A stretch of DNA of 42,350 bases from Elusimicrobiaceae bacterium (GTDB lineage: Bacteria; Elusimicrobiota; Elusimicrobia; Elusimicrobiales; Elusimicrobiaceae), in contig JAGCWX010000026.1 in NCBI GenBank assembly GCA_017961585.1, positions 1 to 42,350 of the forward strand, written 5' to 3'. This document shows, one piece after another, positions 1 through 42,350 of this stretch. A program made the position numbers and the translations under genes. The notes beneath the pieces were generated by a model. That model had not been told where the DNA came from and did no database searches. It was given only the letters and a program-made list of their open reading frames with translations. The stretch's first letter is position 1. Every line of letters begins with the position of its first letter.

Positions 1-49
1 AGTAAGTGCTTGGGCGGGTGTTAATGCTGGGAATAGGCAGAAGGGAGAT
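1..49. repeat. Terminal direct repeat, left copy
   Basis: The first 49 bases are identical, in the same orientation, to the last 49 bases (42302-42350). The copy lies beside palindromic repeat units at both ends. It is either a dispersed repeat that bounds the contig or an assembly-graph overlap. No coding potential is seen. Confidence 0.9.
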
Positions 50-132
50 CCCCGACAGCGACCTTCGGGGATGACGCTTTATTTTATGACGGCAAACGGC
101 ATGCGTGGAAGATGCTGAATCAAGTTCAGCAT
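48..132. repeat. Two palindromic repeat units (hairpins)
   Basis: Unit A has arms ATCCCCGA (48-55) and TCGGGGAT (65-72). Unit B has arms ATGCTGAA (112-119) and TTCAGCAT (125-132). Both are followed by GAC, and unit B is preceded by GGAAG. They belong to the same family as the six units at 41954-42282, where the flanks are constant (GTCA... on one side, ...ATCTCC on the other) while the stem sequence varies and stays self-complementary. They resemble dispersed REP-like intergenic palindromes rather than terminators, since no T-run follows. Confidence 0.8.
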
Positions 133-180
133 GACACCTTTATTATATAGCGCGGTTGAAACGTAGGTCCAAAATAGGCC

Positions 181-209
181 TTGTTTTTTGGGCGTTTCTC
201 CAGTATACT
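181..209 (+). promoter_or_regulatory. Sigma70-type promoter of the first pilin-like gene
   Basis: A -35-like TTGTTT (181-186) and a -10 TATACT (204-209) are separated by 17 bases. The start codon lies 26 bases past the -10, with a strong AGGAGG ribosome-binding site at 225-230. Confidence 0.6.
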
Positions 210-235
210 ATTAAGTGACGTAATAGGAGGAACTT

Positions 236-1099
236 ATGAACAAAGGATTCACGTTAATAGAGTTGTTAGTAGTGGTACTTATTATCGGTATTTTGGCGGC
301 AGTAGCATTGCCACAATATCAAAAGGCGGTAGCCAAAAGTAGATTTGCCTCTATTAAGCCGATAGCCAAATCTATTAAAGATGCCCAAGAGATTTACTTT
401 GAAACCTACGGCCAATACGCCACTACAAGCAACTTAAGCGAGTTAGATATAGACTATCCGGCAGACACGGATGTGGAACTGAGTGAAACAGACGGACATG
501 AATATGTAAGCGTGGGGCATGACAAATTAAACAACCGCTACACCATGTACTTGGCGCATAGTGGAAACTTTGCCAATAACATTTATTGTGAGGCCTTATC
601 TACGGATGAACAAGCCAAATCCTTATGTGTAGCAGAGGGGACTATGGGAGACCCCATTGCAAACGGGGATCGTTTGCTGTATTTGTTAAGCGGCAATAGC
701 TCAGGTGGATTTGTTAACCCGGCAGTAGCGGCAACAGTAGATTCCTTTCTTGGCATGATAGGGTCTTTTAAAAACGAAATTCGCGGTTACATATCTGATG
801 TAGACATAACGGATATGACACCATTTGACACTGCATTTGCAACTGAGTATTTCTATCCGGACCTGCCGGATGGGTTCGGGCCAGGTAGTTATGCTTCCTG
901 TTTTGGGGCAGATGGGTATTGTTCTGTATATGCCAATTTGCCTGATTTGGATAGTGAAGTACAGTTGGACCTTGACTGGATGAAAGTTATGCAGTTTCAA
1001 GACGCTTACATGAGCCCCAATTGTACAGTTACCTCTGGAGGCGATCCTTCGTTCTGCCGAGCGTTACAAGAGGAAGGATTTACTTGTTACGGTTGCTGA
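236..1099 (+). CDS. Type IV pilin-like protein (prepilin)
   Basis: A 287-residue prepilin-like protein. It starts with a four-residue leader (MNKG) followed by FTLIELLVVV, the classic prepilin peptidase site with Glu at mature position 5. The hydrophobic helix then runs into ALPQYQKAVAKSR, the typical alpha-1 helix of major pilin-like proteins. The rest is a globular domain with several Cys residues, ending GFTCYGC, which could form a disulfide-closed D-region. The start is fixed by AGGAGG at 225-230 and by the leader. It stands alone with its own promoter and a terminator at 1128-1155. Elusimicrobium genomes carry many such orphan pilin-like genes whose roles (pili, secretion pseudopilins or competence) are unknown, and no pilus assembly gene is in this window. 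Confidence 0.9.
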   Translation: MNKGFTLIELLVVVLIIGILAAVALPQYQKAVAKSRFASIKPIAKSIKDAQEIYFETYGQYATTSNLSELDIDYPADTDVELSETDGHEYVSVGHDKLNNRYTMYLAHSGNFANNIYCEALSTDEQAKSLCVAEGTMGDPIANGDRLLYLLSGNSSGGFVNPAVAATVDSFLGMIGSFKNEIRGYISDVDITDMTPFDTAFATEYFYPDLPDGFGPGSYASCFGADGYCSVYANLPDLDSEVQLDLDWMKVMQFQDAYMSPNCTVTSGGDPSFCRALQEEGFTCYGC

Positions 1100-1127
1100 G
1101 GCGTTCTTTTCGGAAGACACACAAACT

Positions 1128-1155
1128 CCCCCGGCTTATGGCCGGGGGCGTTTTT
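1128..1155 (+). terminator. Rho-independent terminator after the pilin gene
   Basis: Stem CCCCCGGC (1128-1135) and GCCGGGGG (1141-1148) with a 5-nt loop, followed by CG and TTTTT (1151-1155). Confidence 0.85.
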
Positions 1156-1177
1156 ACATCTGAAAGCTAATTCAAAC

Positions 1178-1747
1178 TTATTTGGCTAAGTTTTTCCAAG
1201 CTTCTTTTTCGGCTTTCAAAGCAGCTTTTGCATCTTTAGCGGCTTTTTTGGCTTCTTCTTTTTGGGCTTTGGCAGCTTCCTTTTGGGCAGCGGCTTTGGC
1301 TTTTGCATCTTCTTTAGCTTGTTTAGCTAACGCTTTGGCTTCTTCGGCTTGAGCTTTGGCGTCTTCTTTGGCTTGTTTAGCAGCGGCTTTTTTGGCCTCG
1401 GCTTCGTCTTTCAAAGCTTGTTTTTTAGCGGCGGCTTCTTCTTTGGCTTGTTCTTTAGCAGCTTTGGCTTGGGCTTTGGCGATGGCTTTTGCATCTTCCG
1501 CCACGCTGGCGTCAGCGGCGGCTTTGGCTTTGGCTTGGGCTTTGGCTTGAGCGGCTTTCACTTTTTTGGAAGCATCTTGATGTTTGGTTTGGATGTTTTG
1601 TTTAAATGCGGTTACTTTTTTCAAGGTGCATTGATTCACGCAGACTACATCCATCATATCACAGCCGCAGTTATCGGCAGCTTTAGCGTCGGTCGGCCAA
1701 GCCAAGGTAACGGCAGCCACAAACGCTACAAATAATACTTTCTTCAT
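1178..1747 (-). CDS. Exported Lys/Ala-rich helical protein
   Basis: A 189-residue protein with a Sec signal peptide (MKKVLFVAFVAAVTLA, likely cleaved near AKAAD). A short Cys-rich head follows (CGC...VVCVNQC, four Cys). Residues from about 45 to the end are a continuous Ala/Lys/Glu-rich region predicted to be one long charged helix. It contains two closely similar copies of AKQAKEDAKA. Composition resembles the TolA central helix or histone-like Lys/Ala-rich tails, but no family is recognised. AAGGAG sits 8 nt upstream of the ATG. An extended -10-like element lies at 1794-1789 on the minus strand. ORFs read antisense through it are compositional shadows. Likely periplasmic; function unknown. 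Confidence 0.75.
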   Translation of the reverse strand: MKKVLFVAFVAAVTLAWPTDAKAADNCGCDMMDVVCVNQCTLKKVTAFKQNIQTKHQDASKKVKAAQAKAQAKAKAAADASVAEDAKAIAKAQAKAAKEQAKEEAAAKKQALKDEAEAKKAAAKQAKEDAKAQAEEAKALAKQAKEDAKAKAAAQKEAAKAQKEEAKKAAKDAKAALKAEKEAWKNLAK

Positions 1748-1808
1748 GTGTTAGTCTCCTTAGTTTTTTTGAAAATAACTTACAGCTTATTGTACTAAAA
1801 AACGGGGC

Positions 1809-1838
1809 TTGGGCTCAACAGCTCTATTTTGCTAAAAT
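1809..1838 (+). promoter_or_regulatory. Extended -10 promoter giving a leaderless start
   Basis: TTGGGC (1809-1814), an 18-nt spacer, then TGC plus TAAAAT (1833-1838). The -10 ends exactly 6 nt before the ATG at 1845 and there is no Shine-Dalgarno. The transcript would begin at or within a base of the start codon. Confidence 0.6.
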
Positions 1839-1844
1839 ATAACT

Positions 1845-2909
1845 ATGGAGACGATTGCAACCCAAACCCCGTTGTGGATGAACCTGCTCTTAAGCGTGGT
1901 GGCATTGTGCCTTTTGGTGATGCCGCTAACGGTACGCTGGGTAGAAAGTCATTTGGAAATTTTCCTCTTGCTGATTGGGGCCAGCGCCGTAACGGTAAGC
2001 GGAAATTGGAGCTTTGAACTGATCCGCAAAATGCTGGCGGCCCCGGTATACGTATCCTTTATTGTAGTGGTGGTCAGCATTATTTTTAATAACTATTCCC
2101 GTTATATTTTCCGAGTATTGTTTGCCTTTTTCCGCACGTTGGAACCGCGCTACAGTTTTGCTTTGCTGGTGCTATTGTTGGGGATGACGTCCTCTTTGGT
2201 GAGTGTAACCGTATCGGCCCTGGTACTTGCCGAGGTATTAAAAGTAGTCAACTTGGGGCATGATACCACCGTTAAAATTACCGTATTTGCTTGCTACGCA
2301 ATTGGCCTGGGGGCCGTGCTGACCCCATTGGCCGAGCCCATGGGCTTGGTGATCAGCAATGCGTTGGCCGGCCCGCCGCACCATGCGGATTTCTTCTTCC
2401 TGTTACGTCATTTTTTTATGTGGATTGCCCCCGCGGTTTGTGCCCTGGCCGCTGCGGCCGGGTACTGCGCACGCGAGGCGGGAACCACCTTGCAAATGCA
2501 AATCCGCGAAGATAAAGAAACTTATTCCTCTATTTTGCGCCGCACCTGGCATATTTATATGTTTGTGGCAGCTTTGACGCTCATTAGCACCGGGCTTAGG
2601 CCGTTGGCGCAAAGTACCATTACGCACCTGGGCGGGAAAATCCTATTTTTGGCCAATGCAGTATCGGTCATCATTGATAACGCCACGTTGGCCGCTATAG
2701 AAATTCTTCCTACTATTTCGTCAACAGATTTGGTATATATGGTGATAGGGCTGGCGGCTTTTGGCAGTATGTTAGTGCAAGGGAATTTGCCCAACATTGT
2801 GGCCGCCGAAAAACTAGGTATCAAAAGCCGGGAATGGGCCCGTATTGCGGTGCCTACCGGGTTGGTGCTTATGGGGGGATATTTTATAGCCCTTTCTGTA
2901 TTTTTATAA
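1845..2909 (+). CDS. DUF1646-type putative cation transporter
   Basis: A 354-residue polytopic inner-membrane protein with about ten hydrophobic segments. The pattern and the segment IIDNATLAAIEI near residues 276-287 resemble the DUF1646 family (predicted cation transporters of the ion transporter superfamily), whose usual length is about 350. The early WVESHLEIFLLLIGA and the later QGNLPNIVAAEKLGI, with a loop polar enough to line a substrate site, also fit. It starts with no ribosome-binding site, 6 nt after a -10 element. It is followed closely by the next gene, whose AAGGAG overlaps this stop codon. Substrate unknown; the family call rests on remembered motifs. Confidence 0.65.
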   Translation: METIATQTPLWMNLLLSVVALCLLVMPLTVRWVESHLEIFLLLIGASAVTVSGNWSFELIRKMLAAPVYVSFIVVVVSIIFNNYSRYIFRVLFAFFRTLEPRYSFALLVLLLGMTSSLVSVTVSALVLAEVLKVVNLGHDTTVKITVFACYAIGLGAVLTPLAEPMGLVISNALAGPPHHADFFFLLRHFFMWIAPAVCALAAAAGYCAREAGTTLQMQIREDKETYSSILRRTWHIYMFVAALTLISTGLRPLAQSTITHLGGKILFLANAVSVIIDNATLAAIEILPTISSTDLVYMVIGLAAFGSMLVQGNLPNIVAAEKLGIKSREWARIAVPTGLVLMGGYFIALSVFL

Positions 2910-2922
2910 GGAGAATAAATAT

Positions 2923-3354
2923 ATGTTACATTCAAAAGTTGGATCTATTTACCGTGTTATTTTAGCTTGTTTGATTGCGTGTGCGTTTGTTTTTGCCTTA
3001 TCTTGGCCGCAATATACGAAACACCGCAATGCCACGCACGCCCGGCAAGCGGCCGAGTTAGCCCGCGCCTTGGCTTTTGCGCAAGAATCGTACCGGGCCT
3101 CTCACGGTGCGTATACGCCCGATTTTCGCCAACTGGAAGTAACGCTTTCCTGCCCGATGGCGCAAGGCAAAACCGGCTTAGTGTTGGATTGCCACGATTA
3201 TACCTACCGCTTGGAAAATGGCATTATTTGGGTAGAACATAAAACGTTGCCGGTATGGCTAGAGGTGGATATCGCCAACGGGGCCGTGCAGTGTAAGTAC
3301 AAAGCTGAAGATTGGGCCGGGCAAGAATTATGCGGCCGTTTAAGTGCAATTTGA
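2923..3354 (+). CDS. Diverged pilin-like protein lacking the prepilin site
   Basis: A 143-residue protein with one N-terminal membrane segment (about residues 11-27). The next stretch, SWPQYTKHRNATHARQAAEL and then AQESYRASHGAY, lines up with LPQYQKAVAKSR...AQEIYFETYGQY of the pilin at 236. However, the GFTLIE processing motif and Glu5 are absent, replaced by VGSIYRVILAC. It therefore looks like a pilin paralogue turned into an ordinary membrane-anchored protein. Two Cys pairs are possible in the C-terminal half. An AAGGAG (2908-2913) overlaps the upstream stop, so it is probably translated from the transporter mRNA. Function unknown. Confidence 0.7.
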   Translation: MLHSKVGSIYRVILACLIACAFVFALSWPQYTKHRNATHARQAAELARALAFAQESYRASHGAYTPDFRQLEVTLSCPMAQGKTGLVLDCHDYTYRLENGIIWVEHKTLPVWLEVDIANGAVQCKYKAEDWAGQELCGRLSAI

Positions 3355-3360
3355 TACAAT
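3352..3360 (+). promoter_or_regulatory. Extended -10 of the lipoprotein operon
   Basis: TGATACAAT fits the TGnTAnnnT pattern. Its TGA is also the stop codon of the preceding gene. AAGGAG follows at 3381-3386, before the ATG at 3392. Confidence 0.45.
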
Positions 3361-3391
3361 AAAGTAACATAGATATATTTAAGGAGAAACT

Positions 3392-3982
3392 ATGAAAAAA
3401 CTACTGACAGTATTGTTGGTTTTGCCGTTTGTGTTTGCGTGTGCTCCTAAAGTAAAACGCGTAGAGACAAATTTGGTTAAAGATGTCAGCGGCGGTTGGA
3501 ACGATACCGACGCACAAATGGTTGCGCAGGAAATGATTACCGATTGTTTAAACAGCGGTTGGTACACAAAGTTTGTTTCTAAAAACGGGAAAGAACCGAC
3601 GCTTATTGTCGGTACGGTCAGCAATAAAACCATGGAACACATCAATACGGACGTGTTTGTGGAAGAAATGCAACGGGCGCTCATCAATTCGGGCAAAGTG
3701 GATTTTGTAGCTTCCAGGGACGAACGCGGCGAAGTACGTACCGAACGCTTGGAACAAGACGAATTTGCCAGCGAAGAAACCCGCAAGGCCTTCGGCCGGG
3801 AAGTAGGGGCTGACTATATGCTTAGCGGTGTGCTTAACAGCGTGGTAGATCAAGCCGGCAGCAAAGCCGTTGTATATTATCAAGCTAACTTGAAACTCAT
3901 TGATATTGAAACAAACCAAATTGCATGGAACGGACAACAAAAAATTAAAAAATACGTGAAACGCAGCAAGGTTTCTTTCTAA
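3392..3982 (+). CDS. lpoB: LpoB-like lipoprotein (PBP activator family)
   Basis: A 196-residue lipoprotein with a lipobox ending at Cys17 (VFAC). The mature protein begins with DVSGGWNDTDAQMVAQEM, then a TLIVGTVSNKTMEHINTDVF strand and an EVGADYMLSGVL segment. This is the pattern of the LpoB family, related to the anticodon-binding-like fold of CsgG and TolB N-domains. In E. coli, LpoB is an outer-membrane lipoprotein that activates the peptidoglycan synthase PBP1b. AAGGAG lies 5 nt before the start. The next gene begins inside its stop codon (TAATG), so translation is coupled. No PBP gene is in the window, so the partner is unknown. Confidence 0.8.
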   Translation: MKKLLTVLLVLPFVFACAPKVKRVETNLVKDVSGGWNDTDAQMVAQEMITDCLNSGWYTKFVSKNGKEPTLIVGTVSNKTMEHINTDVFVEEMQRALINSGKVDFVASRDERGEVRTERLEQDEFASEETRKAFGREVGADYMLSGVLNSVVDQAGSKAVVYYQANLKLIDIETNQIAWNGQQKIKKYVKRSKVSF

Positions 3983-5292
3983 TGAAAAAAAAGGCGCTCT
4001 GGGGGTTGGTGGCAGTTGTATGTTGCTCCGCCTGCGGGGCGCCTTCTTTACGCTATAAACACGAAGTAAATAACTTGGTTACCCAAGGGAAATTTGACCA
4101 GGCAGCCGGATTGGTAGAGTCCAAGGCGCGTAAAATGTACGGCAAGCGCGACGGGCTGCTCTATGCGTTGGACCGCGGGACTTTGTTGCACGACGCCCAA
4201 CAACCGGCCCAAAGTGATGCGCTTTTTGCCGTGGCTCAACAAAAAATTACGGATTCGTATACCAAAAGTATTTCCGCTTCCGGCGCGCGTTTGCTGATCA
4301 ACGATTTAACCACCCCCTACTACGCGTCCTATTACGAAATTGCATTAACATTTTTTTACCGTGCGATCAATTTTTTGCAGTTAAACGATATTTCTGCCGC
4401 CGCGGTAGAGGCACGCAAGGCGGTGTTTTTCTTGGATCATCTGCGCGGTTCTACCCAAAAGGGATATAATGACGACCCGTTTGTGCAATATGTATCCAGC
4501 ATTATTTTTGAGTCGTCCGGGGATCTTTCCGATGCGCGGATCGCTCGGGAAAATGCTTTAAATGCATACCGCAAACGAGGATGGGCCACCCCTTTCTTTG
4601 ACGTTCCCTCTAACGCGCAAGAATACGGGGAAGTAATTGTGTTTCATTATGTGGGGCAAGTACCGCTCAAAAAAAGCCAAACCATTCAAGTGGCGTGGAA
4701 TGATATTTGGGCCTTTGCCAGCACCCCGGTGGAAAACGAAGGGCCTGTGTCGCCCGAGTTGCAAAATGCACTTTATGCCGGCTTAACCGGTTCCGCCATT
4801 ACCGTAGCGTATCCTGTTTTAGAGCCCCAATCCTATTTGGTGGAATCCTCCACCGTGGATATATCCGGGTTGCGGATTCCCTTGCAAAAAATGAGCGATA
4901 TTGCCGAACTAGCCAAGCAGGATTTAGAAATGAAATTGCCCGGGATTTGGTTCCGGTTGGCCACGCGGGCTGTACTCAAGCGGATAGCTGCCGTACAGGC
5001 CCGGCATGCCGTGCAATCTTCTTCCGACAGCCCCTACAACGATTCCCTGGGCCAATTGGCCGAGCTGTTTATCAGCATTTTAGGGGCTGCTACCGAAAGG
5101 GCCGATACCCGCCAATGGTTTACCTTGCCGGCGCAAGTATATATGACGCGGGTATTTGTTACCCCCGGCAAGCAAAATATTCGGCTTTTGTTGCAGGCCA
5201 AAAATGGTAGTATAATAGGAGAACATACTTTTGCAAATGTAGAGGTGCCTGCGGGGGGCAGGGTATTCCTGCATCACCGTAGTGGATTATAG
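3982..5292 (+). CDS. COG3014-like lipoprotein with helical repeats
   Basis: A 436-residue exported protein with a signal peptide and probable lipidation at Cys18 (CSAC; the -3 residue is Cys rather than Leu, so the lipobox is weak). Residues about 25-190 are helical with TPR-like character (QGKFDQAAGLVESKA, then ALTFFYRAINFLQLNDISAA and AVEARKAVFFLDHL). This resembles COG3014, an uncharacterised family often found beside LpoB-like and LPP20-like genes. The C-terminal half is beta-rich. The start overlaps the lpoB-like stop by one base. A promoter-like element for the next gene lies inside its 3' end. Function unknown; by association it probably acts at the outer membrane. Confidence 0.6.
   Translation: MKKKALWGLVAVVCCSACGAPSLRYKHEVNNLVTQGKFDQAAGLVESKARKMYGKRDGLLYALDRGTLLHDAQQPAQSDALFAVAQQKITDSYTKSISASGARLLINDLTTPYYASYYEIALTFFYRAINFLQLNDISAAAVEARKAVFFLDHLRGSTQKGYNDDPFVQYVSSIIFESSGDLSDARIARENALNAYRKRGWATPFFDVPSNAQEYGEVIVFHYVGQVPLKKSQTIQVAWNDIWAFASTPVENEGPVSPELQNALYAGLTGSAITVAYPVLEPQSYLVESSTVDISGLRIPLQKMSDIAELAKQDLEMKLPGIWFRLATRAVLKRIAAVQARHAVQSSSDSPYNDSLGQLAELFISILGAATERADTRQWFTLPAQVYMTRVFVTPGKQNIRLLLQAKNGSIIGEHTFANVEVPAGGRVFLHHRSGL
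5188..5216 (+). promoter_or_regulatory. Possible internal promoter before the LPP20-like gene
   Basis: TTGTTG (5188-5193), a 17-nt spacer and a perfect TATAAT (5211-5216) inside the upstream coding region, 89 nt before the ATG at 5306. It could give the downstream genes separate expression. Confidence 0.35.
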
Positions 5293-5305
5293 GGAGGTAC
5301 AAATT

Positions 5306-6241
5306 ATGAAACAATTCATTGCACTGTGCTGCACGCTGGGGCTGGTGGCCTGCGGCGGGCTTAATAAAAATACAATTAGCTATCAAATGTCCAAGTACGA
5401 TACGCAAGCGTACTATGTAGTAGCCGGTGAAGGAGCTACCAAAAAAGCCGCTTCGGACCAAGCATTTTCCGCTTTGCAAAAAGAATTACAAGCCCATACC
5501 CCAGAGGCGGCCGGCACGCAGGTGCTTGATGATGTATTGGCCAACGCCAAAGTAGAAAAAGTGTGGCGTGATAAAGAAGCCCAAGATAAACATTATTATG
5601 CTTTAGCTGTTCTCCCGCGCGAAAAGGCCAACGCTGTGGTGGTTCCTCTTTTAAACCGCACGGATGCTCAATTAACCGGTTTGGCTCAGCAATTCTCTAC
5701 TCCGGCCGATCCGCTGGCGGATTTAAAAGTGGCCTATAAGATGCAACCCCTGGTTGAACATCGCGCTGCCTTGGATGATTTGTATCAATTCGTCCAAGCG
5801 GACCGTTCCAGCTATATGCCCGAAACGTTTGCGCCTTACAAAAATATTTTTAAAGAAAAAATGGCCGCTGTATTGGTGGGCGTAGAAGTAAACGGGGTAG
5901 AAAGTGAAACCATGGTCACGTATGTGATAGACGCCCTGAACAAAATGGGGCTCGGCGTGGTGGATGCTTCGGACCCGGATAAAGTAGTGTCCGTTCAAAT
6001 TGATACGGAGGTAGATAACTATTCTTCCAAAAAAGTAGATGGGTTGATTTGGTGCTCCAGCAGTGCGGCCGTTAGCTTAATGGATGCTCAGCGGGATGTT
6101 ACTTTTGCCCGCTTTAACGTGCAGGATCGTGCCGGTACAACACGCCTTAACGATTCGGTACGCCGCAGCATGCAAGGGGTGGGCCGTCAGGCCGCTGCGC
6201 AGATTTCTACACGGTTAGAAAATTATTTAAAAACAAAATAG
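5306..6241 (+). CDS. LPP20-like lipoprotein
   Basis: A 311-residue lipoprotein with a clean lipobox ending at Cys16 (LVAC). The first domain (AYYVVAGEGATKKAASDQAF through KHYYALAVLPREKA) has the LPP20 pattern: an Ala-rich helix after a GEG turn, and a strand ending in A-L-A-V-L. A second domain of about 130 residues follows (VEVNGVES...), resembling the LpoB/CsgG-like strand-helix arrangement. The start is ATG 5306 with AGGGAGG at 5290-5296; a GTG at 5282 in the same frame is less likely because it would put the ribosome site inside the gene and spoil the signal peptide. It is third in the run of envelope lipoproteins. Exact role unknown. Confidence 0.6.
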   Translation: MKQFIALCCTLGLVACGGLNKNTISYQMSKYDTQAYYVVAGEGATKKAASDQAFSALQKELQAHTPEAAGTQVLDDVLANAKVEKVWRDKEAQDKHYYALAVLPREKANAVVVPLLNRTDAQLTGLAQQFSTPADPLADLKVAYKMQPLVEHRAALDDLYQFVQADRSSYMPETFAPYKNIFKEKMAAVLVGVEVNGVESETMVTYVIDALNKMGLGVVDASDPDKVVSVQIDTEVDNYSSKKVDGLIWCSSSAAVSLMDAQRDVTFARFNVQDRAGTTRLNDSVRRSMQGVGRQAAAQISTRLENYLKTK

Positions 6242-6251
6242 AGGGAAAACA

Positions 6252-6932
6252 ATGAAAAAATTAGTTATTCTACTTAGTTTATGTATGGCACTGCCGGCAC
6301 TCGCGCAAGAGAAATCCGCTCCTGCCGCGAATGATCCGGCCCAACGCAACAAAATGCTCTATTCGCTAGGGTTTTTGTTGGGAGACAACTTAAAAAAGCA
6401 ACTTATTTTGGATAACGAGGACGATTATAAAGCCGTCTCTCAAGGGATGCGCGATAGCTTGCTCAATAAAAAAGCGCAAACGGATGTGGAAAGCTATAAA
6501 CCCCAAATCATCCAAAAATATCAAGATGATGCTTTGCTGATTTCCCAACGCCGTGACGCAGAGCAAAAAGAATATTTAGAGGCGTTCCAAAAAGAAAAAG
6601 GGGTTAAAGTTCTTGATAACGGCGCGATGATTAAATTGTCCCGCCCGGGGAAGGGCAAAAACCCCGCTGCCAATGGAACCGTTACCGTCCACTATACAGG
6701 GACGTTAATTGACGGCACAAAATTTGATAGCTCGCGCGATCGTGGGCAAGCCGCTACGTTCGGGCTTTCGCAAGTAATTCCGTGCTGGACCAAAGCGCTT
6801 CAGCAAATGAAACCCGGCTCGCGCGGTACGGTAGTTTGCCCGGCCGATACAGCGTACGGCAACCGCCCGGTGGGTCAAATTCCGCCCAATTCCGTACTTG
6901 TATTTGATGTAGAAGTAACGGACGTAAAATAA
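6252..6932 (+). CDS. Exported FKBP-type peptidyl-prolyl isomerase
   Basis: A 226-residue Mip/FkpA-like protein. It has a Sec signal peptide (MKKLVILLSLCMALPALA), an N-terminal helical dimerisation domain of the FKBP_N type (LYSLGFLLGDNLKKQ), and a C-terminal FKBP domain. Visible FKBP motifs are VTVHYTGTLIDGTKFDSS, VIPCWTKALQQMKPG, AYGNRPVGQIPPNSVLVFDV. The two Cys in VIPCW and VVCPAD are close in the FKBP fold and could form a disulfide, which suits a periplasmic location. It should catalyse prolyl isomerisation and help fold envelope proteins. It begins 10 nt after the LPP20-like gene with a GAGGG ribosome site. Confidence 0.9.
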   Translation: MKKLVILLSLCMALPALAQEKSAPAANDPAQRNKMLYSLGFLLGDNLKKQLILDNEDDYKAVSQGMRDSLLNKKAQTDVESYKPQIIQKYQDDALLISQRRDAEQKEYLEAFQKEKGVKVLDNGAMIKLSRPGKGKNPAANGTVTVHYTGTLIDGTKFDSSRDRGQAATFGLSQVIPCWTKALQQMKPGSRGTVVCPADTAYGNRPVGQIPPNSVLVFDVEVTDVK

Positions 6933-7504
6933 TGTCTAAGGTAAGTTACGTTTTAATTGCTGTGATGGGGGCCGCCCTTATATACATGGGGGCGGTCCGC
7001 TGGCATCAGCGGCAAGAACGTAAACAAGCCGCTCAAGAAGCCGCCGCTATGCAAGATGGCGAGCCCTTTTCGTTTCAGCATATTCCGGTGTCGTTAGCGG
7101 CTGCCCAGGCCGAATTGCAGCAAGAGCCCATTCCGTATCGGCCGCAATCCACGCAAATTTATTTAGAAGATGCACCCCTTACCCCACAACAACAAGAACA
7201 GCAAGCCCAAGATACAGTTTCCTCTATTGTGCAAGATTTTAATCAAGACCCGGCTGTAGAGCAGTTCAACCAAGAATTGCAAGAAGCTTCCCAGGGGGAG
7301 GTAAAAGATTTGGCCGATTTAAGCACCCAGAATTTGGCACAAATTATTGAAAAGAATCCACAAATACAAGGTATTGTGCAAAAACACTTAAAAAATAAGG
7401 ATTTTGCTGCTGCTATTGAAGAAATTTTTTCCAATCCGCAGTTCCAGCAAAGTGTCAAAAAATTACAGCAGCCCGATGCGTCGCCAAACAATACAGCCCA
7501 CTAG
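6932..7504 (+). CDS. Single-span anchored Gln-rich protein
   Basis: A 190-residue protein with an N-terminal membrane anchor (YVLIAVMGAALIYMGAV) and a Gln/Ala/Glu-rich remainder. The C-terminal 80 residues look helical (DLSTQNLAQIIEKNPQIQ, then KNKDFAAAIEEIFSNPQF), with some resemblance to the repeated helical motifs of STI1-type domains, though this is not certain. Its ATG overlaps the FKBP stop by one base (TAATG), so the two are translationally coupled. No function is recognised. A role as a membrane-bound partner of the isomerase is only an inference from coupling. Confidence 0.6.
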   Translation: MSKVSYVLIAVMGAALIYMGAVRWHQRQERKQAAQEAAAMQDGEPFSFQHIPVSLAAAQAELQQEPIPYRPQSTQIYLEDAPLTPQQQEQQAQDTVSSIVQDFNQDPAVEQFNQELQEASQGEVKDLADLSTQNLAQIIEKNPQIQGIVQKHLKNKDFAAAIEEIFSNPQFQQSVKKLQQPDASPNNTAH

Positions 7505-7545
7505 GCCCAAAATATGATATGCTATAGGAAAGGAGGCGTACCCGT

Positions 7546-8148
7546 ATGATTAAAATTTTAGTAAAAGCCGCTATTCTCGTTTGTATTATTCTGAGCATTT
7601 ATTTTATTGTAAATCCTTCCGCTTGCTCCAATTTGATAAATGGGCGGGTGGTAAATTCAATGGACAAACAAGAACCGGTATTTGTTCCTCAAGATAAAGA
7701 CCCACACCAGGAACTCTTAACCCCCGCGGGAGACAAACCCTTGCGCACAGATGAAGAAACTACCTCTACCGCCACGCAGGACAGCACCTATGCTCAACCT
7801 GCGCAAGAGGAAAGTGCTTCTCAAGAAGCGCAGCCGGCGGCGGAAGAGCAACCGGCTCAAGGGGATGAAAATGCCGCTGCTTCTCAAGAACCAGAACAGC
7901 AACCGGCCCCGGCCGTTACACAAAGCTATACCCAAGCGGATATTGACTACGCTATTGCCAGCCGCTATGTAGAGTTAGAAAATGAGTACAAAAATCAAAA
8001 GAAAGATATGAAAAATGCCGCGAAGGATATTTCATACATTGTGATGGATGATTTTGAACTCACCCCGGCCGAATGGGAAACTTTCTTGCAGCGTGCAACG
8101 GCAGACAACTTGTTTGAAAAAGTCCGCAAAGAACAAGCTGCCAAATAA
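7546..8148 (+). CDS. Single-span anchored acidic protein
   Basis: A 200-residue protein with one N-terminal membrane segment (LVKAAILVCIILSIYFIV). A disordered Glu/Gln/Ala/Pro-rich linker follows (about residues 45-125). The C-terminal helical domain (DIDYAIASRYVELENEYKNQ, then DDFELTPAEWETFLQRATA) is the best-ordered part. AAAGGAGG precedes the ATG. It resembles its upstream neighbour in design (anchor, Gln-rich linker, helical tail). The operon ends here at a terminator. Function unknown. Confidence 0.65.
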   Translation: MIKILVKAAILVCIILSIYFIVNPSACSNLINGRVVNSMDKQEPVFVPQDKDPHQELLTPAGDKPLRTDEETTSTATQDSTYAQPAQEESASQEAQPAAEEQPAQGDENAAASQEPEQQPAPAVTQSYTQADIDYAIASRYVELENEYKNQKKDMKNAAKDISYIVMDDFELTPAEWETFLQRATADNLFEKVRKEQAAK

Positions 8149-8165
8149 GTAATTTACGCAAAATG

Positions 8166-8196
8166 AAAACCCGCCACCTAATCCGTGGCGGGTTTT
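8166..8196. terminator. Bidirectional terminator between convergent operons
   Basis: AAAACCCGCCAC (8166-8177) pairs with GTGGCGGGTTTT (8185-8196), loop 7 nt. The T-run on one side and the A-run on the other serve both strands. Confidence 0.85.
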
Positions 8197-8215
8197 GTAT
8201 TGTAGAAATAAATAA

Positions 8216-9232
8216 CTAATGCGGTAACCGGCCGGCTAAAAATTCAGCCACGGGGCGGGTCAGTTTGATTTTGCTCAGTACAATTTTAACCGAGGCCGTA
8301 ATCGGTACGGATAGGAAGGCCCCAGGCGCGCCCCACACTAAGGTCCAAAAGATAAGGGAACCTACTACCGCGGCGGGGTGCAAGTCCATCCCTTCGCCCA
8401 AAAAGCGCGGTTCCACCAAATTACCAATTACAAATTCAATGGTGCTCAGCAAAGTCAGTATCACAAAGAATTTCGGCCCTAGTCCAAATTGCAAAAATAA
8501 GATAGGCAGCGGGATAAGTACAGCCGCAATGGACCCCACGCTGGGAATAAAGTTTAGCAAGAATGCAAAAAACGCAAACAACACCGCTAGTTTTACTTGA
8601 AAGCTAAACAGCACGGTAAATACCAAAATGCCCGTAATGATAGAGGCCATCAATTTGACGGACAAATAGACCGAAACATTGGCCAGCATTTCTTTGATAG
8701 CGGGGTTGGTGATGGGCGGGGTTTTCTTGCTGCCAAACAAAAAGAATACCATAAATAAAATGATTAACGTAAAGCTGGAAAACACACTAAACAACCGTCC
8801 GCCCAAATTGCGCACCCAATCAAACAACGGTACTTCACGTAAGTAATTTTCAATCACATGGGCATCCAGTGGCAGGCCGTGTTCGCGCAAGCGGGCCAAT
8901 ATGTCGGACACGGTAACAATCAAATTTTGGCGGTAAATTTCGCTTCCCTTTAAAAATTCTTCTACGGAGTTGGCAGTAAATACAATCACGCCGATAAAAA
9001 ACGCAATAAATAATAAGATTGCAGCGGTAAGCGCAAGCCATTTTGGGAAAGAGAATTTTTGCCGCAAGAACAGCGTCATTTGCGCCAAAATGGTATAGAG
9101 AAAAATGGAAATGACCAGCGGAATCATCAACGCTTTGGTGTACACTAAAAACGCAGTTACCACGCCGGCGGCAATGATAATCAAACATACCGTACTGGAT
9201 TTGGAAAAATAATACAGGGGTTTATTCTGCAT
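8216..9232 (-). CDS. AI-2E family permease
   Basis: A 338-residue inner-membrane protein. Membrane segments sit near residues 14-32, 36-54, 64-85 and in a cluster from about 140 onward, with a hydrophilic stretch at about 88-135. The family signature is clear in the second half: NFIPSVGSIAAVLIPLP and GNLVEPRFLGEGMDLHPAAV. The family (PF01594) includes E. coli TqsA and PerM/YdiK and several Na+/H+ antiporters, so the substrate cannot be told. I chose ATG 9232 because AAGGAG lies just upstream; an in-frame start at 9271 would add 13 polar residues and a longer overlap. It overlaps the end of the upstream gene by 11 nt. Last gene of a four-gene operon. Confidence 0.85.
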   Translation of the reverse strand: MQNKPLYYFSKSSTVCLIIIAAGVVTAFLVYTKALMIPLVISIFLYTILAQMTLFLRQKFSFPKWLALTAAILLFIAFFIGVIVFTANSVEEFLKGSEIYRQNLIVTVSDILARLREHGLPLDAHVIENYLREVPLFDWVRNLGGRLFSVFSSFTLIILFMVFFLFGSKKTPPITNPAIKEMLANVSVYLSVKLMASIITGILVFTVLFSFQVKLAVLFAFFAFLLNFIPSVGSIAAVLIPLPILFLQFGLGPKFFVILTLLSTIEFVIGNLVEPRFLGEGMDLHPAAVVGSLIFWTLVWGAPGAFLSVPITASVKIVLSKIKLTRPVAEFLAGRLPH

Positions 9233-9743
9233 GGGGGCTCCTTTTTTGCTCGGTTTGGCGGGCAATTTCACGTGCCAATAAAAGTATTTTCTCGGTTAAA
9301 CTAGTAATATCATTTTGGCAAGCGGTTAGCAACCATACGTTTAATTTGGCAGCTGTAAAATTTTTGTAATGTTTGCAAAAGATATCATACTGCGCATTAA
9401 AATCATCACACGCGCGCGAAAGGGCCTTTGCCCGGCTGTTGAGCCCTTTGGCATCCAGGGCCAAGTCGGCCGTCCAGGACGAGGGCGGTACTTGGCGGAT
9501 TTGGTTGCGTAGCTCCGTCCAAACGGGTTCGCGTTTATCCAGTAAACTACGCAGATGGGCCACGTAATTGTTAAATTGTTCGGTAAATTCGTTGTCTCTT
9601 ACTTCCACATTTTTGCGGATTTGCTGATTGATTTGCAACAAACGGCGGCCGAAATCACTTAGCGTAGTGATCACAGGCATAAGCAATAAGCGGTAGCTTT
9701 CGCATTGCTGCGAAGTTTGTTCCAATAATTCTTCAGCGGTCAT
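9222..9743 (-). CDS. Small helical protein, unknown
   Basis: A 173-residue soluble protein with no signal peptide or membrane segment. It is almost entirely helical with heptad-like spacing (EELLEQTSQQCESYRLLLMP, then FNNYVAHLRSLLDKREPVW). Its ATG overlaps the stop of the histidine kinase (ATGA), so the two are translationally coupled and probably function together. It could be a kinase partner or phosphotransfer helper, but no phosphotransfer His motif is seen. No family recognised. Confidence 0.65.
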   Translation of the reverse strand: MTAEELLEQTSQQCESYRLLLMPVITTLSDFGRRLLQINQQIRKNVEVRDNEFTEQFNNYVAHLRSLLDKREPVWTELRNQIRQVPPSSWTADLALDAKGLNSRAKALSRACDDFNAQYDIFCKHYKNFTAAKLNVWLLTACQNDITSLTEKILLLAREIARQTEQKRSPHAE

Positions 9744-10480
9744 ACGGGAAATGAAAGGGTGAAGATGGACCCTAGCCCTCTATCGGAAACAACGCTGATG
9801 GAGCCATGATGTAAATCCAAAATACGTTGTACCATGGCAAGCCCCAGTCCCCAACCGGTTACTTGCCCGGTAAAATAATCATCTACTTGGTAAAACGGTT
9901 CAAAAATTTTGGCAACATCTTGCGGCCGGATACCAATGCCGTAATCGCGCACGGAAATAGAAATACTATCGCCGTGGTGGACACCTTGCACTTTGATGAT
10001 TTTTTCCAGCTTGGTATTAAATTTGATCGCATTGGCCAATAGTTCACACACGCAGGAGCGCAACATAGGTTCGTTGGCTTGCAAAGTCAGTTGTGTGGAA
10101 CAATCAATTTCAATGAAGGTGCCCCGTTTGACCCCTTTTTCTTTGGACTGCGTGGGAAGGGCCTCGTCCCCTTCTAGCGAAATAGCTTTGGTGGCACATT
10201 CTTTGATGAGGGGCTTTAAGGTAACGGTTTGCTTTTCTAAGGAAGAAGCGTCGGCCGTCATGGCTTGGTTAAAAGCCATTAACTTGTCTACCAAGGCGGA
10301 CATCCGCGTACCTTGTTTGTTAATTTCCCCCAGTGCCTTGGTGGTAAAAGGGGAGAAATTTTCTTTTTCCGCTTGAGAGAGCACCGCCTCGGAATATCCA
10401 TTGATGATGGATAAAGGGGTGCGCAATTTGTGTGAAATCAACGTTAGCGCCTTAGCGGAAAGAGCTTCGTTATTAGTCAT
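9740..10480 (-). CDS. Orphan soluble sensor histidine kinase
   Basis: A 246-residue histidine kinase reduced to its catalytic core. The HisKA H-box is at LISHKLRTPL with phospho-acceptor His17. The ATPase domain has the N-box LLANAIKFNT (Asn150), G1 RDYGIGI (179-183), F-box FEPFYQ and G2 GWGLGLAMV (209-217). No input domain, membrane span or receiver domain is present, so the signal must come from a partner. AGGAG (part of which is the upstream gene's TAG stop) lies 7 nt before the start. No response regulator gene is adjacent; the partner may lie elsewhere. It sits between an outer-membrane protein and a coupled helical protein. Confidence 0.9.
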   Translation of the reverse strand: MTNNEALSAKALTLISHKLRTPLSIINGYSEAVLSQAEKENFSPFTTKALGEINKQGTRMSALVDKLMAFNQAMTADASSLEKQTVTLKPLIKECATKAISLEGDEALPTQSKEKGVKRGTFIEIDCSTQLTLQANEPMLRSCVCELLANAIKFNTKLEKIIKVQGVHHGDSISISVRDYGIGIRPQDVAKIFEPFYQVDDYFTGQVTGWGLGLAMVQRILDLHHGSISVVSDRGLGSIFTLSFPV

Positions 10481-10489
10481 GTCACACTC

Positions 10490-11359
10490 CTAAAAAACGA
10501 ACTTTAACTGGGCGTGGAAAATGTCGCGTTTGTGGCTGTTGTGCACCGTGCGCAAGTGGTTGTAACCAAAATCCAACGAGGCCCACGAAGCAAGCGTGAA
10601 ACTGTTGCCGATTACAAAAGAGTGTTCCGGATCTGCCGTATGAAATTCCCCGAACCGATAACCTAAATAGATAGTGGCGCGTTTTTCTGCCCACATACGG
10701 GTTATGCGGCCGCCGAAGGTGTATTTAGGTAATTCATGCACAATTTCATAAGTTTGCAAGGAAACTAAATCTTGTTGGTCCAATATACCGCGCCATCCGT
10801 CTACGTTGGAAACACCGTCCGGGTATTGGAACAACGTGCCCAAGACTTCAAAGCTAAAAGCGCGGTAGAAATTTTTGTGCAAGCCCAACGTGTACGCAGC
10901 TTGCGAATAATACTGATGGTGCACGTCTCCGCCTTCGGCAAGCAGAAATCCTTCCTGCCGTGCAAACGCAGCACCCATAAAAACATGGGAATAAATTTCA
11001 TCTACGGCGTTGTCTTCCAGCATCAAAATAAATTGGCTGGAAATACCAAAAGCGTTGTAATCTTTTGAGTCACTTGTGTTTTTGAGATAGTAAAAAGGTG
11101 TTACAGAAAAAGACAAGGCATCGCTGGAAAATTGGAACGGAACTTTTACTTCGTAAACATTGTTTTTGAATGCTTTTTCGTCGGCCATTTTTGCTTCTAA
11201 ACCAGTGGACCAATTGAGCCCAAATTGCCAAAGCCCTCCTACCTTTACTTGTTGGAAAGCGGAAGCGCCGGTATAATCGGCTGTGCCGGTGATTTCTCCG
11301 GCAGAAACAGACAGGGAACTAAACCCTAACACTACTAAAAGAAAGAATAATTTTTTCAT
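10490..11359 (-). CDS. Outer-membrane beta-barrel protein, unknown
   Basis: A 289-residue exported protein with a Sec signal peptide (MKKLFFLLVVLGFSSLSVSA). It has alternating amphipathic strands throughout and a C-terminal aromatic strand (HAQLKFVF), the signal recognised by BAM. The number of strands cannot be counted reliably (roughly 12). No family is recognised. It is the first gene of an operon; the kinase starts 9 nt after its stop. An outer-membrane protein, a kinase and a permease together suggest a sensed export or import function, but that is inference. Confidence 0.7.
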   Translation of the reverse strand: MKKLFFLLVVLGFSSLSVSAGEITGTADYTGASAFQQVKVGGLWQFGLNWSTGLEAKMADEKAFKNNVYEVKVPFQFSSDALSFSVTPFYYLKNTSDSKDYNAFGISSQFILMLEDNAVDEIYSHVFMGAAFARQEGFLLAEGGDVHHQYYSQAAYTLGLHKNFYRAFSFEVLGTLFQYPDGVSNVDGWRGILDQQDLVSLQTYEIVHELPKYTFGGRITRMWAEKRATIYLGYRFGEFHTADPEHSFVIGNSFTLASWASLDFGYNHLRTVHNSHKRDIFHAQLKFVF

Positions 11360-11428
11360 ATAACTTCATTTAACAAAATTTAAAGCATTTGCGGTAAAAT
11401 TTTTCAGAAATAGTTTCTTATATTTTGG

Positions 11429-11434
11429 TACAAT
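11429..11434 (+). promoter_or_regulatory. Extended -10 giving a leaderless GTG start
   Basis: TGG plus TACAAT, ending 6 nt before GTG 11441. There is no Shine-Dalgarno. Confidence 0.55.
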
Positions 11435-11440
11435 AAATTT

Positions 11441-12631
11441 GTGAAACGAATCCTTTTTTTAGCTATTCTATTTTGCGCGTTTAATGCCCAAGGGGCTCAT
11501 ATAGTACGTGGGCCTTATTTAGAGAACCCCACCCCTACTTCTATGACCTTGCGTTGGCAAACCGACGTGCCGACCGTTTCGTGGTTGGAATACGGCCCCG
11601 CGCCGCGATGCAACCAAATTATGACGTTAACCCCGGCTGTGAGCAACCACAAAGTAGTGTTGTATGGGTTGGTACCCAATCAAGATTTTTGCTATCACCT
11701 CTACGTGGAAAATGCTTCCAAAAACGGCGTGCAAGAACCCGTCAACGGTAACTTTCGTACGTTGTTTTCGCCAGAGCGCAAAGTGGTTACCTTTTTGGCA
11801 TTGGGAAGCACGGGGAATGATTCTTTAGCAGATCCTTCTGCCGGAGTTGCCGGGCGGCAAGCACTGGCGGGATTTATGGCGAAAGAGAAAGCGGATTTTG
11901 TAATTCATACCGGAAATATCACTCCGGATGGTTTAAACACGCAGGCGGATGAATCGCTTTTCGGACCGTTTGCCTCTGTGTTGCGCAAAACCCCGTTGTT
12001 TGTGGCATTGGGGCCGCAGGAGTATGGAGCGCAACGCGCTCAGAGCGACAGCAAACCTTTCCTTTATAATAACTACACGCGCTACCACGATATGACGTGG
12101 AGCAACGCTACCCCCAAATATTATTATTTTGATACGGCCAACGCGCGTTTTATTGTGCTGGATACAAACATTGCGCAAGGCGCGGTGTGGGCACCGGATA
12201 TTAACGAAGAATCCGCCCAAACCAAATGGCTGAAAACCACGCTTTCTTCGGCGGGGGACAAATGGAAAATTGTGGTGATGAATGCACCCGCTTATTCCAC
12301 CGGGGTAAACGGTTCCAATTTGGAAGTAGCCGCCGCGTGGGTGAAATTATTTGAAACTTATGGTGTCAACCTGGTGCTTCAAGGGGGGGATACCAATTAC
12401 GAACGCACTTTCCCCTTGCGCAATGGGGAAACCCATTCCCGCGGAGTGACTTACGTAACGTTGGGAACAGCCGCTCCCACTCCTACCAAGCGCGTGTATG
12501 AAGATGCTTACACGGCGCGGTTTGTATCGGCCCGGCACTATGCCGTGGGCAAAATTGTAGACCGCAAACTTACCTTCACCGTATATAGCGAAACGGGTAA
12601 ACAATTAGACAAATTTGAGATGTATTTGTAA
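11441..12631 (+). CDS. Purple-acid-phosphatase-like pseudoenzyme, exported
   Basis: A 396-residue protein with a signal peptide (MKRILFLAILFCAFNAQGA). An N-terminal Fn3-like domain (about 21-105) begins GPYLENPTPTSMTLRWQTD, exactly as in purple acid phosphatases. A metallophosphoesterase-like domain follows (about 114-396). All five metal-binding motifs are recognisable by position but altered: GDxG is GSTG (122-125), GDxxY is GNIT (158-161), GNHE is GPQE (191-194), HxPxYS is NAPAYST (281-287), and GHxHxYER is GGDTNYER (315-322). It is thus probably catalytically dead and may bind a ligand or polymer. It starts with GTG, with no ribosome site. Convergent with the hydrogenase gene, 6 nt apart, no terminator seen. 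Confidence 0.8.
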   Translation: MKRILFLAILFCAFNAQGAHIVRGPYLENPTPTSMTLRWQTDVPTVSWLEYGPAPRCNQIMTLTPAVSNHKVVLYGLVPNQDFCYHLYVENASKNGVQEPVNGNFRTLFSPERKVVTFLALGSTGNDSLADPSAGVAGRQALAGFMAKEKADFVIHTGNITPDGLNTQADESLFGPFASVLRKTPLFVALGPQEYGAQRAQSDSKPFLYNNYTRYHDMTWSNATPKYYYFDTANARFIVLDTNIAQGAVWAPDINEESAQTKWLKTTLSSAGDKWKIVVMNAPAYSTGVNGSNLEVAAAWVKLFETYGVNLVLQGGDTNYERTFPLRNGETHSRGVTYVTLGTAAPTPTKRVYEDAYTARFVSARHYAVGKIVDRKLTFTVYSETGKQLDKFEMYL

Positions 12632-12637
12632 GAATCC

Positions 12638-14113
12638 CTAACGCTTGTTTTTGCCCGGATTTTTCTTTTTATCCAGCGCACATTTTACTTTAGGGCTTTT
12701 GGCAACTAATTCTTTGATGGGGTTAATGGCTTGCGCTTGTGGTTTAAGCGTGCACGGGCCGCCAATGCAACCCCCTTTGCAGTTCATTACTTCCAAGAGT
12801 TGAAAGTCCCCTGCTTCTTTGGCGTAAGCATTCAACAAAGCAATGGCTTTTTTATCCAGCCCGTTGAGTGTTTCTTTTTTGAAAGTTTTGTGGCCGGCCA
12901 GGGCATTTTCTACGGCTTGTGCCACTCCGCCGGTAACTCCATAATAGCGGGCTTCGCCGGAGATGGTGGGGTCCAGCGCGGTTTCTTTGCATTGGGAAGG
13001 CACAATTTGTTTAGCATCAAACAATGCGCCCAATTCTTCGTAAGTCATTACATAATCAATATTGGGGTCTTCCATTCCTTCGGCCCGTTTGGATACGCAC
13101 GGCCCGATAAAAACGGTAACATTCCCTTTTTGTTTTTCAATTTCAGCCGTGTAAGCGGCCGGCGTTTGGGTGTGGGAAATAAATTCTTTTAAAGCGGGCA
13201 AATGTTTTTTAACGGCTTGTACCCAGGCCGAACAGCACGAGGTTGTCATAAACCGCGCCCCGTTTTCCAAGCGTTCTACCAACTCGCGCGCTTCGTTGGC
13301 GGTGGTGATATCGGCCCCCAAAGCCACCTCGGTCACTTGCGGGAAACCGGCCTTTTTGATAGCGGTGATAAGTTGCGCAAGTGTGCAATCAAATTGCCCA
13401 ACGATAGAAGGAGCAATCATAGCCACTACCGGGGCTCCTTTTTTAATTTGCGATAAAATATCAATAAGTTGGCTGCGTTCCATAATGGCGCCAAAGGGGC
13501 ACGCTTCTATACATTGCCCGCAAGAGATACATTTATCAAAATCAATTTGGGCGACGTCGTTTTCTTCTTTATGAATGGCATCCACGGGGCAGGCCTGTTC
13601 ACACGGTACCGGAATAAACGCAATGGCATTATACGGGCAAGCCCTTTTGCAAGCGCCGCAATTTTTGCATTTGTTGATATCAATGGAGGACCGCCCGTTG
13701 ATAAAGGAAATGGCCTCAAAATGACAAGATTGCTGACACGGGCGCGTCAAACAACCTTGGCAGGCCTCGGTTACCAAGTGACGTGCCTTTTGACAAGCAT
13801 GGCAAGCAATGTCCATAACCGTCAGCGGAGTTTTGGGGATGGCGGTGCGGGTCAGTGCTTGTTTGGCGTAATCATTTAGAGAAGTGGCCTCGTCATCTTC
13901 TTCCACGCTGCACCCCAAAGCGGCCAGGGTGCGCGCCCGAAAGACGGCTCTTTCTTTATAAATACAGCATCGCACGGAAGATTTAGAATCAGGCGGAATG
14001 ACATCAAAAGGAATCCGATAGGCATCTGTTTCCAGAATGCCTTTGTCAAAAGCTTCTATTATTTTACGCAAGGCGGTACGTCTAAAATAAATGGCTTTAT
14101 TATCGGAATTCAT
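12638..14113 (-). CDS. Group B [FeFe] hydrogenase, monomeric
   Basis: A 491-residue cytoplasmic iron hydrogenase. The N-terminal region RCCIYKERA and the Cys-rich block (about 100-235) match the group B1/B3 architecture: QGCLTRPC, then three ferredoxin-type clusters including CKNCGACKRACP and CISCGQCIEACP. The H-domain motifs are TSCCSAW (about residue 289; the usual Pro is Ser), FIGPCVSKRAEG (about 334) and EVMNCKGGCIGGPC (about 441), which supply the four H-cluster cysteines. It should interconvert protons and H2 or sense H2; the group B in vivo role is not settled. The HydEFG maturases are not in the window. An extended -10 (TGTTAGAAT, 14131-14123) ends 9 nt before the ATG, so its mRNA is nearly leaderless. 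Confidence 0.9.
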   Translation of the reverse strand: MNSDNKAIYFRRTALRKIIEAFDKGILETDAYRIPFDVIPPDSKSSVRCCIYKERAVFRARTLAALGCSVEEDDEATSLNDYAKQALTRTAIPKTPLTVMDIACHACQKARHLVTEACQGCLTRPCQQSCHFEAISFINGRSSIDINKCKNCGACKRACPYNAIAFIPVPCEQACPVDAIHKEENDVAQIDFDKCISCGQCIEACPFGAIMERSQLIDILSQIKKGAPVVAMIAPSIVGQFDCTLAQLITAIKKAGFPQVTEVALGADITTANEARELVERLENGARFMTTSCCSAWVQAVKKHLPALKEFISHTQTPAAYTAEIEKQKGNVTVFIGPCVSKRAEGMEDPNIDYVMTYEELGALFDAKQIVPSQCKETALDPTISGEARYYGVTGGVAQAVENALAGHKTFKKETLNGLDKKAIALLNAYAKEAGDFQLLEVMNCKGGCIGGPCTLKPQAQAINPIKELVAKSPKVKCALDKKKNPGKNKR

Positions 14114-14146
14114 AGCACTTTTATTCTAACATTTTTGCGAAGCTTA

Positions 14147-15232
14147 TTAACGTCTGCTGCGTGCACGGCCCGTGTTTGTTGGGCGCGAAGATCCCGCGGA
14201 TCTAGAGGTGCCCGTGGATCTAGAGGCCCCTGTAGGTCTTGAAGAACCTGCAGAGCGTACAGATCCTGCCCGTTGAGAGAAATTAGACGTTCGGGAAGAT
14301 CCGGAAGATCTGGAAGCACCCGCTTTGGAGGGGCGCCCTGTCGGGCCGGAGAATTTCCGCCCTTTAGGACTTCCACGCATACCTGCCGGCCCCGTTCCCA
14401 TGCTGGCCGCCGCCGCATTTATTCGTTCATAAATGGTGCCGCTGGCCACGATTTCTTTAAAGGAACGTTTGGTGGGTTCTTGCGGAAGTTCTTCTTCTTT
14501 TTGTTGGGTAGGTGTTTCTACCTTCGGTTCAATGCCTTGCAGTTGATTGACAAAATCCGTAAATTCCGTTTGATCTGTAAACCGACGGACCGGTTTTTCC
14601 TGGGCAAACAGCACAAAAAAATCGGGGGCAAATTCATACGTTTGATAAACAGATTTGTCCAAGGCGGTAACTTTACCGGGTTCCACTTGCGGATACGCTT
14701 TTTTAAAATCAGCTTCCGTGATCCCCAAATCTAACTCGTATTTTTTGTAAATTCTTAATTTATCGGCCATGTTTTCTGCCACGGCTAACAAGGGCTGGTC
14801 GCCCCGGGCGTTAAATACAAACAAACGATAGTTTTGATCCTGGGGCCCAAAGCGCACCACTGCATATTGCTTGCCATCCCGGGCGGTAAGTACTTGGTCG
14901 CTCACGGCGGAAGTATTGGCATTAAAGAGTACGTAGAAACGGCTTTTGCCGGACAAGTTTCTTTCCAGTTGCGCGGCGGATCTATGCAAAACGGCAAATT
15001 CACTCGCTTCCGACTTTACGGGAGCCGGCGCAGAAACCACCCCATCCCCCATGCGGATGACAATTTCCGGCCGATTATCTTCCACCGGTTTGGGGGCAGG
15101 TTTGGGCGCAGGGGCCTCTTTGACCGGTTCCGGCTCGTCGGGAATTTGGAAACGGTCCAAGTCATCAAACACAGGCGCTGCCTGCAAAGAAATTGCTACA
15201 AAACTAAACCCTAATAACATCAATTTTTTCAT
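14147..15232 (-). CDS. Exported protein with Ser/Arg-rich tail
   Basis: A 361-residue protein with a signal peptide (MKKLMLLGFSFVAISLQA). A Pro/Lys-rich linker is followed by a folded middle (about 75-230; AVVRFGPQDQNYRLFVFNAR, then FAPDFFVLFAQEKPVRRF). The C-terminal ~75 residues are basic and Ser/Arg/Gly-rich, ending with five hexapeptides of the form SR[PS][TA]G[AST] (residues 325-354, the last one with Asn for Gly) and GRARSRR. Such a tail could bind nucleic acid, lipid A phosphates or peptidoglycan acids; nothing in the sequence decides. No family recognised. The hydrogenase gene begins 33 nt downstream but has its own promoter-like element. Confidence 0.65.
   Translation of the reverse strand: MKKLMLLGFSFVAISLQAAPVFDDLDRFQIPDEPEPVKEAPAPKPAPKPVEDNRPEIVIRMGDGVVSAPAPVKSEASEFAVLHRSAAQLERNLSGKSRFYVLFNANTSAVSDQVLTARDGKQYAVVRFGPQDQNYRLFVFNARGDQPLLAVAENMADKLRIYKKYELDLGITEADFKKAYPQVEPGKVTALDKSVYQTYEFAPDFFVLFAQEKPVRRFTDQTEFTDFVNQLQGIEPKVETPTQQKEEELPQEPTKRSFKEIVASGTIYERINAAAASMGTGPAGMRGSPKGRKFSGPTGRPSKAGASRSSGSSRTSNFSQRAGSVRSAGSSRPTGASRSTGTSRSAGSSRPTNTGRARSRR
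14171..14260 (-). repeat. Five in-frame 18-bp coding repeats (SR-hexapeptides)
   Basis: Codes for VRSAGS, SRPTGA, SRSTGT, SRSAGS, SRPTNT in tandem. The copies differ by substitutions, so the array is not recent. Confidence 0.7.
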
Positions 15233-15341
15233 ACTTATTATATTATACGGTTTTTTTGATAAAATTTACAGGGTTTTAAAAGAATTTGCCAAACAGGAAC
15301 GAATTTCATAAAATTTTAGAGATATTTCCTAGGAGGATTTT

Positions 15342-16682
15342 ATGAAAAAAGCAGTAGGGTTTGTTTTGTGCTTCTCGCTCTTTTTAGCCGCTTGCCAAAA
15401 ACACGAGGCAGCTGCTCCCGCCGCACCAACCGTTTCGGCCGTTAAAGTGATTCAAGAGAATTTACCGTGGAATATTGAATATCCCGCCCAAGTGATTGGA
15501 TCGCTGGAAATTCAAATCCGCGCCCAGGTGGGGGGGATTTTGGAAAGCCGCCTCTACAACGAAGGAGAATTTGTAGAAGCCGGTACGCAATTGTTTCAAA
15601 TTGACGATGCCGAATATAAGGTGGCCTTGGAAAAAGCCCAAGGTTCTTTAGCGCAAGCCCAAGCCGAAGAAAAACGCACTTACCGCACGTTTAACCGTAT
15701 GAAAACATTGCGTGCTTCTAACGCGGTAAGCCAACAAGATTACGACAATGCCCTCTCCGCTTACGAGACGGCTCAAGCCAACGTAAAGGTAGCTCAAGCT
15801 GCGGTGGAAGGCGCCCAAATTAACTTGGGTTATACCAAAGTAACCGCGCCAATTTCCGGGATTGTGGGCCAGGCCGTTCCGTCCGTGGGTAGTTTGATTT
15901 CCCCGGTGGGCGAGTCGGGCTATTTGACCAACATGGTGCAAATTGATCCTTTGTATGTAAAATTTTCTATGCCGGGCAGCCAATTTAATCAGCTTTCCCA
16001 AGGGTTTATGTCGGGGCAAATTGCGTTTGGCAATATGAAACCCGGCCAGCAGCAACGGGAAGCCGCCCAGGCCTATCGCGAAAAAGATGTCAACGACGTG
16101 GCCATTTATGTAGAAGCCGTGATGCCCAATGGGGAAATTTATCCGCAACGCGGCAAAATCATTTTCTTTGATAGCTCCGAAAATGCACAAACTTCCAGCA
16201 TTGCCATGAAGGCCGAATTTGCCAATCCGCAAAATTCGCGCTTACTCATGCCGGGGCAATTTGTGCGCGTACACTTGGTGGGGGCCACGTTTAAAAATGC
16301 TATTTTAATTCCTTCCTCTGCGGTGCTGCATACGGCCAAAGAACTTTTGGTATACGTGGTAGATGCCAATAACGCAGTAGAGGCCCGCCCCATTGAAGCC
16401 GATTTGCAAAATAATATGTACGTAGTAACGAAAGGATTAAAAGCCGGGGACGTAGTGATCAGCGAAGGATTATCGCGTGTTCGCCCGGGGCAAACGGTTC
16501 AAGTGCAACTTCAAGAGTTTGAGGTCCCCGTTTCTAAAGAGCGCACAGCCCCGAAAGCGGAAGAAGAAAAAATGGACCAGTTAGATCAAACCCTTTCGGA
16601 CGCGCAAGCCCCGGATGCCCAGGCCTTACCTCAAGCCCCGGCGGCGGATCAGCCGGAACAAGCTCAGGTTCAAGCAAATTAG
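15342..16682 (+). CDS. RND efflux periplasmic adaptor (AcrA/MexA type)
   Basis: A 446-residue lipoprotein with a lipobox ending at Cys18 (LAAC). It shows the usual adaptor order. A lipoyl half-motif (QIRAQVGGILESRLYNEGEF) precedes a helical hairpin (about residues 100-160; AQAEEKRTYRTFNRMKTL) and the second lipoyl half (KVTAPISGIVGQAVPSVG). The beta-barrel and membrane-proximal domains follow. The C-terminal ~45 residues form an acidic Gln/Ala/Pro-rich extension not usual in AcrA. It bridges the inner-membrane pump and the outer-membrane channel encoded next. AGGAGG lies before the ATG. First gene of a three-gene operon. Confidence 0.95.
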   Translation: MKKAVGFVLCFSLFLAACQKHEAAAPAAPTVSAVKVIQENLPWNIEYPAQVIGSLEIQIRAQVGGILESRLYNEGEFVEAGTQLFQIDDAEYKVALEKAQGSLAQAQAEEKRTYRTFNRMKTLRASNAVSQQDYDNALSAYETAQANVKVAQAAVEGAQINLGYTKVTAPISGIVGQAVPSVGSLISPVGESGYLTNMVQIDPLYVKFSMPGSQFNQLSQGFMSGQIAFGNMKPGQQQREAAQAYREKDVNDVAIYVEAVMPNGEIYPQRGKIIFFDSSENAQTSSIAMKAEFANPQNSRLLMPGQFVRVHLVGATFKNAILIPSSAVLHTAKELLVYVVDANNAVEARPIEADLQNNMYVVTKGLKAGDVVISEGLSRVRPGQTVQVQLQEFEVPVSKERTAPKAEEEKMDQLDQTLSDAQAPDAQALPQAPAADQPEQAQVQAN

Positions 16683-16690
16683 GAGGGCGC

Positions 16691-19600
16691 ATGTTCTCTA
16701 AATTTTTTATTGACCGGCCCATTTTTTCTGCGGTAATTTCACTTTTGATTACCTTAGCGGGTATTGTATCCATTAAATCACTGCCGATTGAGCAGTACCC
16801 GGATTTGACCCCTCCCACCATTGCTGTTTCTGCCAGTTATCCGGGTGCCAGCCCCGAAGTAATTGCCGATACCGTCGCCGCACCTTTGGAACAACAAATC
16901 AACGGGGTGGAAGATATGCTGTACATGAACTCCACTTCTTCTTCCAACGGGGATATGGCACTGACGGTTTATTTCAAAGTAGGTACCGACCCGGACCAAG
17001 CCATGATTAACGTCAACAACCGTGTGCAAGGTGCCACGGCCACACTGCCCGAAGATGTGCGCCGTTACGGGGTAACGGTAGATAAAAAATCCTCCGCCAT
17101 TTTGCAAATGATTGCGTTTTATTCGCCTTCCGGGCGTTCGGACACTACCACCATTGGTAACTATGTTTTGATCAACATTGTGGATGATTTAAAACGTATT
17201 GAAGGGGTAGGGGATGCTATGGTGATGTCCGCCAACGATTATGCTATCCGCATTTGGGTAAAGCCGGATGTACTTTCCCAGCGCAACTTGTCTATTGCCG
17301 AAGTGGCCAACGCCATTCAAGCGCAAAACGCGCAGCGTGCGGCCGGCAAAATCGGCCAGGCCCCCATGCCCGTGAAAGTGGACCGCAGTTACACAATTAT
17401 TGCGCCCGGCCGTTTCTCTACCGTGGAAGAATTTGAAGATATTATTTTGCGTGCCAATGCGGACGGAACAACGTTAAAATTAAAAGACGTGGCGCGCATA
17501 GAACTGGGCAGCCAAACGTATGAATTTAACGGAAGTTTCAACCACAAACCGGCTGTGCCGGTGGGGGTGTATTTGTCCCCGGGTGCCAACGCCGTAGCCA
17601 CGGCCAAAGCCGTTCAGGAACACTTGGCCGAAGCCGCCAAAAACTTCCCGGCGGAAATGGACCTGGCGTATGATACCGCTTACGATACCACCCTCTTCGT
17701 GAACGAGTCCATCAAAGAAGTAATCAAAACGTTAGTGGAAGCCATGGTGCTGGTGTTTTTGGTGGTGTTCTTATTTTTAAAAGACTGGCGCGCTACGCTC
17801 ATTCCGTGCTTGGCTGTGCCGGTTTCCATCATTGGTGCGTTTGCCGGAATGGAAATGATGGGCTTCTCTATCAATACTTTAACCTTATTTGGGTTGGTGC
17901 TGGCTATCGGTATGGTGGTGGACGACGCAATTGTGGTAATTGAAAACGTAGAACGTATCATGCACGAGGAAAACCTGCCCGTGCGCGAAGCTACCATCAA
18001 AGCCATGCAGGAAGTTTCCGGCCCGGTCGTAGCCATTGTGTTGGTGCTATGTTCGGTGTTTGTGCCGGTAGCGTTTATGGGCGGTCTTACCGGGGTGATG
18101 TATAAACAGTTCGCTATCACGATTGCGGTTTCCGTAGTCATTTCCGGTTTAGTAGCGCTTACGCTTACGCCTGCGCTGTGTGTGCTTCTCTTAAAGAAGC
18201 AAGAACGCCCCACCCACGGTTTCTTCTACAAATTTGACCAATGGTTTGATAAACTTACGCAAAAATACGGCAAATTGGTGGGATTTTTGCTGCACAAAGG
18301 GATTGTATCCGCCATTGTTGTAGTGGTTTTGATCGTAGCTACGCTGGGGCTGTTTAAAATAGTGCCCGGCAGTTTGTTACCCAACGAAGACCAGGGTATC
18401 ATTATGGTGGCCGCTCAGTTGGACCCGTCGTCTTCCTTGGGGGCTAGCGACAAAGTAGCCAACGAGATGGAAGACGTCCTTTTGTCCATTCCTTCCGTGC
18501 AAAAAGAGATGACATTCTCCGGGTTTGATATGATTACCGGCGCGCGCAAAAACAATTCCGTGGCCTCATTTGTGATGTTAAAACCGTGGGATGAACGCAA
18601 GAAAGCAGACGAATCTTCCGACGCTACCGTCAAACAAGTGTATGTTAAATCACAAAGCCAAATCCCGGGAGCACTTGTGATGCCGTTTAACCCGCCGGCC
18701 ATTTTGGGTATGAGTACCACGGGCGGCTTGGAAGGATACATCCAAAACCGTTCTGAAGGTGGCTCTGCCGAATTGGCCGATCAAGTCAGCAAATTTTTAG
18801 AAGCGGCGCGCAAACGGCCCGAGCTTACCAGCGTGTCTTCTTCCTTCTCGGCGGCGGTTCCGCAGTATACATTAACCGTGGATGAAGTAAAAGCGCAGTC
18901 TATGGGCGTGTCGCTGGATTCTTTGTATGCCACGCTGCAAGGTACATTCGGCAATATGTATATTAACGATTTTACGTACCTGGGCCGCAGTTTTAAAGTG
19001 ATGATGCAGGCGGAAGGCGAATACCGCGCCCGTCCGGATCAGTTGGGCGGAATTTATGTTAAGTCCAACAGCGGGGCGATGGTTCCGCTTTCTACCTTAG
19101 TAACGCTTACGCCTTCACTAGGGCCGGATATTGTGGAACGCTTTAACGTGTTCCCGTCCGCCAAAGTGATGGCTAGCCCGGCACCCGGCTACAGCTCCGG
19201 CGATGCCATCCGCGCGGTGGAAGAAACCGCTAAAGAAGTCCTAGATTCCGGCTTTACGCTGGCGTGGACGGGTACCACTTATCAAGAGAAACTGGCCGGC
19301 AGTTCTTCCACTTCCGCGCTGCTTCTTGGGATATTGGTTGTGTTCCTGATTTTAGCTGCGCAGTATGAAAAATGGAGCTTGCCCATTGCCGTACTTTTGG
19401 CCGTTCCGTTTGCGTTATTTGGGGCGCTGATGGGTACGTGGATGCGCGGGCTGTCCAACGATATTTACTTCCAAATTGCGCTGGTGGCCTTGGTCGGTTT
19501 GGCGGCCAAGAACGCTATTTTGATTGTGGAATTTGCCGTCCTGTTAAAAGAACAAGGGCTGCAAAAAGCCGAGGCCGCCTTGCAAGCGGCGCTCTTGCGC

Positions 19601-19801
19601 TTCCGCCCGATTGTCATGACCTCATTGGCATTCATTTTGGGTTGTGTGCCGTTAGCTATTAGCTTTGGCGCGGGCGCGGCCAGCCGCCATTCCATTGGTA
19701 CGGCGGTTGTGTGCGGGATGTTGATCGCCACCGGGGTGGCGCCGCTGTTCGTTCCGTGGTTCTTTACGTTATTTGCAGGGAAAGATAAGGAGCAAAAATG
19801 A
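16691..19801 (+). CDS. RND efflux inner-membrane pump (AcrB/MexB, HAE1 type)
   Basis: A 1036-residue hydrophobe/amphiphile efflux transporter of full family length. It opens with FIDRPIFSAVISLLI, the typical first transmembrane segment. The proton-relay residues are present: two Asp in GMVVDDAIVVIENVER (TM4) and Lys in LAAKNAILIVEFA (TM10). The two large periplasmic loops are of normal size, with no frameshift. It expels drugs, detergents or bile-like compounds using proton influx, together with the adaptor and channel encoded on either side. It starts 8 nt after the adaptor gene with a GGAGGG ribosome site. The substrate range cannot be told from sequence. Confidence 0.96.
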   Translation: MFSKFFIDRPIFSAVISLLITLAGIVSIKSLPIEQYPDLTPPTIAVSASYPGASPEVIADTVAAPLEQQINGVEDMLYMNSTSSSNGDMALTVYFKVGTDPDQAMINVNNRVQGATATLPEDVRRYGVTVDKKSSAILQMIAFYSPSGRSDTTTIGNYVLINIVDDLKRIEGVGDAMVMSANDYAIRIWVKPDVLSQRNLSIAEVANAIQAQNAQRAAGKIGQAPMPVKVDRSYTIIAPGRFSTVEEFEDIILRANADGTTLKLKDVARIELGSQTYEFNGSFNHKPAVPVGVYLSPGANAVATAKAVQEHLAEAAKNFPAEMDLAYDTAYDTTLFVNESIKEVIKTLVEAMVLVFLVVFLFLKDWRATLIPCLAVPVSIIGAFAGMEMMGFSINTLTLFGLVLAIGMVVDDAIVVIENVERIMHEENLPVREATIKAMQEVSGPVVAIVLVLCSVFVPVAFMGGLTGVMYKQFAITIAVSVVISGLVALTLTPALCVLLLKKQERPTHGFFYKFDQWFDKLTQKYGKLVGFLLHKGIVSAIVVVVLIVATLGLFKIVPGSLLPNEDQGIIMVAAQLDPSSSLGASDKVANEMEDVLLSIPSVQKEMTFSGFDMITGARKNNSVASFVMLKPWDERKKADESSDATVKQVYVKSQSQIPGALVMPFNPPAILGMSTTGGLEGYIQNRSEGGSAELADQVSKFLEAARKRPELTSVSSSFSAAVPQYTLTVDEVKAQSMGVSLDSLYATLQGTFGNMYINDFTYLGRSFKVMMQAEGEYRARPDQLGGIYVKSNSGAMVPLSTLVTLTPSLGPDIVERFNVFPSAKVMASPAPGYSSGDAIRAVEETAKEVLDSGFTLAWTGTTYQEKLAGSSSTSALLLGILVVFLILAAQYEKWSLPIAVLLAVPFALFGALMGTWMRGLSNDIYFQIALVALVGLAAKNAILIVEFAVLLKEQGLQKAEAALQAALLRFRPIVMTSLAFILGCVPLAISFGAGAASRHSIGTAVVCGMLIATGVAPLFVPWFFTLFAGKDKEQK

Positions 19802-21192
19802 AACTATTAAACTTATTAACCGCGTGTGCGGTACTGACGGCCGGATGTACCATGGGCCCCAATTATAAACGCCCGCAGACGGATTTGCCGCAAGGGCAGG
19901 ACGCTTCAAACTATGCTGTGTTTACGCAGCAGAACTGGTGGCAGATGTTCAACGACCCGGTACTCAACGCCATGGAAGACACGGCCCTTCAATACAACTG
20001 GGATTTACAAGCCGCCATCGCGCGTGTGGATCAAGCCCGCGCGGAAGTAACCATTGCCGGGGCCAATCAATTGCCTACGGTTTCTGCCGCAGGGACAACC
20101 GGTCGCCAAGGCAACGCGCAAGGTTCGGGCGAAGCGACCAGCCGGGCGGGGCTCAATGTGTCTTTTGAATTGGATTTGTGGGGCAAATATCGCCGGATGA
20201 AAGAATCGGCCCGCGCGCAATTGTTAGCAACCGAAGCCGCGCGCGACACGGTTAAACTTACCCTAACGGCCGACGTTGCCAAACAGTATTTCACCATGCT
20301 CATGCTAGATGAGCAAATTAAAATTGCCAAGCAAACCGTGTCCGCGCGCGAAGAGAACGTGCGTATTTATCAAACTCGTTACGATGCGGGATACGCCACG
20401 GAAGTGGACCTGCGCCGCGTGCAAGCCAATTTGCAAAGCGTCAAAGCGCAAGAGGACAGTTTGCGCTTGCAACTTGCCAAAACTGAAACCGCCCTTGCAG
20501 TGCTGTTAGGTAAATCTCCGCGTGCGATTGTGGAAGAAAAAATCCAACGCGGCAAAAGCTTAAACGAAGTGACTTTGGTGCCCGACGTACCCGCGGACTT
20601 GCCTTCTGATTTGCTAGAACGCCGCCCGGATGTAATGACGGCCGAACAGCAACTTATTGCCGCCAATGCCAATATTGGGGTGGCGCGCGCGTCGTACTTC
20701 CCGGACATTTCGCTCACGGCCGCGGCGGGGTACGCCAGCAGTGCGCTGACCAGCTTGTTTACGGGTGGTGCGGGCGTGTGGTCTTTGGGGGCGGATTTAG
20801 TGTCGCCTATTTTTAACGGGGGCAAAATCACGGCCGAAAACAAAAAAGCCGAAGCCCAATACCGTGAAATTTTGGCCAATTATCAAAAGACCTTACAGCT
20901 GGCGTTTAAAGAAGCGTTGGATGCAATCAATTCCAACCAAATGTACCGCCAAATTTACGATTCATACCTTGCGCAAACCAACGATATGCGCCGCAGCTAC
21001 GAGCTAACTAAAAAGCAAGAAGATGCCGGGCTTATCGGCGTGACGGATTTGCTGAGCGTGGAAGAAACGTATTTATCTTCCGAGATGAACTTGGCTACGG
21101 CGCGCAATAACGAGCTAGACGCCGTGGTGGACTTGGCCAAATCCTTAGGTGGCGGTTGGACCGCGCAGGATATTGAGGACGCCAAAAAATAA
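19798..21192 (+). CDS. Outer-membrane efflux channel (OprM/NodT type)
   Basis: A 464-residue outer-membrane lipoprotein with a lipobox ending at Cys17 (TAGC). The mature protein starts TMGPNYKRPQTDLP, characteristic of the NodT/OprM branch. Two outer-membrane efflux domains of repeated helical hairpins follow (DLQAAIARVDQARAEVTIAG, ERRPDVMTAEQQLIAANANI). Trimeric channel completing the tripartite pump. Its ATG overlaps the pump gene's TGA (ATGA). The operon terminator follows at 21212-21240. Confidence 0.95.
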   Translation: MKLLNLLTACAVLTAGCTMGPNYKRPQTDLPQGQDASNYAVFTQQNWWQMFNDPVLNAMEDTALQYNWDLQAAIARVDQARAEVTIAGANQLPTVSAAGTTGRQGNAQGSGEATSRAGLNVSFELDLWGKYRRMKESARAQLLATEAARDTVKLTLTADVAKQYFTMLMLDEQIKIAKQTVSAREENVRIYQTRYDAGYATEVDLRRVQANLQSVKAQEDSLRLQLAKTETALAVLLGKSPRAIVEEKIQRGKSLNEVTLVPDVPADLPSDLLERRPDVMTAEQQLIAANANIGVARASYFPDISLTAAAGYASSALTSLFTGGAGVWSLGADLVSPIFNGGKITAENKKAEAQYREILANYQKTLQLAFKEALDAINSNQMYRQIYDSYLAQTNDMRRSYELTKKQEDAGLIGVTDLLSVEETYLSSEMNLATARNNELDAVVDLAKSLGGGWTAQDIEDAKK

Positions 21193-21211
21193 TACAACTA
21201 TTTACATCCAC

Positions 21212-21240
21212 AATGGGGCGGAATCTTTCGCCCCATTTTT
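21212..21240 (+). terminator. Terminator of the efflux operon
   Basis: AATGGGGCG (21212-21220) pairs with CGCCCCATT (21229-21237), then a run of T to 21240. The purB extended -10 begins at the last T, so the terminator occupies the position of any purB -35. Confidence 0.85.
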
Positions 21241-21248
21241 GCTACAAT
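21240..21248 (+). promoter_or_regulatory. Extended -10 of purB, leaderless
   Basis: TGC plus TACAAT (21243-21248), followed by 6 nt and ATG 21255. No ribosome-binding site. The region where a -35 would be is inside a terminator stem. Confidence 0.6.
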
Positions 21249-21254
21249 AAAAAT

Positions 21255-22646
21255 ATGACAGTTACTTTAAGCCCGCTGGATGGGCGTTACGCTGCAAAAT
21301 TAACCTCTTTGGCTCAGGTAATGGGCGAAGATGCCCTTCTATCCGCCCGCGTGCGTGCCGAGGTTGCTTGGCTGACCGTTTTGTGCGGGCTCAAACTGCC
21401 CGGTGTTAAAAAAATCACTGCGGCCGAACAAAAAATTTTGGCCCGCGTGTGTGAATTATCTGCCAAAGAGGGGGATATCATCCGCGCGCTGGAAACCAAG
21501 GGGTACGGCAAAATCCCGGCCACCCGGCACGACGTAAAAGCCGTGGAATATTTCCTGCGCCTTGCACTTGAAAAAACTACATTAAAAGACCGTTTGCCGC
21601 TTATTCATTTTGCGCTTACCAGCGAGGACATCAACAGCGTTTCCTACGCCCTTTTGCTTAGCGACGGCGTGGAAAAAGCACTTCTGCCCGCGTTGGAAAA
21701 AATCCAAAAAGCACTTTTGAAACTTGCTAAAAAAGAAGCACGCAGCGTGCTGCTGGCCCGCACGCACGGCCAACCCGCCGTACCGACGACGTTTGGCAAA
21801 GAAATGCGCGTGTTTGAAACCCGCCTTGCACGCCAAATCCGCGCGCTGAAAGCGCAACAAATTTCGTGCAAATTTAGCGGGGCGGTAGGCAATTTTAATG
21901 CGCACTATGCGGCTTTCCCGGCGGTAAATTGGCCGCGCGCCGCACAGCAAGTTGTCAGCGCGCTCAACAAAAACCGCAAGCTAAAACTTTTTTTAAGCCC
22001 GGTTACCACGCAGGTGGACAACCGCGACAGTTACGCCGAGCTTTTTGATAACATCCGCCGAATCAACGTGATTTTGACGGACCTGAGCCGCGATATGTGG
22101 CACTATATTTGTGCCGGGCTGGTTAAACAGCAAACCGTCAAAGGCGAGGTGGGCTCCTCCACCATGCCGCAAAAAGTAAACCCGATTGATTTTGAAAATG
22201 CCGAAGGAAATTTACAGCTTGCGTGCACATTGTTTGATTTCCTTTCCAACAAACTCCCCGTATCGCGCTTGCAGCGGGACCTGTCGGACTCTACGGTGCT
22301 GCGCAACATGCCGGTGGCGTTTGGGCACAGCTTGGTGGCGTATGAATCATTACTGAAAGGATTTTCCAAAATTGCATTTGATGCACAAGCCGCGCGCCAA
22401 GAACTGAAGCAACATCCCGAAGTGCTGGCCGAGGCCATTCAAACTATTTTGCGTTCCCACGGGTGTGATAACGCCTACGAAATCCTGCGCGATTTTACCC
22501 GCGGCCATCACTTAACCGCCGCGGCATTGACCGATTTTATAGACGGGCTTAACATTCCTGCGTCCGTCAAAATGCAACTGCACATGTTAGAGGCAGAAAA
22601 CTATTTGGGCCTTGCCCCAAAACTTGCGGAGGAAAAATATGATTGA
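21255..22646 (+). CDS. purB: Adenylosuccinate lyase
   Basis: A 463-residue enzyme of purine synthesis. It cleaves SAICAR to AICAR and adenylosuccinate to AMP, each releasing fumarate. The start SPLDGRYAAK and the superfamily signature GSSTMPQKVNPIDFENAEGN match the E. coli-type (about 456 residues). TSEDINS and RTHGQPAVPTTFGKE, with the active-site His, are also present. I chose ATG 21255 because it lies 6 nt past a -10 element and begins at the family's usual position; an upstream in-frame codon at 21213 falls inside the terminator. It overlaps purA by 8 nt. Confidence 0.95.
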   Translation: MTVTLSPLDGRYAAKLTSLAQVMGEDALLSARVRAEVAWLTVLCGLKLPGVKKITAAEQKILARVCELSAKEGDIIRALETKGYGKIPATRHDVKAVEYFLRLALEKTTLKDRLPLIHFALTSEDINSVSYALLLSDGVEKALLPALEKIQKALLKLAKKEARSVLLARTHGQPAVPTTFGKEMRVFETRLARQIRALKAQQISCKFSGAVGNFNAHYAAFPAVNWPRAAQQVVSALNKNRKLKLFLSPVTTQVDNRDSYAELFDNIRRINVILTDLSRDMWHYICAGLVKQQTVKGEVGSSTMPQKVNPIDFENAEGNLQLACTLFDFLSNKLPVSRLQRDLSDSTVLRNMPVAFGHSLVAYESLLKGFSKIAFDAQAARQELKQHPEVLAEAIQTILRSHGCDNAYEILRDFTRGHHLTAAALTDFIDGLNIPASVKMQLHMLEAENYLGLAPKLAEEKYD

Positions 22647-23655
22647 TTTAGTATGCGGCGGCCAAGCCGGCGACGAAGGCAAAGGCAAAATTGCGGCCTA
22701 TCTTTCTTATAAGGGGAATTACGATTATTGCGTGCGCGTGGGCGGCCCCAATGCCGGGCACACCGTCGTGCAAAACGGCGTTTCCTACACGCTTAAAAAT
22801 ATCCCTTCCGGTTTTCTAAACCCCAAAACCAAACTGGTGCTGGGTGCCGGTGCGTACACCAAAACCGATTGGCTTTTGGACGAAGTTAAAAAAACAGGGA
22901 CGCAAGACCGCTTGATTATTGACCCGTACGCGGTGCTTATTACCGACGAGCAAACCGCCGCCGAAAGAGGAGCTGCGCACTTTATGAACAAAATCGGCAG
23001 CGTAGGCACCGGGCTGGGGCAAGCCGTTAAAGAACGTATTGAGCGGCGCGAAATTAAATTTGCTAAAGATGAGCCCTTGCTTAAAGATTACATTCAAGAC
23101 GTGCCTGAACTTTTAAACGCATGCTTGGATAAAGGCGGGCACATTTTGCTGGAAGGGACGCAAGGGATTAAACTTTCGCTTTTGCACGGGGAATATCCGT
23201 TTGTTACCTCACGCGATACCACCGCCAGCACGTTTTTGGGCGAGGCCGGCCTTGGTCCCAAGTCCGTGCGCGACGTATACGTAGTGTTCAAGCCCTACAT
23301 CACGCGCGTGGGCCCGGGCCCGTTGGAAAAGGAAATGTTTGACGAAAAAGAATTGGAAATTTATCATACCAAAGGGCACGAAATTGGCAGTGTGAGCAAA
23401 CGCCTTCGCCGCGTGGGTGAGTTTGAATGGAAGTCCGCCGCGCGTGCCATTATGATTAACAACTGCACCAAAATTGCCATTACACATATTGATATGTTTG
23501 AAGGCAACGATTGCGTCAAAGACCCTGCCAAATTTACGGCGCAAGCCAAGGCCTTCTTGGCGGATCTGCAAAAATTAAGTGATAAAATCTATCCGCACCC
23601 GAAAATTGCGCTTATTTCCACCGGGCCGGATATGGAAGACACGCTGGTGCTGTAA
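22639..23655 (+). CDS. purA: Adenylosuccinate synthetase, short archaeal-like form
   Basis: A 338-residue enzyme that makes adenylosuccinate from IMP, aspartate and GTP. Catalytic motifs are clear: GGQAGDEGKGK (the general base Asp and P-loop) and GPNAGHTV (catalytic His). Its length is about 90 residues less than the usual bacterial enzyme (about 430) and equals the compact archaeal form (about 340), with no sign of frameshift; the ends look complete (STGPDMEDTLVL). Start ATG 22639 follows GGAGG at 22628-22632 and overlaps the purB stop by 8 nt. The pair makes the last steps to AMP. Confidence 0.93.
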   Translation: MIDLVCGGQAGDEGKGKIAAYLSYKGNYDYCVRVGGPNAGHTVVQNGVSYTLKNIPSGFLNPKTKLVLGAGAYTKTDWLLDEVKKTGTQDRLIIDPYAVLITDEQTAAERGAAHFMNKIGSVGTGLGQAVKERIERREIKFAKDEPLLKDYIQDVPELLNACLDKGGHILLEGTQGIKLSLLHGEYPFVTSRDTTASTFLGEAGLGPKSVRDVYVVFKPYITRVGPGPLEKEMFDEKELEIYHTKGHEIGSVSKRLRRVGEFEWKSAARAIMINNCTKIAITHIDMFEGNDCVKDPAKFTAQAKAFLADLQKLSDKIYPHPKIALISTGPDMEDTLVL

Positions 23656-23674
23656 AAAATTTGTGCGCAAAAAT

Positions 23675-23700
23675 CCCCGGGTATAAGCCCGGGGTTTTTT
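23675..23700. terminator. Terminator shared by purA and deoB
   Basis: CCCCGGG (23675-23681) pairs with CCCGGGG (23688-23694), then TTTTTT. It overlaps the minus-strand deoB stop by two bases. Confidence 0.85.
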
Positions 23701-24904
23701 ATTTGTCTAAAAAGCTTTTGCCAAACTTAAGCGGCGGCAAGCCAAAGTAGTCCGCCACGGTTTGGCCCAGGTCGGCATACGTGTCGCGCCCGCCGATAAA
23801 TTGCGGTTTTACGTTCTTGCCAAACAGAATGACCGGCACGTGTTCGCGCGTGTGATCGGTGCCTTTGTAGGTGGGGTCGCACCCGTGGTCCGCGGTGATG
23901 AAAACCAAATCGTTTTCGTCCAGTTGCGCGGCCAGTTCGGGCAAGCGGCTGTCAAAATACGTTAGCCCTTGCGCGTAGCCCTTTACGTCGCGGCGGTGGC
24001 CGTAGACCATATCAAAATCCACAAAGTTGGTAAACACTAAACTAAAGTCCGGCGCGGCGTTGGCCTCGCGCAATGTTACGTCCCAAAGTTCTTGCAGGCC
24101 CGACGCTTTGACCGCTTTGGTAATGCCTTGGTGGGCAAAAATATCGGCAATTTTCCCGACGGAAATCACCTGTCCGCCCGCGTTTTTAATCGCGTCCAAT
24201 ACGGTGGGGGTGGGCGGCTTTACGGAATAGTCGTGGCGGTTTTTGGTGCGGGTGAATTCGCCCTTTTTCTCGCCCACAAACGGGCGGGCAATCACGCGCG
24301 CAATGTTGTACGGTTTTAAATGTTTAAACGCAATTTCGCACACGTTATAAAGACGGTCTAACCCAAAATGTTCTTCGTGCGCGGCAATTTGAAAAACACT
24401 ATCGGCCGACGTATAGCAAATGGGTTTGCCGGTTTGGATATGCTCTTCGCCCAGCTCATCTATAATCACCGTGCCGCTGGCGGCTTTGTTGCCTAAAATA
24501 CCGGGCAGGCCGGCTTCGTTGCAAATTTGTTGAATTAAATCCGCCGGGAACGATGGATAATTGGGCGGGAAATATCCCCACTCAAACAACACGGGCGAAC
24601 CGGCCATTTCCCAGTGGCCAGAGGAAGTATCTTTCCCGTGGCTGATCTCGCGCATGAAGCCGTATTTAGAAGGCAAATTCATCCCGGGTGTGGGTTGCGG
24701 GCCAAGGGCCGGCGCAGTTCCGGTGGAAGCTTGCGCGGCTTTTTCCAAGCCCAGTGCGGTCAAATTAGGGATTTGCAACCCGCCGTTGGCTTTTGCAATA
24801 TGCCCCAGCGTGTCGGCCCCTTGGTCGCCAAATTTGGCGGCGTCTTCGGCCCCGCCAATGCCCACAGAATCCAACATCAAAATCACAGCGCGTTTTTTAC
24901 TCAT
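23699..24904 (-). CDS. deoB: Phosphopentomutase
   Basis: A 401-residue alkaline-phosphatase-superfamily mutase. It interconverts (deoxy)ribose 1-phosphate and 5-phosphate, feeding nucleoside sugar into the pentose pathway. Motifs: [20 protein letters not shown] with the metal Asp near the start, [13 protein letters not shown] with the phosphorylated Thr, and [19 protein letters not shown] with the metal-binding Asp and His residues. Normal length. TATAAT (24927-24922) and an AGAGGA ribosome site precede the ATG. Convergent with purA, from which it is separated by a shared terminator. Confidence 0.96.
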
Positions 24905-24962
24905 AAAATCCTCTTTTCTTTATTATAACCCAAAAAAACACACTTGTAAAATTTCGCAAAAT

Positions 24963-24970
24963 GCTATAGT
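24963..24970 (+). promoter_or_regulatory. Extended -10 of the 174-residue gene
   Basis: TGC with TATAGT (24965-24970; the TG is at 24962-24963). A TTGTAA is found 15 nt upstream of the hexamer. GGGGG (24980-24984) may be the ribosome site before ATG 24989. Confidence 0.4.
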
Positions 24971-24988
24971 AAACAAAAAGGGGGATTT

Positions 24989-25513
24989 ATGAATAAAGCA
25001 TATCAGAATATGCGTGAATTTTGGTTGGATGCCAAAAATTTTGAAACCCGCAAAGGTGTGTTGGAAATCGGCCCGGATAAAATTGTGGCCGCCGGGGTAG
25101 AGATGGCCCTTGCCGACGGTGAAATCACCAAACATTTGCTCATTGTTACCAATTCGCTGGGGGATAGCAGCTTGTATTTTGAGAACAACAGCAAAAGCGG
25201 TTTGGGGGGAATGATCGGCGGGCACGACAATCCGCCCTTGCAAGATGCCGCCGCGCACATGTTGGCGTATGCCAGCAAGCTTACCGCGCACATGGAAAAA
25301 ATCCCCGCTACGCAGGCGGTGCCTGTCCCATCGGGGCCGGGGCAAGTAATTTTACTGGCGGTTAGCAAAGAGTTCCTTTTTTATAAAGAATTTGCCGAGA
25401 AAGACCTTCGCAACCCGGAGCATGTTTGTTACCCGTGGTTTGCGTATTCCCAGCAAGTAGTGGGATTGTTTAAAACGCAATCCGCGCAAGACACTCCGCC
25501 CGCGCAAGCTTAA
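24989..25513 (+). CDS. Conserved-looking soluble protein, unknown
   Basis: A 174-residue protein with no signal peptide or membrane span. It has an ordered alpha/beta composition (VLEIGPDKIVAAGVEMALAD, VILLAVSKEFLFYKEFAEKD) and a Gly-rich turn (GLGGMIGGHDNPP). The C-terminal 12 residues look disordered. Own promoter, 58 nt before the GGDEF/EAL gene. No family recognised. Confidence 0.6.
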   Translation: MNKAYQNMREFWLDAKNFETRKGVLEIGPDKIVAAGVEMALADGEITKHLLIVTNSLGDSSLYFENNSKSGLGGMIGGHDNPPLQDAAAHMLAYASKLTAHMEKIPATQAVPVPSGPGQVILLAVSKEFLFYKEFAEKDLRNPEHVCYPWFAYSQQVVGLFKTQSAQDTPPAQA

Positions 25514-25540
25514 AAAGCCGCGTTCAGTCGGCGGAAATGG

Positions 25541-25546
25541 TATAAT
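25541..25546 (+). promoter_or_regulatory. -10 element before the GGDEF/EAL gene
   Basis: TGG plus TATAAT (25541-25546), 25 nt before ATG 25572. No strong ribosome-binding site follows. Confidence 0.4.
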
Positions 25547-25571
25547 ATAGCAGTTGTATTTGGTGTGGACT

Positions 25572-27809
25572 ATGCAAAAAATTTCCTTCCGCCCTTTTAT
25601 TGTTTTTGCGTTATTGGCTGCCTTGGTGGTGATAGGCGGAGTGGTGGTTTATTGGCAGCAAGTCAACACCTTGCTGGAGCGGGATGTCAAAATCAACATT
25701 GCCCAGGCCAGTGAAGAAGCCGCTTTAAATTTTAGTAACCTCTTAAAAACAGATCGCGAAATTTTAACCGCCAATGCGATTTCCATTGAAGACGCTTACC
25801 CTTGGAAAAACGATTCTTTCTTATCGGAAACGCTGGCGCGCTACGCACAAAACGATCACTTCCACTTATTGGGGGTAGTGCTTAAAAACGGCAAAACCAT
25901 CTATTCCAATCCGGCCACGCGGCCTTTGAGCCCGGCTGTTTTGCAAGCTATTTTACAGCATACTTCTCAAGAACCTTACTACGTTGATATTTTCCCGCGC
26001 GAAAAAGGGAAATATAAATCGGCCATCTTGGTGCAAGCCATTGCGCTCAATCCGACGGATAAAAGCCCGATCGGGGCACTGTTTGCCATTCAAAAAGAGG
26101 ATTACTACCAAGGGGTGTTGGCTCTTTCGGCCATGGGGGCGCGGGGAAATTCTTTCATCATCCGCAAGGACGGCTCGGTCATTCTTTCGTTTGGGGATCA
26201 ACCTTTTTCCAATGTATTTTCGTTCCTGGAGCAAAAAACGTTGGACATTCCGCTCGCGTTTGTGTCTTTGCGTAAAACCATAGAGGCCGATGAACCGGCC
26301 CTGATGGGATACCGGGACATGGCCCAAGCTCACTACTTTTTGCAATTTGTTCCCTTGCCGGTGAATGGGTGGTATTTGGTGTCTTCTATCCCGGCTCATT
26401 ACATAGAAGAACAAGCCACCCAAGTTGCCAAGCTTTCACTGATTTTATTTATTGTGGTGTTCTTTGTGTTTTATGGGTTGATCTTCCTCATTATGCGTAT
26501 GCGCGAAGAAAGCAACCGCCAATTATTTACGATTGCGTTTGTGGACCCGCTAACCGGGGTAGATAATTTCAACCGTATGTGCGAACAATTTAACAGCAAA
26601 TTAGCCGGGTTGAACCGTCAAGCGGTGCTCGTGGTGTTTGACATCAATAAATTCAAAGTCATTAACGATTTGCACGGTTACGAACGGGGTAACGAAGTGC
26701 TCAAACGGGTGGCCCAAGTGTTGCGTGCGGAAGTGGCCCCGCAAGAAGCTTTTTGCCGTTTGTCTGCGGATAATTTTGTGTTGTTGCTAAACTATCAGGA
26801 CCGCCCTTCCCTTTTAAAACGGTTGCATGCACTGGCGGTGGAGCTTAAGCGCAACTGCACGGTGGAAGACTCGTGCTTGATGTTGGATGTTTCTTTTGGT
26901 ATTTATGAAATTACCGATGAGCCGCTGCCTTTTTACATCATGTTGGACCGTGCTCACCTGGCCTTGGAACACGCCAAAACACGCACGCTGGATAAGTGCG
27001 AATTTTACGACGCGCAAGACCGCCGCCGTTTAGTGGCCGAACAGCGTATAGAAGCCACGATGGAAGCCGCCCTGGAGAGCGGCGAATTTGCCATCCACTT
27101 ACAACCCAAGTGTGATTTTGCCACGGGCGAAATCCGCGGTGCGGAAGCTTTGGTGCGTTGGAACCAAGGGGAAAAAACCATCCGTCCGGATGAATTTATC
27201 CCGTTGTTTGAGCGTAACGGTTTTATTTTAAAGCTGGATATGTTTATTTTGGAACAGGTTGCGCGCTTGCTGGCGGGGTGGAAAGAGCGCGGGATTGAAC
27301 CGGTGCCGTTGGCGGTTAATTTCTCGCGTTTGCATTTAAATGATGCCCGCTTTATCCCGCAAATGCGCTGTGTGATGGCTGATTATAATTTGCCCAGCAA
27401 ATTGATTGAGGCCGAAATTACAGAAAGCGTCATCTTTAATAATTTAGACCGCGCCAAAGAAGTAATTGACGGGTTGCACCTGTACGGGTTCCCGGTGGCA
27501 ATGGACGATTTTGGCTCGGGCTATTCTTCATTAAACGTACTTAAAGAACTTAAGTTTGACAGTATCAAATTGGATAAAGAATTCTTGTCTGGGTTTGAAG
27601 ACAATCCGCGTGCTCAAAAAGTAATTGAGCAAACCGTCCGCATGATTAAATCATTGGGCGTTAAAGTAATTACCGAAGGGGTAGAAACCCGCGAACAAGC
27701 GGACTTTTTACGCGCTTGCGGGGCGGATTTGGCGCAGGGGTATTTCTTCTCGCGTCCGGTAACCATAGACGTGTTTGAGCAACTGCTGCTCAAAAGAAAA
27801 TTATTGTAA
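25572..27809 (+). CDS. Membrane c-di-GMP phosphodiesterase (degenerate GGDEF + EAL)
   Basis: A 745-residue protein. Residues 9-30 and about 287-309 are membrane spans that enclose a periplasmic sensor domain of dCACHE-like size. A GGDEF domain (about 325-480) has an intact fold (FVDPLTGVDNFNRM, FDINKFKVINDLHGY), but the signature is SADNF in place of GGDEF, so it should not make c-di-GMP. The EAL domain (about 490-745) keeps the catalytic motifs: RGAEALVRWN, LAVNFSRLHL, EAEITESV, MDDFGSGYSSL, IKLDKEF, ITEGVET and AQGYFFSRP. It probably degrades c-di-GMP in response to a periplasmic signal. Its 3' end overlaps the next gene, on the opposite strand, by 9 bp. Starts at 25554 (TTG) or 25563 (GTG) are less likely. 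Confidence 0.9.
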   Translation: MQKISFRPFIVFALLAALVVIGGVVVYWQQVNTLLERDVKINIAQASEEAALNFSNLLKTDREILTANAISIEDAYPWKNDSFLSETLARYAQNDHFHLLGVVLKNGKTIYSNPATRPLSPAVLQAILQHTSQEPYYVDIFPREKGKYKSAILVQAIALNPTDKSPIGALFAIQKEDYYQGVLALSAMGARGNSFIIRKDGSVILSFGDQPFSNVFSFLEQKTLDIPLAFVSLRKTIEADEPALMGYRDMAQAHYFLQFVPLPVNGWYLVSSIPAHYIEEQATQVAKLSLILFIVVFFVFYGLIFLIMRMREESNRQLFTIAFVDPLTGVDNFNRMCEQFNSKLAGLNRQAVLVVFDINKFKVINDLHGYERGNEVLKRVAQVLRAEVAPQEAFCRLSADNFVLLLNYQDRPSLLKRLHALAVELKRNCTVEDSCLMLDVSFGIYEITDEPLPFYIMLDRAHLALEHAKTRTLDKCEFYDAQDRRRLVAEQRIEATMEAALESGEFAIHLQPKCDFATGEIRGAEALVRWNQGEKTIRPDEFIPLFERNGFILKLDMFILEQVARLLAGWKERGIEPVPLAVNFSRLHLNDARFIPQMRCVMADYNLPSKLIEAEITESVIFNNLDRAKEVIDGLHLYGFPVAMDDFGSGYSSLNVLKELKFDSIKLDKEFLSGFEDNPRAQKVIEQTVRMIKSLGVKVITEGVETREQADFLRACGADLAQGYFFSRPVTIDVFEQLLLKRKLL

Positions 27810-28844
27810 TTTTTGTGCCCGTTTCAAATACTCTTGCGCGGCGTAAGTAAGCCGCTGGGGAAGGGGCATTTTGTTTAAGTAGCGCGGATCCAGCGAGATC
27901 ATTCCGTCAAATCCGGCCCCTTGCAATTGCGTGGCTTGTTGTGAAGTTTCCGGATAGGAGGTCAACGCAATAATTCCACCTTTATAACCATTGTCACGTA
28001 GTGTGCGCGCAATCATATATCCGTTTCCGTCGGCCAAATTGATGTCCGTAAACACAATATCAAAACGAGAATAAGGAACGCCCAATAAAAACTGAGCTAC
28101 CAGGGCCTCTGTATATAACTGTGCATGTGGAAACAAAACCCCCATTTGGGATTGCCTTTCAAACAAGGCCAGGAGCATGACATCGTCATTAATAATAGCA
28201 ATTTTTTTATTCTCTAATTCCGTTAGCGGATTGGGTTTGTTTGAGAGGGAAGGATATAAGAAAAAATCTTCTGGGGTAGCCTTCTTTACATTGAGGGCAG
28301 AAGGATGAAAAGCCGCCGCCACGTGTTCCAGCGCGGGGTTTATAACTTCTATTCCGTGGTTTACAAATTCCAAAGCGTGTATAAGGGCTTTGTCTTGCGG
28401 GGTGGTTTTATATACTTTCCATAGTTTTTGTTGCAAGTCTATGAGTTGGTTGGTTAGTTGCGTTTGTTCAAAGGGATGTAAATCGCGCGCTTCGGTGGGG
28501 ATGGATTGGTAATAGATAAAAGGCCCTTGTTTGGCTTTAAAATCTTCAAATTGGCTCAGGGCCTTGTCGTAATCTTTCAGTAATGCGTTGCGCTGAGGGA
28601 TGCTTAAGTTGGTTTGATTGATAAAAACGGGGGTGGTATGGGGGGTAGCCCTAAAAATAATAGAAGAAGTAGGATGCTTGATGCGTTGCAAACGAGCCAA
28701 ACGCCGCATGTGAGTAGCACTGTTTAGTTTGTAGTGCACTTGTTTGGGAGTGTACAAATGAGCGGGTTTTTTTATTTTAAATTTTTGGGCATTCGCACTT
28801 AAAGCTGTGATTAAGCATAAAGCCAGTAAAATTAGTTTCTTCAT
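27801..28844 (-). CDS. Exported protein with C-terminal receiver-like domain
   Basis: A 347-residue protein with a clear Sec signal peptide (MKKLILLALCLITALSANA). The middle (about 80-200) is helical. Residues 213-347 match a response-regulator receiver domain: KKIAIINDDVML with the acidic pair Asp220/Asp221, FDIVFTDINLADGNGYMIAR with phospho-acceptor Asp267, and IIALTS with the switch Thr/Ser. The conserved Lys of the last motif is missing (SLDP in place of KP). Receiver domains normally work in the cytoplasm, so an exported one is odd; it may bind something other than phosphate or have a dead signalling role. Leaderless start: a -10 (TACACT, 28856-28851) ends 6 nt before the ATG. Confidence 0.75.
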   Translation of the reverse strand: MKKLILLALCLITALSANAQKFKIKKPAHLYTPKQVHYKLNSATHMRRLARLQRIKHPTSSIIFRATPHTTPVFINQTNLSIPQRNALLKDYDKALSQFEDFKAKQGPFIYYQSIPTEARDLHPFEQTQLTNQLIDLQQKLWKVYKTTPQDKALIHALEFVNHGIEVINPALEHVAAAFHPSALNVKKATPEDFFLYPSLSNKPNPLTELENKKIAIINDDVMLLALFERQSQMGVLFPHAQLYTEALVAQFLLGVPYSRFDIVFTDINLADGNGYMIARTLRDNGYKGGIIALTSYPETSQQATQLQGAGFDGMISLDPRYLNKMPLPQRLTYAAQEYLKRAQKLQ

Positions 28845-28850
28845 ACTTTT

Positions 28851-28859
28851 AGTGTATCA
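28851..28859 (-). promoter_or_regulatory. Extended -10 of the exported receiver gene
   Basis: On the minus strand, TGA plus TACACT (28856-28851) followed by 6 nt and ATG 28844. No ribosome-binding site. Confidence 0.5.
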
Positions 28860-28910
28860 ATCTTGCCGATTTTAGAACAAGGGTCCTTAGACCTATAAAG
28901 GGGATGGGTC

Positions 28911-28941
28911 TTGATTTACATTCGCGTAATTTTGCTATAAT
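28911..28941 (+). promoter_or_regulatory. Promoter of the second pilin gene
   Basis: TTGATT (28911-28916), TGC and TATAAT (28936-28941). The spacer is 19 nt, longer than ideal, but the extended -10 compensates. GGGAG (28963-28967) is the ribosome site. Confidence 0.55.
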
Positions 28942-28972
28942 GTAAGAGCAGAAAATTTGTACGGGAGATTAT

Positions 28973-29590
28973 ATGAAAAACGTAAAAGGTTTTACCTTAA
29001 TTGAACTGTTAGTAGTTGTGTTTATCATTGGTATTTTATCGGCAGTTTCGTTGCCACAGTACCAACGGGCTGTTACCAAAGCCAAAATTGCGGCCATGAT
29101 GCCGATGTTGGATGCCGTCATCCAAGGGCAGCAAATTTACAAAGTTACGTGGCGCAGATATGCCGATTTTGATACCCAAGTAGGGGATTCCATCCCGTTG
29201 GATATTAAATTGCCGCTTGATACCAACAAATATGTATTAACCTGCAGATATTTGCCTTTTAATGAATTCATGCAAGGCCTACAAGAAGCGGGAAACACCG
29301 AGGAATACAACAAATGGGAAGGCAAACAATCTGCTTATAAAACCGGGTTTTGCCAGCTCAAACTACTTGTAAAGGAGGACGGGAAAAACGCGCTGGGACC
29401 GATTTTGGAATATGCGTTACCCGGTATGAATAGCGGATTAGATTATGGTGGTCAAAGCAATGCTTTCTCGCGCATGTGTTTGGCACGGAAAACAAGCTCC
29501 GTGGAACAATGGGCCTGTAAATCCCTTACCGGGGCAAGTGATCATATATCCCAAGACAGCACTAACCACTGGTATTATAGATTCCAATAA
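28973..29590 (+). CDS. Type IV pilin-like protein (prepilin)
   Basis: A 205-residue prepilin with leader MKNVKG, then FTLIELLVVVFIIGILSAVS, with Glu at mature position 5. The N-terminal helix (LPQYQRAVTKAKIAAMMPML) is close to that of the pilin at 236. The globular part differs strongly, with Cys residues that may close loops. Own promoter and terminator, so it is a stand-alone unit. The first ~40 residues are conserved while the rest diverges, as is usual for pilin families under surface selection. Role unknown. Confidence 0.9.
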   Translation: MKNVKGFTLIELLVVVFIIGILSAVSLPQYQRAVTKAKIAAMMPMLDAVIQGQQIYKVTWRRYADFDTQVGDSIPLDIKLPLDTNKYVLTCRYLPFNEFMQGLQEAGNTEEYNKWEGKQSAYKTGFCQLKLLVKEDGKNALGPILEYALPGMNSGLDYGGQSNAFSRMCLARKTSSVEQWACKSLTGASDHISQDSTNHWYYRFQ

Positions 29591-29605
29591 TCAGTTTGCT
29601 TACAC

Positions 29606-29638
29606 AAAAATCCCCCGGTTTGCCCGGGGGATTTTTTT
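29606..29638. terminator. Bidirectional terminator, pilin / tldE-like
   Basis: AAAAATCCCCCGG (29606-29618) pairs with CCGGGGGATTTTT (29624-29636) and is followed by further T. It serves both convergent genes and overlaps the TldE-like stop. Confidence 0.88.
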
Positions 29639-31298
29639 ACGGTTTTTTGACGAATGGGGGTTTGTCGGGCGTGGCGCGCGAAGGCGTCAGCTCCAACTCT
29701 TCCAGCAGTAAGCTGGGGGCAATGATACTTTGGGATTCTATCAAATCGCTTTGTGTATCAAAGTGGATCACGGCCGGGTTGTCCGCCGCGGCTACAATGT
29801 CGCGCAGGGAGCGCACATTGGGGTTGTTTACTTCCAGCCCGTATACCCATTGATCGGGCTTGCCGGGTTGCGTGTAAACACGCAACGCACGTTGCACGCG
29901 GCCGTTTTTGTCCGTGGGGAAATCGTACAAAATATATCCATATTCCAGCCCCCATTCCCGGCATTTGGCAAGCAGTTGTTCTTTAAGGGCTTGCGCGGTT
30001 TGCGGGTGCTTGGCTTCTACCCACAAGTTGGTAAGCTGTTCGCGCGGCAAGGATAACCCCGGCATCCGGGCGTGCCCGTTGCTGCGCGTGCTGTTTTTAA
30101 ACGGGCGGCTGCTGCGGGGCAAGTCCGTAAGTAAACCGTTTTGGGTCAAGGTTAGCTCGGTTGTTTGGACCCCTTCGTCATCCACGGGGGTGAACCCACC
30201 CAAAGGTTGCCCTTGATAGGTTTGCCACAAAGGTTTATCGTAAAGATCTACCGCGTTGGAAATTACCCGCATGCCTTGTTTTTGCACAAACGTGCCGCCT
30301 TCGCTATCGGGGCCGTTTTGTGTAAGCAGAACGCTGGTATTTTGCACATTGGGCACAAATAGGGCCTGCAAAAAATTCCCGGCGGCTTGCGGGCTTAGTA
30401 GCACCGGGCCCAGGTAGGTATCCCCTTTTACGGCGGTATACATATTTTGCAAATCGGTCAATAATTGGCGCGTGTGAGTTTGCAAGGTTTGCTCAACGGA
30501 TGCAAAATCTTGCACCCATATTTCACGGTCGTACGATTGTTTGTATCCGTCCTTATTGCGTAGTTTGGCAATCCAACGGATGGTAAACATGGGTTGCGCG
30601 TATTGGTAAAATCCGCCCAAGCTATTTAGATAATATGTTTCTTTTTGCAACGGCGTAACGATAATTCTAAATTCTTCCAAGAACGCAAACGCCTTGCCCT
30701 GGGCCGAGGCCGCCTTCACCCAGTTTTGCAAATCCTGCACATTGTAGGGCGGCATGGGGGAAATTTCTTGCACGTACGAAGCTTGCGGCTGCGGGATAAA
30801 ATCCACTTTAGGGGCTTGCTTGTCGGACGTTTTGGTCCGTTTGTAGGATTCTTTTTGCTGATACGTTTCCGAAGCAAATACCGCGGCCTGATCCGTTAAA
30901 TCCCACAAGGTTTGGCGGAGGCCTTCGTAACTTTTTGCCACCCCGCGTTCATACTGCGGCCGGTAGTTATACCGGTTGTTGTATTCGTTGTGACGGTAAC
31001 CTAAACTGTCGTGCTGGGGGGTGCCCATATCCACCCAAGCATACGCGATGAGCAAGGAGTCTGCTTGGTCCTGGGGATATAGCTCCCCTAAAGAGGCAAG
31101 CACCTTGGGTGCATTGGTAAAATTGACCAATTTGTAAGCCACATAAAAAATTTTCGGTGCCCCGGGGATTTTTAATTTTTGAAGCGAGCGGGCCATTTCT
31201 TTTTGCATGGCTTTGAAGTACATATTATCGGGCAATTTTTCTGCCGCTTGCGCCCCTACGGCGCATAACAATAATAAACAAAGTAATATTTTCTTCAT
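29637..31298 (-). CDS. Exported TldE/PmbA-like protein
   Basis: A 553-residue protein with a signal peptide (MKKILLCLLLLCAVGAQA). The C-terminal half has the TldD/PmbA fold pattern (MRVISNAVDLYDKPLWQTY, GFTPVDDEGVQTTELTLTQN, RSNGHARMPGLSLPREQLTN), but no HExxxH, as expected for the non-catalytic TldE half. Start ATG 31298 follows GGAGGG; an in-frame upstream ATG at 31484 lies inside the TldD-like gene and would destroy the signal peptide. It begins just after the TldD-like stop. The classical pair acts in the cytoplasm on microcin and CcdA, so export is unusual. Confidence 0.75.
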   Translation of the reverse strand: MKKILLCLLLLCAVGAQAAEKLPDNMYFKAMQKEMARSLQKLKIPGAPKIFYVAYKLVNFTNAPKVLASLGELYPQDQADSLLIAYAWVDMGTPQHDSLGYRHNEYNNRYNYRPQYERGVAKSYEGLRQTLWDLTDQAAVFASETYQQKESYKRTKTSDKQAPKVDFIPQPQASYVQEISPMPPYNVQDLQNWVKAASAQGKAFAFLEEFRIIVTPLQKETYYLNSLGGFYQYAQPMFTIRWIAKLRNKDGYKQSYDREIWVQDFASVEQTLQTHTRQLLTDLQNMYTAVKGDTYLGPVLLSPQAAGNFLQALFVPNVQNTSVLLTQNGPDSEGGTFVQKQGMRVISNAVDLYDKPLWQTYQGQPLGGFTPVDDEGVQTTELTLTQNGLLTDLPRSSRPFKNSTRSNGHARMPGLSLPREQLTNLWVEAKHPQTAQALKEQLLAKCREWGLEYGYILYDFPTDKNGRVQRALRVYTQPGKPDQWVYGLEVNNPNVRSLRDIVAAADNPAVIHFDTQSDLIESQSIIAPSLLLEELELTPSRATPDKPPFVKKP

Positions 31299-31299
31299 C

Positions 31300-32988
31300 T
31301 TATTTTCCCTCCGCAAACGGGGGTGGCAATACCGGGGGTTTCGTGCCGGACTTGCTTGCCTTCTCCAGTTCCAACCGCCGCAACAATACGCTAGGGGCAA
31401 TGCTGGAAACCGGCACCCAGCCCGATTCCGCCCCGCATTTACCGTTGAAAATTCCATAATCATCTGCCGCTGCCAGCACTTCATGGAAGCTGGCCAACGG
31501 GGTTCCCACCATATCTACGCCGCGGACCACTTCTTTGCGGCCGTCCGGGTAGAGGCGGTAAATCAAAGTAGGGGTGAGTTTGAAGGTTTGCGGCAGGAAG
31601 GTTTCCGTAAGGGTAAATCCGCCGGATAAATCCTCTATAATAATCCCGTAAGGTTTATTTTGTTTTTTGATTTCTTGCAACAATTGTTTTTCCAGCTCGT
31701 CATACGAAACTGTTTGAGAAGCGAGGGTGCGGGTGTTCCCCATACGGGCGACGGGGCGGCTCCATTTATCGCTGCGGCCGTGCCCGTTGGAAGCGGCAAA
31801 CCCTTTAATGGGGCTGGCGTTCATTAAGAAGCCCTTAAAAACGCCGTTTTCCACCAGGGTAACCGGGCGGGCTTTTACTCCTTCGTCGTCGTAGAGGTAA
31901 AATCCGCGTAAAGGGATGTTGTTAAAATAGGGCAGGGTGGCGTCGTCCACAATGGTAAGCAGGGGGGAGACAATCTCTTGCCCTAATTTATCGGTAAACG
32001 TTTTGCCGAAGGAATCTTCTTTTTGGCGGTGGCCTTCCGCACGGTGGCCCAATACCTCGTGCACAAATACGGCCATGGCTTTGTTTTTCAAAATAGCCGG
32101 CACGGTAATGGGTTCCATTTCGGGCGCTTTAGAAAGGGCTTCTAATTCCTGTAAACTTTGCTTTACATCCGCCAGGAGTTGTTCCTCGCTAGGCAGTTCC
32201 TTTTCTTGCAATACGTTATAGTTGTTTAAGCGGGAGATGTTGGTCCCGTCGGCCGTTTTGCCTTCTAAAGAATAACTCAAAGTAACCAAGCGGATGGGGG
32301 TTTTAAGGCGCGTACCTACGGAATCTACAAAGTAGCGGCTGCCCTGTTCAAACGTAAAAATAAACTCACTTTTTAGCACGTAGGGTTTGTTTTGCGCCAG
32401 GGTAGAGGCCTTAAGTAGCAGCTGTTTGATACGTTCCGTATCAAAAACAGCTATGGGGGTATCCTCGCAAAAGGTTTCCCGCGGGGGGAAGGCAAAATCG
32501 GGCGAGTCGTCCGCACGTTCGGAAGCGGTTTGTACGTCGGCCTGTACGCGGGCAAAATCCTGCTGGGCTTTTTCAGCCGCTTCCTGCGTGGCGCGCCAAA
32601 CGGCGGTGGTAAATGCTTGGGTATCCGTGGCAAAATCCGGCAGATAACTGGTGGGTTGTTCGTAATCGGTTTCGTGCTGTTTAAGCGTGCGGGTGTTGTC
32701 CATCTGCGTGCTGCCCGCGCGGGGGAGTACTTTTAACAAAGTATTGTGATAAAGCAGATCCCGCACCACCCCGTTATTTTCTACAACTAAGGTGTAATCA
32801 AGACTGTCCGTATATGTATAAGACATATAATAAATAGGCGGGTTTTGCTTTTTAAGGGTTGGAAAACTACGCTTAAGCTCAGCCGAGAGGAGTTGCACCG
32901 GCTTTTGCTCGTTGATATTACAGGTATTTTGGGCCCAAATGTTGTACGGGAGCCCGGCCAAAATCAGGGAAAAAATTATTTTTTTCAT
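31300..32988 (-). CDS. Exported TldD-like metalloprotease
   Basis: A 562-residue protein with a signal peptide (MKKIIFSLILAGLPYNIWA). The TldD-type zinc motif is HEVLGH (310-315), continuing RAEGHRQ as in the family. Further family blocks: FGKTFTDKLGQEIVSPLLTI, YLYDDEGVKARPVTLVENG, SNGHGRSDKW and RPVARMGNT. The N-terminal domain is less conserved. It should form the catalytic half of a heterodimer with the next gene product and act in the periplasm. Leaderless start: TGC plus TAAAAT (33000-32995) ends 6 nt before the ATG. Confidence 0.8.
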   Translation of the reverse strand: MKKIIFSLILAGLPYNIWAQNTCNINEQKPVQLLSAELKRSFPTLKKQNPPIYYMSYTYTDSLDYTLVVENNGVVRDLLYHNTLLKVLPRAGSTQMDNTRTLKQHETDYEQPTSYLPDFATDTQAFTTAVWRATQEAAEKAQQDFARVQADVQTASERADDSPDFAFPPRETFCEDTPIAVFDTERIKQLLLKASTLAQNKPYVLKSEFIFTFEQGSRYFVDSVGTRLKTPIRLVTLSYSLEGKTADGTNISRLNNYNVLQEKELPSEEQLLADVKQSLQELEALSKAPEMEPITVPAILKNKAMAVFVHEVLGHRAEGHRQKEDSFGKTFTDKLGQEIVSPLLTIVDDATLPYFNNIPLRGFYLYDDEGVKARPVTLVENGVFKGFLMNASPIKGFAASNGHGRSDKWSRPVARMGNTRTLASQTVSYDELEKQLLQEIKKQNKPYGIIIEDLSGGFTLTETFLPQTFKLTPTLIYRLYPDGRKEVVRGVDMVGTPLASFHEVLAAADDYGIFNGKCGAESGWVPVSSIAPSVLLRRLELEKASKSGTKPPVLPPPFAEGK

Positions 32989-32994
32989 ACCCGT

Positions 32995-33003
32995 ATTTTA
33001 GCA
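32995..33003 (-). promoter_or_regulatory. Extended -10 of the tldD-like operon
   Basis: Minus strand: TGC plus TAAAAT (33000-32995), then 6 nt and ATG 32988. No ribosome-binding site. Confidence 0.55.
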
Positions 33004-33030
33004 TAAAACTTACACGCAGAGGGGGAAAAA

Positions 33031-33039
33031 TGCTAGAAT
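33031..33039 (+). promoter_or_regulatory. Extended -10 of tRNA-Thr
   Basis: TGC plus TAGAAT (33034-33039). A second TATAAT at 33045-33050 is too close to the tRNA 5' end to be its promoter unless the leader is minimal. Confidence 0.4.
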
Positions 33040-33059
33040 AAATATATAATGAACGATAT

Positions 33060-33132
33060 GCTGAGGTAGCTCAACTGGCAGAGCAACGGTTTTGTAAACC
33101 GTAGGTTGTGGGTTCGATTCCCATCCTCAGCT
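33060..33132 (+). tRNA. tRNA-Thr (anticodon TGT)
   Basis: Complete cloverleaf. Acceptor GCTGAGG (33060-33066) pairs with CCTCAGC (33125-33131). D arm GCTC/GAGC, anticodon arm ACGGT-TTTGTAA-ACCGT with TGT at 33093-33095, and T arm GTGGG-TTCGATT-CCCAT. The 3' CCA is not encoded. Confidence 0.97.
33116..33132 (+). repeat. att-like direct repeat, tRNA copy
   Basis: The last 17 bases of the tRNA (GATTCCCATCCTCAGCT) recur exactly at 33301-33317. They flank 168 bp of structured, non-coding DNA. The arrangement is like attL/attR at a tRNA 3' end. Confidence 0.85.
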
Positions 33133-33300
33133 AAAAATTTTCCGCTTTACGCGGGATATTTTAGCTTGGCAACGCACCCACTGCTGGGTGCGCGATTGGG
33201 AAGCGAAGGGCGGAGCGATGTTTTTGTTTGAGTGAAACGAAAGGCAAAAACCGCGAGCCCCGGCCCGGAAGAAATTTCCGTCAGGAAATTTAGTGTAGGG
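33133..33300 (+). other. Structured non-coding segment after tRNA-Thr
   Basis: 168 bp between the tRNA end and its duplicate, with no plausible gene. It holds at least four hairpins: CCGC-TTTAC-GCGG (33142-33154), CGCACCCA-CTGC-TGGGTGCG (33173-33192, perfect), a large stem GTTTTTG (33220-33226) with CAAAAAC (33245-33251) enclosing GTTT/AAAC, and AAATTTCC-GTCA-GGAAATTT (33272-33291, perfect). This could be a small mobile element, a processed RNA or a repeat common after tRNAs in this genome. It would be transcribed from the tRNA promoter. Confidence 0.6.
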
Positions 33301-33317
33301 GATTCCCATCCTCAGCT
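33301..33317 (+). repeat. att-like direct repeat, distal copy
   Basis: Exact copy of the tRNA-Thr 3' end (17 of 17). The TerC-family gene begins 20 nt downstream. Confidence 0.85.
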
Positions 33318-33337
33318 TTTTCTTTTGAGATAACACT

Positions 33338-34279
33338 ATGGAACCGGTAACTTCTGCTGTTTCACTATGTATGTGGGTGGCTTTTTGGGTCACGGTGATC
33401 ACGGCCCTGTTTATTGATTTAACTGTGCTTAACAAGCACCACGGGCATGTGTCTATTAAAGAAGCCGCCACAATGGTTTGTGCGTGGGTATCGTTGGCCC
33501 TTGTATTTGGCGGGGCCATTTGGTTGTTTGAAGGGCCTCAACACGCGCTTGCCTTTTACACGGGCTACGTGTTGGAATATTCGTTGTCCATTGACAACAT
33601 GTTCGTTTTCATCCTTATTTTTAGCTATTTTGCCATTCCGCACGATTTGCAACCCAAGGCGTTACTGTGGGGGATTTTAGGCGCGGTTGTGTTGCGTTTC
33701 CTTTTTATTTTTGTAGGGGTGCAGCTTATTTCCCTTTTCTCTTGGACGATTTACGTTTTCGGCGCGCTGCTGATCTTTACGGCACTTAAAATGCTTTTGC
33801 AAAAGGAAGATGACCGGTTTGATCCCAGCCAATCGCTTCCGCTTAAAATTTTGCGTAAGTTTATGCCGCTAAAAACCGATTATCACGGCGAGAACTTTTT
33901 TGTGAAAGAAGGCATTAAGTGGTTTGCTACGCCCTTGTTTGCGGCGGTGCTTGTGATTGAAATGAGCGACCTTATCTTTGCGGTGGATTCTATCCCGGCG
34001 GTATTATCTATCACACAAGATACGTTTTTGGTGTACTCCTCTAACATTTTTGCTATTATCGGGTTGCGGTCGTTGTATTTCCTGCTTTCGGGTATGGCGG
34101 GCAAATTCCCCTATTTAAAATACGGCATTTCGGTCATTTTATTCTTTGTAGGGGTTAAAATGCTGCTTTCCCACTTTGTAAAAGTGCCGATAGGGGCTTC
34201 CCTGGCGGTGATTGTGGGGATCTTGGCGTTGTCTATCCTGGCGGGGAAGATTTTCCCACCGAAAGCGGCCCAAAATTAG
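33338..34279 (+). CDS. TerC-family membrane protein (Alx-like)
   Basis: A 313-residue inner-membrane protein with about eight membrane spans. The family signatures are LEYSLSIDNMFVFILIFSYF and VIEMSDLIFAVDSIPAVLSI, with the conserved Asp residues of the two repeats. The TerC/Alx family is linked to Mn2+ export and to tellurite resistance; the length fits Alx. There is no strong ribosome-binding site. It may be transcribed by read-through from tRNA-Thr, because no promoter is obvious in between. In E. coli, alx is controlled by a Mn2+ riboswitch of the yybP-ykoY class; the hairpins upstream here do not match its consensus by eye. Confidence 0.88.
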   Translation: MEPVTSAVSLCMWVAFWVTVITALFIDLTVLNKHHGHVSIKEAATMVCAWVSLALVFGGAIWLFEGPQHALAFYTGYVLEYSLSIDNMFVFILIFSYFAIPHDLQPKALLWGILGAVVLRFLFIFVGVQLISLFSWTIYVFGALLIFTALKMLLQKEDDRFDPSQSLPLKILRKFMPLKTDYHGENFFVKEGIKWFATPLFAAVLVIEMSDLIFAVDSIPAVLSITQDTFLVYSSNIFAIIGLRSLYFLLSGMAGKFPYLKYGISVILFFVGVKMLLSHFVKVPIGASLAVIVGILALSILAGKIFPPKAAQN

Positions 34280-34289
34280 CGGGGTTTCA

Positions 34290-34318
34290 TTGACACTATC
34301 CCCTCAAATTGCTATAAT
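34290..34318 (+). promoter_or_regulatory. Strong sigma70 promoter of rpmB
   Basis: Perfect TTGACA (34290-34295), 17-nt spacer, TGC, perfect TATAAT (34313-34318). The strongest promoter in the window. It partly overlaps the end of the preceding intergenic region. Confidence 0.85.
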
Positions 34319-34355
34319 AAATTAAATCAATTTATCTTAGTAAAGGAAGGAACTT

Positions 34356-34550
34356 ATGGCTTATAAATGTGCAGTTTGTGGCAAGGCCTCCGTCTCCGGC
34401 GGTTCTTACAGCCACTCCAACTTGCGGACGAAAAGAAGCTTTAAACCGAACTTGCAAAAGCAAAAAATCGTTTTGGACGGCAAAACCCAAACGGCTTATG
34501 TATGCACGGGTTGTATCAAAAGCGGTCTGGCCAAAAGACCGGCGAAGTAA
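34356..34550 (+). CDS. rpmB: Ribosomal protein bL28
   Basis: A 64-residue protein of the large ribosomal subunit. The start MAYKCAVCGKASVSGGSYSH and the NLRTKRSFKPNLQK block identify bL28. Two Cys pairs, CAVC and CTGC, make it a zinc-binding (C+) form. AGGAAGG precedes the ATG. It has its own strong promoter and terminator, so it is monocistronic. Genes for L33 or others often beside it are absent. Confidence 0.96.
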   Translation: MAYKCAVCGKASVSGGSYSHSNLRTKRSFKPNLQKQKIVLDGKTQTAYVCTGCIKSGLAKRPAK

Positions 34551-34581
34551 GTCTCTTTTTGTAGCAAATGGTAATACATAC

Positions 34582-34613
34582 AGCCCGTGCTCCGTTGGAG
34601 TGCGGGCTTTTTG
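34582..34613 (+). terminator. rpmB terminator
   Basis: AGCCCG (34582-34587) pairs with CGGGCT (34603-34608), with an inner CTCC/GGAG stem and a T-run after it. It ends 28 nt before bamA. Confidence 0.85.
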
Positions 34614-34640
34614 ATTTTTTACATTTTAAGGGTTTGTAAC

Positions 34641-37013
34641 ATGATAATTTCCAAGCAAACAGCTGCCGTTTTAACCGGCCTGTTCATTTGTTTTTTTTCG
34701 TACGCGCGCGCGGCAGAAGCCCCTTTGGAGCTAGATCCCACCGGCCCGTGGATGGTGTGTAATATTCAAGTAGAAGGTTTGCAGAACATCCGTAAACGCA
34801 CGGTTACCAAAGCCGGCCACGCCAAAAAAGGCGAACTTTACGAACGGATGACCGTTTCCGAAGATGTGCAAGATATTTCGGGCCTGGGTAGTTTTGACTC
34901 GGTGGAAATAGACATTACCCCCATTGCCGGCACCCGCAAAGACAAAGAATCCAACACGGATTATCAATGCCACCGGCTGACTTATCTTGTTAAAGAAAAA
35001 CCGATTTTTGACCGCATTACTTATCAAGGCCGCAAGCACTTGGGCAAAGGGGTCATTACACAAGCCATGACGCTGAAGGTAAAGGACCCGTTTAATGAAG
35101 CCAAACTCCAGTCCGACCTCAAACGCATTACCGACAAATATGCCGAAAAGGGCTACGTCAACGCGCAGGTATCTTACGAGCTAGAAGAACGCGCAGACCT
35201 CAATGTGGTATACGTCAAGTTGATTATTGACGAAGGGGAACGGGTGCGCGTCAAAGAAGTGACGTTGGACACAAACGGAGTGGAAACGCAACTTCCTACG
35301 CAAAAAATCATTAAAAAGGCCTCCAACCGCCCGGGCAAAGTATTTAAACCGCAAAATTTACAAAAAGATTGGGTGAAAATGATGCTCTACGGCCGCAACA
35401 AAGGGTATAGCGAATTTAATTTAACGCAGCCGCAAATTACGTATAACGACGCAAAGGATGAAGCTTTCCTAACCTACCAACTGACCGAAGGTCCGCAAGT
35501 AGATTTTGGCAAGGTATCGTTTGAAGGCAACAACGTTTTCACCCCGGCCGAACTGCAAGAACAAGTGTTCTTCCGCCCGGGCCACCGATACAATCAAAAA
35601 GATTTTGACGATACCATTTCCGCCATTCAGGAACAATATGCCGACCGGGGCTATCTGCAAGCGCAAGTGATGCCGGTTAAGGATATTCAAAACGGAATTT
35701 TAAACATTAAGTTTGATATTTCCGAAGGGCATATTTTCTATATTGATCACGTGGATGTAACCGGTTATGAACACACTAAAAAATATGTTTTTACGCGGGA
35801 ATTAACCATCCACCCCGGCGACTTGTACGATAACGCCAAAATCAAACGCAGCCAAACTAAAATTTTAAACTTGGGCTTTATTAACGATGTTCAAATTGGC
35901 TTGCAACCTACGGCCGACCCCAACAAAGTGGACCTGGATTTTAACGTCGTAGAAGGCCGCCCGGGGATGTTCACTGCCGGGTTGGCGATGAGCTCTATGG
36001 ACGGGCTGTATGGGGAAGTGTCCGTCAACCACCTCAACTTGTTTGGGCGGGCGCAGCGGTTGTCTTTACGCACCCTGTTTGGTAAAGAAATTTTGGATTA
36101 CACGGTGAGCTGGTACACCCCGTGGATTTTTGATAAACCCACCTCGCTGGGGATAGATTTATTTAATACGCGCCGTTATCGTTCCTTCTCTACCGAAAAC
36201 CAGGCCTATACCGAAAAACGTATCGGCGGCCGCTTGAAAGTGGGTCCGCGTTTTAATGACGACATTTACCAACTTTCCTTTGGTTATTCGTTTGAGCACA
36301 TTGACATTTACGATATTGATTCTCAATTCCAATGTCACGAAGGGCAAGACCCGGCCACCTGTATCGCCAAAGGCACTACGGATCTTTCCACCATCAGTAC
36401 GGACTTTGCCATTGATACGCGCGACAACATTTGGGATCCTACCCGCGGGTGGCGTAACTCGTTAGGGTTGGCGTTGGCCGGCGGCCCCGTCGGCGGGGAT
36501 TTGGACTTGTGGTACCTCAATGCGCGCTCCATTTTCAACTACACGGTGCTCAACGTGGGGGGCAATTACCCCATTGTGTTTGTGCTGTCTAACAAAATCG
36601 GGTCGGTGCGGCCTTACGGGCGCACGCAGGAAGTACCTCCGTACGAAAAATTCTTCCTGGGTGGTGCCGATACCATCCGCGGATATGAACGTGCCGGCGA
36701 AATCGGCCCCAAATACGGCGGAACAACGTACTACGTAATGAATGCGGAGTTGCGTTTCCCGCTGGCGCGCGAAGGGCGGCGCAACATGGCCCAGTTTGCT
36801 TTCTTCTTTGATTTGGGTAACTCGTGGGATCATTATGACGATTTGGAATTCTCGCTAGGGCCGGACGAAAATCAATTTAAGGCCGGGGTCGGGGTTGGGC
36901 TCCGTTTAACCACTCCGTCGTTGCCGATTCGTATTGACTGGGGGTACGGGCTCAATCACCGCGCCGGTGAAGACCGCTCCCACTTCTACTTCAACATTTC
37001 AAACATGATGTAG
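34641..37013 (+). CDS. bamA: Outer-membrane assembly factor BamA
   Basis: A 790-residue Omp85 protein, the core of the BAM complex that inserts beta-barrels into the outer membrane. It has a signal peptide (cleavage near ARAAEA) and five POTRA domains (about 30-420), with repeats such as ITYQGRKHLGKGVITQA and VSFEGNNVFTPAELQEQ. The C-terminal barrel contains the VRGF-like motif as TIRGYERAGE. An extracellular loop has a Cys pair (FQCHEGQDPATC, about residues 564-574). The protein ends FYFNISNMM rather than with the usual terminal Phe or Trp. ATG 34641 begins the signal peptide; an upstream in-frame codon at 34587 would lie in the rpmB terminator. First gene of the envelope cluster. Confidence 0.95.
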   Translation: MIISKQTAAVLTGLFICFFSYARAAEAPLELDPTGPWMVCNIQVEGLQNIRKRTVTKAGHAKKGELYERMTVSEDVQDISGLGSFDSVEIDITPIAGTRKDKESNTDYQCHRLTYLVKEKPIFDRITYQGRKHLGKGVITQAMTLKVKDPFNEAKLQSDLKRITDKYAEKGYVNAQVSYELEERADLNVVYVKLIIDEGERVRVKEVTLDTNGVETQLPTQKIIKKASNRPGKVFKPQNLQKDWVKMMLYGRNKGYSEFNLTQPQITYNDAKDEAFLTYQLTEGPQVDFGKVSFEGNNVFTPAELQEQVFFRPGHRYNQKDFDDTISAIQEQYADRGYLQAQVMPVKDIQNGILNIKFDISEGHIFYIDHVDVTGYEHTKKYVFTRELTIHPGDLYDNAKIKRSQTKILNLGFINDVQIGLQPTADPNKVDLDFNVVEGRPGMFTAGLAMSSMDGLYGEVSVNHLNLFGRAQRLSLRTLFGKEILDYTVSWYTPWIFDKPTSLGIDLFNTRRYRSFSTENQAYTEKRIGGRLKVGPRFNDDIYQLSFGYSFEHIDIYDIDSQFQCHEGQDPATCIAKGTTDLSTISTDFAIDTRDNIWDPTRGWRNSLGLALAGGPVGGDLDLWYLNARSIFNYTVLNVGGNYPIVFVLSNKIGSVRPYGRTQEVPPYEKFFLGGADTIRGYERAGEIGPKYGGTTYYVMNAELRFPLAREGRRNMAQFAFFFDLGNSWDHYDDLEFSLGPDENQFKAGVGVGLRLTTPSLPIRIDWGYGLNHRAGEDRSHFYFNISNMM

Positions 37014-37020
37014 GGGGAAC

Positions 37021-37908
37021 ATGAAACAACGTTGGTTCGTGGCAATGGTAGCAGGTTTATTTGCGGCAGGCATTTTGCAAGCGCAAGAAATGGCGCTTAC
37101 AGAAGAAGAAAATGCGGCCGTGGCTGCTATTTTGGCCAAAGCGCAAGAACCGCCTGCCAAGCCCGAACAACTGCCCGCGCCCGCTCAGGTGCAAGCCGAA
37201 GTGAAAGAGGAACTTGACGAAGAAGACCCGCCGGCCGAACCCGAGGAAGAAGAACCCACCACGCCTGCTAAATGTTTAACGGTGGCTTTTGTGGATATTG
37301 ACGAGGCATTCAATGCGCACCCGCGCACGGTGGCCGTTAAAGAGCAAATCCGCCGCAAAATTTTAGCCAAAGAGGACGAGGTGGACAGTGCCAAAGACAC
37401 CATTGCCACCCTCACGGCCGAGAATCAACGCCTGGCCGCTCACATCCGGCAATTAAAACCGTTTTACGAACGTATTGTGGTAGAACCGCACCCGTTCTTG
37501 CCGCGCCCGGCCGAAAATGCCGACGAACTGGAACTAGGCAACGTGCTTAACCGCTTAACTTTTGCCGGTTCGGATGTGTTTTACACCACGCCGCTAAACA
37601 CGCCTTCCCAGCTGGAAGAACTCAAAGCCCGTATCGCCGCCAACAAACAAGTGATTGAAGAGCGCAGTTTTTTTATTGACAATTACAAAGCCCAAACGCG
37701 CGAAGAAATTTTAAAATTGGAAGAGCAAGAAGTCAAAGAGATTTTGAAAGACATTTATTTGGAAATCAAATCCTTTGCCAAAAAGCGTAACATTGGGGCA
37801 ATCGTCCGCAAGGACGAAGTGCTCTATGGCGAAAAGCCCGTCAATGTTACTAAAGACTTTATAAACCGCTTGAAGAAAGCAAAAAAATACCGCAAACGCG
37901 GAAAATAG
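37021..37908 (+). CDS. OmpH/Skp-like periplasmic chaperone, extended
   Basis: A 295-residue protein with a signal peptide (MKQRWFVAMVAGLFAAGILQ). An acidic Pro/Glu-rich segment (about 40-80) is not typical of Skp. The OmpH core follows: LTVAFVDIDEAFNAHPRTVA, then a long coiled coil, an insert of about 80 residues and a C-terminal helix (LDIYLEIKSFAKKRN-like). Skp is usually about 160 residues, so this one is much longer. It carries unfolded outer-membrane proteins to BamA, encoded just before it. It starts 7 nt after bamA with a GGGGG ribosome site. Confidence 0.85.
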   Translation: MKQRWFVAMVAGLFAAGILQAQEMALTEEENAAVAAILAKAQEPPAKPEQLPAPAQVQAEVKEELDEEDPPAEPEEEEPTTPAKCLTVAFVDIDEAFNAHPRTVAVKEQIRRKILAKEDEVDSAKDTIATLTAENQRLAAHIRQLKPFYERIVVEPHPFLPRPAENADELELGNVLNRLTFAGSDVFYTTPLNTPSQLEELKARIAANKQVIEERSFFIDNYKAQTREEILKLEEQEVKEILKDIYLEIKSFAKKRNIGAIVRKDEVLYGEKPVNVTKDFINRLKKAKKYRKRGK

Positions 37909-37916
37909 AGGTGCTT

Positions 37917-38993
37917 ATGAAACCCTTATCAATTGAACAAATTACACAAATTACCGGGGCGCAGGCCAGCGGCGGGCAGCAAGTGCAAATTACCGCGCTG
38001 TGCGCTTTAGAAAATGCACGCGAAGGCGGCGTGTGTTATGTAACCTCGCTTGATAAGCCCGAGCAATTATCCGCGTTAAACGCTTCGGCTTTGTTCGTTC
38101 CGCAAGAGGCACAAGGCAAAGAGCTTCCGTTTAAGGGCGTTTTGCTTTACGCCAAAAACCCGGAATGGGCCTTCATTTTGCTGATGAAATACGTGGACGC
38201 GCAATATCAAAAATATACGCCCGGCATTCATCCCACGGCGGTAATCAGTGCCAAGGCCACCTTGGGCAAAGACGTATCCGTAGGGGCGTACACGGTGATT
38301 GAGGACGGCGTAACCATTGGCGACAATACCGTCATTTTCCCGCAATGTTACATTGGCAAAGATGTCCAAATCGGCAAGAACTGTTTGCTCTATCCGCAGG
38401 TGGTCATCCGCGAACAATGTGTGCTGAAAGATTATGTCATTTTGCAAGCGGGGGCGACTATCGGTTCGGACGGGTTCGGCTTCACGTTCCACGAAGGCCG
38501 CCACCAAAAAATCCCGCAAATTGGCAACGTGGTTTTGGGCAATGATGTAGAAATTCAATCCAACACGTGTATTGACCGTTCCAAAATTGCCAGCACCGTC
38601 ATTGGCGACAATACCAAAATTGACAACCTGGTCCAAATCGGCCACAACGTAACGGTGGGGATGAGCTCTATTTTCTGCTCGCAAGTAGGGGTTGCCGGTA
38701 CTACGCAAATTGGCAACGGTGTCATTTTAGCCGGGCAAGTAGGTTTGGCCGGGCACATGAAAATTGGCGATCAGGTTCGGGTAGCTGCCCAGGCGGGGGT
38801 AATGAACTCCATCCCGGCGGGGCAAACGTATTTAGGTTCCCCGGCTATGCCCCAGCGCGATGCCTTAAAACAGTACGCAATTTTGCGCAAATTGCCGGAA
38901 ATGTACAAAGAATTTCAACAATTTCAAAAAGAAGCGGCTGATCTTAAAAAAATGTCTTTTTGGGGTCGGCTCAAAAAATTATTAGGACGTTAA
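37917..38993 (+). CDS. lpxD: UDP-3-O-acylglucosamine N-acyltransferase
   Basis: A 358-residue enzyme that adds the second acyl chain in lipid A synthesis. The N-terminal uridine-binding domain is followed by left-handed beta-helix hexapeptide repeats (GVTIGDNTVIFPQCYIGKDV). The catalytic His lies in IGHNVTVG, and GATIGSDGFGFTFHEG is the family motif. Start ATG 37917 is preceded by an AGAGG site; a GTG at 37911 is too close. A C-terminal helical tail completes the trimer. Spaced 8 nt from ompH. Confidence 0.95.
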   Translation: MKPLSIEQITQITGAQASGGQQVQITALCALENAREGGVCYVTSLDKPEQLSALNASALFVPQEAQGKELPFKGVLLYAKNPEWAFILLMKYVDAQYQKYTPGIHPTAVISAKATLGKDVSVGAYTVIEDGVTIGDNTVIFPQCYIGKDVQIGKNCLLYPQVVIREQCVLKDYVILQAGATIGSDGFGFTFHEGRHQKIPQIGNVVLGNDVEIQSNTCIDRSKIASTVIGDNTKIDNLVQIGHNVTVGMSSIFCSQVGVAGTTQIGNGVILAGQVGLAGHMKIGDQVRVAAQAGVMNSIPAGQTYLGSPAMPQRDALKQYAILRKLPEMYKEFQQFQKEAADLKKMSFWGRLKKLLGR

Positions 38994-38995
38994 TT

Positions 38996-39820
38996 ATGAG
39001 AAAAACCATTTTGCAATCTACCACGGTAAGCGGCCCCGGTTTACACACGGGCGTGCCCACTACCATGACGTTTAAACCCGCCCAAAACGGCATTACATTC
39101 TTGCGGACCGATTTGCCCAACGCTAAACCGATTTTGGCTCACGTCAGCAACGTAGGTTCCACCTTGCGCGGAACCAATTTAAAAAATGAAACGGCCGAGG
39201 TGTGGACGATTGAACACGTGATGTCTGCCCTGCACGCGCTGGGGATTACCGACGTGGCCGTGGAAATGGACGGCCCGGAACCCCCGGTAACCGACGGGGC
39301 TAGCGACGTGTATGTGGACGCGCTGCTTAAAGCCGGCGTGCAAGATTTGCCCGAGGAACAACCCCTTTTAAACATCAAGCAAAAAATTACGTACAGTTGC
39401 GGTACTATTTTCTATTCGGCCGAACCGGCGGATCAGCTTACGTTTAGCTTTGTGTATCGGCACAAACATCCGCTTTTGGCCCATTGTGAGTATAGTTTTG
39501 TGTTTAATCAGCAAAATTATATTGAGCAAATTGCCCGCGCGCGCACCTTTGGGTTTGAAGAAGAATTGGCCTTTTTAAAAGCCCACGGGCTTGCCAAGGG
39601 CGGCAATTTAGAAAATGCCGTCATCGTAGGTAAAGACAAATTTATCAACGAGCGTCGCTTCCCCGATGAACCGGTGCGCCATAAATTGTTGGACTTAATT
39701 GGCGACATTAGTCTCACCGGGCGCAAACTGCCCCCGCTGCACATTCACTGCGAATGTGGCGGCCACAAACACAATGTTATTTTTGCTACAATTTTGTTAG
39801 CCAATGCGGAGGACAAATGA
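38996..39820 (+). CDS. lpxC: UDP-3-O-acyl-GlcNAc deacetylase
   Basis: A 274-residue Zn2+ amidase performing the committed step of lipid A synthesis. The zinc His in IEHVMSALHALGI, and the His and Asp of HKLLDLIGDISLTG, are present, as is the base Glu region. GGHKHNVIF near the end contains the catalytic His. It is slightly shorter than E. coli LpxC (305). ATG 38996 lies two bases after the lpxD stop. In Bacteroidetes LpxC is fused to FabZ; here they are separate but overlap by 4 bp. Confidence 0.95.
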   Translation: MRKTILQSTTVSGPGLHTGVPTTMTFKPAQNGITFLRTDLPNAKPILAHVSNVGSTLRGTNLKNETAEVWTIEHVMSALHALGITDVAVEMDGPEPPVTDGASDVYVDALLKAGVQDLPEEQPLLNIKQKITYSCGTIFYSAEPADQLTFSFVYRHKHPLLAHCEYSFVFNQQNYIEQIARARTFGFEEELAFLKAHGLAKGGNLENAVIVGKDKFINERRFPDEPVRHKLLDLIGDISLTGRKLPPLHIHCECGGHKHNVIFATILLANAEDK

Positions 39821-40302
39821 GCAGCCGTACCCATTTAAAATCATTTCTTTCCCTGCCGGTGATTAGCACACTCACGTTGCAGCAGATTAAAAAAACCATT
39901 CCCCACCGCGAGCCGTTCCTGCTGGTGGACGAGGTACGCGTGCTGGAAGACGGCAAAAAATACATTGGCGTTCATTACGTGCGGGAAGATGAATATTATT
40001 TCAAAGGTCATTTCCCGGAGCACCCGGTTATGCCGGGGGTTTTGGTGATAGAGAGCATGTCCCAGGCGTTTGGCGGGGCGGTGATGAACCATGTTAATAA
40101 AGACAACCGCTATATCCCTTTGTTTTTAAGCATTGAGGAGGCCAAATTCCGCGGCATGGTTCGCCCCGGGGACACGCTGGAAATGCCCATTGAAATCCTC
40201 CGTTTAGGAAGAATTTCCAAAATCTATGCCGAGGCGTACGTAAACGGCAAATTGTGCACGCAAGCCGCACTCAATTTTATTTTAGGAGAGCAACATGTCT
40301 AA
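39817..40302 (+). CDS. fabZ: 3-hydroxyacyl-ACP dehydratase
   Basis: A 161-residue hot-dog-fold dehydratase of fatty acid synthesis. IPHREPFLLVDEV and KGHFPEHPVMPGVLVIESMSQ carry the catalytic His and Glu. Its 15-residue N-terminal extension is not in most FabZ proteins. ATG 39817 overlaps the lpxC stop (ATGA). Its place in the lipid A operon balances hydroxyacyl-ACP between phospholipid and lipid A. Overlaps lpxA by 8 bp. Confidence 0.95.
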   Translation: MSSRTHLKSFLSLPVISTLTLQQIKKTIPHREPFLLVDEVRVLEDGKKYIGVHYVREDEYYFKGHFPEHPVMPGVLVIESMSQAFGGAVMNHVNKDNRYIPLFLSIEEAKFRGMVRPGDTLEMPIEILRLGRISKIYAEAYVNGKLCTQAALNFILGEQHV

Positions 40303-41098
40303 CATTCACCCTACTGCTGTCATTGATCCTACCGCTAAAATTGATCCTTCCACGGTCATCGGTCCGTTTACGGTGATTGGGGCAGATGTCCAAATCGGCA
40401 AGAATAACCGCATTGGCCCGCATTGTGTGATTGAAAACACCACCATGGGCGATAATAATGAGCTCATTGCCAGTGCTTTTATCGGGGTCAAACCGCAAGA
40501 TTTATCTTATAAAGATGAACACACCCGCGTAGTAATTGGTAACGGCAACAAAATCCGCGAATGTGTAACCATTCACCGTTCCACGTTTGTGGACGATCCC
40601 ACCACCTTGGGCGATAACAATTTGCTGATGGCCAACTCGCACTTGGCGCACGACGTGCACATGGGCAACAACTGCATTGTGGCCAACTGTAGCGGTTTAG
40701 CCGGGCATATCCGGGTGGAAGACCGGGTGATTATCTCCGGCTTGGTAGGGATGCACCAGTTTATCCGCATCGGCACCATGGCGATGATTTCCGGCGGCTC
40801 TATGGCCGTTTTGGATGTTCCGCCTTATTGTATTGCCCAGGGCGACCGCGCCCGCTTGGTGGGGCTGAATATTGTAGGGTTACGCCGTGCCGGTTTTGAC
40901 CGCAAAGTCATTTTGGAAATTACCCGCGCGTTTAAACGGATGTTCCGCAGTGGAAAACGTTTGGAAGAGGCCATGGCCGAGTTGGAAGCCGCTCCCCACT
41001 GCAAAGAAGTGCAACATATGATTGATTTTTGCCGTGCTTCCAAACGCGGAATTGCACCGGCCAAAAAATCTCTGCACGAGGCCAATGACGACGAATAA
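40295..41098 (+). CDS. lpxA: UDP-GlcNAc O-acyltransferase
   Basis: A 267-residue first enzyme of lipid A synthesis. It opens with IHPTAVIDPTAKIDPSTVIG, a left-handed beta-helix of hexapeptide repeats. The catalytic His sits in NSHLAHDVHMGNN, and GLVGMHQFIRIG and NIVGLRRAGF are family motifs. GGAGAG precedes the ATG. Usual length (E. coli 262). Overlaps both neighbours. Confidence 0.96.
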   Translation: MSNIHPTAVIDPTAKIDPSTVIGPFTVIGADVQIGKNNRIGPHCVIENTTMGDNNELIASAFIGVKPQDLSYKDEHTRVVIGNGNKIRECVTIHRSTFVDDPTTLGDNNLLMANSHLAHDVHMGNNCIVANCSGLAGHIRVEDRVIISGLVGMHQFIRIGTMAMISGGSMAVLDVPPYCIAQGDRARLVGLNIVGLRRAGFDRKVILEITRAFKRMFRSGKRLEEAMAELEAAPHCKEVQHMIDFCRASKRGIAPAKKSLHEANDDE

Positions 41099-41924
41099 CT
41101 TGCCTAAAAAAATCGGGCTGCTTGCCGGCGAAGGCAAAATGCCCATCTACATAGCCCGCCAAGCCACGCAGCGCGGGCACGAGGTTTTTGTGCTGGGGCT
41201 TAAAGGCAACGCGCACGAAAAAGATTATCAAGGTTATTGCAAAGCATTTAAGACCATTCGCATCGGGCAACTAACGGCCGCTATTGAATTTTACAAGCAA
41301 AATGGGGTGACCTCGGTTGTGATGGCCGGGCGCGTGCAACACACTTCTATTTTTTCCAATTTCATCCCCGATAAACGCGGCGCGGCATTTTTAGCTACGC
41401 TCAAAAGTATGCAGCCCAAATACTTGTTGGAACGTATCATGGGCGAATTTGCCAAAGACGGGATTACTTTTGAAAACTCGGCCCTGTTTTTGGACGATTT
41501 TTTCCCGGGCAAAGGGGTGCTTTCTCAACGCAAACCCACCCCGCAGGAGCAAACCACCATTGATTACGGCATGTCCATTGCCAAGCAGATTGCCGCGCTG
41601 GATATTGGGCTTACTTGCGTCGTCAGCCAGCAAACCGTGATAGCCGTAGAGGGGATGGAAGGGACGGACAATTGCATCGCGCGCGCCGCGGACTTATATA
41701 AGAAAGCGGCCGAAAAAGAATCCACCGTGGTGGTGGCCAAAGCCGCCCGCCCCAACCAGGATGCCCGCTACGACTTGCCCGTCATCGGCAAAGGCACGCT
41801 TAAAAGTATGCACAAGGCGGGGTTTTCCGTCTTGGCGTTTGAAGCAGATAAAACCCTGGTGATGGACCTGGACGAAGTAATCGCCCTAGCCGATAAATAC
41901 AACATTTGCCTCATCGCTGTGTAA
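41085..41924 (+). CDS. lpxI: UDP-2,3-diacylglucosamine pyrophosphatase, LpxI type
   Basis: A 279-residue enzyme that releases lipid X and UMP, replacing LpxH. It begins KKIGLLAGEGKMPIYIARQA and has VVMAGRVQHTSIF, TVIAVEGMEGTDNCIARAA and the C-terminal MDLDEVIALADKYNI, all characteristic of LpxI (formerly DUF1009). Start ATG 41085 with ACGAGG upstream overlaps the lpxA stop by 14 bp; the longer frame from 41022 lies wholly inside lpxA. Last gene of the cluster. LpxB is not in the window, so the cluster is cut short relative to some genomes. Confidence 0.94.
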   Translation: MTTNNLPKKIGLLAGEGKMPIYIARQATQRGHEVFVLGLKGNAHEKDYQGYCKAFKTIRIGQLTAAIEFYKQNGVTSVVMAGRVQHTSIFSNFIPDKRGAAFLATLKSMQPKYLLERIMGEFAKDGITFENSALFLDDFFPGKGVLSQRKPTPQEQTTIDYGMSIAKQIAALDIGLTCVVSQQTVIAVEGMEGTDNCIARAADLYKKAAEKESTVVVAKAARPNQDARYDLPVIGKGTLKSMHKAGFSVLAFEADKTLVMDLDEVIALADKYNICLIAV

Positions 41925-42301
41925 AACAATTCAACCCCCTAATAAAAAAGGTCATCCCCGAGTGTTTTTATCGGGGATCTCCACCTTGTTTAAAAGACCA
42001 AGCGGTGGGGATTGCCGAGGTTTGCAAAAAAGGCCGTCATCCTGAAAGGTTTTAGTTCAGGATCTCTGCCTTGCGTTGCTGAAAGCGGATGAGATGCTGA
42101 GCAGAAACTCCTCAGCATGACGGAAAGAGAAAGCGGTGGGAATTCCCGAATCCTGCGGACGGCAACCTTCGGGAATGACACTTTACTTAATAAACTGTCA
42201 CCCTGAACTTGATTCAGGGTCTTCCACGCTTGTTGTTGCAGTTTGTAATAGAGTGTCATTCCCCAAGGTTTTTGTGGGGAATCTCCCACATCCGTCTCGT
42301 A
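41925..42301. repeat. Array of six palindromic repeat units
   Basis: No gene is seen here. Hairpin arms: C ATCCCCGA/TCGGGGAT (41954-41961, 41971-41978), D ATCCTGAA/TTCAGGAT (42039-42046, 42056-42063), E ATGCTGAG/CTCAGCAT (42094-42101, 42111-42118), F ATTCCCGAA/TTCGGGAAT (42142-42150, 42168-42176), G ACCCTGAA/TTCAGGGT (42200-42207, 42213-42220), H ATTCCCCA/TGGGGAAT (42258-42265, 42275-42282). C, D, G and H are preceded by GTC and followed by (A)TCT; E and F lie in the opposite orientation, followed by GAC. Spacer AAGCGGTGGG-like text recurs at 42000 and 42131. The stems differ by paired substitutions. Confidence 0.85.
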
Positions 42302-42350
42302 AGTAAGTGCTTGGGCGGGTGTTAATGCTGGGAATAGGCAGAAGGGAGAT
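42302..42350. repeat. Terminal direct repeat, right copy
   Basis: 49 bases identical to 1-49, immediately after the last palindromic array. Same orientation. Suggests a dispersed repeat that bounds the window, or a circular overlap. Confidence 0.9.

Follow-up and report, generated by a model that had tools for sequence, protein, structure and literature searches.

An exported pseudo-receiver protein family, by prediction from sequence and models, in uncultured gut Elusimicrobiota

The minus-strand gene at 27801-28844 of the stretch of Elusimicrobiaceae DNA analyzed here (42,350 nucleotides, referred to as the window) encodes a 347-aa protein, which is probably a member of a family of exported pseudo-receivers specific to this lineage. 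These proteins would not be phosphorylated, would retain a divalent cation in the receiver pocket, and would bind a partner or ligand outside the cytoplasm. The protein combines a signal peptide, a basic tail, a new helical domain, and a C-terminal pseudo-receiver, and has approximately full-length homologues (39-42% identity) in five genomes. The organisms are uncultured gut Elusimicrobiota, known from metagenome assemblies.

Receivers are among the most abundant bacterial domains, and are regarded as cytoplasmic phosphate switches. No exported or periplasmic receivers are reported in the literature searched in full text, and exported pseudo-receivers go unmentioned in the pseudo-receiver review PMC12632262, where any receiver that has lost one or more of the five catalytic residues is called a pseudo-receiver (PsR).

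Export signal and the N-terminal regions

The open frame at 27801-28844 has only 351 codons, and opens four codons upstream of the ATG, which makes a start further upstream impossible and means that the hydrophobic N-terminus is real, rather than an artefact of start choice. This N-terminus (MKKLILLALCLITALSANA/Q, the slash marking cleavage) is built like a Sec/SPase I signal peptide, which covers residues 1-19 (28788-28844, minus strand), and its cleavage is predicted at ANA/Q. When signal peptides were called by a simple home-made n-h-c rule, which called none of 29 cytosolic control proteins, one was predicted in 113 of the 120 homologues, while several of the remaining seven are cut at contig ends or disrupted by stops. 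The hydrophobic run has a median length of only 12 residues and leads into a conserved AxA/Q site, with Gln at +1 in 84 of the 113 signal-peptide members. On this pattern and its conservation, the family members are predicted to be Sec-exported by means of a cleavable N-terminal signal peptide. The original prediction of a Sec signal peptide, on an ORF of this strand and length, is thus borne out; its proviso that Elusimicrobiota homologues should share the signal peptide, the N-terminus being otherwise misjudged, is answered by the same 113 homologues and by the short upstream frame.

The mature N-terminus (residues 20-60; 28665-28787, minus strand) is modelled with low confidence and is basic, with a net charge of +11, and the family mean for the basic stretch after cleavage is +4.8 over 40 residues. 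So basic a stretch after the point of cleavage is less than ideal for export by Sec, and counts against the main explanation. It is followed by a helical domain of approximately 140 residues (residues 61-203; 28236-28664, minus strand; AlphaFold pLDDT 86.8), for which no fold in the PDB matched at an E-value better than 0.8. This domain is present upstream of the receiver in all members, is confined to this family, and never occurs without the receiver, being new and without a known relative. A phosphorelay identity (DHp/Hpt-like) was rejected for it, given the lack of a conserved His and of a fold match.

Receiver fold and active site

The C-terminal domain (residues 206-347; 27804-28229, minus strand) is recognized as a receiver by Pfam, profile search, AlphaFold, and Foldseek. 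Pfam Response_reg (PF00072) matches residues 250-316 at 30.3 bits, against a cut-off of 30.2, and is also matched by all 34 family members scanned. A search of the PDB with the family profile recovered 52 sequences at E up to 0.001, which are receivers or receiver-containing proteins, save for one designed protein that itself aligns as a receiver. The AlphaFold model of the whole protein (mean pLDDT 83.5) places a (beta/alpha)5 domain at residues 214-346, with most blocks at pLDDT 85-96, and the best 50 PDB fold matches retrieved with this model by Foldseek are receiver domains only, with a top TM-score of 0.84. The Ca2+-bound KdpE receiver is among the fold matches. The claim of a C-terminal receiver domain, and the comparison with receiver folds proposed for checking it, are therefore both sustained.

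The active site is only partly preserved. Profile alignments with canonical receivers place the acidic pair at N219-D220 (28185-28190, minus strand), so that the pair originally assigned to Asp220/221 is shifted by one, and D221 varies across the family. The first position (DD1, N219) is Asn in 107 of 120 members and acidic in none, and the second (DD2, D220), the metal-ligand Asp, is D in 116 of 116. The phospho-acceptor position, D267 (28044-28046, minus strand), is Asp in 120/120, and the switch position, T295 (27960-27962, minus strand), is Ser or Thr in 108/120; the conserved Lys is replaced by Leu at L318 (27891-27893, minus strand), and is found in a single member, being absent from the other 119. 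The phospho-acceptor, the Thr switch, and the missing Lys of the earlier reading thus stand, while its Asp pair does not. Three further residues (R283, G311, and D313) are as fixed as D220 and D267, whereas most other columns vary, and no conserved His or Cys was found in the family alignment.

The complete set of five catalytic residues (DD, D, T, K) is therefore lacking family-wide, with Asn at DD1 and Leu in place of Lys, which brings the domain within the definition of a pseudo-receiver. The signal peptide, the lack of an output domain, and the broken active site set these proteins apart from two-component response regulators. As DD2 is the residue in direct contact with the metal, the pattern suggests that the cation site has been retained while the phosphate switch is broken, with the conserved D220 and D267 as ligand residues of a putative cation site in the receiver pocket.

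In typical pseudo-receivers, DD1 is non-acidic in approximately 20% of cases and DD2 in approximately 80%, and the phospho-acceptor D is lost in about one third (PMC12632262). The exported family reverses this pattern, by keeping D and DD2 and having a non-acidic DD1. It resembles the PsR domains of atypical response regulators in its receiver fold, its sequence homology, and the absence of two of the five residues, but differs from them in its signal peptide, new helical domain, and lack of a DNA-binding or kinase output. With CheY, PhoP, DrrB, and KdpE, it has in common the fold, the phospho-acceptor Asp, the second acidic residue, and the Ser/Thr, although it lacks their Lys, first acidic residue, linked kinase, and output domain, and has gained a signal peptide. 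According to PMC1974792, the pseudo-receiver of FrzS (Myxococcus xanthus) is likewise a receiver fold that functions without Asp phosphorylation, but it is cytoplasmic, has no phospho-acceptor Asp, and fails to bind Mg2+.

Distribution and genomic context

A single-protein search gave matches in 49 of the 90 genomes of the same taxonomic family, and the strong matches of a profile search fell in 45 genomes, comprising 43 of the 66 of the window's genus and two of a sister genus; among the 341 genomes of the phylum, the profile search found only ordinary receivers beyond these 45. The 120 distinct members extracted from these matches are the basis of the family counts. No match was found when genome contigs were scanned with the single protein, and an alignment scan of genome contigs recovered 20 loci, 19 of them in Elusimicrobia MAGs or bins matching genus members. 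A Planctomycetota match and those in genomes G327, G124, and G110 were rejected as family members, as they contain ordinary receivers only, and a phage origin was rejected in view of the lack of matches in phage records.

In a tree built from the receiver domains alone, the exported members lie on one side of a branch that separates them from 11 canonical receivers with a support of 98, a value that is indicative only, because the alignment columns are few and the branches long. The window gene falls within a subgroup of six members (support 100). The family is under purifying selection, with a median dN/dS of approximately 0.12 over 85 pairs, synonymous changes far exceeding replacements. The window genome (G000) encodes a second member, of 523 aa with a signal peptide, on contig C5.

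The homologues often lie in tandem, and many members of 350-430 aa form arrays of one to six genes, flanked by genes for a DUF1646 membrane protein and for NuoE/F-like and hydrogenase-like proteins. One six-copy array (L053, G047:C38 7567-13558) has a copy broken by an in-frame TAA. Four of the subgroup of six are still near these flanking genes, whereas the copies in the window and in G036 are not.

The two neighbours of the window gene noted originally are both real. A convergent gene for a dCache-GGDEF-EAL protein (25554-27809, plus strand), with a degenerate GGDEF (SADNF) and an intact EAL, overlaps the end of the pseudo-receiver gene by 9 bp, and the divergent gene encodes a pilin. The EAL gene is near-universal in the genus, whether the exported family is present or absent, and in the genomes carrying the closest relatives (G020, G012, G028, and G033) its orthologues are distant or lie on different contigs, so that a functional pair was rejected, as the adjacency is not conserved. 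A link to the pilin gene was also rejected: the 1.49-Mb window genome has 67 type IV pilin-like N_methyl matches, with which a pilin neighbour is expected by chance, and a pilin flanks seven of 34 loci, four of them orthologous, against approximately 6% per gene. Both neighbours are uninformative.

Elsewhere in the window, two adjacent minus-strand genes (29637-31484 and 31300-32988) encode TldD/PmbA-type metallopeptidase-like proteins, of which the second has an N-terminal signal peptide (MKKIIFSLILAGLPYNIWAQ) and a HEVLGH zinc-type motif, while in the first a signal peptide starts from an internal Met. Relatives of TldD are normally cytoplasmic.

Nine members are giants of approximately 1800-2350 aa, with the pseudo-receiver module at the C-terminus. 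A hydrophobic N-terminal signal is clear in seven of them, and one is truncated where its contig ends. The position of the module at the end of very large signal-peptide proteins suggests that it may have a role in regulating, docking, or anchoring the protein that carries it. The two sister-genus giants (L086, 9112-16164, minus strand, and L140) are signal-peptide proteins of 2350 aa with two trypsin-like domains (Trypsin_2) ahead of the receiver-like domain, and carry an HTD..N / LDYE stretch which, judged from motifs, recalls phosphotransferase kinases. In the giants L078, L085, and L135-L137 (approximately 2150 aa, with the module last), repeated His/Cys motifs (HGYV...HSCQTG, HTRGG...NSCFSG) are reminiscent of caspase-like peptidases; caspase-like domains had only this motif basis, unconfirmed by Pfam and PDB searches, and were rejected.

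Function of the family and its implications

Most likely, these proteins act in the cell envelope or exterior as a binding module that holds a cation and works without phosphorylation. As an ATP-fed kinase would be lacking outside the cytoplasm, the domain would not be switched by phosphorylation. Instead, the pocket may be stabilized by a divalent cation (Ca2+ or Mg2+), held by D220 together with N219 and D267, while the receiver face would serve to bind a ligand or a partner protein, either in the periplasm or on the cell surface. The placement of the protein in the envelope may be due to the helical domain and basic tail, and tandem duplication would yield versions with different partners. 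Both aspartates of the metal/phospho-site being invariant, the pocket itself appears still to matter, most simply as a cation site, although these residues could alternatively be kept for folding. The export of a receiver fold, as originally interpreted, is well supported by its conservation, and the proposal that it may have been recruited to bind a ligand or protein is a compatible one; the idea that no normal kinase serves it agrees with the loss of the Lys and the first acidic residue, and with the lack of a conserved His. The cation site is a reading absent from the original prediction.

It is unlikely that the exported receiver is an inert scaffold, with the helical domain or basic tail doing the work (binding wall, lipid, or pilus, for example) and the aspartates persisting for fold stability. 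The helical domain is indeed as constant in the family as the receiver, and the mature N-terminus is basic, but D220 and D267 are invariant in some 120 members in which most columns vary, and typical pseudo-receivers often lose D or the acidity of DD2, at the rates given above (PMC12632262); the equal fixation of R283, G311, and D313 also counts against it. The phosphorylation of D267, by a phosphodonor at the site of action, such as another cell, or through modification before export, is very improbable: the loss of the Lys, the non-acidic DD1 of every member, and the helical domain's lack of a conserved phosphorelay His stand against it, even though D, DD2, and the Ser/Thr are retained. Sec exports proteins unfolded, and Asp-phosphate is short-lived, which also weighs against it. 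The substitution of DD or K, for its part, need not abolish phosphorylation (PMC12632262).

An uncleaved N-terminal anchor, with the protein facing the cytoplasm, would account for the net charge of +11 behind the hydrophobic stretch, which runs against the positive-inside rule for export, but can hardly be credited in view of the short hydrophobic run with its adjoining AxA/Q, the MKK-type positive N-terminus, and the pairing of the module with trypsin-like domains in giant members. Least credible of all is a partnership with the dCache-GGDEF-EAL protein, in which c-di-GMP turnover would be modulated from the periplasm. While the genes are adjacent in the window, and the G036 member lies head-to-head with a paralogous GGDEF-EAL gene, the dispersed orthologues and the near-universal occurrence of the EAL gene irrespective of the exported family are at odds with it.

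A broader version of the preferred reading, that of an exported cation-binding module, can be put forward only tentatively, and is rather doubtful. The receiver may have been domesticated once, early in the genus or its taxonomic family, as an extracytoplasmic cation-dependent binding switch, which was diversified by tandem duplication and became the C-terminal part of very large secreted proteins, of which some contain protease domains. If true, a receiver would here act as a switch outside the cytoplasm under the control of Ca2+ or a ligand, in place of phosphate.

A conserved, multiplied family outside the cytoplasm that keeps half of the active site would, if the reading is correct, provide a natural test of how the pocket of pseudo-receivers functions when phosphorylation is lacking. 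The uncultured gut Elusimicrobiota would also gain a sizeable group of so far unannotated proteins, predicted to be secreted or to belong to the envelope.

Follow-up and report, generated by a model that had tools for sequence, protein, structure and literature searches.

The locus described here raises the question of what kind of DNA lies between a tRNA gene and an exact second copy of that gene's 3′ end. The window, a 42,350-nucleotide stretch from an Elusimicrobiaceae bacterium, carries an intact host gene for tRNA-Thr(TGT) on the plus strand at 33060..33132 (ARAGORN; Rfam tRNA, 72.7 bits), and the 185-base stretch directly 3′ of this gene forms the element. The final 17 bp of the gene (33116-33132) recur as an exact direct repeat at 33301-33317, which constitutes the right end of the element, with 168 bp between the two copies; counted from the TTC of the T loop, the repeat covers tRNA positions 57-73. 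No further occurrence was found in the window at up to two mismatches and the shuffle expectation was 0.00, so a lone chance repeat was rejected. The original prediction, made from the letters of the window, had described these bracketing repeats, two perfect 8-bp stems with 4-nt loops (33173-33192 and 33272-33291) and a segment without a gene. All of this was borne out: the loops read CTGC and GTCA, and the sole ORF of at least 60 aa across the segment is a 130-aa reverse-strand frame that also takes in the end of the tRNA and the beginning of the downstream gene. The latter (33338..34279, plus strand), which we take to be terC-like, provided the synteny anchor by which empty and occupied sites were compared. 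Upstream, two adjoining large ORFs on the minus strand (29637-32988; 615 and 562 aa) presumably resemble a TldD/PmbA-type pair.

All parts of the window copy lie on the plus strand. P0, a terminator-like hairpin with A/T flanks (33133..33163), separates the tRNA from the rest of the element. It is missing at the empty site L056, where a plain T run is found, and the empty sites L062, L063 and L067, among others, have terminator-like hairpins of their own. The position of guide part b′ follows (33163..33172); in the family b′ is antisense to the acceptor 3′ strand (approximately tRNA 65-70), and in the window's own sequence it is poor (AGCT..GG only). The P2 hairpin (33173..33192; 8-bp stem, loop CTGC) divides b′ from guide part a′ (33197..33207), which is antisense to tRNA 54-64 at 10 of 11 positions, with a mismatch at A58. 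The core hairpin P3 (33208..33260) has the closing stem GGGC/GCCC and the conserved motif AGCGATGTTTTTGTTTG (33214-33230) ... AAGGCAAAAACCGCGAG (33241-33257). The P4 stem (33264..33300; family helix 3, placed by eye here) joins CCC at 33264-33266 to GGG at 33298-33300 and encloses the P5 hairpin (33272..33291; family helix 4; 8-bp stem, loop GTCA). Taken alone, the window segment folded moderately better than shuffled sequences (RNA z −2.3, DNA z −3.0); the hairpins by themselves are therefore insufficient for a claim, and the structural case rests on the relatives.

The host genome (98% complete, 36 contigs) was searched with the window segment, as the original prediction had proposed, and further copies were indeed found at other tRNAs. 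At least five relatives are present: four lie behind tRNA-Leu(CAA), tRNA-Val(GAC), tRNA-Ser(GGA) and tRNA-Val(CAC), and one copy lies away from any tRNA. A covariance search gave seven matches in this genome (G000), of which six places were read; the core match in the window (G000:C11:33206-33304) scored 97.6 bits. The tRNA-linked copies share the order tRNA, terminator-like hairpin, P2 (CTGC), T-arm antisense, P3, P5 (GTCA) and a sense copy of the tRNA 3′ end, which stops after the T stem in the tRNA-Val(CAC) copy. The copy without an adjoining tRNA (L007:1500; G000:C26, approximately 57.6 kb) has a guide that by eye fits a tRNA-Asp approximately 1.4 kb upstream, and an ORF judged by eye to be ankyrin-repeat-like lies between the two. 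ORFs near displaced copies were likewise judged by eye to be ankyrin-repeat-like and TPR-like.

Matches in a wider DNA search were obtained in 38 of 61 genomes, the host included. A covariance model of P3-P5 (R1, built on 45 sequences) matched in 64 of the 66 genomes (species) of the host genus with 0-24 copies each, the counts being lower bounds (up to 62 candidates scored per genome, under stricter filters). G011, G075, G030 and G015 are rich in copies, and G077 and G082 gave no match. A pattern scan of named genomes gave at least 118 stretches among the matches listed, the titles of which belong to Elusimicrobiota MAGs, MAGs named only as bacteria and Patescibacteria; the Patescibacteria groups among the matches listed are Saccharibacteria, Moraniibacteriota, Parcubacteria, Kaiserbacteria, Wolfebacteria and Paceibacterota. 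Fifteen genomes picked for having a match (12 titled Patescibacteria) held 1-11 copies each. Among 286 sampled genomes from the phylum of one Saccharibacteria MAG, 23 matched, six at E ≤ 1.4e-16 and the rest weakly. Many of the Patescibacteria copies lie behind tRNAs, with antisense stretches that by eye are cognate; a tRNA was found by script for 10 of 15 copies in 14 loci, and the P2 loops there can differ. In one Saccharibacteria locus (L191:101-640) a tRNA-Val-like gene is followed by several more copies of TCCCTCAGCG within approximately 540 bp, which suggests repeated insertion at one tRNA. Using Rfam 15, tRNA was the sole family at or above the gathering threshold in the window, and only tRNA reached its gathering score in five element loci searched at E values up to 5; a known Rfam RNA family was therefore rejected for the tested loci. 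The family was not found in the literature searched (preprints and most subscription papers lay outside its scope, and a prior description is possible). It is apparently undescribed, and it occurs in two phyla, Elusimicrobiota and Patescibacteria.

A catalogue of 205 distinct copies was used to analyse position. Among the 189 with at least 250 nt of upstream sequence, 153 lie no more than 200 nt downstream of a tRNA on the same strand and none follows a tRNA on the opposite strand. The distance from the tRNA end to the core start has a median of 87 nt (quartiles 83-92, range 50-149; n = 160, tRNA within 200 nt). The other 36 of the 189 have no tRNA within 200 nt, which counts against an element that seeks tRNA 3′ ends; those inspected are second tandem copies, long forms, and displaced or decayed sites. 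Tandem copies also occur in the family at large. The upstream flanks of L049 and L013, before displaced copies, have in common a similar stretch (AAACTACA..CCGTA..) in two species, perhaps a decayed tRNA. One core was found behind tRNAs of 30 isoacceptor labels, and this observation bears on the ordinary explanation of such a locus, namely the scar of a tyrosine-integrase island at a tRNA gene, with attL and attR left after gene deletion. The direct repeat of the tRNA 3′ end found here is the classic geometry of such an island, but one target per lineage was not what was found, and an island scar does not account for cognate antisense stretches and covarying hairpins. The scar was rejected because one core occurs with many isoacceptors, and we consider it very improbable.

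Compensatory changes were counted in two alignments, A1 (56 rows, Elusimicrobiota) and A2 (45 rows, both phyla). Double changes were found in 22 of the 30 tested pairs of A1 (209 cells, compared with 54.1 when shuffled) and in 16 of the 25 pairs of A2 (177 cells, compared with 43.8), in structures taken from the same alignments (with one RNAalifold pair omitted for A1). This origin gives the structures some advantage, yet the excess over shuffles is very large. The cell count was reached by none of 500 shuffles for either alignment and the number of pairs in A2 by nine of 500, while slid structures dropped to 6-36 and 28-44 cells. One-sided changes were rare (5 and 8 cells in A1 and A2, respectively). 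Covariation thus supports the helices, as in a functional structured RNA, and the hairpins P2, P3 and P5 covary in typical copies. The 1440 pairs of the P2 stems comprise 1384 Watson-Crick pairs, three G-T, three A-C and 50 other mismatches; G-T and A-C are equally rare, so that P2 favours no RNA strand. The corresponding counts for P5 (eight G-T and 59 A-C) are less clear because a fixed mismatch lies just beneath the stem. P3 contains two U-G pairs that are invariant in 45 of 45 rows, and in 95% of 153 copies folding is better for the plus than for the minus strand, mostly because of the shared core. In P3 of L050, L108, L112 and L122 two A-U pairs are changed to G-A/A-G (CGAG or TGAG opposite CGA), a change that resembles a tandem sheared-GA swap. 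The acting form may be RNA or single-stranded DNA, both of which fit the folding data.

The original prediction had offered a minimal element, a scar or a structured RNA, and had hung its case on second copies, covariation and a spacing kept in relatives. Second copies exist, the helices covary and the spacing in relatives is near-constant, so the window copy is no lone scar; a minimal element and a structured RNA are both compatible with these findings.

The main rival to a mobile element is a tRNA-directed regulatory RNA. A putative structured RNA, transcribed together with its tRNA or downstream of it, would act on that tRNA, its guide pairing either with the 3′ strand of the tRNA, which would block the tRNA, or with the downstream copy, which would leave it free; the role of such an RNA would be to adjust or monitor the folding of the tRNA or the maturation of its 3′ end. 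The same-strand position in 153 of 189 copies, the near-constant spacing, the strong covariation, the invariant U-G pairs of P3 and the plus-strand folding, this last being mostly an effect of the shared core, are consistent with such an RNA, whereas P2 does not favour an RNA strand. For a needed regulator, copy numbers of 0 to 24 among sister species (lower bounds) are unsuitable, as are empty orthologous sites, decayed copies and the terminator-like hairpin before the window copy. We regard a regulatory RNA as a tentative and somewhat unlikely explanation.

The main feature of the element is a stretch between the hairpins that matches the T arm of the adjoining tRNA in antisense and that tracks the tRNA in other copies. 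The guide has two parts, a′ against tRNA 54-64 and b′ against approximately 65-70, with P2 between them at the T-stem/acceptor boundary. For specificity, the test set comprised the 146 copies in which P2 could be recognised and the core began less than 140 nt after the tRNA end, and one random tRNA was drawn for each other isoacceptor. Among 27 isoacceptors the guide alone was strictly best for its own tRNA in 94 of the 146 copies, and the guide together with the right-end copy was best in 123, where approximately five are expected by chance. The mean T-arm match was 10.0 of 11 for cognate and 8.0 of 11 for non-cognate tRNAs, a high baseline that reflects the likeness of the T arm across tRNAs. 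Counted by position in 130 copies (16 were skipped, and picking the register that matched best biases the mismatch counts downwards), mismatches of a′ numbered two of 129 or 130 at tRNA 54-56, 35 of 130 at 57, 40 of 130 at 58 and 11 to 22 at 59-64, rising to 99 of 127 at 65. When the tRNA and the element's own right-end copy were compared as partners of the antisense stretch, the tRNA was the better match in 86 of 130 copies, the two were equal in 39 and the tRNA was the poorer match in five. Against a role of the guide in targeting, b′ is weak in the window copy and some copies, for example L153, have no clear b′. The match between guide and target, of the kind found in IS200/IS605-type guides, is one of sequence complementarity, and it suggests that base pairing picks the place or the partner of the element.

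At the right end, a clean run from tRNA position 56-58 onward was found in 50 of 146 copies and a run that begins later in another 50, often after changed or extra bases between approximately 59 and 65, a split that is rough because some Ser tRNAs are misnumbered. Of the remaining copies, 30 have no run of at least 8 nt, which again speaks against insertion with a copied tRNA end, and 16 were not judgeable. The variable region faces the point at which P2 divides the guide. In L303, L305 and L109 the right repeat continues through the flank, b′ and half of P2.

Six Elusimicrobiota loci (L101, L204, L205, L141, L157 and L225) have a long form, in which a domain of approximately 260-290 nt lies at the same spot between the guide and P3 and has inverted ends like GGGTTGGCAAGG/CCTTGCCAACCC (L101:70-340; L157:3050-3317; L204 on the minus strand). 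Two of these domains were folded, both very strongly (L101, z −11.7; L157, z −6.9). By BLAST, the L101 domain is approximately 70% identical to those of L157, L225 and L141; relative to the element its orientation is opposite in L157 and L225 and the same in the others. No gene was recognised in the sequences of the six long forms or in the ORF lists of L204, L141 and L225, where a few frames overlap the edges, and a gene-bearing autonomous version was rejected, the domain being folded and without a recognised gene. No element larger than these is known to us. A different extra hairpin domain, GCCCGCAAA..TTGCGGGCGTATCAATAAGC, lies between P3 and P5 in L013 and L034 (two species).

Extended right repeats, tandem units and a long-form domain found in both orientations could also be produced by a self-propagating DNA palindrome. 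Template switching at the tRNA terminator hairpin would then duplicate the 3′ end in inverted and direct form and the core would spread as copies recombine, with no dedicated enzyme or guide function and with complementarity as a by-product of copying. That almost every stem pair is Watson-Crick, with 8 one-sided cells beside 177 double ones in A2 and 5 beside 209 in A1, agrees with this. A sequence-specific P3-P5 core kept across two phyla does not, since template switching alone is not expected to preserve the core or to move it between isoacceptors, and we consider a bare palindrome unlikely.

Presence and absence were compared at the tRNA-Thr(TGT)-terC site. The 30 best terC loci were processed by script and nine were set aside, among them the window's own occupied site, which was read by eye. 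L054 is occupied, and 20 loci have the tRNA before terC and no intact core, with a gap of 17-104 nt in 16 and 160-791 nt in four. Further terC loci were chosen for a core near terC. The P3 closing stems at this site are GGGC/GCCC in the window and G066, GGC/GCC in G018, GGCC types in G083, G084, G087, G001 and G079, and GACC/GGTC in G010; the repeats at L054 and L082 are decayed. Across species the site is therefore empty, decayed, or occupied by the same or other subtypes. In a tree of 61 cores, which has few columns and many unresolved forks, the genome label required 46 changes compared with a shuffled mean of 46.4, i.e. no clustering and so no sign of within-genome bursts. The isoacceptor label required 42 changes compared with 49.9, and none of 300 shuffles was as low. 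Clustering by isoacceptor and not by genome favours the regulatory RNA and counts against a mobile element; it looks more like cores tending to stay with one tRNA kind, through prolonged residence there or through transfer to that same tRNA. A well supported clade (97/94) of 23 cores spans Leu, Thr, Gln, Ser, Tyr, Val and Asp tRNAs.

The core (P3, P4/P5) is common to copies that follow many different tRNAs; typical copies add a cognate two-part antisense and frequently a copy of the tRNA 3′ end, and presence at a site differs between species. From this, from the paralogues in the host genome and from the tandem copies we infer that the family is mobile and non-autonomous, and how it might move. 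The explanation that we prefer, to which we give an even chance, is a new kind of small, gene-free, folded, non-autonomous element that locates tRNA 3′ ends through base pairing. The two-part guide would pair with the tRNA 3′ strand, either as single-stranded DNA or, at the gene or its transcript, as RNA, and would hold the strand on either side of the T-stem/acceptor boundary. Strand exchange might then occur near positions ~59-65, where many right ends have extra or changed bases, and would leave the element behind the tRNA with the tRNA 3′ end repeated, so that the tRNA would survive. The acting enzyme would be encoded by the host or in trans.

Candidate enzymes were sought by Pfam searches of draft genomes. 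Neither the host nor G011, which has 24 copies, yielded a Y1 transposase (PF01797), reverse transcriptase (RVT_1, PF00078) or Cas1 (PF01867) domain; among same-genus genomes these were found in three of 25, two of 25 and two of 16, respectively. IS110 Transposase_20 (PF02371) was found in none of 16 same-genus genomes and TnpB (PF07282) in none of 25 genomes, 16 of them of the same genus. A resident enzyme of these five kinds as the required mobiliser was rejected, since the domains were not found in the host or G011; this counts against the preferred element, and its acting enzyme may be of another kind. To our knowledge, XerC/D and other tyrosine recombinases are to be expected in every genome. 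The reverse transcriptase of a retron, DGR or group II intron was likewise not found in G000 or G011. Also against a mobile element, no match was obtained in phage and plasmid collections with one 148-nt Leu element as the query or in viral contigs with two exact patterns, searches in which diverged copies could be missed. A bolder form of the same explanation, in which a protein-free folded RNA or single-stranded DNA of 170 nt would clamp the tRNA 3′ strand with its two guide arms, direct its own insertion and rewrite its guide for each new tRNA using a host enzyme only, is possible but doubtful.

Several known systems share single features with the family. When integrative islands and phages insert at tRNA genes, the tRNA is regenerated and a duplicate of its 3′ end remains; the family differs in being gene-free and approximately 170 bp long, with many isoacceptors per core and with antisense as well as sense copies. 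Casposons integrate at the tRNA-gene 3′ end with a duplication of about the same length and are large and gene-bearing; no Cas1 was found in the host or G011, and we know of no cognate guide in casposons. IS200/IS605 elements of the IS608 type and their non-autonomous derivatives are reported to have subterminal secondary structures and to choose their target through pairing with element sequence (PMC6006769, PMC5934647), and in both respects they resemble the family. The IS608-type guide is a tetranucleotide, whereas that of the family is approximately 17 nt in two parts; the family also often repeats the tRNA 3′ end at the right, and its host has no detected Y1 transposase. In IS110, a structured non-coding bridge RNA is reported to programme the target (PMC11208160). 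This RNA is comparable in size to the family element, but no Transposase_20 was found in 16 same-genus genomes, both guide parts of the family pair with the same strand and no separate donor loop was recognised. REP/BIME and other palindromic repeats are reported to be short, palindromic, multicopy and possibly mobilised in trans (PMC8266576), whereas the family is tRNA-associated and carries tRNA-specific sequence, and no Y1 family protein was found in the host. In an archaeon, a palindromic motif CGTTA(N)9TAACG lies at a fixed distance behind about half of the tRNAs (PMC5217627); a core, a guide and a tRNA-end copy are not described in the part of that account consulted. No family known to us joins a folded, conserved core to an antisense of the adjoining tRNA in two parts, and none was met in Rfam or in the literature searched.

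If guide pairing drives insertion, the family would choose its target through a tRNA complement carried in two arms and would add to the RNA- or single-stranded-DNA-guided systems. If it instead acts on the tRNA, it would be a widespread family of tRNA-specific antisense RNAs in Elusimicrobiota and Patescibacteria, for which we know of little experimental RNA biology. The alignments yield a covariance model that can be searched by others, and the family offers a direct test case for the persistence of small gene-free elements.
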